Shown in pieces: positions 1 to 64,000 of a stretch of 64,000 nucleotides of DNA. The translations under genes were made by a program, and so were the position numbers. This DNA comes from Deroplatys truncata (Eukaryota > Arthropoda > Insecta > Mantodea > Mantidae). The DNA is taken from contig CM060977.1 in the NCBI GenBank assembly GCA_030765065.1, positions 128,344,295 to 128,408,294 of the forward strand, read 5' to 3'. Position 1 is the stretch's first letter, and every line of letters starts with the position of its first letter. Under the pieces are notes generated by a model. It made no database searches and was not told where the DNA came from. It saw only the letters and a program-made list of their open reading frames with translations.

Positions 1-455
1 CTGCGCATATAAAAATAGAGAATTTTTGAATTGATGTAAACATACATATATGTAATATACACATTCTGACTTCCAGCAGATGGATCATTTATAAGTAATA
101 CATGTTCCCCAATTAATGAGAATTAATACACACCACGCTGCATGTAGACATAGAACTAATGGAAAGAAAATACCGTATTCCTTTGTCAATGTATCAATAC
201 AACCGCGGATGGGACGGGATAATAAACCTTGTCCCGCACCAAGGCTACAAGTATCTGCTTGCAAGACCGCACTAAAGATACGCAACTTACAATCAAGTTT
301 TGATGTAGCGAAGAGAAAATCGATCGTGGCTACTTTTCATTCTTTCCCCAGTGATAGGCGCCTCCAAGAAACACCTAAAGAAATAAACATTGCACATGTT
401 TTAACTTCTTCGTTTAATACCTTTAAAGACCGATGCATACAAGAATTATATATTA
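1..455. other. Non-coding stretch, nothing recognised
   Basis: A 122-codon open frame runs from 116 to 484 on the plus strand. It shows no domain, composition or motif I recognise, and its end overlaps the left terminus of the transposon that starts at 456. I treat it as chance. Confidence 0.5.
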
Positions 456-1442
456 CACTAGTCTGCATGATACCGGATGACTAAAAACTAATAAGTAATT
501 CTGACTCACTTTTTTATGCTCATTTCAGAACTGCTGTTAGTTCTTTTTCTATCACGTAGTCTTTTCACAATTTCACTTTAAAAATATAGAGATATAAAGA
601 TATTGCTTCCGCCACTACACATAAAATTGGGCTTGATGAAGCATTTTGTAAGGGCTCTACCACAGGATGGGCCCTGCTTCAAGTACCTTTCCGAGAAATT
701 TCCCTTCATTACACAAGAGAAATTAAAGGCTGGAATTTTTGTTGGTCCCCAAATAAAGAAATTGATGAAGGACGAAGATTTTGAGAAGACAGTGAATGAG
801 AGAGAAATAGAAGCATGGACCGCCTTCCGATCAGTTACTGAAAACATCTTAGGCAATAACAAAGATCCTAATTACAAGGTCATTATCAAAACAATGTTGA
901 AAATTTCAAGAAGATGGGTTGTAACGTGAGTGTAAAGGTGCATTTTCTGCATTCACATATCCACGCCTTTCCAGAAAATCTGGGACATTATAGCAGGGTG
1001 AACGTTTTCACCAAGTTATTAAGGAAATGGAGAGGAGGTACCAGGAGAGATGGAATGAAACTATGATGGCCGACTACTGTTGGATGTTGAGGAGGGACAG
1101 TCATCTTCAAGGATCTGAAAGGAAGTCAAAGAAGAGAAAGTTTGAAAAAAATTAAATGAAGCACTTTGACTTCTTGTTTTGCTAAAATATAGTCTGAAAT
1201 AAATTAGGGAAGTTCTTGAGAGTATTCTTAAAATGTTTCTTGAATAAAAACTTACCTTGTGTGAAATGCTATTTGAATACTTTTCTACGCTCATTAGTAA
1301 AATTGTCAAAACATTACTTATTTTGTGTAAAACGTGATAGAAATAAATGGAAGTTTTATCTGGAATCAGCATAAAAACTTGATTTAAGTACACCTACTTT
1401 TAAGAAATCATCAGACAAAAAGTTTGAAAATGCAAACTAATG
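456..1442 (+). mobile_element. Non-autonomous DNA transposon with CACTA-like termini, copy 1
   Basis: The left end reads CACTAGTCTGCAT (456-468). The right end reads ATGCAAACTAATG (1430-1442), its inverted complement with two mismatches. The trinucleotide TTA directly flanks both sides (453-455 and 1443-1445), which fits a 3-bp target-site duplication. CACTA-type termini with a 3-bp duplication are typical of the EnSpm/CACTA superfamily, but no CACTA transposase is present, so the class is inferred. A second copy with the same termini lies inverted at 21168-22128. The interior carries the 3' portion of a conserved protein-coding gene (582-1155) followed by AT-rich sequence. Confidence 0.85.
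582..1155 (+). pseudogene. 3' part of a conserved uncharacterised arthropod gene carried by a CACTA-like element
   Basis: The frame contains the motif LPPLHIKLGLMK near its start (from 603), then FVGPQIKKLMKDEDFE, EAWTAFRSVTENILGN and KVIIKTMLK. From memory these resemble the C-terminal region of a multi-copy uncharacterised protein family predicted in aphids, hydrozoans and other animals; I know of no assigned function. After about 960 the original frame is broken. A second frame carries GERFHQVIKEMERRYQ (about 1001-1048), then MMADYCW, and ends in a lysine/arginine-rich tail with a stop at 1153-1155. There is no ATG at the start: the frame opens after a stop at 579, so the 5' part of the gene is absent. 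The fragment sits wholly inside TIRs at 456 and 1442. It is either a remnant of the transposon's own gene or a captured piece. Confidence 0.75.
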
Positions 1443-1729
1443 TTATAAACGAATCATTCTAATTTGTAAATATTTTTTTTTGGTCAAACTTGAGCTTATG
1501 TGAGAGAAAACCGAAGGACGGCCACTTTTATTTTCCATCTACTTTCTCTAACAAACGTCCCAGCTTGATCTGCAACATCAATGTGACAATGGCACCTTGT
1601 AAATTTTTATCTCTCTCTTATGGTTCGCAACTTATTCGAAATTATACAAATTTTACCTAAATGAAGATGGCTACCTAAGATACACACAAACTTCAAGGTA
1701 TACAATTTATTAATGCAGTATCTCAAACA

Positions 1730-2073
1730 AGGGCATTTTAGTCAAAATCGTTAAAATCATTTTTGAGAAAATAAAACCACAATGAGAATGTATCTATGTA
1801 AACAGTAACTACAGGAAGTTCGTAAAAAATACTACTTCATCCTTGAAAGATGCTGGACTTGAGTACTGAGTTTGGTATTCGTCCAATTTTTTGTTCTTGA
1901 ATTGTGCTGTTCGCATAAGTATATACATACATAACTATACATCCGTGAGCGTGGATCTTTTCTGAAAATGCTCTTTTGGTACGTATATTTCCTGTGACAG
2001 CTCCATATCCAATTTTGGGTGGAGCACAGCACGAGTACTTCCTCTGCATGCCAGGTGGACAGAGAAAGTAACA
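1730..2073 (-). mobile_element. HR repeat, 5' half, minus strand
   Basis: Read on the minus strand, this matches the head of the HR family: the AGAGAAAGT terminus (2060-2070), the segment equivalent to 'TCCACCCAAAAATTCGATA', and the sequence around the central microsatellite position. The copy is diverged and its tail is missing. Short predicted peptides on the minus strand here are by-products of this repeat. Confidence 0.7.
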
Positions 2074-2739
2074 AGAGTCACATTCAGCGCTCTGTAGTTT
2101 CCAGCATTCCTGGAGGCCGATATGCGGGTGTTGCTTCACCATCAGGTTGGCCAACCTGCGAAGCGTGGCTGATGAACATCGGAGTGATGTTGTGGTAGCG
2201 AATCCGGTCGGAAAATTCGCTTTGTGTTGTTGTAGTGAAGCATTTAGCTCGCTTGGTTAACCCAATGAAATTGAACTCCAACCCACCATGTCAGTTACAC
2301 CCCTCACAGCTGCGTGCCTCGGTTGTCCGGGCTTCAAATCTCCATCACATAACTCGGAGAAAAAGGCTACTATAATCCTATATTGCTAAGCCAATTGCGT
2401 CAAGCAGATGAGGGGCACTTCTCTGCATGAAGCAAAGTAGTGAATTTCTACCAAGGTCATTCATTTTAAAATAAGATTGGTATTCATCTAAGAAGTTGAA
2501 GGTAGCGGAGAAAGAAATTTTATTCCTTTAAAGCCGTTAACTCCACATTTATACAATGAAAGTGAAGTAAAATATACCGAGAGAAGGGGTATAATGTTAT
2601 TTTTAAGGTTTAAACCAAAGATATATCACCATTAGTACAGTGAAACAGTTGAACATTTTTTCTATCATAGAAATGCAGCAAACCTTTGAAATTCATAAAT
2701 GCATATAATAGCAAACCTTTTTTTTCCTTTTGGGGACTT
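2074..2739. other. Non-coding, diverged
   Basis: No coding region is supported. A TTCAAATC-like B-box motif at about 2333 hints at an old SINE head, but no matching A box is convincing. The rest is AT-rich and featureless. Confidence 0.4.
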
Positions 2740-3420
2740 CGTACTTGACGGTAAGGCCAGATTTCCCGTAGAGAAGAGGGCCCTCTTTCCGATGACGCTG
2801 CGAAGTTGTTACTGAATTACAAAAAGTAAATTAAATTTGCTAGTGCGTTTAACTGTTGTTGTTGAACGAAGGTCTACGAGGGCAAGAGCCTTAGCCCAAG
2901 CCCCCCTCCAGAACTCGGCTAGCGCCAGCCGAGTGACTCTCCAACAGTGGGGGTTTCTCATGAGGTCAATACCTTGAGTCTGGAAAGGCCTCCACGATTA
3001 CGGGAGGATGGAAGTAGATACGCCACTTACGTGCGTCATCCCGAAACGGGCGGACTGCTGTTAACCACGGTGGGGACAACGGCAATCTAGCATGCCGTGT
3101 ACCAACTCTCACTCATGGTTGGTGCCGGAGAACATCGGGGTGTCTCACAACCCCGACTGGGCGGATAAACCAGCCAGAAGTACCCAATCTCCCATGGGTA
3201 TCAGGAACCACCGCCCCGCAGAGTCCAACCTAATCCGAACAGCTCCCCATCGGGAGAGTCTCGAATGTTTGGCCCAGCGTACTTCTAGTAACGTCAGAAG
3301 TACCAGAGTGCTCAGGGTCCGTAGCGCCAGCACCACGGCAGCTGAAGGTGTCGGAACCCCCTACCCTTATGGAAAGTGCTGTTTAACTACCAAAAATAAC
3401 CGAAATGGCTTCGAGGTAGG
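2740..3420. repeat. GC-rich block of unknown origin
   Basis: The base composition changes abruptly to GC-rich between about 2870 and 3400 in otherwise AT-rich surroundings. Open frames occur on both strands (3092-3424 plus, 3145-3336 minus), but none shows a domain I recognise. Such blocks in insect genomes are often 5' regions of non-LTR retrotransposons or satellite-like repeats; that is inference only. No reverse transcriptase or zinc-knuckle motif is visible here. Confidence 0.35.
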
Positions 3421-3565
3421 ATAGCTCGTTTTCGGGAAGTCTCAGGCTCGATTATCGTCAGGGAGACCACTCTGATCTTGAGTGTTATTGTGCTTTCCCC
3501 GGGTAGGTGGACGAATGCTGGGGCGGTTTCTCTTCTCCAAGAATTTCCTGTCCATCAATTCCTCT
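3415..3565 (+). repeat. Probable tRNA-derived SINE
   Basis: A B-box-like GGCTCGATTA lies at 3445-3454. It is followed by a body ending with GACGAATGCTGGGGCGG (about 3511-3527). That body element recurs on the opposite strand at about 24000-24020 behind another tRNA-like head, which supports a shared SINE body. Confidence 0.5.
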
Positions 3566-3790
3566 TCAATCATTAATTTTTGTCTTTTTCAGAGTTGAAG
3601 GACCAGACAACGGCGTTCGGTTTGTTGCGGCAGGCGGATTTGGCACTTTGGGAAGATTTTTTCCTGGCATTTAGTTGATCTGCTGGGGCCGCCTTCCTGG
3701 ACGCATTTCAGGGCAGGGGGAACTACCGAAAAGCATGGGGCTCAGGCCTGCCAGCCGGCGATAGCATGTGCTCTGTCTTGAATAGTTAGT
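3566..3790. other. GC-rich sequence with a splice-acceptor-like motif
   Basis: A pyrimidine-rich run ending in TTTTTCAG (about 3585-3592) precedes a short open frame reading LKDQTTAFGLLRQADLALW up to a TAG near 3675. It could be one exon, or chance inside the GC-rich block. There is no flanking exon I can connect it to. Confidence 0.25.
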
Positions 3791-4154
3791 GATCCTCTCT
3801 AGTGTACATAATCATGCGGATCTAGCCTCCATTCGGGTCTCGCCCTCATCTCTACCTCTCAGAGATCACTTTAGAAACAGAAAAAGCTTCTGTGGGCGGT
3901 GCTGTGCTCCAGTCTCTGGTGAAACATCCGTCTGTGTACTGTTACTTCCTACTACCATAAACAAAACGGCTTATGCCCTTAAAATAATTCTGAGAAATGC
4001 TCCCTCTTTTCGTGTTCAGATTACTCTTCCAAGTACCTGCCAATTTCTCAACTTCTAAATTTAATTAAAAACATAAAATTATATATTGAGGATGAAGATA
4101 AAAATCCAAAACGTGAACATTAAGTAATAATATTTGACCACGACTGACGTTATC
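3791..4154. other. Non-coding
   Basis: The 89-codon open frame at 3789-4058 has no recognisable motif. The rest is AT-rich with no structure that I can see. Confidence 0.4.
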
Positions 4155-4580
4155 GACCAAGGTGGTGACGCGGTAAAGTGTGCTACTCGCATTCGGGAGG
4201 TCAAGGGCTCGATCTCAGACGGCAGCTCACTCTGATACATGCTGCAGTGGTTTCTTCACCACCGCGGTTTCCCTTTTACCCGTTTCCTCCTCATATTTTG
4301 GTGTGCTCCTAGGTTTCGTGACGTATGGCGGTACCGGACAGATAGCACGGATGCATGCTCAATGGAAAGAGTATTTCCCCTGGACACAAGAGGGCTGCTT
4401 GACTGGTGGGTGGTTAGTCCCCCTCTCTCGGTGGCTCCAGCAGTGGGACGGGTCTAAGAGCTTGGAAATGTTACAGAGCTAGCTGCGTCTCTGTGGCCTA
4501 TCTGCCTATGGCCTGCATACAGCCTCCTGTTGTTCCTTCACCTCATCCCTTCCTTCTCCTGGTAGTCACAATAGGTCCCT
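4155..4580 (+). repeat. tRNA-derived SINE or SINE-like repeat
   Basis: An A-box-like GGTGGTGACGCGG lies at 4161-4173 and a B-box-like GGGCTCGATCTC at 4205-4216. The spacing is close to that in a tRNA gene. A pyrimidine-rich body follows (TTTCTTCACCACCGCGGTTT, then CCTTCCTTCTCC). Two overlapping open frames across this body are not protein-coding in appearance. Confidence 0.6.
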
Positions 4581-5050
4581 GTAGATCATAGTGTGCGAGA
4601 TATCACCCTCGTTGTATAACTGTGCCTATACTACTGATGAAGTTAAATAGTTAATTAGACTTGGTAGAACGTAAAGACAGTTTTGTGTGACGATACCATT
4701 TTTTACAGACAGATATCCTCAAATGAGAGAAACATATGACTCAGCTGTTTAAGCCTAATGGCTTTTGTCTGATCATGCAAAAATCATACGAATCAGAAGT
4801 GAAATCAGTGCAATCCCCAATTCAGTGTGATAGATTCGCTTTAGAAGCTTTCCTTGTTAGGCGTAAGGAAAATGCTGTTATAAATTCTACTAAATATGTG
4901 AAAAAATAAACAAAAAAATACAGAATATACTACAGTGCGATCAAAAAATTCTGATACAATAAATACTCTCGCATTTCCAACAGCATTTAGTATTTGACAT
5001 ACTTATTGCCCACACTATGACACTACTTTCCGAAAACAAAGGATGCATCC
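4581..5050. other. Non-coding AT-rich stretch
   Basis: No gene is seen. A CAGTGCGATCAAAAA motif at about 4934 resembles the terminus of some Tc1-like elements. No inverted partner or transposase was found nearby. Confidence 0.4.
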
Positions 5051-5699
5051 TTTTTTACTTTCTCTATTACGTATAGTAAGTAGGGGAAGCATTAGATTCC
5101 ACCCAAAATTCGATACCAGATTTCACCGGAAATACATGTTTTGAAGCCTTCGGAATTAAAACCAAAAGTATTTTTGGAAACATGTCCGTGTGTGTGTGTG
5201 TGTGTGTGTCTGTGAACAGCATAACTCAGAAACGAACAGTCGGATAAACACCAAACTTGGTATTTAGGTTCTGAATCTTCCAGATATGCGACGCGAAGGT
5301 TTTCAAGAAAAGTTTAATTTTATCAAAAATAGCTCTAACAATTTTGATTAATATATCATATATTTAAGATACTTTCATGACAAATAAAATGTTTATCTTG
5401 AAGTTTCTGGGAATGTCTCCAAAAGTATTCCTCATTGTGAACGACTTTTTCTCAAATGGGAATTAGTTATTCATTTTTTTCCTGGTAATGCAAAGAGAAT
5501 GGAATACTCCACATAGCAACCAGCTCTTAAAATATTTGACTAGCGCTTAAAGCCTACCTTTTGCATCTATAAAAAAATTAGCAATAAGATTAACATCTCG
5601 ATATCTAGATTAACATAAAGCATATGGAGAATAAGCGTATGTAAAAATAGTTTGTACAAGAGTAGAGAAAGTCATGTGAGTATAGACATCAATTTTTTT
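5051..5699 (+). mobile_element. HR-A repeat, internally deleted copy
   Basis: The head begins TTTTTTACTTTCTCTATTACG. A (TG)n tract lies near 5187-5209, and the tail carries AGAGTAGAGAAAGTCATGTGAG (about 5659-5680) followed by a T-run. The segment that normally lies between 'GTGAACGACTTTT' and 'TCTCAAATGGGAATT' is missing, so the copy is shorter than the full-length ones by roughly 250 bp. Confidence 0.85.
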
Positions 5700-5773
5700 A
5701 AACACAAAGTAATTTAAGGTTTAATGTGGTGGGTTACTAGCGCTCTCCGCATAACCTCTATCCAGATGAAGCT

Positions 5774-5852
5774 GACGACGACGACGACGATGATGATAAT
5801 AATAATAATGATGATGATGATTATGATGATGATTATGATGATGATGATTATG

Positions 5853-5917
<65 letters not shown>
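5774..5917 (+). repeat. Compound trinucleotide microsatellite (GAC)n-(GAT)n-(AAT)n
   Basis: Uninterrupted trinucleotide units shift in type along the array: GAC first, then GAT interleaved with TAT/AAT, then a run of about 20 AAT units. The two opposing open frames here (polyMet/Ile and polyTyr/His) are artefacts of the repeat. Confidence 0.97.
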
Positions 5918-5918
<1 letters not shown>

Positions 5919-6310
5919 CAGTCTTACCGAGATCACGCTACTTATCCACCGTATTATTTGGTCTGAGTGCTATCGTAGAGGTGGTAAGTAATTGGAGTTG
6001 TGGCGGATGAAGCGTCGCTTGTATAGGTTTTACGCAGGCACTCCAGCTTTCCCTGTCATGCGTTTCATCTATTATTACATAATGTATGTGCCATTAGCCT
6101 TGTGCGCACAATAACCCTTTCGTTAAATGTGATGATGTAATCCATGGAATTACGTTGCGCGTAAAAAGGGGGAAAAATCTATCCTTTTGGAAACTAAAAC
6201 AAATACTCAAGATGACGTTAGATGTAGTGCTAAACCATATCATTATTTTTATTATTAGTAGTATAAGCGGCATATAAGACAAACGTTTATGATATTTCTT
6301 TCGGAACATA
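5918..6310. other. Non-coding
   Basis: No gene, repeat unit or RNA structure that I can recognise. Confidence 0.4.
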
Positions 6311-6450
6311 TTTTTACTTTCTCTACTACGTATAGTAAGTCGGGGAAGTATTGCATTCCACCCAAAAATTCGATACCGAGATTTCACCGGAAATACATGT
6401 TTTGAGACCTCCTGAATCCAAAAAAAGCATTTTTGGAAACATGTCCGTGT

Positions 6451-6499
<49 letters not shown>

Positions 6500-7222
6500 T
6501 GTGTGTGTGTGTCTGTGTGTCTGTGAACAGCATAACTCAAAAACGAACAGTCGGATAAGCACCAAACTTGGTATTTAGGTTTAGTATCTTCCAGAGATGC
6601 GACACGATGGTTTTCAAGAAAATCCCCCCACCCCAGACTACCCTTTACATGGAAGATTTTTCGAAAATTTTAATTTTCTCAAAAATGGCTCTAACGATTT
6701 TGATGAAAATATCATATCTTTAAGATAAGGTCATGAGAAATGAAATATATATCTCGAATTTTCTGGGAATGTCTCCAAAAGTATTCTTCACTGTGAACGA
6801 CTTTTGCATAACTGGTAAACCATAAGAGATAGACAAAATGTTACTACACAAAAAATGTAGATCGCGTTAAAATACACAACTTATGTCATATACATTTCTT
6901 TTGTAGAGTGAACCGTTTTCGAGATATTGCTTGTTATTTCCTTAAATTTTCGAATACTTATACTTTTTCTCAAATTCGTTATTCATTTCTTTTATGTCCT
7001 GGACATGCAAAGAGAATGGAATGCGCCACATAGCAACCAGCGTTAAAATATTTGACTATCGCTTAAAAGCTACCATATTCCCCTTGCATCTACATGAATA
7101 TTACCAATAAGATTGACATCTCGATATCTCGATTAACATGAAGCATATGGAGAATAAGCGTTTGTAAAATCAGATTGTACAAGAGTAGAGAAAGTCATGT
7201 GAGTGTAACACATCAGATTTTT
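6311..7222 (+). mobile_element. HR-A repeat, full-length reference copy
   Basis: This copy shows every family hallmark. The 5' T-run is followed by ACTTTCTCTACT (6316-6327). A long TG-rich tract lies at about 6447-6531. The inverted motif AGTAGAGAAAGT is at about 7185-7196, then ATGTG-AGTGTAA-CACAT, which can form a 5-bp hairpin, then CAGATTTTT. The inverted repeats are asymmetric: the left one starts about 5 nt from its end and the right one lies almost 30 nt from its end. No protein is encoded; frames rich in Thr-His or Val-Cys are microsatellite translations. Confidence 0.92.
6447..6531 (+). repeat. TG/TGTC microsatellite inside HR-A copy
   Basis: An almost pure TG run is interrupted by single TC units. 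The same internal position carries a tract of different length in each HR-A copy in the window. Confidence 0.95.
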
Positions 7223-7667
7223 CTATATATTTTGCTTATCTGTAATAATAAAAGGATACATGAAGAGGAATTTGTGTATCATAATATTGTAAAAGAAACC
7301 TTGACCATAACGGTAGGTAGATACAAAGTCGAAAACGCAGTAACATGGCATAGGCTATTGTCATTCCTTTCTCTTAACAATATGCCTGGCAGCACCGCTA
7401 TGATGTGAATTCTCGAACGAGTAAATGCTCATTTCGTACTAGAGGGTATGTGAACCAGCTGAGCCATAGTTCGGTATATTCATTGCTGCTTTTCGAACTA
7501 GTTGGGGTGGAAGAAATGAGCCAGTCTCACTGTGTACCATATGAAATGGATGAGTAAACCGCATGTCTTTGACAGCTCTAGCTACAAAAGCCAGCAGCTA
7601 CCTTCCAAATCAGCCTCTGATACACTATCTTTTAAGGGGGCTTCACATATGAAATGATCGAATATTT
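7223..7667. other. Non-coding
   Basis: Short open frames overlap the tail of the neighbouring HR copy. No gene or repeat is recognised in the remainder. Confidence 0.4.
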
Positions 7668-7775
7668 ACTTCCTGTTCTATTTATGTAGTAAGTAGAGGA
7701 AGTGTTGCATTCCACCCAAAAATTCAATATCTAGATCCCAAATACACGTTTTGAGGCCCCCTGAATCCAAAATAT
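7668..7775 (+). mobile_element. HR repeat, head fragment
   Basis: It matches the HR head from the degraded ACTTTCTC motif through 'GAGGCCCCCTGAATCC', then stops. A mariner relic and a diverged HR body (8655-9555) follow in the same orientation. The three pieces may be one old HR copy that was split. Confidence 0.75.
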
Positions 7776-7989
7776 GATTATGTATGGAAGATGAGTGAAC
7801 TAGAACCTTAACAGTGGCAACACAATGTGGAAGACAAACGAGAATAAAGTAATTATTCTCAGTTTACTATGTGTTTCTCTATGTCTTACCCATCACCCAA
7901 ATAAAGTGACTCTCCCTTTCGACTCTACTGCATACGCTGTGGTGGGTAGAAGATAAGACTGTATGAGCTACCGATCTAAACTGTTGTTT

Positions 7990-8600
7990 TCGACATGCTC
8001 ACAAAACAGGAACAATGAAGTTGAAGATTGCTGGTCGTACACAAGACAATGTCATGAAGATCTCATTGAGACGTGTGGGAACTCCGTTACCATACAGAAC
8101 AGTAATGAGGAGGGTTAGAAGTGTGAAAGCTATGGTGCTTCTTGTGTACGACTAGTGTTATCCTAACACACACACTACCAAAAAAATACTATTGTACAGT
8201 AGTTCTATCATTTCAGAGCATCATCTCAGATCAGCGTTGCGAAGAACATGGCGACACTTTTTACAGAATCCTCCCATCAGTTTACAACACTCGGGCGCAC
8301 GTGACACAAGCTTTAACTGATCTGTATTGTCGCTGGGATTGGGAAGTGATTTTCCATCCACCATATTCACCGGGCCTAAGCCCTTGTGATTATGTCCTAA
8401 TCCTGAAGATGAAGGAACCGCTTCGCGGAATTCGATTCAGGACTGCTTCCGAAATTCTGCAGGCATTAGATCGCTCCATCAGGAACATCAACAAAACAGG
8501 CGCTGCAACAGGGGCCCTACGACTTCCACAGTGCTGGCAAAGGTTATTGAAAATGCAGATGATTACGTTGAAGCACTGTAGAAGTTTCAAATATGTATAA
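7990..8600 (+). pseudogene. mariner-family transposase relic (DD34D type), central part deleted
   Basis: The first part (about 7990-8120) reads as a damaged helix-turn-helix region in shifted frames (RQCHEDLIETCGN, then a QNSNEEG-like run). After a large deletion, the frame 8142-8600 contains the C-terminal catalytic region: NTRAHVTQALTDLYCRW, HPPYSPGLSPCDYV, MKEPLRGIRF and RSIRNINKTGAA. The spacing between the site of the second catalytic Asp and the CDY Asp is 34 residues, as in mariner. The second Asp is replaced: the family's His-Asp reads Val-Tyr here. The element is therefore dead. Confidence 0.85.
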
Positions 8601-8654
8601 TTGCTGTATTAGAAATAAATAAAAGTTGCTACTCTTAAAGTACCAACCTATGTC

Positions 8655-9555
8655 TTTCTAAAGGTTTGTTTTTCTAAAAAATGGCTATAAGTATTTTATT
8701 AAAGTACCATATATTTCAGGTACTTATATGACCAATGAGATGTATAATACACATCAAGATATTATCTTGAATTTTCTGGGAATATCCTCTGTAGTCCTAT
8801 TTACTCACAAATACGTTTCCATAATTTTTATAACGGGTAAACTATAAAAACTAGACAAAAACGCACCACAAAAATATGTAGTACATCTCTCTAATATTTT
8901 ATTAGTGTTAAACGCCTATTCTTATTATATACGGCACCACAGGTAGTGGACACTGATAATACATGAAATGAAATGATAATTGGAGAAGCAGATTTGGGAA
9001 GGAAACGATCCAGGCTTCAGTTTAGGATAACTCCCTGGCATTTGCCAGCTGTGGGGACTGAGGAAAACCTGAGAAAACCTCAGTAAAGCAAGACGGTCCC
9101 GGTTGGATTTAAACCACAGACTCCTCGTTCATGATTCCGTTCCTTAGCGGCCTATCTAAAACGCACAACTTGTTTAAAATACTTTTTCTATGTCATCAAC
9201 CGTTTCAGAGATATCTGTTATTATTGCTTTGATATTTTTTCAACAATGCTACTTTCTTAAAGTGCTGCCGCTATTCAGGTCTTTCTCGAATGTCATGTAA
9301 AGTGTTTGAAATTTAAGTGCCAGCAATGTACCAACAGACTCGCTTTTAATTGCTTTGACTTTCGATTCGGTTTCTCCTATCTCCCTTGTAACTACAATAA
9401 AATGTCTAATGAAACTGTTTCTGAAAACATTTATTTCCATTAATATGAAGCAGACAGAGAAATAACCTTACATAATAATAGTCTGCAGAAGTGAGATAAA
9501 ATGAATGATAGTGAGTGGAGAAAGTCGTGTATATGTAACGCTTTAAATATTCGTC
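8655..9555 (+). mobile_element. HR repeat body and tail, diverged, split by a SINE
   Basis: Recognisable HR segments appear in order: 'AAAAATGGCT', 'TTGAATTTTCTGGGAATA', the 'GGTAAACTATAAAAACTAGAC' equivalent, and a worn tail with GAGTGGAGAAAGTCGTG near 9516-9532. A SINE (8955-9165) interrupts it. An AT-rich segment near 9260-9440 does not align to the consensus. Confidence 0.65.
8955..9165 (-). repeat. tRNA-derived SINE, minus strand
   Basis: On the minus strand there is an A-box-like region around 9141-9155 and a B box (complement of GGATTTAAACC) at 9105-9115. The body contains TTTCCTCAGTCCCCACAG and GGCAAATGCC. It lies inside an HR copy, so it inserted later than that copy. Confidence 0.7.
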
Positions 9556-10112
9556 TTAGGTTCCCACTTGGTCTCGCAATTCCTCTTCGTTCCTTGATGT
9601 TATAATTATTTTATTTTCATAATAATTAAATTGTGTTTGAACAAGTTTAAAACGCTCTACCATGATTTTATTGACCAATTGCATATGTGTATAACATATA
9701 TCACTTTTTCCTTCCCTCATCGTCTGCTGTAGGAAGCAAGATCTGATGCCTTCTGTAAGATACATCTTGGAACATTTTTGGACGCCCCCTCTAAGAGAAG
9801 GTAGTTGGCCCATTAGGTTGTGTGCATTGTACAAACTACGTCGATGACGTCAGCTGAAATCAGTGCCAGGTGAGGCACAATGGCTAAATGAAATACCCAC
9901 CGAGTCGGCCAGTTTTTTTCGACACAGAAGACGATACGCAGTGAACAAGAGAGGTAGCCTATCCTTCAGAAGCATATTTGCTGGCGATGTAGTGAGGGTA
10001 GGAGAAATCACATACTTTTCGGACTAAATTAAGTCTCTTATATATGAAGAGATTTAAAACAAAAACTTTAATATACAGATAGTCAAATCAGCTACAATAT
10101 AATTGTTAAACA
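9556..10112. other. Non-coding
   Basis: A 92-codon minus-strand frame (9556-9834) has no recognised motif. Nothing else is supported. Confidence 0.4.
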
Positions 10113-11502
10113 CACTGCCGTTTGTGAAAATTACAGCACCATAAAAGAATTTCCCGAATAACTCCATACTTGGTGGAAGTGTAAAAGAGTGTGCAAGCAA
10201 TAAGTGATTAGGTTTGCAGAGAGATGGGGTACACGTAGGCCGAGCAGAGCCCTCTCGTGTCGGTCCGACAAGGTCAGTTCTGCGCCCAGTGTAGTCAGTG
10301 CAGCGCTGACAAAAAAGGTGGAAACAATAAAGTGAGTTCCAGTATGCCTCGTCGACGTCACAGGGAGCCATATCGGCATGTGAGCGAGTTCAAACGGAGC
10401 AGAATGATCGGTCTCCGGGAAGCGGGTTTTTCATACTGTGACATTTAGACTCATACAGGGCATGCTGCTACGAAAGTGATACGAGTGTGGAAGCAGTGGA
10501 TAGTTGAAGGTCGTACGCAGCGAAGAGCGGGTACTGGACCACGGAACATGACCACAGCACGGGATGACCATCTATTGTCCGCATGGCCATAACGGACCGT
10601 ACAGCTTCATCCAGTATTGCCTCGACGCTAGAGCACTGCGACAGGCGTGAACTTGTCTGCTTCAACGGTTCGTCGCGTCTGCTGCAGGTTGGACTGGTTG
10701 CATGCATGCCATCACGTCGGCTTCCATTTCCAGAAACCACAAGCTTCTCAGACTGCAATGGGCACATGAACACCGTCACTGGAGTGCTGAGTGGCAAAAT
10801 GTACTCTTTTTGGACGAGTCTCGCTCCAGCGTATCCTACAGTGATGGACGCATACTCGTCCGGCGGTACCGTGGTGAGCGCAACCTGGAGGGCTGCATTG
10901 TTGCGCGGCATAGCGGACAAACACCAGGTGTGATGGTTTGGGGCGCCATTGGTTACAGCAACCAATTTCGCCTCCTACGAACTGAAGACACTTTGAACAG
11001 CAACCGGTACCTAACGGTGGCTGTAGAGGGTGAGGTACTCCCCCTGCTTCAGGCATCTCCACAGGCCATATTTCAACAGGACAGTGCCCGGCCACATATT
11101 GCGAAGAATGTACAAGCCTTCTTCGAAGAGCGACGGGTACCATTGCTTCCCTGGCCTGCACGTTCGCCTGACATGTTGTCCATCGAATATGTCTGGGATA
11201 TGGTTGGTCGGCATCTGGTGCGTCACGGTCATCCATAACCAGTGTCACGGGCTTTTAGGCTCGAATACAAAATGCGTGGAGGAAAATCCTTCAGGAACTT
11301 ATTGAGAATCTTTTGATTCAATGCCATGACGTATAGCAGCTCTATTGGCAGCGCATGGAGGCCATACAAAATGCTGAATATTACGGCTCAAAGGTTATGT
11401 ATAGGTTTGAAAAGCTTATCATTTGTTACCTAACCTGTGGTATTAAATTCATTGAATTCATACATTTCCTTCTTGGTGTCGCAGTATTCACAAACGGCAA
11501 TG
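10113..11502 (+). mobile_element. Tc1-like element (DD34E) with imperfect TIRs
   Basis: The left end CACTGCCGTTTGTGAAAATT (10113-10132) and the right end (about 11466-11502) are inverted complements over roughly 37 bp with scattered mismatches. TA follows the right end (11503-11504); the left flank has CA where TA is expected. The element encloses a broken transposase gene (10344-11377). A 5'-truncated sibling with the same right TIR lies at 59900-60635. Confidence 0.9.
10344..11377 (+). pseudogene. Tc1-like transposase, multiply broken
   Basis: The start ATG at 10344 begins MPRRRHREPYRHVSEFKRSR, the N-terminal DNA-binding region, and meets a stop after 34 codons (about 10447). After frame changes, the frame 10702-11238 carries the DDE domain: VLFLDES with the first Asp, GVMVWGAIGYSN, FQQDSARPH with the second Asp, and WPARSPDMLSIEYVWD with the catalytic Glu. 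Exactly 34 residues separate the second Asp and the Glu. A premature stop follows HLVRHGHP, where the sibling copy at 60 kb continues to AHGGHTKY. The catalytic residues survive, but stops and frameshifts prevent expression. Confidence 0.92.
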
Positions 11503-12418
11503 TATATAGTAAAGAAAATACAATTGTGAAAAGTACATAACCTGAAGAGTTTATAAATTACGTTACAATAATTTGGTATTAATATTTAACGTACATTTTC
11601 CTTCACTTTAGACCTGTAAGTGTATAAGTACATTTCATACCTCATGGGCAGACAACATAATTGTCAGGGTTCAGCATTATTTAATTTGGCTTCCACAATT
11701 GTTAGTAAGTACCTTAAATTTAATACATCAATGTAAATGAACGGTGCAAATAATAGCAGTGCAAGCCCTACACATTTAAAAGAGATTGTGTGAAGTAGTA
11801 ATTACTTAAAGGTAAAGAGTACAAAGTCTGTATACAATACGAAAGAAAATGAGAAAATCAAACAGGATATCACCCATCTGCGGTTGTTTCGGTAACTAAG
11901 AAAACAGTGCGGACGTTTGGGAATCAAGCCGCTTCAAAGATCGACGAGAGCGTGAGTATGGAATAGAAGTTTATCAGGCAATAGGTAAGTTAACTGGTTT
12001 GGAATGCATTCCATTTGTTCACAGTTCAATCACTAATTCGAATTTCCAACTTCGAAAATGCTAATGGCTGCAACCATCCTACCTGTAGTTACCGTGTGTT
12101 CAACACGAATTGTGTGTGTACATAAGGCTTATAAAATCCAAGATAACCACTGTGCTGTAAGGAAGATCCCTGGATAAGAACGTCTCGGGGATGTGCTTCA
12201 TGAAACTGGCAGGGTTCAGGTACGTAAATAGGACAAGTGTTCTAAAGTACAAAGCATAATGATGTCTTTTTTCAAATTATTTGCTGTTGTATACGTATAA
12301 AAACTGAATATGAATCTTTTTCAAGTATTAGGAAACAGTTATATGTGCTTTTCACATTCTAGGGGCATGTTAAAAGGTCCGATTTGCGATAAAGTGGAAT
12401 CACTGAATATGTTTCGTC
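11503..12418. other. Non-coding AT-rich stretch
   Basis: Nothing recognised on either strand. Short frames lack motifs. Confidence 0.4.
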
Positions 12419-12942
12419 AGTTTACTACCTTCTCTTCTACGTAGAGCAAAAAGGGGAATTATTGCATTTAACCCAAAAATTCGATTCCAGATTTCACCGA
12501 AAATACTTGTTTTGAGGTTTCCTGAATCTAAATAAAGCCTTTTTGGAAACATCTGCATGTCTGTGCCTGTGTGAATCAGCGTAACTCAAAAACGAAAAGT
12601 CTGAAAAGCATCAAACTTGGTATTTAGATTTCATATCTTCCAAAATGCGACACAAAGATTTTCAACAAAATTTCCGACCCTAATCTACCCTTTACATGGA
12701 ACATTTTTTTAATTTTTTTATTTTTCGAACAAAATTTCTTAAAGATTTTGATTAAAATAACATAGATTAAGGATATTTAGATAACAAATAAAATGTATAT
12801 CTTGAATTTTCTGGGAATAGCCGAAGAAGTCCTCTTCATTCGGAAGGAATACTGTACAAGCTTGTATAACTAGTAAACTCTAAGCGATAGATAAAAACGT
12901 AGTACACAAAAAATGTAGATTTCTTTAAAGCATTGTGACGTT
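12419..12942 (+). mobile_element. HR repeat, 5' part, diverged
   Basis: It runs from a worn head (CCTTCTCTTCTACG) through 'AACCCAAAAATTCGAT', the reduced TG region and 'TTGAATTTTCTGGGAATAG' to the 'AAAAAATGTAGATTTCTTTAAA' segment, then stops. Features such as 'AAGTCCTCTTCATTCGGAAG' place it with subfamily B rather than A. Confidence 0.8.
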
Positions 12943-13505
12943 TTTAAAAACACGTTACCTTAAATTCTGAAGACCGGGGAAAATTAAGTGGTTTCGGTTG
13001 CAGCGAGATCACTTGACCCGGTTACTTCACTTCACGTCGAACAAGGAAAACACTGTAGGCAGTTAGTCTCCCATGGTTGTTCTGAGCACTTGGTTCTGCG
13101 TAGCCGCGGCATTGGCATGGCATGGTTGTCATGAGCAGTTGGTTCTCCATAGCTTCCTGAGCAGACCAGTTAGTACGAGATAGCTACTACGAAGAACTTT
13201 ATCCGTTTTATTGAGAAAGCATCTTGTCTACAAATATGGCAATCACCGGCTTTAAAATAATCTCGCTAACAGCAGTTTTCATATGCAGCGAGTGTTCTAG
13301 CAATGCTACACATCATACGCTAGTATTGTGACACGTGATATATCTACATCAAGCGACTAGCCTTCCAAAGTTAAATAGGTCTTGTGGAGCAGGGATATTA
13401 CTTCACGGAGGTTGTCCAGTTTGCAAACTTTGTATGCTACAAGAGCAGCAATCAGGAAGGAAGGTGGTTATATTCCGAGTTCTATTATAGTCAGGCATTT
13501 ACAGC
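12943..13505. other. Non-coding with a short imperfect duplication
   Basis: A segment of about 33 bp (CATGGTTGTTCTGAGCACTT and onward, near 13072) recurs about 50 bp downstream (CATGGTTGTCATGAGCAGTT, near 13120). No gene is seen. Confidence 0.45.
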
Positions 13506-14812
13506 GTGTATCTTTATTGGTTTCATATTTTGGGGGGACGCGTTCCTGACATAAAAACAGTAAAAAAAAAAGGTTCATATGTACATGGGTCTGAAAATCA
13601 ACCGTTTCGTTGTTATAGGTCAAAGAAGATGTATTCCAGAGTGAACAGACGAATATGCACTACAAGTATGGACGTGTAGACAGCAATGCAGCACGAGCAC
13701 GTAAACTTTATGCAGAAAGGTACCCTGACAGACCGTTACCGTGTGCAAGAACATTCGCACGAATTTACCAACGCTTGAGAGAGAATGGCCCATTTGAGAG
13801 GAGTACTAGGGATATTAGGAGATCAAGAGCGGTACGAAGCATTGAGCTTGAAGAACGAGTTTTTCGTGCAGTGGATGCAGAGCCATCACAAAGCACAAGA
13901 CGTATGGCTGTAAGGGAAAGAGTTAGTTACACGACTATCTGGAGAATTCTGTATGAAAATCTTCTGTACCCGTATCACCTTCAACGTGTGCAAGGATTAA
14001 ACGAAGCGGACTTTGAGCCAAGAAGACGTTTCTGTCAACGCATGTTACAGCATTGCGCTGCGTTCATAAATTTCCTAGCCTGTATCTTATTCACGAATGA
14101 GGCTGGTTTTGCTCGCGACAGCATCTTCAATTTTCATAACACTCATAACCGGGCATTTGAAAATCCTAATGAAGTACGACAGATCAAGCATTAACAGAGG
14201 TTCTCTCTCAACGTTTGGAGTGGAATCATTTATGATGACCTTATTGGTCCCTACTTCTTCCCTCCGCGTCTGAATGGACAGATCTATCTGCAGTTTCTCA
14301 GAAATGAGTTGCATCATTCAACTGATAATGTGCCTCTGGACATCGTCCAACGAATGTGGTTCTTACACGATAGTGCTCCAGCTCATTTCAGTATGATAGT
14401 TCGTAAGTTTTTGAATGATTGACTTCCTCAAAGATTGATTGGTCGAGGGGGACCTATTGCATGGCCTGCGCAATCGGCTGATTTGAATCCAATGGTCTGG
14501 GGACATTTGAAGACCTTGGTTTATGCGACTCCTATACCTGATGTTGACAGTTTGAGAGGACGTATTCAAACTGGATTTGACCGAATACGAAACACACCAG
14601 GAATTTTCTACAGAGTACGCCAGGGCATGGAATGCAGTCTTACCGCATGCATCAAGGCAAAAGGAAGCCACTACAAGCAATTCTTGTAACTTTCGATTTT
14701 TTGTTGCAACTCAGAAATAAATGATTTTCAGACTCATGTTCATATGTACTTTTTTTACTGTTTTGATGTCACGAACACGTCCCCCAAATATATGATACCA
14801 ATAAAGATACAC
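13506..14812 (+). mobile_element. DUF4817-type IS630/Tc1/mariner-superfamily transposon with long TIRs
   Basis: The left arm starting GTGTATCTTTATTGG (13506) and the right arm ending in CCAATAAAGATACAC (14812) are inverted complements for roughly 85-95 bp. The shared inner motifs are GGGGGACG-GTTC-TGACAT, AAAACAGTAAAAAAA, a motif near TTCATATGTACAT, and GTCTGAAAATCA. The enclosed gene is a broken transposase. The flanks carry no unambiguous target duplication. Confidence 0.88.
13655..14689 (+). pseudogene. Transposase, DUF4817-type N-terminus and DDE domain, inactive
   Basis: The N-terminus (MHYKYGRVDSNAARARKLYA, then ERYPDRPLPCARTFARIYQR) fits the helix-turn-helix region I know as DUF4817. 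The following region reads VSYTTIWRILYENLLYPYHL. At the first catalytic site the usual Asp reads Asn (FTNEAGF). The frame stops at 14194, continues in another frame (SLNVWSGIIYDDLIGPYFFP, FLHDSAPAHFS with the second Asp), meets a stop near 14420, and resumes at 14435 with WPAQSADLNPM-VWGHLK. About three residues that should include the third acidic residue are missing after NPM. By alignment the second and third acidic residues would be about 41 apart. The gene is dead on several counts. Confidence 0.85.
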
Positions 14813-16152
14813 TCTATATACAGCAGAATGCCAGTAGAATGTCATGGAAGGAATAAAGTGCTTGATTTCTACCGTACTGGCCTCCTCAGCCAAATTAAAC
14901 GGTAATATACACTTTATTATTAAATTTCTAAGCTAGAGTCATGTAATGCTGTAATACTACACAAAAATTAAGGAAGAGTGGTGGGTAATTTTAAAAACTC
15001 GTATTGCTTGCGGAAAGGTTTAATGTTGGGAAGGTTAACAGCAAAGTTGTGTTACTAAGAATAGTAAATTCAGACTTGAGTGGCAGAAAGATGGCGGTGA
15101 TTGAGAAAAGTTTTCGCCTCGTTACGTCAATTGTAATTATGGGTGTCTTATCCTACAGTGTCTTTGGGGGGAAGTAAAATGAGTATAATATCGTCACAAT
15201 TATTATTTAAGCTAAATATATTTTATATGTATTTATTATTACAGTTATTAAAGTACTAGCACAAAATATTTGTTTTATAATTTCAATCCATCATCTGTAT
15301 CCTAAGTCATAGCTCCATACAAGGAATTATAAATTGTTAATGTGTTTAATACTATTCAAATGGCGTATTTATAAACTACTCTATAACTAATTGAATTATT
15401 CCGTGGTCTAGTACGCTGAAGTGATTCTTGATTTATGGCTATAAAGGTAGCCTGAGAACTAGGTCGCTACAGTAAGTGGTAGCGAATTAGGCTGGCCTAA
15501 TAACCAAGTTGCGAAAGTGTGGGGCAACACACAATTTATTTAATTGATATTTGATATTATATACGACATATTATTTATTTTATGTAGTCTTAGAAAATGC
15601 GGCACGCAACGCTTTCTCCCTCACCGGTTTCTCATGCAACTTGTAAACTTTCTAAAACAGCAGGGCGGTACAAAATTGCGACACTCATCTATATTTCTAA
15701 TGCTCTTCGTGTTCACGACTGAGAAAATGCTATAAACATTTACGTCAGAGTGTGGTCCTCAGGTATCACAACGCTTCAAGGACACTCAGAGTACCAGATG
15801 TTACTACTGCACGCCACTGCATTAACTACCCCCATCCCCTTCCGCCCCGACACGGCACGTGAAGTGACATCCATCACGTGACCAATAAACTGTGTGATGA
15901 TGCATGTTAACCTAGTTACCAGCGCTTCTAGAGAGAACCTTACTTAGAGAATTACAATGGGTTAGAATGTATTCTAACTCAGGCTCTATTGCTTGAAAAG
16001 CAACAACAATCATTGTCAATAGGTTATAGTTTATTTTAGGCTTAGGTTTATAAACAGTAGCTTCGTCACAAGTACATAGTTATAATGTAATGCTAGTCAC
16101 ATTTATATACTCGTATAAAACATAAACGGGATTTAAAATTAAACAATTATTA
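14813..16152. other. Non-coding AT-rich stretch
   Basis: No gene or repeat unit is recognised across 1.3 kb. Short open frames (for example 15544-15735) lack motifs. This is one of the few candidate unique-sequence intervals in the window. Confidence 0.4.
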
Positions 16153-16948
16153 TTTTTACTTTCTCTGCTACGTATAGTAAGTAGGGGAAGTATTGTATTC
16201 CACCCAAAAATTCGATACCGAGATTTCGCCGGAAATACATGCTTTGAGACCCCCTGAATCCAATAAAACTATTTTTGCAAACATGTCCGTGTGTGTGTCT
16301 GTGAACAGCATAACTAAGAAACGAACAGTTGAATAAACACCAAACTTGGTATTTAGGTTCAGTATCTTCCAGAGATACGACACGAAGGTTTTCAAGAAAA
16401 ATCCCGCCACCCCAGATTACCCTTTACATGGAACATTTTTCGAAAATTTTAATTTTTTCAAAATGGCTCTATGAAATGTAAATCTCGAATTTTCTGGGAA
16501 TGTCTCCAAAAGTATTCTTCATTGTGAACGACTTTTGCATAACTGGTAAACCATAAGAGATAGGCAAAATTTTACTACACAAAAATGTAGATCGCGTTAA
16601 AATACACAATTTATGTCATATACATGTTTTTTATTGAGTGAACCATTTTCGAGATATTACTTGTTATTCCCTTAAATTTTTCAATACTTATACTTTTTCT
16701 CAAATGAGAATTTGTTATTCATTTTTTATGTCCTGGACATACAAAGAGAATGGAATGCGCCACATAGCAACCAGCTCTTAAAAAAATTGACTATCGCTTA
16801 AAGCCTACCAATTCCCCTTGCACCTACAAGAAAATTAGCAATAAGATTAACATCTCGATTAACATGAAGCATATGGAGAATAAGCGTTTGTAAAAATATT
16901 TGTACAAGATTATAGAAAGTCATGTGAGTGCAACACATCAGATTTTTT
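16153..16948 (+). mobile_element. HR-A repeat with internal deletion
   Basis: Both termini are present (TTTTTACTTTCTCTGCTACG at the left; ACACATCAGATTTTTT at the right). A deletion removes the segment between 'AAAATGGCTCTA' and 'TGAAATGTAAATCTCGA'. The microsatellite is short (about four TG units). Confidence 0.88.
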
Positions 16949-17373
16949 AAATATATATTATGTTAAATGTATTTATATATATATATATACACACAGTCGT
17001 AAACATTAGAGATGATATATAGTCGATAGATATACTAATTACATATAAACACACAAAGTAAAACAAATCTAGATAAACTTGTATGTACAAACGTTTTTTA
17101 AATCTTATAGATATGTTTTAGTGAAATATTTTTTCAATTTTATAAAAGGGATTGTCGATCAGCTAGCGTCATAAAATACATTAAAACTGACACTATATGC
17201 CTCTGGAGGTAGACAATTGAACGCATCCAAGCAGGAATATGGAACAGTTGTTTTGACTTTTTCTAACCTAACATTTGGTACGTTAATTTGATAATTATAC
17301 TTTGTTGGATAATGATGAATCTCAGATCTGAAGTGCAGTATGCTAGTATTTATACTGTGTTTCATTTAAGTTA
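16949..17373. other. AT-rich non-coding with short (TA)n tracts
   Basis: A TA dinucleotide tract lies near 16975-16990. The minus-strand frame 17159-17365 has no recognised domain. Confidence 0.4.
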
Positions 17374-17661
17374 GAGGGTAGACCATTTAGGTAGAGACTG
17401 TACAATATCTCCAAAACTAAGCATTGTAGAAAGAAATATCTTTGATAAAAGTTGCTTGATATTATGGGGGAAAGTAAATGTCATTAGTCGTGTTTTATTT
17501 GGAGGACGTAGTGATGGTTATTTTAGGGTAAATTTAATTTTTTAAATCGGAACCTACAATTACTTTTCCCCATAATATCAAGCAACTTTTATTCAAGACA
17601 TTTCTCTGTACAATTCTTAGTTTTGGAGATGTTGTACAGTATCAACCTCAATGGCCCACTC
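17374..17661. mobile_element. Fold-back MITE (long inverted repeat)
   Basis: The left arm (17374 to about 17478) and right arm (about 17560-17661) are inverted complements over about 100 bp. Shared blocks are ACTGTACAA-ATCTCCAAAACT, AAAAGTTGCTTGATATTATG and GGGGAAAAGTAA. A spacer of about 80 bp separates them. The outer ends read GAGGGTAGACCATTTAGGT and the complement of CAATGGCCCACTC. No coding capacity. A (TA)n tract directly follows the right arm. Confidence 0.88.
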
Positions 17662-18468
17662 TGTCTATATATTTTATTTATATATATATATATATATATA
17701 TTTAACTGTTAGTATCCTTTCGTTGATGAAAAGTGGTTTGCAATGTGTATCATATGGAGTGCCCGATAAGACAGGATTGCCTTCTTTAAGGAAGTAGTAA
17801 CCTATGATACTTTGATGGTATTATATAAAATAAATTTAGGCCCATAATTAAATACTAGATCCCATACTAGATCTAGCCTATAAATTAGAATATATAAGTA
17901 CTTATTATTTCTGCTACTGTGAGCATGCTTCTCATAAACTGATTGAAAACTAAGTTTTCCCTGCTGCCACGTAAAAATTGTTAAATCATAAATGTATAAA
18001 CTAATTACGGTTGTTAAATTAAAATTAATAAAACGGATTTACAGCGCTCAGGCTCTAGTTTGTTTGTTAAACTTCTTATGGACCCTTTTTATAAGAATAA
18101 GAACGTTAGTTATTTTACCGGAGTTACCCCAAAATATTAAGATAAGGAATCATAGGCTGAAAAAAGCACATAAATGCTTCTGAAGTATTCGGCGGAACAT
18201 TATAGCTCAAAGTTCTCAACAGGTAAAATGTTCTTGATAATCTTAATGGGATAGATGCTATGTGCTTCGATGATCTGATTGGACTGATTGTGATTCAAAC
18301 TCATAATCGAGGTTTCTGTATTGTCGTTAAGACAAAACCATTAGCAAAAAACAATTGTGCAATACTACTCAGTGCATCTGCTGTTAATTCCTTTAACACA
18401 TTGATATTATTTTCTTTCATTAAAAAAGAGTTGTAATTTGCATGCATGATAATTAATTAATTTACATA
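17662..18468. other. Non-coding, begins with (TA)n tract
   Basis: The TA repeat lies at about 17680-17701. The rest is AT-rich; the frame at 17992-18183 lacks motifs. Confidence 0.4.
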
Positions 18469-19775
18469 CTAGGGCAATCCAGAAAGTACCACACGTTTTG
18501 GCCTATCGTGACGACGAGTAGGGCTAGAGCCGCCATCTTGGTGTCAGAACGTTTCTACATTCAGTACGCATCCAGCTGTGCCTTCCTTTCTGTGCTCTCT
18601 GTGAGTTGTTAAAATGTGCGCTGCAATAGAAAATTCCGCCACTTGTGAAGTGTGGTTTGTGATTAGGTTTTTGTTGGCTAAAAAAACAAACCAGTTTAAA
18701 TTTATCGTCAACTTTGTGATGTTTACGGGTAGGAAATAATGAGTGAAAGCCAAGTGAGGCAATGGTGCTTTGATTTTAAAAATGTTCACGACGAAGATCG
18801 CAATGGTAGGACTAGCCTTATGACTGATGAACTGTCATTGCAAATCAATGACAGAATTCGTAAAAATCGTCGTTTCACGATTACAGAACTCTCGGAAAAT
18901 TTTCCCCAAATTTCACGGCGTTTGGTGCATCAAATTATGTTGGGAAGCTTAGTTACCACACATTTTGTGCTAGGTAGGTTCCGAAAATCCTAACGGAAGA
19001 CCGTAAAAGCAGACTGGTTTCAGCACTGACCTTCCTCCAAGATTTCAACAAATATGGTAACGTTTTTACTCGATCGTATCGTAAGCGGCGACGAGACTTG
19101 GGTGAAGTGAAGCACGTCAATTGTGAAATAAAACAGCAGTCGATGGAATGGGGACACACACATTCTCCCAAGAAACCAAGAAAGTGTTTGCAAACGCTGT
19201 CAGCAAGAAAGGTCATGGTTACTGTGTTTTGGGACTCTAAGGGACTGCTTCTCGTTGAGATTATGGAACGTGGAACAGCAATAACCTGAGAGAGGTATTG
19301 TGAAACACTAAGAAAGTTAAGGCGTGCCATACAAAATAAGCGTCGAGGAAAACTTAGCACCAAGGTGTTGTTTCTTCACGACAATGCACGCCCACACATG
19401 GGCAATCGTACCCAAACACTCTTGGATGGTTTTGGATGGGAGGTGTTTGACCATCCACCATACAGCCTGCATTTGGCGCCGAGCGACTACCACCTCTTCC
19501 CAGCGATGAAGAAATGGCTCGGTACACAACACTTCGATACTGACGCTGAACTGTATGCCGGTGTATACCAGTGGTTGAAGTAGCAGGTGGCAGATTTCTA
19601 CAGAGAGGGTATTGAAAAACTTGTGCCACGGCATGATAAATGCCTCAATTTGAATGGCGATTATGTGTAAAAATAGCTTAAGGGCGTACCTTTCAAATGT
19701 GGATAATAAACCTGGATATATACATTCTTTAAATTGTTTATTTCAAAACGTCTGGGACTTTCTGAATTACGCTCC
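18469..19775 (+). mobile_element. mariner element with TIRs and TA target duplication
   Basis: TA flanks both ends (18467-18468 and 19776-19777). The left end reads CTAGGGCAATCCAGAAAGTA, and the right end is its imperfect complement. The inner TIR includes a CC-ACACGTTTTG block, of which the right arm has the CAGACGTTTTG form. The length of 1307 bp matches typical mariners. A 728-bp deletion derivative with the same TIRs lies at 34128-34855. Confidence 0.93.
18614..19670 (+). pseudogene. mariner transposase (DD34D), broken by stops and frameshifts
   Basis: The ATG at 18614 starts MCAAIENSATCEVWFVIRF. After a frameshift the frame 18739-18993 gives MSESQVRQWCFDFKN, DEDRNGRTSLMTDELSLQIN and RKNRRFTITELSENFPQIS, the paired helix-turn-helix region and linker of mariner. 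The first catalytic site SGDETWV lies near 19086-19107. The frame 19365-19583 holds HDNARPH with the second Asp and LAPSDYHLF with the third Asp, separated by 34 residues. The gene ends at a TAA at 19668-19670. All three Asp codons survive, but the frame is broken at least three times. Confidence 0.92.
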
Positions 19776-20065
19776 TATGTTGGTAAATCGTTTAAAGTTG
19801 TTCGAAACAACAATGGACCCAATAGTAAACCTTGGAATACTCCATAGTTTCTTCAGATCGTGAGCTCGTATCTATACTCAAGAATGTGTGTCCAATACAG
19901 GGTTACATACTTTGTAAATGCTTATTTCAAGATAGTTTTTTACTGTTTTCTTGCAAATCTGTTTCTGTTGTTTCTACGAAGGCACCCTAAATGGAGGAAG
20001 TATTGCTCTGGCACAAAATTGTACTATCCAGATTCCATTTAAGCTTTGAAGATGCTTGGATGAAA
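19776..20065. other. Non-coding spacer
   Basis: Nothing recognised between the mariner and the next HR copy. Confidence 0.4.
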
Positions 20066-20788
20066 ATATGATGCGTTAATTCACATGCCTTACTCTACAA
20101 ACTATTATTTAGTTTTTTAGCTTATACAAAATATTCTTCCAAGAGCTTAATTTTCTAACTACTTCATAACTTATAACATAAACCTTTGCAGAAATAGTTT
20201 TGTTACACATTTCGTTGTAGTTAAATATATTTTGAGGAAGAAGGCGATACATAAATGTTCAAAAGTGTATCGCTATACACTGGCCTTAAAATTCTATACT
20301 AATTCCATCTCCTCGCAAAAATATCAGAATGATGACAGCATTTAAAAATGACAAATTATTCAAGAATTAAAAGCATTTACAACGGATATGTCGGAAATGG
20401 GTGATGCCAAAAAAGTGAAATAAATCACATGTTTTAAAGAAATCTACATTTATATGTAGGTAAGTCAATTGTTTCTCATTTTTACTGTTTACCTATTATA
20501 CAAGCTAATTCTTTCCGAATGAAGACTTCCCAGAAAATTCAAGATATGCATTTTATTTTATGTGTAAATATCTTAAATATACGATATTTTAATCAAAGTC
20601 ATCAGTGATGTTTTTGAAAAAAACTAAAAACTAAACACACATACACATAAAGATGGTTATTTTTACATAAGGTTGATTTTTCGATACAGGGGAGGACCTC
20701 AAAACAATTATTTACGGTAAATTTCTCCACATGCTATTTTTTAAGGGAATCCTATACTTCTATAGCTAGAGAAAGAGAGAAAGTAAAA
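20066..20788 (-). mobile_element. HR-B repeat, minus strand
   Basis: Read on the minus strand, the head (complement of GAGAAAGTAAAA) lies at about 20777-20788 and the tail begins near 20066 with the TTCACATG hairpin remnant. Diagnostic B-type motifs include CGGAAATGGGTGATGCC and GAATGAAGACTTCCCAGAAAA. The microsatellite is eroded. Confidence 0.75.
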
Positions 20789-20794
20789 TTGCTG

Positions 20795-21005
20795 TTTTTG
20801 GATTCATCGAGCCTCAAAACTTGAATCCTCGCTATACAATTTTTTTAATGGAATGAAATATTTGCTCATCTAAAAATAAAATGGCTAGTGTGAGCGTGTA
20901 TTGGTGTGTGATGAGAGAGAGAGATAGAGAGAGAGAGAGCAGCATAATTGAAAAACTAAGGCTCGCTTGAGTATCAAAATTCATATTTAAATTGACCATC
21001 TTTTA
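20795..21005. repeat. Scrambled HR fragments and (GA)n tract
   Basis: A minus-oriented head piece (about 20800-20880, TTTTGGATTCATCGAGCCTC) lies next to a (GA)n tract (about 20918-20940). A plus-oriented piece resembling 'CAGCATAACTCAGAAAC' follows. This indicates rearrangement of old copies. Confidence 0.5.
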
Positions 21006-21167
21006 ACTCTTTCCAGCCAAATGGCATCACTATGTATATTTATTGTATAAAGTTAGATAAGGAAGTTTACTTGCAAGCGTTAAAATTCAATAAGTTCCTA
21101 TCTTTGAAATATATGTTCTTTAAATTTGATATTATCGTAGCCTAAAAAAAAAAAAAAAAAAACATAA

Positions 21168-22128
21168 TACTAGTCTGCATTTTAAAACTTTTTGTCAGAT
21201 GATTTCTTAAAAGTAAGTGTTCTTGAATCAAATTTTATGCCGATCCAGAAATAACTTCCGATGCTTTTCTATCACGTCAGATTTTTACACAAAAAAGAAG
21301 TAATGTTTTGACAATTTTACTAATGAGCGCAGAAAGTATTCAAACACCATTTCACACAAAGAAATTTTTATTCCAGAAACATTTTAAGAATACTCTCAAT
21401 AACCCCCTAATTATTTCACGACTACATTTTAACAAGACAAGAAAATTGTTTCATTTAATTTTTTTCAAACTTTCTCTTCTTTGACTTCCTTGCAGATCCT
21501 TGAAGATAAATGTCCCTCCTCAACATCCAATAGTAGTCGGCCATCACAGTTTCATTCCATCTCCCCTGGTACCTCCTCTCCATTTACTTACTGCTCTTCA
21601 CTATAATTTCCCATAATTTCTGGAAAGTAGTTGATATGTGAAACAAAAAATGCACCTTTCACTCATGTTACAACCCACTTTCTCGAAATTTTCCGACATT
21701 GTTTCGACAATGGCCTTGTAATTAGGACCTTTGTTGTTGCCCAAGAAGTTTTCAGTAACTGATCGGAAGGCGGTCCATGCTTCTATTTCTCTCTCATTCA
21801 TTATCTTCTCAAAATCCTTCATCAATTTCTTTGAGGACCAACAAAAATTCCATTCTTTAATTTGTGTTGTGTAATGAAGGGAAATTTCTTGGAAAGGTAC
21901 TTGAAGCAGGGTCCATCCTGTGGTAGAGCCCTTACAAATTGCTTCATCAAGCCCAATTTTATGTGTAGTGGCGGAAGCAATATCTTTATATCTCTATATT
22001 ATTGAAGTGAAGTTGTGAAAAAAACTGTACGTGATAGAAAAAGCTAACGGTAGTTCTGAAATCAGCATAAAAAAGTGAGTCAGAATCACTTATTAGTTTT
22101 CAGTCATCCGATATCATGCAGACTAGTG
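21168..22128 (-). mobile_element. Non-autonomous DNA transposon with CACTA-like termini, copy 2
   Basis: The plus-strand left end reads TACTAGTCTGCAT (21168-21180). The right end reads ATGCAGACTAGTG (22116-22128), so the CACTAG terminus is intact at that end. TAA flanks both sides (21165-21167 and 22129-22131). In the element's own orientation this is TTA, the same trinucleotide as at copy 1. The interior is colinear with copy 1 in reverse orientation from terminus to terminus. A poly-A run (21144-21162) lies just outside the end. Confidence 0.87.
21465..22010 (-). pseudogene. 3' part of the same conserved uncharacterised gene as at 582-1155
   Basis: The minus-strand frame 21601-21825 reads DFEKIMNEREIEAWTAFR, SVTENFLGNNKGPNYK and VGCNMSE. 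Upstream, the LPPLHIKLG-coding region lies at about 21940-21985 in a shifted frame. Downstream, a deletion removes the segment that encodes GERFHQVIKE in copy 1. The terminal YCW-like and lysine-rich segment remains. The lesions differ from those of copy 1, so the two copies decayed independently after amplification. Confidence 0.75.
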
Positions 22129-22131
22129 TAA

Positions 22132-22489
22132 TTAATGCTTTTGATTTTTCTTTGTATTAGTTTAAATTGAAAAAATGTGTTCAGCTACAGTATTAACAGC
22201 ACTCACATATGTCAATCGCTGTTAACTTACATGGGTCCACCCCATTCTTTACCACAGATTTGGTAACACTGTAGCAAGGATTCAAAATTCTGGCTAGTGA
22301 TGTTTATTGCTAAGCTACAAATTCAAGATTAAGGCAAGCTCTAGGACACAAGGGCCCACCATATAACATCAGGTTTAAAAAAATCAGTTTTAACTGGAAA
22401 TAAATTGGGTGGGATGGGGTTAATATTGCTACACGGCGTTGTTTATAAAATTCTTGCTTACAAAGAATTGTTTACATGAAATCGCTTTC
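22132..22489. other. Non-coding
   Basis: No gene or repeat recognised. Confidence 0.4.
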
Positions 22490-22760
22490 CTTACTTTAAT
22501 TTTTTTTCTCAAAAAAGACTAAAACGATATTGATTAAAATACTGGGTATTTTAGATATTTGCAGACAAATAAATTTACATCTTGAATTTTCTAAGATGAG
22601 GCTATGAAGCCATCCTTAACCAAATTCACATAACTGGAAAAACATGAGAGATAGACAAAATCTTACTGCAGGAAAAGTCTGGCTATTGTTAAAACATTTA
22701 ACTTATATATATTAGGCTTTACAAAAAATTCGCTATTGTAAATTAATTTTGCCCCTATTT
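22490..22760 (+). mobile_element. HR repeat, internal fragment
   Basis: It matches the middle of HR: 'AAACGATATTGATTAAAATA', 'ATCTTGAATTTTCT', and 'AACTGGAAAAACATGAGAGA' followed by 'TAGACAAAAT'. Both termini are missing. Confidence 0.65.
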
Positions 22761-23570
22761 TAAGCCCAGCATATTTGTCAAGTTAATTATTTTGTTTCTT
22801 TTGGACTCAGGATATGTGTTTATACCCTAAATAATTGACTGTTGTTTGTTCTGTATATTACGAAAAGTATATTATGAATATTTATAATTAAAATGAACAT
22901 AAATAAAAGTAATCTTTAATAAGAATCATTCGTGGAACTGTTAGATACAAGCATTTGATTATATTCACGGAAAGAATTTGTTTGCTGCAGATATTTGTTT
23001 GCTTTAGAGTGACTGAAATACATAATGTGAATCCATTCCCTTCACAGCGATATTCGATTCCTCTCTCCATTTATCAGTGTATTTTTTCTGGAGTTGTAGG
23101 ATTCCTTTGTTGAGTAAGTTACTTCTTGAATTACCTTCTAGTTATTTCTCTTAAGATTCTCATTTCTATCAACTCTTGCTAAATCAGTGCAGAAAGGGCT
23201 TCAGCTTTATTTAACCTTCCTCTCTATCCTTGTCTGCTATCGCTTCTCTGATCTCTTTCTGCTCCAAGGAGAAACTTTCATACAAAAAGCAAAGGAAAAT
23301 GGAAGAACAAAAGAAAATTGAAAACTATTCCAAACTTTGCTTCAGGGGTATTGGAGTCTTGCCTCCATGGAAACAGTATTATTAGCTGAAACATTATTTA
23401 AGCAAGATGCATTCACAGCATAAGGATGATGCAGAGCGGACTTTAAATGGTGTTTATATCCTTAATCTTTCTTTTAGCACATTTCACAGTAAAGCCTTGT
23501 GTTTGTTTTATTCCCAAAGGTATAATGTCGCTATATTTTGTATTTCTAATGGCTCTACTGTGTACCAGCA
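22761..23570. other. Non-coding AT-rich stretch
   Basis: No supported coding sequence; short frames lack motifs. Confidence 0.4.
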
Positions 23571-24000
23571 AGTAAATGTAAATGCACGGATGAAGGGAGA
23601 GGGTTTCCCCAATCGGGGAAGAGCACACAAATAGGCCACAACGACCAATTGTTCTTCTATGTGACCCCTGGACGAACGGATGACGGGAGATACCGGAAGG
23701 GCGACAAGATCCGGATGACGACGGTAGCAAGATTGGACGCGTCCTTAACGTTTCCAGATCGAACGCATCCTACGCCGTTCGGGGCCACCTATAGGCCACG
23801 AACCGCCATCGGTCCCCCAGAGCGGGGTCCACTCGGAGGCGAGACCTAGTTGAGCAGTCCCGCAACGAGAAGAAACCTCTATAGCACGCACGGCCACCGC
23901 CCAGTCGCAACCTGCCGAACAGTGTCGCCTGGCCCTACAACTCTGAAAGATAATGGGTATAGGAAATGAGGGGCAGAAGAGACATGGTAGTAGATAAACC
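23571..24000. repeat. GC-rich block of unknown origin, second
   Basis: The composition rises sharply between about 23640 and 23940. Frames on both strands (for example 23649-23849 plus and 23745-24002 minus) show no recognised domain. It abuts a SINE at 24001. It may be part of a longer retrotransposon 5' region; I cannot show this. Confidence 0.35.
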
Positions 24001-24112
24001 ACCGCAGCATTCGTCTGCCCACCAGGGTAAACGACGAAAAACCCACGGGACGAGTGGACGCGGATCGAACTCCTGAGTCACATTTGTTACCGCGACGCCA
24101 CCTTGCTTGGTA
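24001..24112 (-). repeat. tRNA-derived SINE, minus strand
   Basis: On the minus strand the A box is the complement of CCGCGACGCCACC (24090-24102) and the B box the complement of GGATCGAACTCC (24062-24073). The body (complement of ACCACCGCAGCATTCGTC) matches the body at about 3511-3530. The head abuts the Tc1-like terminus at 24113. Confidence 0.72.
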
Positions 24113-24717
24113 CAGTCATGGAAAAAATGATTAAGCGCTGTAACCTTTCAAGTGTCACTTCGGTTAACTGAGCTTGGTTCTCACGTGCAATATGCACTAC
24201 TCAACAACAGAGACTTGTACTCTGTGAGGTAAGACACAGTTTATTACGTTATAATATAAAATAGCAAACAGGGAGCAATTAAAAGAATCCTTCTCCGCTA
24301 ACATGTACAGTAAATACTCACAAACGAAACCAAACCTTGAGAGTTGAACTGTGCGTTACAGTCCTGTATAAACAGAGTAAGAATTTCTCCGTGCTAGAAA
24401 TGGCTCAGTATTAAGCTTCTGCGTTTGAATCTCGGTGTGCTGCTCGGGGAGTAGGTAGGGAGTAGTATCCAGCGACCCGTGTAGGTTTTTTCATAGTAGT
24501 ACCTTTTATAATGATGTAGATTACGTTCTATAACACAAAATTCATTCTACGATGTGTGAAGTATTTATCTGCTGTTCTTGCAAACTATAAAATAAAGACG
24601 ATCATTGCGATCTGATCTCCGGTTGCTCTTAATAATAACAAAAATCCAACAAAACAAGAGAAAAATAAAAAAGCGCACTCATACGTTGCGTGGTCCCCGT
24701 TATTTTTTACCACTCAC

Positions 24718-25560
24718 TCAATATTCGGAGCATTGAATTCCAAACGTTTTAAAATAATTGACATCTTGCACTAATGATTCCCAAGTGTCCATCATGGCAA
24801 CCCAGAGTTGTGCAACATTAGTCAATTTGAGACTTCGAGAAAGCCTCTGCTTTTCTTTCACCCAAACATGTTCTATTGGGTCAAATCTGCGGACTTTGGA
24901 GGCCACGGTATCTGCTCTAAGATTTTGAACCTTGGCCAACTTGTGGACTGAATGGTTATCCTGTTGGAATGTAATAACACCTTCTTGGGCAGACGGGAGC
25001 AAACTGGGTTATAGAAGTTCAGAGCAGGTTTCCCCATTCGACTTATCATGAACACGCTTCAGTATACTTGCCCCTTCCCGAGATATCCAGGCACAAGCAG
25101 TAACGCTCGTTAGACACTCCTTGTACGACTGGCCAGATGACTCTGTCATACCGAGTTCCCTGGGCCTATAAACAAACAGGAGAATTGGCACTCGCAGCAG
25201 ACAACGATGGAGAAAATGACTTCTCTCCATCGGAGTTCTCATACTGTACAGAAAACACCAACCTGTCAGTTTTGTTCGCTTTGGTTAGGCCTTCCTTTAT
25301 TGCCGCACGTCTGCGCCGAATTCCGGCACCTTTACAATGGTTGATAAGCATCCGTGCACTACCCGGGAATGAAGACAAAGCCTTGTATTCAGTGGCCGTT
25401 AGAAGCAGATCTCTTTCGACTTCATCCAAGGGAGACCCATCTTCATTGAGCGACCTGATCTCTTCCTTGCAGCAACCTGCCCATTTTCTCGAAAAAATTT
25501 CGCCCACCTCCTCGCAGTGGACTGTGGAAAACCATAAATGCTACCTGCTTTGATGACAGT
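24718..25560 (-). pseudogene. Tc1-like transposase relic
   Basis: On the minus strand the order is an N-terminal region resembling ARRWAKFFRENG (near 25500), then a frame-shifted first catalytic region. A Val-Tyr-Arg-Pro-Arg-Gly-like segment lies within 25009-25242. The frame 24718-25002 has GVITFQQDNHSVHKLAKVQN with the second Asp. The region DPIEHVW contains the probable catalytic Glu, and WPPKSADLTQ lies in a neighbouring frame. Frame changes are frequent, and no stretch longer than about 110 codons stays open. Confidence 0.82.
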
Positions 25561-25909
25561 ATAGTACTAGGGTGAGAACAGCAGCAAGTTTATCAATGGC
25601 CTCTGTCATTGCTACAGTATGAATGAACGAATGCCTTGTCGTAGGGTACTAGTAGAGACTGTCGACCTTTTTTCGCTTATGAGTGGACCTAAGCACCAGT
25701 GTATGACCAATAAAGAAAGAAATGAAACAAAAGTAGTGATGAAAGAATCACGCTTAATACCAATAGTTGGAAGCGTTGGCTACGGTATAAATATATCTAC
25801 ATATATCTATCGCTAAATTTATATCCAACGTTGTAGAAAATCTGTATTAGTTCAAATTAGGCTTGTGAAGATAACAGCAAGAAAATAAAGGGATACAAAA
25901 AGTATATGT

Positions 25910-25980
25910 CATCATCAAGATTTGAACCTAGTCTTGCTCGTACCCAAAGCGCGTGGGTTACCTCTGAGCTATATGTTATG
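25910..25980 (-). other. tRNA-like sequence (tRNA pseudogene or SINE head)
   Basis: The minus strand has a consensus A box (TAGCTCAGAGG, near 25962-25972) and a B box (GGTTCAAATCT, near 25918-25928) at tRNA-like spacing. An anticodon-arm-like ACCCA/TGGGT stem lies between them. The putative loop lacks the invariant T before the anticodon, so I do not call a functional tRNA. Confidence 0.55.
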
Positions 25981-26447
25981 CTTGGGTTTCAAAAGGTCTG
26001 TTGCCACATCCATATATGCCTATAACAGCAACCATGGTTTGTTTTGGTAACATGATTTAATTATCCTATTCAGGATACTTGAAGTCTTACAATTCAGGTC
26101 ATTGGTTGTTTCGGTCGAATGGCTTTTGGTTGCTGTATCTAGTTGTATAAATGCCTATGAGCACGCATCAGAAAGAAATACATTTGCATTCTGTTGACGC
26201 ATTGGCCAAGGAAGAATGGGTATATACCACTAGGTTGCCGCACCGCTCTTTCTTTAGCAGGAACAAATACAAACGAGAGGCTAGATTCAAAAGACAGCAT
26301 GTTTTTGTGTTCGAGTATGCCACAGAGGTAGTTAATAAGGTGTAGCTCATGCTGGAATTATCGACTTGTGGAAACCGCGCTGCAATGCGAAGTGGGGCTT
26401 GGAAATATTCTCCTCTCAGACGCGCTCAAACATTTTTTCCATGACTG

Positions 26448-26469
26448 TACCCAACTGTTAGGTAGAGAA
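26448..26469. other. Short spacer between two transposons
   Basis: Only about 20 bp, beginning with the TA duplication of the Tc1-like element, separate its right end from the left TIR of the next element. Confidence 0.6.
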
Positions 26470-27939
26470 GGAACAATGCTTAGTTACAGCAACAGAATAA
26501 AGGTACGGTAAATTAGAATGTCAACGCAAGATTCTAGTGCAAGTAGTTTACAAGAAATCATATTTTGAAGGTTTTACGCACCGACACTTGTACAACCTGT
26601 GGTGGCACAAACTAAAGAGAAACAAAAGATAATTAAAATACTTCTGTGGACTCTTACAAGTAAGAAGAACATAGCGCTTCAAAGGTTGTGTTCAAAATGA
26701 CCACCGGCAGCTTCAATACACGATTCTAGTCTGCTATGGAAAGACTGCTGTACACGTTCTAGCATGTCAGTGGAAATTTCAGAGCAGGCAGCAGTAATAC
26801 GTCATTTCATATCGTCTGGTGTAGTTGGTACATCCTTGTAGACAGTGTCTTTCAGCCTTCTCCACAGGAAGTCTAAAGGGGTTAGATCCGGTGAACGGGC
26901 CGACCAATGTACAAGTCCTTTCGTCCAATCCAACGATTTGGGAACAATCCGTTATGACAAACTGTAGTACTTCGTGCACTATGGGCTGGACAGCCATCTT
27001 GTTGGTACCACAGGTAATCCCTAGGCTGCAAAGGAACGTCTTCTAGTATCTGTGGCAGATGGTCTGTCAGGAGGCTGCGATACTTGTGCGAGTTCATTGT
27101 TCCTTCTATGAACAAAGGGCCTATGAGCTGATGGTTCACTATTCCACACCACACGTGTAAAATCCATGAACGCTGACGTTCCACTTGAAGAAGCCAACGG
27201 TGATTGTGTGCAATAGTGCATGTTTCTGTGGTTTACCTGGCCATGATCACTAAACAAGATACATGATGAATCTGGAGTATTATGTTCAAGTATAAAAGTT
27301 AACACGATTCTCAAAATCGTTTCCGTGCAACTCTTGATGGAGAGAGATGCGATAGGGATGGAACCTATGTGATGGAGAATGCGAAGTACACTTGCCTGAC
27401 TTATGCCACTTCCACGTGCGATTGTGCGGGAACTAATTTGCGGATCTACTACAACGGCAGCCAAAACATTAATTCCTGCCTCTTCTCCAATCGCTTACTT
27501 GTTTCTGTTACGTTTCACGTAATTGGTTGAAGAGGTTGATAAATAATTGCCGATATGGCTGACGTCTATTGGGATACGTTTTCGCATACACCGTACAGAA
27601 ACGAAATGCATTCTTCCCACGCTCTCCATACACCATGAGCAGGTCGGCTTTTTCTGCATTAGTAAACCGCATCTTCCACTCACGATATACTGCTTGAACT
27701 GTCACAAACTAAGTGAAAGTCGCAATGAAATCAATGAACAGAAAACAAAACAATGCAAACAAACATAACGACATCGTCCTAGGAACTAAGCAAGTTGAAT
27801 GGGACAAACAATTGTTGGGGCGAAAACTTTTCAAAATACGATTTCTCGTAAACCACTTGCACTAGAATCCTACAACAAAGACCATTGACATTCTAATTTA
27901 TCCTACCGTTATTCTGTTGATGTAACTAGGCATTGTTCC
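26470..27939 (-). mobile_element. DUF4817-type transposon with TIRs of about 100 bp
   Basis: The left arm (26470 to about 26580) and right arm (about 27820-27939) are inverted complements. Shared blocks are GGAACAATGC-TAGTTACA, CAACAGAAT, AAATTAGAATGTCAA, GATTCTAGTGCAAGT, GTTTAC-AGAAATC and ATTTTGAA. The element is 1470 bp and encloses one broken transposase on the minus strand. Confidence 0.9.
26693..27705 (-). pseudogene. Transposase, DUF4817-type N-terminus, broken
   Basis: The minus-strand start MTVQAVYREWKMRFTNAEKA continues LLMVYGERGKNAFRFCTVYA and YPNRRQPYRQLF, consistent with DUF4817. The next frame has SRTIARGSGISQASVLRILH. The first catalytic region FSDHGQVNHRNMHY has lost its usual spacing. 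Then come WILHVWCGIVNHQLIGPLFI, YQQDGCPAH with the second Asp (frame 26882-27184), and a segment resembling ARSPDLTPLDF-LW near 26840-26890 in another frame. The gene ends near 26693 with a GGHFEH-like C-terminus. It shares domain order with 13655-14689 but belongs to a different subfamily. Confidence 0.85.
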
Positions 27940-28137
27940 ATTTAAAGCATTATATGTTTGCTCAAAAAATACACTTTCTCAGTATTATTAAAATCTGTTT
28001 ATAGGGTAAATGTACGAGCCCCTGACTACCAATCAGTTCTGTGAAAACTGCACATCAATAGCACTTTCCATTTCCGAAATAATTGCGGTGGAAGTTTTAG
28101 GTGATTCACCCTGTATAAGACACACACACACACATAC

Positions 28138-28850
28138 ATGGATACAGCAGTTTTAGAAAAAAGTTCATGTGTAGGTCTGTCTATGTGTCTTTGAACAGCA
28201 TAACTCAAAAAAGAAGTCGGATAAATAATAAAGCTTGTATTTTAAATTCAGTGTATTCCAAAGATGCAGCGTGTTTTTCGAAGCCTTTTCATTACCTTAA
28301 AAATCGCTCTAACGTTTTTTTTTATTAAAATACCATATATCAATTATATTTTATGACAAATAAAATACATATATTGAGTTTCTGGGAATAGCCTTCATTA
28401 TTTCGGAAGGAATTTTATATAATATAGTATAACTGATAAACATTAAGTGATAGACCAAAATGCACTAAACAAAAAGGCGTTTTCTATTTAAAAGACACAA
28501 TGTATTTCAAATAATCCTTTTCGTGGCATCAGCAATTTTCGCGATATCCATTATTAATGCTTTGTGTTGTTCAATTCTTCGTTATTCTTCTAAAACCTTG
28601 TCGATATTCAGCTGTTTCTCACGGTTGCGTGAAAGGAGTATGGAATTTTAAGGCCGGCATATAGCGTCCAATTCTGAAACATTTGAATATCGCTATTCCC
28701 TTTGTATCCTAAGGAAATGTGTAATGCAGCGATTTGTGCAAAGGTTTATTTCGATTAAAATTAAGCATAAATAAACTCTCGTAAGAATAGTATGTATACT
28801 CACTAATAAACGATAGAAGGTAGAGAAAGTTATGAATATAACACAAAATA
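28138..28850 (+). mobile_element. HR-B repeat, 5'-truncated
   Basis: It starts within the segment just before the microsatellite; a CA tract (28119-28134) lies immediately upstream. It runs through 'CAGCATAACTCAAAAA' and the B-specific 'CGGTTGCGTGAAAGGAGTATG' with 'GGCATATAGCGTCC'. The tail has GGTAGAGAAAGTTATGAATA near 28819-28838. The next copy begins directly after it. Confidence 0.85.
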
Positions 28851-29480
28851 TTTTTACTTTCTCTACTACGTATAGTAAGTAGGGGAAGTATTGTATTCCA
28901 CCCAAAAATTTGATACCGGGATTTCACCGGAAATACATGTTTTGAGACCCCCTGAAACCATAAAAATCATTTCTGCAAACATGTCCGTGTGTGTGTCTGT
29001 GTGTGCATGTGTGTCTGTCTGTGAACAGCATAACTCAGAAATGAACAGACAGATAAGCACCAAACTTGGTATTTAGTTTCAGTATCTTCCAGAGATGCGA
29101 CACGAAGGTTTTCAAGAAAATTCCCCCATCCCAGATTACCCTTTACATGGAAAATTTTCAAAAATTTTAATTTTCTCAAAAATGGCTTTAACGATTTTGA
29201 TTAAAATCATATATATAAGATATTGACATGAGAAATGAAATGTATATCTCGAATTTCCCTAGAATGTCTCCAAAAGTATTCTCCATTATGAACGACTTTT
29301 GCAGAACTGGTAAACCATAAGATATAGACAAAATTTTACTACACAAAAAATGTAGATAGCGCTAAAATACACAATATATGTTATATGCATTTTTGTTGTT
29401 GAGTGAACCGTTTTCGAGATACTGCTTGTTATTCCCATAAATTTTCCAATACTTATACAATTTCTCACATTCATTATTCC
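28851..29480 (+). mobile_element. HR-A repeat, 3'-truncated by the next copy
   Basis: The intact head TTTTTACTTTCTCTACTACG is followed by a TG/TGTC tract. The copy stops at 'TTCATTATTCC', where the head of the next copy begins at 29481. The tail is lost. Confidence 0.9.
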
Positions 29481-30490
29481 TTTTTACTTTCTCTACTACA
29501 TATAGTAAGTAGGGGAAGTATTGTATTCCACCCTAAAATTCGATACCGAGATTTCACCGAAAATACATGTTTTGAGATCCCCTGAATCCAAAAAAAGCAT
29601 TTTTGGAAACATGTCCGTGTGTGTGTCTGTGTGTCTGTGTCTGTGTGTGTGTCTGTCTGTGTGTCTGTGTGTGTGTGTCTGTCTGTCTGTCTGTGTGTCT
29701 GTGTGTGTGTCTGTGAACAGCATAACTCAGAAACCAACTGTCGGATAAACACCAAACATGGTATTTAGGTTCAGTATCTTCCAAGGATGCGACACGAAGG
29801 TTTTCAAGAAAATCCCCCCAACCCAGAGTACCCTTTACATGGAAGATTTTTCGAAAATATTAATTTTCTCAAAAATGGCTCTAACGAGATTGATTAAAAT
29901 ATCATATGTTTAAGATATTTTTATGATAAATAAAATGTATATCTTGAATTTCCTGGGAATGTCTCCAAAAGTATTCTTTATTGTGAACGACTTTTGCATA
30001 ACTGGTAAACCATAAGAGATAGACAAAAGTTTACTACACAACAAATGTAGAACGCATTAAAATACACAATTTATGTCATATACATTTTTGTTGAGTGAAC
30101 CATTTTCGAGATATTACTTGTTATTCCCTTAAATTACTTATTTTCTAAATGGCAATTCGTTATTCATTTTTTTTGTCTTAGATATGCAAAGAGTATTAAT
30201 TTGTGGCAAACAGAATGGTGCTGCAAATAGCAACCAGCTATGAAGATATATATATGCTTATATTGCCCTTGCAAATACAAAACAAGGGGAACATATTAGG
30301 CCTTAAGCGATGGTTAAATATTTTTAGAACCGGTCGCTATGTGTAAAATGTATATCTCTTTGCATGTCAAAAGATCGTTTCTGCAAATGTTTATCTCGAT
30401 TAATATGAAATAGATGGAGAATAAGCGTTTGTAAAAATAGTTTGGACAAGAGTAGAGCAAGTCATGTGAGTGTAACACGTCAGATTTTTT
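29481..30490 (+). mobile_element. HR-A repeat with long TGTC-rich microsatellite
   Basis: The head is at 29481. A TG/TGTC tract of about 90 bp lies at 29619-29712, among the longest in the window. The tail ends ACACGTCAGATTTTTT. The tail part is of a variant type that includes 'TTGTCTTAGATATGCAAAG'. Confidence 0.88.
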
Positions 30491-30767
30491 GTCTTGGATA
30501 TGCAAAGAGTATTAATCTGTGGGAAAGGGAATGGTGCTCCACCTAGCAACCAGCTATTAAGAGATATGTATGTGCTTAAGGGCTACTGTATTTCGATACT
30601 GCCCTTGTAAATATATATTCCCCTTACATCTACAAGAAAATTAGCAATAAGATAGAGTCTGCAAATGTTTATCTCGATTAACATGAAGTAGATGAAGAGT
30701 AAGCGTTTGTAAAAATAGTTTGTACAAGAGTAGAGAAAGTCATGTGAGTGTAACACATCAGATTTTT
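30491..30767 (+). repeat. HR tail module, tandem duplicate
   Basis: This is a second copy of the 3' module only. It begins 'GTCTTGGATATGCAAAGAG' and ends AGTAGAGAAAGT, hairpin, CAGATTTTT. It abuts the preceding tail and runs directly into the head of the next copy with no intervening DNA. Confidence 0.9.
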
Positions 30768-31690
30768 ATTTTCTCTACTACGTATAGTAAGTAGGGGAGG
30801 TATTGTATTCCGCCCAAAAATTCGATACCGAGATTTCACCGGAAATACATGTTTTGAGGCCCCCTGAATCCAAAAAAACATTTTTGGAAACATGTCCGTG
30901 TGTGTCTCTGTGTGTCTGTCTGTCTGTGTGTGTGTCTGTCTGTGAATAGCATAATTCAGAAACGAACAGTCGGATAAACACCAAACTTGGTATTTAGGTT
31001 CAGTATCTTCCAAGGATGAGACACGAAGGTTTCCAAGAAAATCCCCCCACCCCAGAGTACCCTTTACATGGAAGATTTTACGAAAATTTTAATTTTTTCA
31101 AAAATGGCTCTAACGATTTTGATTGAAATATCATATGTTTAAGATATTTTTATGACAAATAAAATGTATATCTTGAATTTCCTGGGAATGTCTCCAAAAG
31201 TATTCTTTATTGTGAACGACTTTTGCATAACTGGTAAACCATAAGATATAGACAAACATTTACTACACAAAAAAATGTAGATCGCGTTAAAATACACAAT
31301 TTATGTCATATACATTTCTTTTGTTGAGTGAACCATTTTCGAGATATTGCTTGTTATTCCCTTAAATTTTTCAATACTTATATTCTCAAATGGTAATTCG
31401 TTATTCACTTTTTTGTCTTGGATATGCAAAGAGTATTAATCTGTGGGAAAGGGAATGGTGCTGCACCTAGCAACCAGTTATTATGAGATATGTATGTGCT
31501 TAAAGGCTACTGTATTCCCAAATTTCCCTTGTAAATATACATTCCCCTTACATCTACAAGAAAATTAGCAATAAGATAGACTCTGCAAATGTTTATCTCG
31601 ATTAACATGAAGTAGGTGGAGAATAAGCGTTTGTAAAAATAGTTTGTACAAGAGTAGAGAAAGTCATGTGAGTGTAACACATCAGATTTT
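30768..31690 (+). mobile_element. HR-A repeat, full-length
   Basis: The head joins the preceding CAGATTTTT and reads ATTTTCTCTACTACG. The TG/TGTC tract is at 30897-30943. The tail ends ACACATCAGATTTT. It is in tandem with copies on both sides. Confidence 0.9.
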
Positions 31691-31925
31691 GCTTATGTCC
31701 TGGACATGCAAAGAAAATGGAATGCGCCACATAGCAACCAGCGCTTAAAATATTTGACTATCGCTTAAAACCTACCATATTCCCCTTGCATCTACAAGAA
31801 AATTAGCAATAAGATTGACATGTTGATATCTCGATTAACATGAAGCATATGGAGAATAAGCGTTTGTAAAAATAGTTTGTACAAGAGTAGAGAAAGTCAT
31901 GTGAGTGTAACACATAAGATTTTTT
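31691..31925 (+). repeat. HR tail module, second tandem duplicate
   Basis: It begins 'GCTTATGTCCTGGACATGC' and ends 'ACACATAAGATTTTTT'. Its sequence is closer to the tail of the copy at 6311-7222 than to the tail it follows. It therefore looks acquired from another subfamily rather than locally duplicated. Confidence 0.88.
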
Positions 31926-32484
31926 CTAATACATCCGTTTTAGGATGTACTTCCGTGGAAAACTCGATATCGAATTTTTGAGCGGAGTACAATACATATT
32001 CTGCCTTATGTATGCGGTAGAGAAATCAATATGTTCCAGGGGAATGTCAGATGAACTATGTATATCTTTCAATAGTTTTAAGCAAGAAGTAAAGTCAAAA
32101 CACAGCTTTCCTTCCTTCAGGCTCGGCATCCAACCGTTGGCCTCACTGCTTAGATTACATACGCTCTAACGACGATTTTACGTGGATACCCGATTTTAAT
32201 TGCTGTAAATGGTTGTTCCTATTTTAGTTCCCAAAGCGCTACTTTTGCCTACTAACATGATGGAGTCTAAACATTAGATTATAGGAATGAAGCCTTCGCA
32301 ACGCCCACTACGAGATAGAGGAATTCCCCCCCAAAATGTGCACAAAAGCATGCAAGTCAAGTAAACTGCCCTTTTCATTTCAGTAAGCCAACACTGGGTT
32401 TCGTACATATACTAAATCAGCACAGGAGAAACTAATACTTATTTAAAATTGTACAGAATTACAAACAACACAAAGGTGGATATA
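31926..32484. other. Non-coding
   Basis: Opposing frames at 31926-32129 (minus) and 31945-32169 (plus) overlap and have no recognised motif. Confidence 0.4.
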
Positions 32485-33342
32485 CACTATGTGATCAAAT
32501 GTATCCGGACACCCACACAAACATACGTTCTTCATCTTAGGTGCATTGTGTTGCCACCTACTGCCTGGTACTCATCCGCGACCTCAGTTGGCATTAGACA
32601 CAGTGAAAGAGCAGAATGGGACGCTCCGTGGAACTCACGGACTTCGAACGTGGTCAGATGATTGGGTGTCACTTGTGTCAGAAGTCTGTACGCGACATTT
32701 CCACACTCCTAAACATCCCTAGGTCCACTGTTTCGGTTGTGATAGTGAAGTGGAAACGTGAAGGGACATGTACAGCACAAAAGCGTACAGGCCGACCTCG
32801 TCTGTTGACTGACAGAGACCGCCGACGTTTGAAGAGGGTCGTAAAGGGTAATAGGCAGACATCTATCCAAACCATCACACAGGAATTCCAAACTGCATCA
32901 GGATTCATTCCAAGTACCATGACAGTTAGGCGTGAGGTGAAGAACCTTGGATTCCATGGTCGAGCGGCTGCTCATAAGCGACACATCACGCAGGAAAATG
33001 CCAAACGACGCCTCGCTTGGTGTAAGGAGCGTCAACATTACACGACTGAACAGTGGCAGTGCAGTGACGAATCACGGTACATAATGTGGCGATCCGATGG
33101 CAGGATGTGTGTATGGCGAATGCCCGGTGAACGTCATCTGCCAGCGTGTATAGTTCCAACAGTGAAATTCGGAGGTGGTGGTGTTATGGTGTGGTCGTGT
33201 TTTTCCTGTAGGGGGCTTGCACCCCTTGTTGTTTTGCGTGGCACGATCACAGCGCAGACCTACATTGATATTTTACGCACCTTCTTACTTCCTACTGTTG
33301 AAGAGCAATTCGGTGATGGCGATTGCATCTTTCAACACCATC
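32485..33342 (+). mobile_element. Tc1-like element, 3'-truncated
   Basis: The left terminus CACTATGTGATCAAATGTAT follows a TA (32483-32484), as expected for a Tc1 family member. The transposase frame begins at 32616. Similarity ends abruptly just before the second catalytic Asp, and no right TIR is present. Confidence 0.88.
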
Positions 33343-33371
33343 TTTCTCTGATGGTTAGCAATTTTAAATAA
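32616..33371 (+). CDS. Tc1-like transposase, C-terminally truncated but open for 251 codons
   Basis: This is the longest uninterrupted frame in the window. Residues 1-60 (MGRSVELTDFERGQMIGCHL, then SVRDISTLLNIPRSTVSVVI) form a helix-turn-helix. KRTGRPRLLTDRDRR is the GRPR-type AT-hook linker, and a second HTH follows. The first catalytic Asp is in SDESRY (about residue 150). GGGGVMVWSCFS and TAQTYIDILRTFLLP are typical Tc1 signatures. At FQH the expected Asp-Asn-Ala-Pro motif is replaced by unrelated residues and a stop, so the second Asp and catalytic Glu are missing. The product could bind DNA but not catalyse transposition. The open frame suggests a more recent arrival than its neighbours. 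Confidence 0.9.
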   Translation: MGRSVELTDFERGQMIGCHLCQKSVRDISTLLNIPRSTVSVVIVKWKREGTCTAQKRTGRPRLLTDRDRRRLKRVVKGNRQTSIQTITQEFQTASGFIPSTMTVRREVKNLGFHGRAAAHKRHITQENAKRRLAWCKERQHYTTEQWQCSDESRYIMWRSDGRMCVWRMPGERHLPACIVPTVKFGGGGVMVWSCFSCRGLAPLVVLRGTITAQTYIDILRTFLLPTVEEQFGDGDCIFQHHLSLMVSNFK

Positions 33372-33655
33372 ACTCGATAATAATTTTAATAATTTCTGAA
33401 CACCAGAACATGTAGACTCCAAATATTTAAAAATTTATTTATCAACCCTGAATATTGAACTACAAGAATAAAACAACGCACACAGAATAGAGAATATTAA
33501 AGGTTACTACCCTAGAAGAAATACAAGTACGACATCTTCCATGCGCTCTAGCATCCTGGTAACCATAGCATCACACAGCACTCTTCTTAGTTTGTGCAGA
33601 ACTGCTTCGAAACTTTTATGTAGAGCGTGAAATTGAGTTTTATTTATGGACGCTC
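33343..33655. other. AT-rich non-coding
   Basis: No feature seen between the truncated Tc1-like element and the next SINE. Confidence 0.4.
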
Positions 33656-33915
33656 TTTAACTGCAATGGTCGTTATCGTCCCATTCTATTTTAGGCGTGA
33701 AAGACCGTCTATCACTTTATCAGGTTTGAGGTTCCTTCATGTGCCGTAATCCTACGACACGGACCACCGGCTTTACTTTCCTTCCGAAGTAAGCCATGCT
33801 AAATATTTTTACGCCCGAAAAAATGCATCGCCCTCTGCCGATTTGAACCCGGCAGTTCCCTCGTGAACTGGAGGCTACCATGGTACCCCTGGTCTACGGA
33901 AGACGACGGGCACGT
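33656..33915 (-). repeat. tRNA-derived SINE, minus strand
   Basis: The B box on the minus strand is the complement of GATTTGAACCC (33840-33850), with an A-box-like region near 33880-33900. The body includes the complement of CCGGCTTTACTTTCCTTCC and ATTTTTACGCCCGAAAAAAT. Its body differs from the SINE at 24001. Confidence 0.65.
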
Positions 33916-33948
33916 GGGTCGGTATGAAGCATTCTCCTTTCATACAAT

Positions 33949-34127
33949 CTATAGAAACGCATCGCATAAAGACTGTTCAGATTTTTCCTTTTTCTTTTCT
34001 CGAGTATTCTTTGGAGAAGTTGGGGTTTTGTCCAATACGCGTCCAATATTGTCATTTGTCCTTGTGGTGTTTTGTCGTCCGCTCTTCCCGCAATTGTGAT
34101 TGGGAACAGAACCTGTCTTTCGAAATG
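33949..34127 (-). pseudogene. Transposase N-terminal fragment, downstream half
   Basis: The minus-strand frame reads AFRKTGSVPNHNCGKSGRQN and DNIGRVLDK. This is the linker region that follows a helix-turn-helix in a Tc1/mariner-superfamily transposase (compare 34856-35015). A mariner element separates the two halves. Confidence 0.7.
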
Positions 34128-34855
34128 CGAGGGTAATCCAGAAAGTTGCAGACGTTTTGAAATAAACTATTAACAAAATGCAAATTTCAACGTTTGTTAT
34201 CTACATTTGAAAGGTACACTTTTAAGCTATTTTTCTATATAATCGCCATTCAAATTGAGGCATTTATCATACCGTGGTACAAGTTTTTCCATACCCTCTC
34301 TGTAGAAATCTGCCGCCCGCGACTTCAACCACTGGTTTACACCGGCATCCAGTTCAGCGTCAATATCAAAGCATCAGTTTGATACACCAAACTCCGTGAA
34401 ATTTAGGGAAAATGTTTCGAAAGTTCTGTAATCGTGAACCGACGATTTTCACGAATTTTGTCATTGATTTGCATTGACAGTTCATCAGTCATAAGGCTAG
34501 GCCTACCAGTGCGATCCTCGTCGTGAACATTGGCACGGCCGTTTTTAAAATCAATGCACCATTGCCTGACTCGGCTTTCACTCATTATTCCCTGCCCGTA
34601 AACATCACAAAGTTGACGATAAGTTTCAATTGGTTTGTTCTTTTTAGCCAACCGCACTTCACAAGTGGCGGGATTTTCTATTGCAGCGCACATTTTAACA
34701 ACTCACAGAGAGCACAGTAAGGAAGGTACAGTCCTCACGCTACCACAGATGGATGCGTACTGAATGTAAGAACGTTCTGACACCAAGATGGCGGTTCTAG
34801 CCCTACTCATCGTTACGATAAGCCAAAACGTCTGGGACTTTCTGGACAGCCCTCG
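34128..34855 (-). mobile_element. Internally deleted mariner (non-autonomous derivative)
   Basis: The termini CGAGGGTAATCCAGAAAGTT (34128) and the complement of TCTGGACAGCCCTCG (34855) match the mariner at 18469-19775. TA follows the right end; the left flank reads TG. At 728 bp it lacks about 580 bp relative to that copy. The gap joins the end of the helix-turn-helix region to the last segment of the gene near 34370-34380, removing all three catalytic positions. Confidence 0.92.
34403..34693 (-). pseudogene. mariner transposase N-terminal domain, frame intact
   Basis: The minus-strand start MCAAIENPATCEVRLAKKNK runs through MSESRVRQWCIDFKNGRANV and RPSLMTDELSMQINDKIREN to TELSKHFP without interruption, 96 codons. 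It keeps the complete paired helix-turn-helix DNA-binding part, which is broken in the longer copy at 18614. If transcribed, it would be a DNA-binding fragment without a nuclease. This is a prediction from the frame only. Confidence 0.85.
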
Positions 34856-35015
34856 TATTTCCACCCAATGTAGATTTTTTAGGTGATGGTGGTTTATGAA
34901 ACACAGTTTCCTGCGACTCAGTTTCCAGTGATGACCCTTTAATACTTTCAGTACCATAGAAGCGAAAATAATGTTCAACGGCCCAGGAGCGCTCTTGTGT
35001 GGTGTACTGAGGCAC
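34856..35015 (-). pseudogene. Transposase N-terminal fragment, upstream half
   Basis: The minus strand reads MPQYTTQERSWAVEHYFRFY followed by SPKKSTL, a helix-turn-helix start of a Tc1/mariner-superfamily transposase. The frame is interrupted by the mariner at 34855 and resumes beyond it at 34127. Confidence 0.7.
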
Positions 35016-36112
35016 TGTTAACTGTGTTGCTTCTTCTCCATTCTATAGATTGAAATAATAATTTGTAAAAGTAAAACAAAGTTATGTTACAAACTACATA
35101 GAATTTCGGTTACCTTTTTTGGGCCATACTATAGAGCTACACCGCTCACGAAGAAAATGTGTACCTCTAATCATGTGCCCGATGGACACACCATGTTTGT
35201 TAATTATTTCGGATCAGCCTTTACTGTGTCAAGTATGTTTTAGAACATTTCGTCATTCAGACGATCAAAAGACTACGTAGGACCCAATTTACCAAGGTTT
35301 TGGTATGACATGTTTTACTGCAAAGCGTGGTCCACCACGAAAGCGGATGTCAATCAAGTTGCTTCTAAAATGAATACAAGAGTGGCGACAATGGATGTCA
35401 GTTTACTACGAAAGCTCTATTCCCAACGACCGCAGTGAACGGGAGTTAGTTTTGATAATATAATGAACATCCTATATGCATCCATTTCCCCCGCTGCTCA
35501 TATCAAACGCTCTACCTTTGACCCCCTCTCAGCCCTGTTAAAACATCACGTGATCCCGCTGTACGATTAGTTTACCCGTTATGGGTTCTCTAATAATTAA
35601 TGACAGGTCAAGTATCGGCTGTCTCGCTCGCTTGTTGCTGCCCGCCAGGATGAGACTCTGGGGTCCCATCAAATGCCGTGCTACGTGCTCAAATATGTCA
35701 TCTAGCATGTTCATATGCCGCGAAAAATTCCTTCTCCAAAATGTGAATCCCCTCCCACCTCAGTTTCGAGTGTCAAAATACCAAAAACCATCACGGGAGC
35801 CCTGAAAGTTTGACACCCAGGTGTATGAAAACAGGAAAATGTGTTCGGTGTTACCTAGCGACGAATATTTAATAAGCATAGACAATAAAAATAAGGATTG
35901 AGAGCACAAAATTAAATCTTAAATTTATAAATCTAGTACATGACACTTCCAAGATTACAGTTCCTATCATATTAATAGTAAGTACGCACGAAGTTATTAG
36001 TATATATCCAGAAGGTATTCGCCTCTACTCTCTAAAAAAATCTAATGTTTCACACGAACTCTACATATTTGCGTTTATTTCTATATAGTTTCCAGAAATT
36101 ATTCTTATGAAA
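35016..36112. other. Non-coding, unrecognised
   Basis: This stretch of 1.1 kb has a slightly higher GC content around 35440-35800 and no recognisable gene. The frame 35581-35805 lacks motifs. It is a candidate for host unique sequence. Confidence 0.4.
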
Positions 36113-36755
36113 GCTTACTTTCTATATACGTAAGTAGCGTATAGATTCAATACCGAGATTTTACCGGAAATACATCTATTGATGTCCCTGAAAAATGTTT
36201 AGAAAAGGTTCCAGCATAAAACAAAAATACAAAACTTGAATAAACACTAAGCTTTGTGTTTATATATGCAAGTATCTTCCAAAGCTGTGACACGAAGACT
36301 TTCGAGAAAATCCCTCAATTCCCAACTACACGGAACCCGTTTCGAATTTTTTTTCTTTCTCAAAAATACCATTTTTAATTATATTTACATTACAAAATAT
36401 ATATCTTGAATTTCCTGGGAATAGCCTATGAAGTCCTCTTCATTCGGAAGGAATTTTTTATAATCTTGTATAACTGGTAAAGTTAAGCGATAGACGAAAC
36501 GTAAGACGCAAAAAAATGTAGTTCTCTTTAAAATAAACCAATTTATTTCAAATAGTTTTTATGTATCATCAGCCATTTCCGAGATGTCCGTTATTAATGG
36601 TTTGAATTATTCAATTCTTTTAAAGTGGTGTCGACATTTAGTTGTTTCTCGCGGTTGCATGGAAAGAGCATGGAATTTTAAGGCCAATGTCGAGTTCTAA
36701 AGCATTTGACTATCGCTATTCCTTTGTATCTGTATCGAGATAGAGGGCAGAGAAT
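36113..36755 (+). mobile_element. HR-B repeat, plus strand, tail lost
   Basis: The head CTTACTTTCTATATACG is shortened. B-type segments follow, including 'GAAGTCCTCTTCATTCGGAA', 'CGCGGTTGCATGGAAAGAG' and 'TTTGACTATCGC'. It ends where an oppositely oriented copy begins. Confidence 0.8.
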
Positions 36756-37302
36756 GCCATATAAATTTGAAACATAGGAATTTTTTCCAATCTCTTTCAT
36801 GTAGGTCAAGAAATGTTTACAAAAATAGTTTCATTACGCTTTACGTTGAAGGTAACCGAATCGATTGTCAAATTTTTAAAAGCTAGTCGTTATACGCCGG
36901 CCATTACTATTTCGATGACATAGCAATAAACAACTAAATAGCGACAGTACAAATGCTATAACAAAGTTATCTAAATTAAATGGTATATTTTAAAGATATC
37001 TACATTATTTGTGAAGTACGGTAATGTCTGTCTCTTATGGTTTACCAGCTACACATAATTACATCCGAATGAAGAGAACTTCAAAGGCTCTTCCCAGAAA
37101 TTTCCAAATACATACTTTAATGTCATGCAAGGTATATTAAATATATGGCGTTTTAATCAAAATCAATATAACAATTCTTGAGAAAATAGCGAAAACTCTT
37201 CCGTGTATAGGATAGTTTAGTGCGGGGGATTTTCTTGCAAATATTCGTGTCGTATCCTAGGAAGATGCTGAAATTAAACCCAGTTTATTATTTAACCTAC
37301 AT
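36756..37302 (-). mobile_element. HR-B repeat, minus strand, tail-side half
   Basis: The minus-oriented body runs up to the 'GAAGATGCTGAAATTAAACCC' segment. There it is cut by the LTR-like repeat beginning at 37303. The matching head-side half reappears at 38312-38490. Confidence 0.75.
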
Positions 37303-38160
37303 TGAGACAGTATTTTTAACACTTAAATGATTTCAGTCAAGTTATATAATAAGAAATATAACATCCCGCCTTTAAGCAATATGTGTATGTAACAAGATAT
37401 AAAAAGTGTATAATACAGTCGTTGTTTATATTATTGTATACATGTTCAATAATATTATGTGAATGTATTACGTAATTTAATTACGTAGGAGCTGTGAGAA
37501 TAATAGGTTAAAAGTTGCTAACAATGAGGTAACCTTGAGGCATTAATGAATTTGAAAGTTTAACAATACTACTTATAATTCTTGGAAGCAATAATGTAAT
37601 TTTTTGTGACAGTTTATAAAATAGCCAATCAACAAACAGAAAAAAGCTTAAGTTAAATGAAGGTATTCTATTGAACTAGGATTAGCCAATCAGAGACTTG
37701 AAATTTACACATTTAAGCGGTAGAAATCAAGTCAGTTGCTTGTAGACAGCGTTCATAACTGGACGTGTTGGTTGTAGACAGTGTTCCTGACGCGAGATGT
37801 GACCTCGAGAAGTTTAATATGTATTCTTGTGAGACGAAAATAGTTTACGTGTTAAAAAATTGCAAGTAATTAATAAAAGAATCTCACAGCTCTCTCTCTA
37901 TATCAGTGAAGTGTTATTTAAATAGTGTCAAGCATTAATAAAAGGAGTGAAGTAAAATTATAATCTGTGTAAGCCTACATTCTTAGCCGCACTACTCCCT
38001 TCTAAGACATTCATGCCTCTAAAAAATATAAATACTGACGCAGTCGAGGCAAATATATATATATAATATTTAATGAAACAGTCAAAATTACAAAGTTAAT
38101 ATTTTTAAACCTACGAAAAGAAGGCTACCGGGTACCATACGCGCGGTTGCAACTACTTCA
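37303..38160 (+). repeat. LTR-like promoter-bearing repeat, copy 1
   Basis: It is colinear with 63079 onward for more than 800 bp. Both copies start TGAG-CAGTATTTTTAACACT, and their flanks diverge immediately upstream of the TG. Shared features are two AGCCAATCA boxes (37628 and 37687 here), a TATATA-GTGAAGTGTTATTTA segment, and a GACGCAG-CGAGGCAAA motif. TG at the boundary, CCAAT boxes and TATA-like sequence fit an LTR, but I cannot fix the 3' end or find a CA-terminated boundary with a duplication. Its right end probably lies between 38140 and 38310. Confidence 0.6.
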
Positions 38161-38311
38161 AGCTCGGCTCCCCAACAGTCGAAATATAATACATCTTGAA
38201 ACTGACTTTCCATACGTGAAGCAACAAACCTTCTTCAAATTGGCGTCCAAAGCATGTGGCAAATAACAATGTAAAAATAACAATACAAAAAAATAAATTT
38301 TCTTCAACATT

Positions 38312-38490
38312 TCTGTTTTTAGTTATGCTGTTCACAGAGACAGACACAAACATACGCTGATCTTTTTTCTAAAAATTCTATTTTGGATCCAACGAGCTTC
38401 ATAATATGGCTTTCTGTATTTCCGGTAAAATATGATATGGAAGTTTTTGGTGGAGTGCAATACTTCCTTTATTTGCTATATTATATAACA
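38312..38490 (-). mobile_element. HR-B repeat, minus strand, head-side half
   Basis: It begins 'TTTTTAGTTATGCTGTTCAC', then reads through the microsatellite position to 'GGTGGAGTGCAATACTTCC'. It completes the copy interrupted at 37303. The outermost terminus is eroded. Confidence 0.7.
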
Positions 38491-39117
38491 TTATTGGATT
38501 TATTATGTTTTCAAAGCTACATAGATTTTTCAGCTTCATCGTGGATGGTGTTTACAAAATTATTTATATGCTTGTAGTAAAGCAAGTATTATACTAATTA
38601 TGCTACTAACTAAATATAAAATAATTTTGTAAAGAATACAAATGCAACACTTTAAAAGTTTGTGCAACTTAAAAAAAATTATAATATCAATACAACAAAA
38701 AATCTGGGGAAACACCAGAATACAAACCGTAATATAATTTGTTTTTTCTGCATAATGAAATAAGAATTGTCTCCTTATTAATTAGGCTGATAAATGTTTA
38801 TTTTTTAAATTGCAGACAAATACCTTCTGGAGTCCCTATACTGACCCATGCAAATCTTAATGGGTCCAAGGTATCTTATGGGACTTGATAATTCTCTGTA
38901 ATAGTATGGAGGGAAAAAGAAAACTCCATTACAAAAAATAACAGCGGAATGGAAGAGAATAAAAAAATTCGTCAGTAGGCCATTCAAGCTTTCCTAAATT
39001 CAGACTTCTTGGGTTCAATAACCGGCTCAGGAAGACATTTTTTTTACATTAGAATTATTTACTCCGTATCTTCCAGAGACTAAAAGTAGGATTGTGAGAG
39101 ATAGTGAGTGTGTTTAA
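38491..39117. other. AT-rich non-coding
   Basis: No feature recognised. Confidence 0.4.
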
Positions 39118-39933
39118 TATAAAAAACTCTGATGTGATATATTCACATGATCTTCTCTACCATCTATTTTTATTATTGGCTATTCAAACTCCTCTTACTA
39201 AAGCTTATGATTCCATCTACTACACTTTAACCCAAATAAACGTTTGCAGAAATAGCTACATTAACGTTTCCTTACAGATGGAAAGCAAACACCGACAGTC
39301 AAAGGTTAGGCACTCGACTCTATACGTTGGCCTGAAAATTCCACACTGTTTGCATGCAATAGTGAGAAACAACTGAAATCGATGGGACTTCAAAAGAATG
39401 ACAAGTATTGAATTCAAACCGTTAATAACGGATATATTAGAAACGGCGTATGCCACAAAAAGCTTATTTTAAGTAAATTGCGTGTTTTAAAGGAAATCTA
39501 CACTTTTTGTATGCTACGTTTTCGTCTATCGCTTAACGTTTACAAGTTGTACAAGATTATACAAAATTCCTTCCAAGTGACCTCCTAGGCTATTCCCAGA
39601 AAACTCAGCATATACATTTTATTTTTCATTTTTTTATATGTGTTATTTTATTCAAAGTCGTTAGAGCCATTTTTTAGAAAATCAATATAAGGATAGTTGT
39701 GATTTTTCTTGAAAATCATCGTGTCACATCTTTACAAGATACTAAGCTCAAATACCAAGTTTGGTATTATCCAACTTTTCGTTTTTTAGTTATGACATAC
39801 AGATACATACACACACACATAGAAATGTTTGCAAAATTACTTAGTTTTTCCGATGAAATCTCGGTCTCACATTTTTGGATGGAATGCAATACTTTCCCTA
39901 CTTACTATACTAGTAGAGAAAGTAAAAACGTCT
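39118..39933 (-). mobile_element. HR-B repeat, minus strand, both ends present
   Basis: The tail end AAAAAACTCTGATGTGATAT lies at 39119. The head end ACTAGTAGAGAAAGTAAAAA lies at about 39911-39930. B-specific body motifs such as 'AAACGTTTGCAGAAATAGCT' are present. A short CA tract marks the microsatellite site (near 39810). Confidence 0.85.
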
Positions 39934-40861
39934 AAAATTAAGCTTATTGAAAATTACAAAAATTACTTAAAATTCAAAACATGCCTTGTAACAAAAATGG
40001 AATAAAATGAACTATTAAAGATGCCTTTTCATAATTTGAAACCTTAATAGGTATTTATGTACACGAGATAATGTCTACGATGCAACCATTACAACATGGC
40101 GTCATCAGAAACTGGGCGTTATTATTATTATTATTTTTTTATTTATTCTAATTGCAGTACAAATAGGAGTATCGTATATACTAATTGTTCATAAAAAATT
40201 AAGAGAATCTTTGCTTTAAATTCGCGATATTTTAAACTATAGAGATTACGTTTTATATCACCAAATCCCATGATACTAAAGGGAAAAATCCATTGGAATA
40301 AACTGTGCTGCTGGAGATACAACCCCTGTATTTAAGCCACTTCTGCAGTACCATTTTTGGATTGTAGTGCCTAATGAAAGTAACTTTGACCAATGCGTTT
40401 GTGAATTGAGGCGACTGTAAACATGTTGCTGTTACAAAAACATTTGAAGAGCTACGTAAAGGCAAAGATTCGCCAATAGAAACGAATCTTAGTGCGTCAG
40501 TAGAGGGCTCTGCCAGTCCACAGCCGATACTCTACTAACTTGATTACAGTGGTCTCTGTTTGTTGTCCTCTTCAAGCAGACCCACTCGAGTGACATTTCT
40601 GTCAGTACTGCCACTAGTGTGTTCATCCACGCACGTACAACACTCCAAAATATCGCCGCTTCGATTCCCGCTAAGCACGCACCCACTGAACTGATCCCAT
40701 TAGCAGGAGATATAGTGTTTCATGTGATCAACAGCAAGTAATTACAGCATATTCCAGAACTGCCTTTGATCCTCATTTACAATCTGTGCACCACCCACTT
40801 CAAGGCAATAAACTCAACATTGTTGCCTTTTTGGTTTCGTTTAGAAAGAGTGCTTAAAATT
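39934..40861. other. Non-coding with (TTA)n tract
   Basis: A TTA repeat lies at about 40119-40143. Minus frames 40253-40465 and 40489-40686 have no recognised domain. Confidence 0.4.
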
Positions 40862-41696
40862 ATTACTTTTACTTACTCTAGGGGAAGTATTGTATTCCAC
40901 CCAAAAATTCGATACAGAGATTTCACCGGAAATATATGTTTTGAGACCCCCTGAATCCAAAAAAGTATTTTTGGAAACATGTCCGTGTGTGTTTGTGTCT
41001 GTGAACAGCATAACTCAGAAACGAACAGTCAGATAAGCACCAAACTTGGTATTTAGGTTCAGTATCTTCCAGAGATGCGACACGAAGGTTTACAAGAAAA
41101 TCCCCCCACCCCAGATTACCCTTTACATGGAACATTTTCCGAAAATTTTAATTTTCTCATAAATAGCTCTAATGATTTTAATTAAAATATCATATGTTTA
41201 AGATATTTTCACGACAAATAAAATGTATATGTCAAATTTTCTGGGAATGTCTCCAAAAGTATTCTTCATTGTGAACGACTTTTGATAACTGGTAAACCAT
41301 AAGAGATAGACAAAGTTTTACTACACAAAAATTTAGATCGCGTTAAAATATACAATTTATGTCATATACATTTTTTTGTTGAGTGAGCCATTTTCGAGAT
41401 ATTGCTTGTTATTCCCTCAAATTTTCCAATACTTATACTTTTTCTCAAATGGAAATTAGTTATTCATTTTTTGGTCCTGGTAATGCAAAGAGAATGGAAT
41501 ACTGCACATAGCAACCAGCTCTTAAAATATTTGACTATCACTTAAAGCGACCTATTCACCTTGCATCTACAAGTAAATTAGCAATAAGATTAACATCTCG
41601 ATTAGCATGAAGCATATGGAGAATAAGCGTTTGTGAAAATAGTTTGTACAAGAATAGAGAAAGTCCTGCGATTATAACACATCAGAATTTTTCTAC
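40862..41696 (+). mobile_element. HR-A repeat with shortened head
   Basis: The head reads ACTTTTACTTACTCTAGGGG, lacking the usual CTACGTATAGTAAGTA segment. The body and tail are complete, ending GAATAGAGAAAGTCCTGCGA and ACACATCAGAATTTTT. The next copy follows directly. Confidence 0.87.
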
Positions 41697-42592
41697 CAAG
41701 TACATAGTAGATAGAGAAGTATTACATTCCATCCAAAAATTCGATACCGATATTTCGCCGGAAATACATTTTTTGAGGCCAACTGAGTTCATAAAGCATT
41801 TCAGAAAAAGGTCCGTTTGTGTGTTGGATAAACACCAAATATGGTATTTACTCAATATCTTCCAAGGATACGACAACGAATATTTTCAAGAAAATTCCGC
41901 ATCCCAACTACGCTTTACATGGAAAATTTTTCGAAAACTTTGAGTTTCTAAAAATGACTGTAACGATTTTGATTAAAATATCATTTATTAAAGATGCTTA
42001 CATGACAAATAAAATGTATATCAAGATAATTCCCTCCACTTCGGCTACTCTTTACATGAAACATGTTACAAGAGTGTTTTATTTTCTAAAAATGACTACT
42101 ATGTGGTATTTTAATGAAAATCGTTAAAGATATTTACATGAAAATTAAAATGTATATCTTGAATTTTCTGGGAATAACCCATGAAGTCCTCTTCATTCGG
42201 AAGGAATTATGTATAATCTTGTATAATTGCTAAACGTTAAGCGATAGACCAAAACGTACTTCACAGAAAATGTAGATTTCTTTTCTGAGATATCCATTAT
42301 TAATGGTTCGAATTGTTCATTACTTGGTCATTTTCTTAAAGCCCTGTCAATATTAATTGTTTCTCGCAATTCTATTGAATTTTAAAGCCACTGTATAGCG
42401 TCCAGCACTTAAAAATTTGAGTATGGGTGTTCCCTTTAAATCTGCAACGAAATGTACGAGTATAATGCAGTATTTCTGGAGAGGTTTATCTGAATTAAAA
42501 TGTAGTATATTCTGTAGTAGGAAAATAATTTGTGTACTCACTAATAAAACATAGAAGTTAGAGAAGGTCGTGTGAACGTAATTCAGATTTTT
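41697..42592 (+). mobile_element. HR-B repeat, tandem to the preceding copy
   Basis: The head 'GTACATAGTAGATAGAGAAG' is diverged. An internal partial duplication repeats the 'CTCTTTACATGAAACATG' segment near 42048. The tail has TAGAGAAGGTCGTGTGAACG and TTCAGATTTTT. Confidence 0.8.
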
Positions 42593-44089
42593 AATGTTGT
42601 CTTATAAATTGGAATTTTCTCCTTAATTTTATATGTATTTTATACTGTAGGCACAATATTTATATTTTAAAATCTCTTTTAAAGAAGGTAGCGCATTAGT
42701 TTGAACTCTTCGCTATGTTACAGAAAAAATACCATAACTAGTATACACTTTGGAGAAGAGAGGTAAGCTTTAGTCCCTCTTTTAGAGGGAATTTTGTGCT
42801 AGAAATTGGTATTACTATTAAACATGAAAGTTCCTATCTACTCAAGCAATGTTTGGTTTTCTTTGTTTGAAAGTAAGTGATTGTTTCTACGTTTTGATTT
42901 TGAACATATTTTCCTGTAAATGGCATTTTATGGTAGTTTGTCATAAACGGCTGCTTTATAATGTTAAAACAACCTCTCTAAGTGTTATTGTGGATCTATA
43001 TCTTTATAAATATAGCTGCTAATAAATTTTAATTAAAGAATGGGTAATTGAAAAAATACGTGTTTCTTAAAAAAAAATTAGTGGATCAAAGTAGATCGGT
43101 GAATTTAAAAGATATACATCTACATCCTGTAAGAAGTTTAGTTTGATATCTTAAATAGTCACAAATTTAACATTGGCTGGGTGAGGGCTTTTGATCTTCC
43201 CTTAATAACTACTGGCATAATTCTAGGTGCTGTGAAGAAAATCTCAGAGACAGAATAGAGGTGGGTAAAAGTAGGTACACTGCAGTAATTTACTATAAAA
43301 ATAGATTATGAATTAAGAGATAAACGTAGGGTCTCATTTCGCAGTTCTACGAGGAAAGTAAACCCACTTTTAACGCGTGTGGCATATACTATCTTTTAGA
43401 CGGTGCTAGAATTTGTAAAATATCAATAATATTATATTGATTCATGAAACTATCAGATATCACGTATAGAACGCGTACTTGAAACAAAAACATTACATTT
43501 AAAAGCAAGGTGTCAGATGTTTTGATCTATATTGTTTGCTAGCAGTTATTTATAGTGAAATTATTTTCATCATGTTTTGCCCTATACCAAGCAATGAAAC
43601 GATTAAATGCTGTATCATATTCCTTCCTGAATTTTTTGGGTATGTACTTCTAGTGTTATTCTTTCTGCTGCATCTGTAATTTCACTTCCATTTCAGTTTC
43701 TTCTAAATTCATAATTTCCGTCATTTAGTCTCTGTCTAGGTTAGAAGAATGCGTTTTAGATCAAAGAAAGCTGTCAATATCACATGTAGGTTAACTCTAA
43801 AGAACGAATTGCGGTAAATTGAAATATGACGATTTGTATTATGAACAGACAATGCGAGCGCCATGAGAAATTAATTATCTTTTAGTATATAATCTAATAC
43901 TTTTAGCTCGTTCTACTTTTAAGCCTTGCTGTCTAAATAGTAATCCTAGTGTAATGTGATATTGATTTACGAAGTAACACATAATATTCTTCTGTGAATT
44001 TAAGTGGTAGATCTTAGCACTTAAACGTTGATGTAGTTCAGATTTGACAATCAAGCACACAGAGTGTGCTTTTACTACTCACTTCTTGG
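42593..44089. other. Non-coding AT-rich stretch of 1.5 kb
   Basis: No gene, RNA or repeat recognised on either strand. It is among the longest intervals without a recognisable mobile element. Confidence 0.4.
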
Positions 44090-44345
44090 CTTGCCTTCCT
44101 AATGAAGTGAATCGTGTCAAACAGTACGCCGTCTTTTTGCAAAAACCTTATATTTGTCGGCATCCCTAAGATAGAAATCTTTAAGGATGAGATCCGGAGA
44201 TCTTTGTAGTCGTTCAGTTGAGTCCCTTCGTCCTATTCGCTTATTTGGAAATTCTTTGACTAGGTAGTCTGACGCATAACACATGTTTAGTGAGCAGGAG
44301 ACCATCTTGCCTAATACGTTATCATTGTGTTGTCCGCTCATAATG
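44090..44345 (-). pseudogene. Probable transposase C-terminal fragment
   Basis: The minus-strand frame 44117-44341 contains FPNKRIGRRDSTERLQRSPD followed by LILKDFYLRDADKYKV. The pattern FPN-R-IGRR-x-RSPDL-DF resembles the region before the third catalytic Asp of DUF4817-type and related transposases. It is diverged, and no TIR was found. Confidence 0.5.
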
Positions 44346-45484
44346 TTGCAGTATTATTGTATGCTGTGCCGTTTCCCCTACCCCTTTGGTCAGAGATTAT
44401 ACAACGTCACGTTGCTTCAGAAATGATGACGTCACTCATCGACAGAGATAGTTAATATCTGAAGCTTCGAAGAACATATTGTCATGAATGATGTAATGGT
44501 TCACTCCACAACGTAAAGCATCATGTACAGTCATCATTGGCTGGTTTGCTACACGCCACTGATGCCAGTACCATCATGCTCGTGAACGACTCCAGGAACT
44601 CCTGGGCAGGCACTAGGAGTACTCTTCGGCCAGGGACCGAGCCGAGTGAGTCACGCTGACAGCGAGATTTTTGGCGTAAATCACCAAGAGTGATTCTTTC
44701 GTCCTTTCCAAATTATTTTTCAACCTGTTTGGTAAGCTTTGAAATTCAATCTTCAAACTCTTTGTATTTCCTAAATTCTTTTACGGGAGAAGCATTTATA
44801 ATTTCACATTTCATCTAGCTTTTCATTGTGTTCGTTGCTCTTCATAAAAACTCTAAAATGACATGGCAACTTTATATTCAGAAATGTGAAAGGTTACATT
44901 ATATTGTATTTGAGCATATTATGCTGTAAAAGGTTAAAGCAAGCTGATCAAAGAATTGTTAACGAATACACGAGTTTAAAATACATTGTTAACATATGTG
45001 CCGGTGAGTGTTTGCAATTTCCTAGCTTCTACGCAATAGTTCTTTTTCACGGTAATTAATACCTCTGGGTATGAAAAAGACAGTGATGCAATGCCTATTG
45101 CATACCTGCTTTTGTCCATAGGAAAAGTATTGTCATAAATTTCATTATTATTTCTTGTTCATCAAATTTCAGGCCGTCTTATCATGCTGTTCTTGCTGAT
45201 CATTCTTAATTATGTCATTATCAGAAAATTAGCTTTTCTATTCTTGGTAAAGCTTTTATTCCTCCCTTTACATGCGGATATATTATTTCATTTATTCTTA
45301 AAACTTAATCTGTCAATACCCTCATTTCACATTTTTAATACAATATGTTCTCTTGTGTTGACTGTTTTATTTTATTCAATTAAACCTCTGATTTAGTAAG
45401 CAACTGATGGCAGTTTTTAACTGCTATAGATTTTCTTCATGTTGTTTTCTATTAGTTTTAACAATTAAAATACCCACATTCACA
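44346..45484. other. Non-coding
   Basis: No gene is supported. The frame 45184-45396 is a hydrophobic translation of AT-rich DNA and lacks supporting features. Confidence 0.4.
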
Positions 45485-45620
45485 CAGAAAGTCATATTTC
45501 CAGATTGTGCGACGGATATAAAACGAATATGGTTAAAGGAAAGTCTCCCTAGCCGGGAATCAAATCCGGTATCTCTGGGTTGAGAAGCTAGAACGCTGAT
45601 CACGACTACAGAGGCATTAA
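45485..45620 (-). repeat. tRNA-derived SINE head, minus strand
   Basis: The B box on the minus strand is the complement of GGGAATCAAATCC (45555-45567). A GAAGCTAGAACGCTGATCAC segment and an A-box-like stretch lie upstream in that orientation. It resembles the head at 54540-54680 (CCGGGAATC shared). Confidence 0.6.
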
Positions 45621-45913
45621 TAAAAATAATTGTTGCAGACATGTGTAGCATAGTGTAAACATTATTGAAATCGGGTATCTACCTCTTATGTTAATAAATA
45701 TTATCTATTTCTGCTTTTCCTTCCATCACTTTTAGTGACACTGCACCCCAAATATTATTAAACAATATAAACTGCGTTTGATGAACTAAAATAACTTCTT
45801 TGACATTTTCCCTCAAACTGTTTTTGGAATTTACAAACCAGTAAAAAATGTATACAATGACATTTTCCTAAAGCAACTTGGGAGCAAAATGCATTTTTAA
45901 ATCAGTCGAACTT

Positions 45914-46751
45914 AAAAAAATCTGATGTGTTACACTCACATGAAATTCTCTACTCTTGTACAAGCTACTTTTAGAAACGCACATTCTCCATATGCTTCAT
46001 GTTAATCGAGATGTTAATCTTATTGCTAATTTTCTTGCAGATGCAAGGGGAATTGGTAAGCTTTAAGCGATAGTCAAATTTTTAAGAGCTGGTTGCTATG
46101 TGGAATATTCCATTCTCTTTGCATTACCAGGACAAAAGAATGAATAACGAATTCCATTTGAGAAGAAGTATAAATGTTGGAAAATTTAAGGGAATAACAA
46201 GCAATATCTCGAAAATGGTTCACTCAACAAAAAATGTATATGACAAATTGTATATTGTAACGTGATCTACATTGTTTGTTTAGTAAAATTTTGTCTATCT
46301 CTTATGGTTTACCAGTTATGCAAAAGTCGTTCACAATGAAGAATACTTTTGGAGACATTCCCAGAAAATTCGAGATATACATTTCATTTGTCATTAAAAT
46401 ATCTTAAAAACATTATATTTTAATAAAAATCGATAGAGCCATTTTTAAGAAAATTAAAATTTTCGAAAATGTTCCATGTAAAAGGTAATCTGGGGTGGGG
46501 GATTTTCGAAAACCTTTGTGTCGCATCTATGGAAGATACTGAAACTAAATGCCAAGTTTGGTGTAATTGCTTCCGAGTTATGCTGTTCACAGACAGACAC
46601 ACAAACACACAACGGACATGTTTCCAAAAATGCTTTTTTTTTGGATTCAGGGGGCTTCAAAGCATACATTTCCGGTGAAATATCGGTATCGAATTTTGGG
46701 GTGGAATACAATACTTCCCCTACATACTATACATGGTAGAGAAAGTAAAAA
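45914..46751 (-). mobile_element. HR-A repeat, minus strand, full-length
   Basis: The tail end AAAAAAATCTGATGTGTTAC lies at 45914, and the head end GGTAGAGAAAGTAAAAA ends at 46751. The microsatellite is a short CA tract (about 46590-46612). Confidence 0.9.
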
Positions 46752-47807
46752 TCTCTCCTGTGATACGACCTATAGCTAATAGACGTTACACTAAACAAAT
46801 GCACGACTTAAGGCTGCTAGTCGCATAAATTTACAATTAATGGAGGTGCTTTTGGCAATATTTGGAATGGAATTTTATTCTTGTTGGCTTATGTTCTCGC
46901 TACATACATCAAGTCGACTTCATTTTAAGTAACATACAAGTCAACTGCGTAACAAATATTTCTTCGGGATACTATCTTACTATGTTTAGTACTTCTATAT
47001 GGAATTTTACATAATTACAGCCTTAACATAAACACACCATGTCAATTTATTCACGGAGTCACGTCTGCCTCATTCTATACAATCTAACACGTTACGTTTC
47101 TGCTGTTTCCTAAATATTTGTTTCTTACTGAAGTACATTTTCTTTCCGAGTATAATTTGTTACTGAATTATACCTTCCATTTTTCAGTGCCCACAGAGCC
47201 AAATGTAATGTCGAAAACATTATCCTCTTTACTAAATTTTCCCTGTTAATCATTTCCTATCTGAAATCTGGAACGCAGTTTGTCTTACCTTAAGGGATAC
47301 ACAAAGCTTACGCCAGATAGACACTCTTGCTATATTGTGGCTTACATTCTCTGTTTTCCTAGGCTAAAGTAATGTAGGTGGCATGTAAAACAGTGGTATT
47401 AGTCCCCCTTTTCATAGATGCTGCCGATGCTGCTTGGGCTACTCACTTTGTGTGATAGATAATTTACGTCCATTAGATCCATTAATGCGAATGCATGGAT
47501 AAGAGACTCTTCAGATAATGTACTCTGTGAATTCGGTGTATATTTTCTTCGGAAACATCCACTCGCTGAAATATAGCGGCATAGGCTGAAAAGTAATATT
47601 GGTATTGGAGCATAAATTACTAAACGAATATGTTTTGGTTATTACTCTGGCTTTCCCAGAAATCAGTGCCACTTGCGAGTCTAACGTTTTTATAAATGAC
47701 AATAAAATATCATTATTTACTCGAGAAGGAACACTTTAATAGTAAAGTCAATTATTGCTAGCAACACCGTGGTAAACTTCATTGAAAGGCCTCACTTCCA
47801 AAGTAGT
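46752..47807. other. Non-coding
   Basis: No gene or repeat recognised over about 1 kb. Confidence 0.4.
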
Positions 47808-48700
47808 TCTTACTTTCTCTACTACGTATAGTAAGTAGGGGAAGTATTGTATTCCACCCAAAAATTGGATACCGAGATTTCACCGGAAATACATGTTTTG
47901 AGATCCCCAGAATACAAAAAAAGCATTTTTGGAAACATGTCCGTGTGTGTCTGTTTGAGTGTCTGTCTGTGAACAGCATAACTCAAAAACGAACAGTCGG
48001 ATAAACACCAAACTTGGTATTTAGGTTCAGTATCTTCCAGAGATGCGACACGAAGGTTTTCAAGAAAATCCCCCCACCCTAGAGTACCCTTTACATGGAA
48101 AATGTTTCGAAAATTTTAATTTTCTCAAAAATGGCTCTAACGATTTTGATTAAAATATCATATGCTTAAGATATTTTCATGACAAATGAAATGTGTATCT
48201 TGAATTTTCTGGGAATGTCTCCAAAAGTATTCTTCATTGTGAACAACTTTTGGTAAACTGGTAAACCATAAGAGATAGACAAAATTTTACTACACAAAAG
48301 ATGTAGATCGCGTTAAAATACACAATTTATGTCATATACATTTTTGTTGTTGAGTGAACCATTTTCGAAATATTGCTTGTTATTCCCTTAAATGTTTCAA
48401 TACTTATTTTCTCAAATGGAAATTCGTTATTCATTTTTTGTCTTGGATATGCAAAGAGTATTAATCTGTGGAAAAGGGAATAGTGCTGCAACTAGCAACC
48501 AGCTATTAAGAGATATGTATGTGCTTAAAGGCTACTGTATTTCTATAGTGCCCTTGTAAATATATATTCCCCTTACATCTACAAGGAAATTAGCAATAAG
48601 TTAGAGTCTTGATTAAGTTTAAGTAGATGAAAAATAAGCGTTTGTAAAAATAGTTTGTACCAGAGTAGAGAAAGTCGTGTGAGTGCAACACATCAGATTT
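47808..48700 (+). mobile_element. HR-A repeat, full-length
   Basis: The head CTTACTTTCTCTACTACG and the tail AGAGTAGAGAAAGTCGTGTG with ACACATCAGATTT are both present. The tail module is the 'TTGTCTTGGATATGCAAAG' variant, shared with the array at 29.5-31.7 kb. Confidence 0.9.
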
Positions 48701-48754
48701 GTTTTAATATTTACTCAGATGAGCCTATTTGACACCAAGTAGATCTCTGCACGT

Positions 48755-49590
48755 TGTCAGCACTGTTCATGACTTTACATAGCACATTCTCTGCACTGGA
48801 ACTCTTCAGATTTCTTCTCAGATGTAATCCTTCCTTCTTGAATTGCGATAGTCCGACGAACATATACTTCGTCCTTCAAAAAGCCTCAAATATAAAACTT
48901 GCAGTGAGTATAGAGGCCAGGCAATATACCCGTACCAAGACATGGTTGAAACAATTATTATCGGAAGACTCTCATTAATTCTTTTGCTGTGTGGGTGGTA
49001 GCAGCATCTTGCTGGAACCATACCCCTCGCATATAACTCCTGTAATAAAATCTTTATAGAAATATTTTCATAAAAGCTTGACATATCGATTCGGCGTTAC
49101 CTTGTCTGACCTATAGGACTTCGAAGAAGCAGGGCCGAATAATTCCAATCCCACTAACATCACACGATATCGTCAGTTTTGCACCGTGAACAACATGCCT
49201 GAGTTGCTTGGTGGCCATTGAAGTTCGTATTTTTGACATATACATTTAAATGCGTCTGATGATTCAGGAATTATATCATTATTCGATTATCGTCAACAGG
49301 TTTCTAAAGAATTCAATCGTAGGGATGAAGTCCTTGTATCATTTTAATTTTGAATTGAATGTAATTCTAAATCCTTGAGTAAAATGGGTTGAACGGACGA
49401 ACATGCGAGAAGCCGAACGCTGAAATGCTGCTACCACTCGCACATATTCTAGTGTTCTTATTGTTCGAGGACGACCTGGAGCTGTTTGTTGTGACCCAGT
49501 TCAGTAACGTTTTGCTTGTAGGAACATTTCCATTCCTTCCGATTAGAAAATGTCGTCTAAAGACGGTTTTGTAATCGTTACAGAATCATT
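48755..49590 (-). pseudogene. Worn Tc1/mariner-superfamily transposase relic
   Basis: Reading the minus strand through several frames gives an ordered set of transposase landmarks. An N-terminal NWVTTNSSRSS-like linker comes first. A segment near LKPN-type residues reads IQGLHPYD. The first catalytic region resembles HLNVYVKNTNFNGHQAT. Then come KTDDIV and SPIGQT, and WFQQDAATTHTAKELMRVF with the second Asp (about 48965-49020). LYS-DLT and DFYLWGFLKDEVYVRR-like residues lie near 48840-48900. Stops are frequent. No TIR was identified. Confidence 0.7.
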
Positions 49591-50511
49591 TCATTACTGA
49601 TCAGCAACGGACCTCATTACTAAAGGCTATTAACCGCTATCCAGAATGACATTTCTGCCTCACTTGTCTATGCTTGTTTGCTTAGAATTTGTAACATCTG
49701 GGTTAGAAAGACGGAAACCGTTTAAATAGAATATTATATAAAATATTGTTGTAATTTAGGCGTAGGTTTCAGTATGGTTATAGTTATCAGGAAGTAGAAG
49801 CGGATTTAGGCACTTAAGCACGCAGTCGCGTACTGTGTTTCTGAAAACCTCGAACAGAAAAAGGTGAAGTGAAGGGCACAGATCCGGGGCTACAGTCCTG
49901 GATACACGTTGGGTCCCTAACGTCTGCAGATATTACATCCTGACGCCGGCGAGATCCTCTTTCCCCCCAAAGGCTTACTTCTCATGAAGCGGTCTCTCTG
50001 AAGTTTCGTTTCACACCGAACGCCAGTTCAGACAATTCGCGAAACAAACCCCATGGTCATACGCCTCGCCTACCGTCCACTCTCCTGATCTTTCAACCCT
50101 GAGCCGTGCTAAGGAAATGAAATAGCAGGAAATGGAGAATAGCAAAATTCGCGGCATTATATTGCGACTTCGTGCAGTTTATAAACTGTCACTTCTCTCA
50201 GTTTTCACAGTCACTGTTTTGATCTGGTTTTTTGTCATGCTCCTTGTTCTAGGAATACCATGCTCATCTCTAGTTCCCCAGATCGCGGTTTCAGACCCGG
50301 TGGAGGATGATAGATTTTTCGGGAGTAAAAATCCTTAGCACGGTTTCCTTTGGAAGGGAAGGTGGCCCCATGTCGTAGATTTACAGTTCGTAAAAGAACC
50401 TCAAGACTGACGTATGTGCCTCTGAACAAAATTTCCGGTCTTTCACATCCAACATATAATGGGACGCTAAGATCCATAGTAACTGAAGAACGTCCATAAA
50501 TAAAACTTAAT
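49591..50511. other. Non-coding; GC-richer patch around 49860-50100
   Basis: No gene recognised. A short hydrophobic frame (50132-50338) is unsupported. The GC-richer patch may be an old retroelement fragment; I see no diagnostic motif. Confidence 0.35.
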
Positions 50512-51159
50512 GTATTACTTTCTCTACTAGTATTGCATCCCACCCAAACATTCCATACCGAGCTTTCACTCGAAATACATGTCTTAAAGCCCGTGAATCC
50601 AAAAAAGTCCGAGTGGGTGCGTGTGTGGGTGTCTGAGAACAGCGTAACTTTAAAAGTCAGATAAATATCAAACTTCGCATTAAGCTTAGTACTTTCCAAA
50701 TATGCACCACAAAGATTGTCAAGAAAATCCCCCATCACAAACTACATTTGCATGGAATATTTTTCAAACTTTGAGTTTTTTAAAAATTGGCTCTAACAAT
50801 TTTGATATAAATACTATATAATAAGGATATTTACATGACAAATGAAATGTATATTTGGATTTTCTGTGAAAATCCTTTGAAGACCTCTTCATTCGGAGGT
50901 AATTTTGTGTAATCTTGTATAACTGGTAAACATTAAGCGATAGAGGAAAATATACTGCACAAAAATGTATATATGTATATGTATGTATATATATATATAT
51001 CTTTTAAACACACAATTTATTTCGAACAACCTTTTTGTGTTATCGATCATTTTTGAGATATTCGTTATTAATGGTTCTAATTATTCAATACTTAGCCATT
51101 TTTATGTGCTGTCGATTTACAATTATTTCTGACGATACCATGGAAAGAGCATGGAATTT
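50512..51159 (+). mobile_element. HR-B repeat, 5' part (split by an LTR)
   Basis: The head TATTACTTTCTCTACTAG is present, and the body is intact up to 'GCATGGAATTT', where a foreign 849-bp segment begins. A TA/TATG tract (about 50967-51000) lies inside. Confidence 0.85.
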
Positions 51160-52008
51160 TGAAAGGGGATATAACACACACAGACACATATACATATATG
51201 CAAACATATAGATATATAAATCAATCTCAAACAAGAAGTTTCCATAATAATATAGTTCAGCAAGAAAGCTGTTAGATTATTTAGCAGCCAAGAGGTGTAC
51301 AAAGTAGATTGTAACTTAGATAAGTAAGGGGACGGGCGAGCTAGCTAATTCCAGGTAAAAGATAATTCTAGGTAGAAGTACACTTCTTTTCACCAAGCTA
51401 ATGCGCATGGAACATGAAGGAAGAACAAGAAATAGAAAGAGACAGATTTAGAAAGAAAGAGACTTTTGATATTGAATTTGCTTTCGGACGTGTAACTGGG
51501 ACGCGTGTGCGTAAAGTTTTGGAGCAGAATATTTTCATACATAATAATGTGACGCGGCCTGAGGACAATGAGAAATGCCGTTACATTTTAAGGCGCGAAG
51601 GTAAGTGTTATTACGTTTGGGTATAAAAGGGGGAAGAAGGCACCAGATGTTCACTCTCTTATAGAATCTTTTCGACACTCAGTGATACTCTGTGGACGAC
51701 GGATGCACGTGTGTGCATATGGGTGGGGAAGTGTGTGCAGTTAGATTAGGCTCCTAATTTATTATGGTGTGAATTGTTACAGATGGGAAAAGCTAGCCAC
51801 CCATAAGTATTTTATTGATAATAAATCACTTTTAAGGGAAATTCAGTGTATTTTAAATTGTCTCAGCTACGAAAACCCTAAGATCAGTGAAATTAGTTAG
51901 GTAATTTATTACGAATGGAGAAATCATCAGCCGTTGAGCAGAGGTATCGGAGACCAGAACATTGCAGCAGAGGGCATCATCCAAGTGAACCAACGATTTC
52001 CCGCTGCA
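51160..52008 (+). mobile_element. Probable solo LTR
   Basis: The segment begins TGAAAGG and ends CGCTGCA. ATTT is repeated on both sides (51156-51159 and 52009-52012), giving TG...CA ends and a 4-bp duplication. Removing it restores the continuous HR-B sequence GGAATTTTAAGGCC seen uninterrupted elsewhere. Promoter-like signals are TATAAAAG at 51622-51629 and AATAAA at 51820-51825. A 70-codon Lys/Glu/Arg-rich frame (51414-51626) has no recognised domain. Known LTR retrotransposons use 4-6 bp duplications and leave solo LTRs by recombination. No internal region or second LTR is present. Confidence 0.82.
51622..51629 (+). promoter_or_regulatory. TATA box within the solo LTR
   Basis: TATAAAAG, followed by a G/A-rich stretch and then a CACTCTCTTATAG region about 25-35 bp downstream that could hold the start site. 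Confidence 0.5.
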
Positions 52009-52215
52009 ATTTTAAGGCCAACGTATAGATTCAGTTCTCAAAACTATCGCGTTTCTGCTTGTATCTATAACAAATGTTTAATGCAGCCATTTCTGGTTGG
52101 TCCGGAATAAAATGAAGTAGATAGGAAAATAAATTGTCGTAAGAATGACTTGTATACACACTAATAAATGATAGAGGGTACAGAAAGTCATGAGAACGTA
52201 ATACATCAATTTTTT
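52009..52215 (+). mobile_element. HR-B repeat, 3' part
   Basis: It resumes with AATTTTAAGGCC and the B-type tail ('TAATGCAGCCATTTCTGG', 'ACTAATAAATGATAGAGGG'), and ends GTACAGAAAGTCATGAGAAC with a T-run. It completes the copy starting at 50512. Confidence 0.85.
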
Positions 52216-52664
52216 TTATCTGGTTTAACTTTTACTTCGTTCACACTATCACTTCACAAATATAAACTTGTTCAGTTACCCCTTCACTTTACTTTCTTCG
52301 CTGGTGAGTCGAACAATAGAATTCTACAATCTCAGTAGCACTCACAGCAATCGTCACCAACTCACTCGGAGAACCGCACTTGAGTTGCTTACTCACTCAT
52401 TGACCGGTCCATCTGCCACAGCTCCTGCGAAAACCCTCGCTTATATAGTTAATGGAATCTTCTGCAGAAAACTCTGGAACTATCTGGGCAGAAGTTCTGC
52501 TTGCGGGAGGAAATAATCTTCCAGAAGATTCTGATTACCTGCCGAGAGCGCTTTTGGTGTTTACGCCGGGAAAGAGTGTGACTTATCTTTGTTTATCTCC
52601 GACTGCCTAGTGCCGACCTCCCGATAAACTAGAGCCGCTGATCCGCTATTTGCAATGCATTCCA
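52216..52664. other. Non-coding
   Basis: No recognised gene. The 82-codon frame at 52268-52516 is unsupported. Confidence 0.4.
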
Positions 52665-52795
52665 GATTACCTACCAAGTAGGGAAAACCACGGGAAACCC
52701 AATTTCAGAGTGGACGATCCAATGGGAGTCAAACCCGGAGCATCCTGAGTAAGAGCCTCACGCGTTACCGCGCAGCCATCTCGCTGGATTTTAAA
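52665..52795 (-). repeat. tRNA-derived SINE, minus strand
   Basis: On the minus strand there is a clean A box (complement of CCGCGCAGCCA, 52768-52778) and a B box (complement of GGGAGTCAAACCC, 52724-52736). A GGGTTTCCCGTGGTTTTCCC body follows. It is the best preserved SINE head in the window. Confidence 0.8.
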
Positions 52796-53554
52796 TCTGG
52801 TTAATATTGGAATTGTACGAAAACGCCGTATTTAAATTTTCTCAGGTTAAGGGATTGTGAAAGGTCAGAGTTAGGTAGGTGTTACTCGCTCTTAAGAGAT
52901 GATAGGGAAGCTCATAGTAGGAGTACTATCGTATTGCACACCAAATTGACGTCTTCATTATAGCAATTCACCGAGAGCGGCTACTCTTACCATCCCGTGG
53001 TTAATGTTTTCGAAAAGAATTCTAGAAGTAGTTAAGTATGCGCAGCAATAGAGAAAAACATTCTCGTCACTTGTAAAGTATGCTTTTCACACAACACAAT
53101 TTGCAGTTTGCATAAAACCCACAAGTGGCGTCTATAAAACGCTCATCATTCTGTCACCAGGATTTATGTACTCATAAGTTCCGGTTTTGATTCCCGCCTA
53201 TAGAGCGATGTTTTTAATTATAATTATTCTTTACCCCCTACGAGAACGGAAGTATTAATGTGGCACTAAATGCGTTTGAATATTGACAGAAAAATGTAAT
53301 AAAAAGCAAAGATATACTAACAACTCAGTGAATTACAAACACTTTCAATTGATTCTTAAGTCAAATCTCTCGATACGAACGTAGAATTTGAAGTGAACTA
53401 TAAAAATGAAACAATTAAAAACATCTCATTATATGTGAGCTCTCATTTCCAATACGCTTTTCAATAAATGCAATTATTACGATTTGTGAATTGGTTCATA
53501 TATCTTACCAGAGCGATTGTAAATAAGTAAAATCATCGTTGTTGAGGAAACTTC
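52796..53554. other. Non-coding
   Basis: No feature recognised. Confidence 0.4.
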
Positions 53555-54400
53555 TTTTTTACTTTCTCTACTACATATAGTAAGTAGGGGAAGTATTGTA
53601 TTCCACCCAAAAATTCGACACCGAAATGTTACCGGAAATACATGTTTTGAGGCCCCCTGAATCCAAAAAACATTTTTGGAAGCATGTCCTTGTGTGTGTC
53701 TGTGTGTCTGTCTGTCTGTCTGTCTGTGAACAGCATAACTCAGAAACGAACAGTCGGATAAACACCAAACTTGGTATTTAGGTTCAGTATCTTCCGGAGA
53801 TGCGACACGAAGGTTTTCAAGAAAATCTCCCCACCCCAGGTTACCCTTACATGGAACATTTTTAGAAAATTTTAATTTTCTCAAAAATGGCTCTAACGAT
53901 TTTTAATAAAATATCACATGTTTAAGATATTTTCATGACAAATTAAATGTATATCTTGAATTGTCTGGGAATGTCTCCAAATGTCTTCTTCATTGTGAAC
54001 GACGTTTGCATAACTGGTAAACCATAAGAGATAGACAAAATTTTACTACACAACAAATGTAGATCGCGTTAAAATACACAATTTAGGCCATATAATTTTT
54101 TTTGTTGAGTGAACCATTTTAGAGATATTGCTTGTTATTCCCTTAAATTTTCCAATACTTATATTTTTTCTCAAATGGGAATTCGTTATTCATTTTTTTT
54201 GTCCTGGTAATGCAAAGAGAATGGAAAATTCGACATAGCAACCAGCTCTTAAAATATTTGACTATCGCTTAAAGCCTACCAATTCCTCTTGCATCTACAA
54301 GAAAATTAGCAATAAGATTAACATCTCGACTAACATGAAGGATATGGAGAATACGCGTTTGTAAAAATAGTTTGTACAAGAGTAGAGAAAGTCATTTGAG
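53555..54400 (+). mobile_element. HR-A repeat, extreme tail lost
   Basis: The head TTTTTTACTTTCTCTACTAC is at 53555. A TG/TGTC tract lies at about 53692-53728. It ends at AGTAGAGAAAGTCATTTGAG, so the terminal hairpin and T-run are missing. Confidence 0.9.
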
Positions 54401-54539
54401 CGATGTTTTTTAGTTCCATTAATACCCTGCCTTTCCTTTGGTACTTATGGAGCTTTTATAGGAAACTTTGGAACCTAAGGCAATGAGTTAACCTGTAATC
54501 GCTTGTCGTTGGTCTTATTGCACCTTTTAGATTTTAATC

Positions 54540-54680
54540 ATTAGACCACACACACATTCACGCGCTAATTCATACTTCCAGCCTCTGGGGAGCTTAGGGA
54601 ATAATTCTGGCCAGAGAAAAATTCCCACCCCAGCCGGGAATCGAACACGGGATCCCTCGCATAACAGACAGGCGCTCATC
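54540..54680 (-). repeat. tRNA-derived SINE head, minus strand
   Basis: The B box is the complement of GGGAATCGAACAC (54636-54648), with tRNA-like spacing to a degraded A box. The downstream body includes the complement of GGAATAATTCTGGCCAGAG. Confidence 0.65.
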
Positions 54681-55131
54681 ATTAAAGGAACATTTTCCAA
54701 TAGCTTCACGTTAAAACAAATTTTAACACATTTCTGGACGAGACACAAATTTTTGACAGAAAGTTTATGTAAGACCGTGCTAGAGCTAATGGTGCAACTA
54801 TATGTCTGCTCTAGTCGAATTTAAATCTTTTAGTTTCATTTTTCGTATTATAGGAAAGCTGATAGTGTAAGCGACAGGCAGTGAAATTGTGTTCTGCCAG
54901 TACCATAAAACAGATGCCAATCAATGTATGTGAAGGAGTAAGAAGTAGCGAGGTAAGTCAGTCAAGCTATGTAGATTCAGAAGGATGCAAGGTTACTGTA
55001 AATTTGAACTTCATATTTCCATTATTCGTTTTAGTACTTTTATTATTATTACTCTATTTATTTTACGTTGCTATAACTACAGGGTTACGACGCGACGGAT
55101 GTGTTGGTGGATAACTCCTAGATCAAAGTGT
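54681..55131. other. Non-coding
   Basis: The frame 54881-55114 ends in a leucine-rich stretch produced by (TTA)n-like DNA. I do not regard it as a gene. Confidence 0.4.
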
Positions 55132-55390
55132 GGCGGACAGTTAGCCTTCTAGGTCTCATCTCTGTAACCACCAGCTTCCTCGTGTCCACAATGACTCTAG
55201 TGCATAACAAACGGATATTCTGCTTCGTGCCGTGCAGAAAGCATTACAGTCTATCTACTTTCATATAGAAAGGCGGACAGTTAGTTTTCTAGGTCTTATA
55301 TCTGTAACCACCATTTCGTCGTATCCACAGAGATTCTAGTGCATTACAACCGGATCTTCTGCTTCGTGCCGTGCAGATAGCATTAGCGTC
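55132..55390 (+). repeat. Two-copy tandem duplication, 140-bp period
   Basis: GGCGGACAGTTAG starts at 55132 and again at 55272. Both units continue with TTCTAGGTCT, CTGTAACCACCA, TCTAGTGCAT and TGCTTCGTGCCGTGCAGA. The second unit is truncated by about 20 bp. The unit is not related to HR or to the transposons here. Confidence 0.9.
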
Positions 55391-55524
55391 CGGTTCACCT
55401 GCTTTGATTGTCTGTGGATAGATGGTACACCTATTTTTACGACCTATTTTTAGTTTTTGCTATTGTTTTAGGCTTAAGTTGGAACTTTGGGTACTATTAA
55501 ATATCCAATCTGGTATTTACCTTA

Positions 55525-55640
55525 GCGGCTGAGGGAAACCACGAAAAAACCGCAGTCAGATTGGTCGGCCCACGGGAATTCAACCCAGACCTCCCGAATG
55601 CGGGCCACAGACGATACCGCCGAAGCCATCATGCTCGGTT
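55525..55640 (-). repeat. tRNA-derived SINE, minus strand
   Basis: The A box is the complement of CCGCCGAAGCCA (55618-55629) and the B box the complement of GGGAATTCAACCC (55574-55586). The body (complement of GAGGGAAACCACGAAAAAAC) resembles that of the SINE at 52665. Confidence 0.78.
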
Positions 55641-55766
55641 TTAGTACTATTATAAATAACCAACCTTCTTCTCTTCTGTCTTTTGTTCTGAATGTTATAA
55701 TGTATGTACTGAGCAAGTTTTATTTTATAATTAATTATTAACACACAGGTTCATATTGAAATAATC

Positions 55767-56619
55767 TTTACTTTCTCTATTACGTATAGTAAGTAGGCGA
55801 AGTATTGCATTCCACCCAAAAATTCGATACCGAGATTTCACAGGAAATACATGTTTTGAGGTGCACTGAATGCATATAAAGCATTTTTGGAAATATGTAC
55901 GTGTCTTTCAGTCTTTGAACAGCATAACTCAGAAATGAACACTCGGATAAACACCAAACTTGGTATTTAGGTTCAATATCATCCAGATATGTGATACAGG
56001 TTTCAAGAAAATCCCTCCACCCCAAATTACCCTTTACATGGAACATTTTTCGAAAATTTTAATTTTCTGTAAAAATGCCTAACGATTTTGTTAAAATACC
56101 ATATGTTTAAGACACTTTTATGGCAAATTAATTGTATATCTCGGATTTTCTGGGAATGTCTCCAAAATTATTCTACATTGTGAACGACTTTTGCATAACT
56201 GGTAAACAATAACAGATACACAAAGTTTTACTACACAAAAAAATGTAAATCGCGTTAAAATACACAATTTATGTCATATACATTTTTTGTTGTTGTTGAA
56301 TGAACCATTTTCGAGATATTGCTTGTTATTCCCTTAAATTTTCCAATACTTATACTTTTTCTCAAATTGGAATTCGTTATTCATTTCTTTTTGTCCTGGT
56401 AATGCAAATAGAATGGAATACTGCACATAGCAACCAGCTCTTAAAATATTTGACTATCGCTTAAAGCCTACCAATTACCCTTGCATCTACAAGAAAATTA
56501 GCAATACGATTAACATCTGGAGATCTGGATTAACATGAAGCACATGGAGAATAAGCGTTTGTAAAAATATTTTGTACAAGAGTAGAGAAAGTCATGTGAG
56601 TGTAACATCAGATTTTTTT
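55767..56619 (+). mobile_element. HR-A repeat, full-length, microsatellite nearly absent
   Basis: Both termini are present (TTTACTTTCTCTATTACG; AACATCAGATTTTTTT). At the microsatellite position only GTGTCTTTCAGTCTTTG remains. This shows that the tract is not required for family integrity. Confidence 0.9.
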
Positions 56620-56642
56620 ACTTCAAATTATATAAGCACATT

Positions 56643-57363
56643 TCATTTTCTCCACCGCTTATCTATAGCAAGTTGACGAAGTATGGTGTTCCACCCAAAT
56701 ATTGGATACCAGGTTTTTGTGGATCTGTATGTTTTGAGGTTCCCCAGAATCCGGAAAAAAGAATTTCTGCCATGTACAAAAAGGTCCGTGTGTATGTCTA
56801 CTCTACTGGGTGTTCATGCGTCTGTCTGTGAACAACTGAAAAACGAAATACTATACTTGCCATTTATATTCAGCAACTTCCAGGAATGCGAAGAAAGATT
56901 TTCAAGAGAATCCCCCAACCCAAACCATCCTTTAAATGGAAAATTTTACTTTGCCAAAAATGGGTCAAATGCGTTTGATTAGAATATCATACATTTAATA
57001 ATATGCATATCCTGAATTTGCTGCGAAAGCCCTGTGAAACCCTCTTCATTTGGAACAAATTTGTATAACTGGTTAAGCGAAAGAGACATACAAAATTTAT
57101 ATCTCGTTAAAACACAGCTAATTTAAAATATGCCTTTGTAGCACTAACCATACCGGATATTCTTTGTTATCGGTTTGAATTTTCAAATATTTCATACTTT
57201 TTCGGAAACTAATAAATACTTTTTTTTCTCGTGATTGTGCAAAGAGAGGTATTTTAGAGGAATTACACAGCGATGCTACTTTTAAAACATGTAATTGTGT
57301 ATTTTTCTTGTAGCTACAGCAAAATGTGTAATAAAAGCATTTCTGCAAAGACATATTCGATTA
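56643..57363 (+). mobile_element. HR-B repeat, 5' part (split by a minus-strand HR-A)
   Basis: The head 'TTTCATTTTCTCCACCGCTT' is diverged. The body runs to 'GCAAAGACATATTCGATTAAA', where the tail end of an HR-A copy in the opposite orientation begins. Confidence 0.78.
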
Positions 57364-58214
57364 AAAAAAATCTGATGTGTTACACTCACATGAGTTTCTC
57401 TACTCTTGTACAAATTATTCTTACAAACGCTTATTCTCCATATGCTTCATGTTAATCGAGATGTTAATCTTATTGCTAATTTTCTTGTAGGTGCAAGGGG
57501 AATATGGCAGGCTTCAAGAGATAGTCCAATCTTATAAGAGCTAGTTGCTATGTGGCGCATTCCATTCTCTTTGCCTGTCCAGTAAATAAAAAATGAATAA
57601 CCAATTCCCATTTGAGAAAAAGTATAAGAATTGGAAAACTTAAGGGAATAACAAATAATATATCGAAAATGGTTCACTCGACAACAAAAATTGTATATGA
57701 CATAAATTGTGTATTTCAACGCGATCTACACTTTTTGTGCAGTAAAAGTTTGTCTATCTCTTATGGCTTATCAGTTATGCAAAAGTCGTTTACAATGAAG
57801 AATACTTTTGGAGACATTCCCAGAAAATTCGAGATATACATTTGATTTCCCATGAAAGTATCTTAAACATATGATATTTTAATCAAAATCGTTAGAGCCA
57901 TTTCAGATAAAATTAAAGTTTTCAAAACATTTTCCATGTAAAGGGTAAGCTGGGGTGGGATTTTTCTTAAAAGCCTTCGTATCGCGTCTCTGGAAGATAC
58001 TGATTCTAAATACCAAGCATGGTGTTTATCCGATTGTTCGTTTATGAGTTATGGTGTTCACAGACACACACAGAACCACACACGGACATGTTTCCAAAAA
58101 TGCCTTTTTGGATTCTGGGGTCGCAAAACATGTATTTCCGGTGAAATATCGGTATCGAATTTTTGGGTGGAATACAATACTTCCCGTATTTACTATACAT
58201 AGTAGAGAAAGTAA
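57364..58214 (-). mobile_element. HR-A repeat, minus strand, nested in HR-B
   Basis: It begins AAAAAAATCTGATGTGTTAC and ends TAGTAGAGAAAGTAA at 58214. Host HR-B sequence resumes at once (TATGTGGATAGAAGAATACA). The host flanks join with no clear duplication beyond an A/T run, so the insertion defines both element ends. Confidence 0.9.
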
Positions 58215-58300
58215 TATGTGGATAGAAGAATACACATTTTTGCAGTACCTAGTTTGTGTAAGGTGGCATAGAAAGTCATGTGAATGTAACACATAACATT
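58215..58300 (+). mobile_element. HR-B repeat, 3' part
   Basis: It resumes with 'GTGGATAGAAGAATACAC' and ends with AGAAAGTCATGTGAATGTAA and an ACACATAACATTT terminus. Confidence 0.75.
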
Positions 58301-58303
58301 TAT

Positions 58304-59165
58304 AAAAAATCCTATGTGATACGTCCATACAACTTTCTCTACCCTCTATTGTTTTTTAGTGGGTGTATAAGCCATTCTTTAAAGCCTATTCTTCTATCTA
58401 TAATAGTTTATCCACACAAACCTTTACTGAAATAGCTGTATTACACATTTAGATATAGATACAAAGAGAACAGCGATAGTCAAATGTTTAAGAACTGGAC
58501 GCTATATGCTGGCCGTGAAATTCCATACTGTCTCCTTGCAATCGCAGGAAACAACTGAATGTTGAAATGAATTTTAAGTGACCAAGAAATGAACAATACG
58601 AACCATTAGTAACGAATATCTCAGAAATGGGTTACGCCAGAAAAAATATTTAAAATAAATTGTGTGTTTTATAGTGATCTACATTTTTTGTGTAGTACGT
58701 TTTCGTCTATCGCTTAACGTTTACAGGTTACACAACATTATATAAAATTCCTTTCGAATAAAAGATCTGCCTAGGCTAGTCCCAGAACATTCAAGATATA
58801 CATTTTATTTGTCATGTAAATATCTTTAATATACAGTATTTTAATCAAAATCTTAAGCCATTTTTTAGAAAATCTAAATTTTTGAAAAATCTTCCCTTTA
58901 AAGGCAATTTGAAGTGGGCGATTTTCTTAAAAATTTTCGTGTCGCATCCCTGAAGATGCTGAACATAAATATTAAGTTTGGTACTCATCAGAGTTTTGTT
59001 TTTGAGTTACGCTGTTCACAGACAGACACACAATACGGAAATGTTTTCAAAAATGCCTTATTTGGATTTCAGGGGGCTTCTAAATATGCATTTCCGATGA
59101 AATCTCGGTATCGAATTGTTTTTGAAAAGCAATTCTTCCACTTACTGTACGTAGTAAAGAAAGTA
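58304..59165 (-). mobile_element. HR-B repeat, minus strand, both ends recognisable
   Basis: The tail end AAAAAATCCTATGTGATACG lies at about 58304 and the head end TAGTAAAGAAAGTAAG at 59165. The CA tract is reduced. Confidence 0.85.
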
Positions 59166-59167
59166 AG

Positions 59168-59810
59168 CATGTAACATGTTACATTCACTTGAATTTCTCT
59201 ACCTTCTATTGCTTGTTAAAATTATTCTTACGAAGGTTAGCTTTCATAACGGATATCTTGGAAATCACTAAGGCCACAAAAATGTTACTTGAAATAAATT
59301 GTCTATTTTAAAGAGATTACATTTTTGTGCAGTATGTGTTCGTTTTTCGCTTGCGTTTATGAGTTGTAAAATACTATATAAAAGCCCTTCCGAATGAAAA
59401 GGACTTCACAGGTTTTTCCCAAAAATTCAACATAAATAAGGTTTTATTTTTCATGTAAATATCTTTAATATATGGTAGTGTAATTCAAAATCTTAGAGCT
59501 ATTCTTTAGTAAATAAAACATTTCGAAAAATATTCCAGGTAGTGGCTATTGTGGAGTGGGTGGACATTTTTGGAAATTTTTGTGTCGCATCTTTGAAAGA
59601 TACTAAACCTAAATTCTAAAAGTGTGTCTTGGCATTTGTTAACGTATTGGTATTTATGCAACTTTTCGTTTTTGAGTTATGATGTTCACAGATACACACC
59701 CACAAAAACACACACGGAAAATTGTCTATAATTACTATTTTGAATTTTGGCTGAAATCGAAATATCGAATGTTAGGGTGGAATGCAATAACGTCTCTATC
59801 TAGTAGGTAC
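59168..59810 (-). mobile_element. HR-B repeat, minus strand, diverged
   Basis: The tail end 'GTAACATGTTACATTCACTTG' is followed by 'TTTCTCTACC'. The middle of the tail region is deleted near 59245. It ends in a worn head (GGAATGCAATAACGTCTC). Confidence 0.75.
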
Positions 59811-59825
59811 GTGGATCACAGAACT

Positions 59826-59899
59826 GTTATTGCTTTCTCTTCTACGTATATGTATAAGTAGGGAAAGTATTACATTCGCCAAAGAATTCGGTGTAGAGA
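59826..59899 (+). mobile_element. HR repeat head, cut by a Tc1 fragment
   Basis: It reads GCTTTCTCTTCTACGTATAT and the 'AAAGTATTACATTCGCC' segment, then switches abruptly to Tc1-like coding sequence at about 59900. The HR tail resumes at 60638. Confidence 0.75.
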
Positions 59900-60635
59900 T
59901 TTGGGGTGCTGAGTGACAAAATGTAGTCTTTTCGGTCGAGTCCCGCTTCAACGTGTCCTACAGTGATGGCCACATACGTGTCCGGCAGCACCGTGGTGAG
60001 CGCAAGTGGAGGGTTGCATTGTTGAGCGGCATAGCGGAAAAACTCCATGTGTGATGGTTCGGGCGCCATTGGTTACTACAACCGATGTCGCCTCCTACGA
60101 ATTGAGGGCACTTTGAACAGCAACCGGTACCTAACGGTGGTTGTAGAACCTGAGGTACTCCTCCTGCTTCAGGCATCTCCACAGGCCACATTTCAACAGG
60201 ACAGTGCCCGGCCACATATTGCGAGGAATGTACAAGCCTTCTTCGAAGAGCGACGGTTACCATTGCTTCCCTGGCCTGCACGTTCGCCTGACATGTCGCC
60301 CATCGAACATGTCTGGGATATGGTTGGTCGGTACCTGGTGCGTCACGGTCCTCCAGTAACCAGTGTCACGCATTTGTGGGCTCGAATACAAACTGCGTGG
60401 AGCGAATTCCCTCAGGAACATATTCAGAACCTTTTTTATTCAATGCCACGGCGTATAGCAGCTCTAATTGTAGCGCATGGAGGCCACACCAAATACTGAA
60501 TATTAGGGCTCAAAGGTCATGTATAGATTTGAAATGTTTATCATTTGCTACTTGTCATGTACCCAACCTGTGGTATTTAATTCATTGAATTCATGAGTTT
60601 CCTTCTTGGTGTTGCAATTTTCACAAACAGCAGTG
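59900..60635 (+). mobile_element. 5'-truncated Tc1-like element, sibling of the 10.1-kb copy
   Basis: It joins at 'GGGGTGCTGAGTGACAAAAT', homologous to about 10777 of the other copy. It continues to the right TIR (CACAAACAGCAGTG ending at 60635) followed by TA. The left TIR and the N-terminal coding half are missing. Confidence 0.9.
60047..60499 (+). pseudogene. Tc1-like transposase, C-terminal half
   Basis: This open frame of 150 codons carries GAIGYYNRCRLLRIEGTLNS, FQQDSARPHIARNVQ with the second Asp, and WPARSPDMSPIEHVWD with the catalytic Glu 34 residues on. It ends in AALIVAHGGHTKY and a stop. The C-terminus is complete, unlike the copy at 10344-11377. The first catalytic Asp region lies upstream in another frame (59900-60046), with its Asp codon altered. 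Confidence 0.9.
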
Positions 60636-60637
60636 TA

Positions 60638-60687
60638 GTTTGTACAGGAATATAGAAACTCATGTGAGAGCAACACATCAGATTTTT
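60638..60687 (+). mobile_element. HR tail fragment
   Basis: It reads GTTTGTACAGGAATATAGAA and ACTCATGTGAGAG, then ACACATCAGATTTTT. This is the 3' terminus of the copy whose head lies at 59826. Confidence 0.8.
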
Positions 60688-61419
60688 ATTTATAATATTT
60701 CTAAGAAATCAATCAGCATTAAGTAACCAGTTTGGGTAATTAAAGTTCTACTAATAGTAAGATGTATATAAACCAAGAACTCGAGCACCAGAGAAAAGTG
60801 CTACTATATATCCTGTCTATCTTTAATTTAATGAGCACTTAACTTTAAATAATTTACTCTACTTAGTCGGCTGCAAGTAATTAATTGGAGCTGTTGCAAG
60901 ACTTCTTTTCATAACTGATAGCTTATATTTTCTAGTTGTTGAAATTTAAGCTTCAGTTGAATAGGTATATGTGTAGGAGCAGAGTATGGCTGGTGAAGTA
61001 GCTAGAAGTTTAATTAACTGATTATTCTCTTTATACCCTACCTGTTATATAATGCAATTGTATAGCACGCAAGGAGGAGAATTCTGGTACAACAATAATA
61101 GGTACGAATTAATTAGCCATTAATTAATTTCCTTCTGAGAAGTCACACAAATGCCTCCAGTTTGCTATAAACTCTAATCAGTTCGGATGTTTCTTTGTAG
61201 TGACACCACAAGAATATATATGTTTCAGAATATCGTTTTTTCATTATTTACGTTTTATTTTTTATGGAGGTTACTAACTTCTTTTACTTAGAAAGACAAT
61301 CCTCATGGATTCAGCATGTTATAATTTTGATTTTACACATTTCAACATTTATTTCTACTCCATTAGTTACGTAGGTTATTATATTTTATTAGTGAAAGAG
61401 CTGCGATAAATGCAACTTC
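60688..61419. other. AT-rich non-coding
   Basis: No feature recognised. Confidence 0.4.
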
Positions 61420-62230
61420 TTTTTACTCCCTCTAATATGTCTGGTAAGTAGAAGTATTGTATTCCACCCAAAAATTCGATACCGAGATTTAACTGGAAAT
61501 ACATGCTTTGAGGGCCATTAAATCCCCAAAAATAGTTTTAGAAAAAAAGTGCATGTGTGTGTCTATCTGTGAGCAGCACAACAAAAAATACGAAGAGTCG
61601 AATAAATACCAAATCTTCGTATTTAGGTTTCATATCTTTCAAAGATGCCACAGGAAGATTTTCAAGAAAATTTCCTCATCCCAGATTACACTTTACATGG
61701 AAGGTTTTTCGAAAATTTTTATTTTTCACAAATTACTATAACGATTTTGATTAAAATATGTTATGCTTAAGATGCTTTCATAGCAAATGGAATGTATATC
61801 TTGAATTTTCTTTGAATGTCTTCCAAAGTCCTCTTCATTCTGAATGACTTTTAAATAACTGGTAAACCGTAACTTTACTATACAGAAAATGTAGATCTCG
61901 TTAGAACACACAATTTGCGCCATATATATCGAATGAACCATTTCCGAGATATTGCTTATTGTTTGTTCCAGTACATTTTTCCTCAAATGGGAATTCGTTA
62001 TTCTTTTATTATGTCCTAGACATGCCAAAGAGAATGGAATGCTCCACATATCAACCAGCTCTTAAAATATTTGACTATCGCTTAAACCCCACCATATTCC
62101 CCTTGCACCTGTAAGAAAATTAGCAATGTTTATCTTGATTAACATGAAGTAGATGGAGAATAAGTGTTTGTAAAAATAGTTTGTATAAGAGTAGAGAAAT
62201 GGATGCGAGTGTAACATATCAGATTTTTTT
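61420..62230 (+). mobile_element. HR-A repeat, moderately diverged
   Basis: The head TTTTTACTCCCTCTAATATG and the tail AGAGTAGAGAAATGGATGCG with ACATATCAGATTTTTTT are both present. The microsatellite is reduced to a few TG units (about 61554-61562). Confidence 0.85.
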
Positions 62231-62940
62231 CTATCTATTAAATTTCAATTCAAGTAAATCCTTTCATAAATAGCTACATTACACTTTTCGTTATAGATAC
62301 AAAGGGAACAGTGATATTCAAATGTTTAAGAACAAAACGCTCTACGCTGGCCTTAAAATTCCATACTGTTTCCATGCAATTGCGAAAAACAATTGTCTGT
62401 CAACAGACTTCAAACGAATGACAAGGTATTGAAGAATGCGAACCACTAATAATGGATACCTCAGAAATGCCTTATGCCACAAAAAATCTCTTTGAAATAA
62501 ATTGTGTGTTTTAAAGGGATCTACACCTTTTGTGTGTACGATTTCGTCTACCGCTTAATGTTCATCAATTATACAACGTTATATAAAATTCCTTCCGAAT
62601 GAATCGGACTTCACAGGTTATACTAAAAAATTCAAAATATATTCTATTTGCCATGTTAATATCTTTAATATATGGTATCTTAATCAAAATCGTTACAGCC
62701 ATTTTTCAGAAAATAAAAAATTACGAAAAAGGTTACATGCAAAGGTAGTTGGGGTGAGGGAATTTTCAAAATCTTCGTATCGCCTTGGAAGACATTGCGA
62801 TTTTGCAGTTTTGAGTCATGTTTATACACAAATACATGTTTTGAGGCTACAGGGAACCTCAAAACATATATTTTCAGTGAAAGCTCAATATCGAATTTTT
62901 TGGACGGAATGCAATACATTCTCTACGTAATATGCGAGTT
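62231..62940 (-). mobile_element. HR-B repeat, minus strand, extreme tail missing
   Basis: It starts within the tail module ('CTTTCATAAATAGCTACATT') directly against the previous copy's terminal T-run. It ends at the head near 62940 (GGAATGCAATACATTCTCTA). It forms a tail-to-tail arrangement with the previous copy. Confidence 0.8.
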
Positions 62941-63639
62941 GAAGAGTATATAATATATTTATAATGTAAGTATTGCGCTTAGAATGATAAATTATATATG
63001 ACATTAAAGAACTAAAATGCCATTTTTGGGACATATCTGCCATTTAGGCTTCCCTTAAGATGTTATCATGCCCACAGTTGAGGCAGTATTTTTAACACTT
63101 AAATGATTTCAGTCTAATTATATAATATAAAATTCAATAACAGCCCGCCTTAAAGCAATATGTGTATAAAATAACATATAAAATGTATGTAACAGCCATT
63201 TTATTAATGTTTATATTATTGTGTACATGTTTAATAATGTTATGTGAATGTATTAAGTAATTTAACAATATAGGGGCTGTGATAATATAGGTCAAAAGTT
63301 GCTAACAATGAAGTAACAATGAGGTACCATTGAGGCAATAATGATTTGAAAAATTTAATAATGCTACTAGTAATTTTTGGAGCACCAATAATGTATTTTT
63401 TAGACAGTTTATAAACAGCCAATCAACAACAAAAAAAAAACTTAAGTTAAATGAATGTATTCTATTGGAGTAGGATTAGCCAATCAGAAACTGAAATAGA
63501 GCAAATTGTACAAATTCACAAGTTAGTTGCTAGTAGACAGCGTTCCCAACTGGACGCGAGACGCGTCCCTAGAAGTTTAATACGCATCCAGTGTGAGACA
63601 AAAAATTCAATATGGCGAGAATATTACAAAGTTTACGTG

Positions 63640-63647
63640 TATAAAAG
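63640..63647 (+). promoter_or_regulatory. TATA box in LTR-like repeat
   Basis: TATAAAAG lies about 160 bp downstream of the second CCAAT box. In copy 1 the corresponding sequence is degraded to TTAAAAAATTG. Confidence 0.45.
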
Positions 63648-63880
63648 TGCAATTAATAAATAATCTAACAGCTCTCTATATAAGTGAAGTGTTATTTAAT
63701 CGTGTGAAGGATTAATGAATGGAGTGAAGTAAAAATTATAATTTGTGTAAGCCTACATTCTTTAGCGGCATCACTCCCTGATAAGAGAAACATGTTTCTA
63801 CAAATTAATGCTGACGCAGCCGAGGCAAACATAAATATATATAATATTTAAAGAAACATAAAAATACAAAAGTGATTCCT

Positions 63881-63960
63881 AAACTTGGGGCGAAGGGCAC
63901 CGGAAAGTAAACTTGGGACGAAGGCCTCCGGAAAGTGAACATTAATGCGAAGACCACCGG
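63881..63960 (+). repeat. 28-bp minisatellite, about three units
   Basis: AAACTTGGGGCGAAGGGCAC starts at 63881 and AAACTTGGGACGAAGGCCTC at 63909, each unit ending CCGGAAAGT. A third, degenerate unit follows from 63937. Copy 1 at 38.1 kb has only one equivalent unit. Confidence 0.8.
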
Positions 63961-64000
63961 GACTTTGTACCATACGTGGGGTGAACACCCCAAGAAACTA

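Follow-up and report, generated by a model that had tools for sequence, protein, structure and literature searches.

Two copies of a high-copy, probably Chapaev3-like transposon derivative in Deroplatys truncata and the putative transposase family to which their gene fragment belongs

Abstract

Two related insertions, E1 and E2, were analysed in a 64,000-nucleotide stretch of the genome of the mantis Deroplatys truncata (assembly GCA_030765065.1, contig CM060977.1, positions 128,344,295 to 128,408,294; this whole stretch is henceforth called the window). They are very probably high-copy, non-autonomous copies of a Chapaev3-like element, and the LPPLHIKLGLMK protein family, a fragment of whose gene both of them hold, is very probably that element's own transposase. 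Elements of this kind are already known, and the result is useful mainly for identifying the protein family.

Results

Two copies of one element in the window

E1 (Table 1) is read directly from the window as TTA followed by CACTAGTCTGCAT on the left and as ATGCAAACTAATG followed by TTA on the right. A preliminary description of this DNA had taken the ends for inverted complements between TTA duplications; TTA does stand on both sides, but the 13-base ends are imperfect inverted complements that agree at 11 of 13 positions, and the right tip is ATG, changed from GTG. Farther inside lies a pair of subterminal inverted arms, the score of which was reached by none of 500 base-shuffles of one arm. 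The same description had placed the 3' part of a gene of the LPPLHIKLGLMK family between the ends, and this is confirmed by the reading frames: the protein fragment reads LLPPLHIKLGLMK from position 603 and continues in pieces in three frames to the stop at 1155, and the copy is frame-broken. Compared with the product of L050, a longer copy described below, the fragment shows 85% amino acid identity over 184 positions.

E2 aligns with E1 from end to end at 86.7% identity, in an alignment of 1,009 columns that takes in the TTA on either side, and its internal breakpoint and, in the orientation of the element, its TTA duplication are the same. The search for the end pattern in the 64-kb window with up to two mismatches returned 8 matches, no more than chance when compared with the 5.98 expected, and two of these (at 21168 and 22128) bound E2. 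We regard the ends of E1 as non-chance because of what the search turned up, namely another pair of ends and the alignment with E2, and not because of the number of matches.

Table 1. Positions of E1, E2 and their parts in the window
Feature	Positions	Strand	Length, basis or remark
E1, probable non-autonomous Chapaev3-like element, internal-deletion derivative	456..1442	+	987 bp
E1 left target-site duplication TTA, preceded by A	453..455	.	read directly, flanks printed
E1 outer left terminal repeat CACTAGTCTGCAT	456..468	+	read directly
E1 inner left arm of long imperfect inverted repeat	511..570	+	shuffle test (see text)
Deletion breakpoint, ~1.3 kb internal, common to E1 and E2	585..596	+	TAGAG microhomology by eye; alignment with L050
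E1 putative transposase gene, 3' part (LH motif, H(4)H, last E motif, C-terminus), frameshifted	597..1155	+	reading frames
E1 inner right arm of long imperfect inverted repeat	1323..1377	-	shuffle test
E1 outer right terminal repeat, CATTAGTTTGCAT on the minus strand	1430..1442	-	2 mismatches to the left end
E1 right target-site duplication TTA, followed by T	1443..1445	.	read directly
E2, second copy of the same non-autonomous element	21168..22128	-	961 bp; alignment to E1
E2 target-site duplication, TAA on the plus strand, TTA in element orientation	21165..21167	.	
E2 other target-site duplication	22129..22131	.	
E2 putative transposase 3' fragment, same as that of E1, frame-broken	21455..21986	-	

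The window also contains other repeats. A dispersed repeat of ~0.85 kb occurs on both strands at more than a dozen places between 5052 and 62230, with ~70-89% identity in the long matches (examples are 6305-7225, 16150-16950, 30763-31690, 40879-41695, 53556-54400 and 57364-58214), and an ORF at 6094-6669 that overlaps one of its copies has no match in Pfam. Remnants of Tc1/mariner-type transposases, recognised by matches to DDE_3, DUF4817 and HTH_Tnp_Tc3_2, are found at 10651-11238, 13619-14194, 32607-33371 and 59902-60650, the last of which is an 87% copy of 10780-11517.

Copy number and target sites across the genome

The source assembly comprises 4.29 Gb in 818 contigs. A search with E1 produced 2,244 first-look candidates, and the best 40 of them yielded 42 matching rows: the window copy itself at 100%, 39 rows at 88-93% identity and two short pieces with identities of 84 and 86%. 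Among these rows from the best 40 candidates, 24 of 42 cover 950 or more of E1's 987 bases. The exact 21-base left end CACTAGTCTGCATGATATCGG, from which E1 differs at one base, occurs 1,621 times genome-wide, and 1,327 of these occurrences (82%) are preceded by ATWA, compared with 1.6% of the positions in the window. TTA followed by the 25-base left end, with up to three mismatches allowed anywhere, is found 3,669 times in the genome, compared with no occurrence of the reversed control.

Flanks were read for 11 E1-type copies (E1, E2, L002-L008, L049 and L050), and identical TWA trinucleotides were found on both sides of seven of them (E1, E2, L002, L004, L005, L008 and L050). The exceptions are L003 and L007 with unequal flanks, L006, which has lost its left end, and L049, which has AAA on both sides. 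Among L002-L008, six of the seven start with CAC (L006 being the one without a left end) and all seven finish with GTG, while single altered tips are seen in E1 (the ATG of the right end), E2, L049 and L050, that of L049 being at the left.

Related sites that lack the insertion were found with the joined flanks of both copies. For E1, 38 of 40 scored matches (from 394 candidates) are continuous insert-free sites with spans of 192-321 bp, and for E2, with a query of 300 bases, so are 38 of 40 (from 253 candidates; spans of 208-311 bp); in either case the remaining two matches are the window's own flanks. Two of the E2 sites were read, and they align across the join, with an A-rich junction that leaves the 3-bp duplication ambiguous. 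Discrete insertions and related sites without the insert, the pattern looked for as a sign of cut-and-paste movement, are both present. E1 and E2 each lie inside another dispersed repeat, as the numbers of flank candidates given above illustrate.

Longer copies with the same ends

A search with the first protein piece of E1 gave 150 scored matches out of 12,374 candidates, and in 9 of these 150 rows an open frame of at least 250 amino acids is present. One of the nine, L049, is 1.73 kb long and has E1-type ends, the first and second aspartate (D1 and D2) and the whole CxxC motif. Another copy, L050, was chosen for a left end and a match to the N-terminal half that lie 1.07 kb apart; it is 2.31 kb long and has E1-type ends and a TAA duplication. 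Its protein comprises an N-terminal Cys-rich region, a linker and a DDE-type region, in pieces in different frames. L050 has the rest of the protein, including both catalytic-type aspartates, and the first cysteine of CxxC is missing. A second pair of a left end and an N-half match, arranged as in L050, was noticed at C1:36473859 and 36474905.

Positions 1-136 of E1 correspond to 61-199 of L050 at 89% identity, and positions 130-984 to 1499-2371 at 91%. Since the two halves of E1 match separated parts of L050 and the breakpoint is common to E1 and E2, both copies derive from one internal deletion by which ~1.3 kb was lost.

The longer E1-type copies hold the 5' part that is missing from E1, and for this reason we consider the gene to be the element's own, the reading 'encoded by' being better supported than 'carried by'. 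That E1 and E2 hold merely a fragment of the gene would also be expected if a transposon had once taken up a piece of a host gene and amplified it. We reject such a capture because the remainder of the gene stands where it should in the longer copies; it is contradicted by L050, it sits badly with the presence of the same gene in a second lineage with other ends and with the transposase-type motifs in the protein, and we find it scarcely credible.

A second lineage with the same gene

A 135-aa N-terminal half of the LPPLHIKLGLMK family, used as the query, gave 150 scored matches from 7,932 candidates, the best at 65% identity. Twenty loci of ~9.7 kb each were taken around the best 20 of these 150 matches; being the top of the list, they are no random draw. 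The N and C halves adjoin in the same orientation in 18 of the 20 loci, the C half often being in pieces; L041 has the N half only and the C half of L033 is split. In 11 of the 20, CACTGGGGAACA-type ends are found on both sides together with identical TWA between A and T; eight of these were paired by a script, and L036, L039 and L048 were paired by eye with 3 mismatches allowed. Both CACTGGGGAACA-type ends with unequal flanks are present in L041 and L045, and the left CACTGGGGAACA-type end only in L031, L033 and L035. The other four loci are of different lineages. In L040 and L042 a CACTAGGTTACA end is present on the right alone. The interval 3240-5895 of L043 holds a relative of the gene bounded by CACAGGCCTGCGA ends, and its ATT duplication breaks the TWA rule. 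No ends were found in the fetched ~9.7-kb locus of L046. The flanks of L044 were compared with L037 as a candidate local empty site, and this candidate (72% identity, gapped at the join) was set aside.

The eight script-paired elements measure 1.97-2.27 kb, with one exception of 3.45 kb. Together with L050 they are the nine longest copies read, and the whole protein stands in one frame in none of the nine, for which breaks and introns are both possible explanations. In this second lineage the same gene lies between CACTGGGGAACA ends and TWA duplications. The preliminary description had left it undecided whether the family is encoded by a CACTA-like transposon or repeatedly carried by one; L049, L050 and the second lineage speak for 'encoded', and the label 'CACTA-like' gives way to 'Chapaev3-like'. 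It had also considered that copies of the gene might generally lie outside such termini, which is not so in the best 20 of the 150 scored matches.

Motifs and domain searches

When the copies are combined, the protein displays an N-terminal Cys-rich region, D, D-x18-CxxC, LH, H(4)H and E, in which D, D and E form the putative catalytic triad. The motif sites were tallied in 21 loci (L029-L049), in rows that join frames and only where the region is present. D1 is kept in 20 of 21, D2 in 19 of 21 and each cysteine of C(2)C in 20 of 21; the leucine of LH is kept in 18 and its histidine in 17 of 20, the first histidine of H(4)H in 16 and the second in 19 of 19, and the last E in 17 of 19. Because the loci were picked by a match to a query that itself holds D1, D2 and CxxC, these tallies are descriptive and do not constitute an independent test. 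The N-terminal pattern CxxC...CxxC...W..H..CxxC is visible in many loci.

No Pfam match was obtained for the catalytic region, nor any sequence match to a transposase in NCBIfam or PDB. The N-terminal Cys-rich piece of L030 (3923-4177) has a weak match to zf-AD (E 0.003, below the Pfam cut-off), which two longer N-terminal pieces from other loci failed to reproduce. The only profile matches in PDB, two Scarecrow-like chains with E ~0.02, were taken as chance. Nothing useful came from searches of PDB, viral contigs and phage records with the E1 piece or from comparison of the family profile with viral contigs and genome contigs, and the exact motif strings were not found in the open-licence literature. 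In hhalign comparisons the RAG1 core scored no better than shuffles; with RAG1 108-223, compared with regard to the N-terminal 'Chapa' zinc domain, the score was 21.9, and shuffles with fixed cysteines reached up to 25.8.

Transposase_21 was absent at E<=1 from the three catalytic-region proteins searched against Pfam, though a very divergent domain could escape at this threshold; a fourth protein, an N-terminal piece, matched zinc domains weakly and nothing else. This result bears on the reading of the family as an En/Spm-type (TNP2-like) CACTA transposon, which would account for the CACTA start of the ends and for the 3-bp duplications, and which could also appeal to the C(2)C and H(3-4)H motifs common across the CMCT clade (PMC12730594, in excerpt) and to the CxxC and LH-type motifs of the animal TRC elements, in which the Transposase_21 domain is described (PMC1636069, in excerpt). 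Against it stand the missing Transposase_21 match and the A-TWA-T preference, which the available part of PMC4079192 describes for Chapaev3. We prefer Chapaev3 to an En/Spm-type CACTA transposon because the termini, the A-TWA-T target and the motifs fit the former, and judge the latter highly improbable.

Discussion

How the copies may have arisen

The founder of E1 and E2 would have been a 2.3-kb Chapaev3-like element of the CMC group from the middle of which ~1.3 kb was lost. The lost stretch would comprise the Cys-rich N-terminal region and the part that holds the first two catalytic motifs; the two ends remained, as did the 3' third of the transposase gene. The transposase of full-length relatives would recognise the CACTAG... 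ends, excise the element and paste it into A-TWA-T with duplication of TWA, and the deletion derivatives would be mobilised in trans. LPPLH would then be the LH motif of the LPPLHIKLGLMK family transposase.

Gene models called 'uncharacterised' are common in animal genomes, and the LPPLHIKLGLMK family is among those so listed. With the identification proposed here, a family whose catalytic part is unmatched in Pfam would become a recognisable transposase. Annotators could mask it, and comparisons of Chapaev, Transib and RAG1 would gain a divergent relative. A bolder proposal is that the family represents a distinct and very abundant CMC lineage near Chapaev3, with RAG1-like spacing (D-x18-CxxC, H-x4-H, E-x2-E) and without a Pfam model, that stands behind many of the 'uncharacterised' animal gene models; we hold this to be rather doubtful.

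Comparison with known systems

piggyBac elements duplicate TTAA, and this identity was ruled out by the TAA targets and by the base that follows TTA here. Tips of the CACTAG type do occur in piggyBac, for example in Kenshin, according to the available part of PMC4298943.

The closest likeness is to Chapaev3 (Garfield, Merrow, Conan), as far as the excerpted account in PMC4079192 describes it: the ends are CAC..GTG, every element examined in that study duplicates TWA between A and T, the transposase has the motifs C(2)C, LH and H(4)H, short families have arisen by deletion, and one element measures 2,289 bp and encodes a protein of 556 aa. CAC...GTG termini, TWA duplications between A and T, a length of ~2.3 kb and short deletion derivatives were likewise found here, and the protein shows the same motifs. 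Chapaev is among the DNA transposons found in all arthropods surveyed in PMC6327564 (in excerpt). The relative in L043 with its ATT duplication differs, and the likeness is to a published description. A conceivable alternative is a CMC-group lineage that stands apart from Chapaev3 and shares its target preference, with this family as its transposase, a reading consistent with termini that vary (CACTAG, CACTGGGG, CACAGGCC) and with the lack of a profile-level link to any described family in our searches. We regard it as unlikely, given that the CAC..GTG ends, the A-TWA-T target, the order C(2)C/LH/H(4)H and the length fit Chapaev3 as published in the part of PMC4079192 available; the En/Spm reading discussed above is a special case of it, and the probabilities of the two overlap. 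With Chapaev3 as the preferred placement, EnSpm/CACTA remains similar in the CACTA start, the 3-bp duplication and the CMC-type motifs, but the family described here differs in the missing Transposase_21 match and in the A-TWA-T target preference.

E1 also resembles MITEs and other internal-deletion derivatives, in which both ends are kept, the middle is lost and the copy number is high. It is, however, long for a MITE, and it differs in retaining the 3' third of the transposase gene.

Comparison with RAG1 reveals D-x18-C-x2-C, LH, H-x4-H and E-x2-E in the same order, but the distance from the second D to E is 197 residues here and 253 in RAG1, and a similarity at the profile level was undetected. 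By eye, an N-terminal Cys-rich region ending in W..H..CxxC is shared with Transib and RAG1. In the available parts of the respective papers, a zinc 'Chapa' domain, N-terminal in Chapaev3, is described in Chapaev3 and RAG1 (PMC4411706), and EnSpm/CACTA, Mirage, Chapaev, Transib and RAG1 are joined through their C(2)C and H(3-4)H motifs into a wider CMCT clade with 5'-CA..TG-3' ends and 2-5-bp duplications (PMC12730594).
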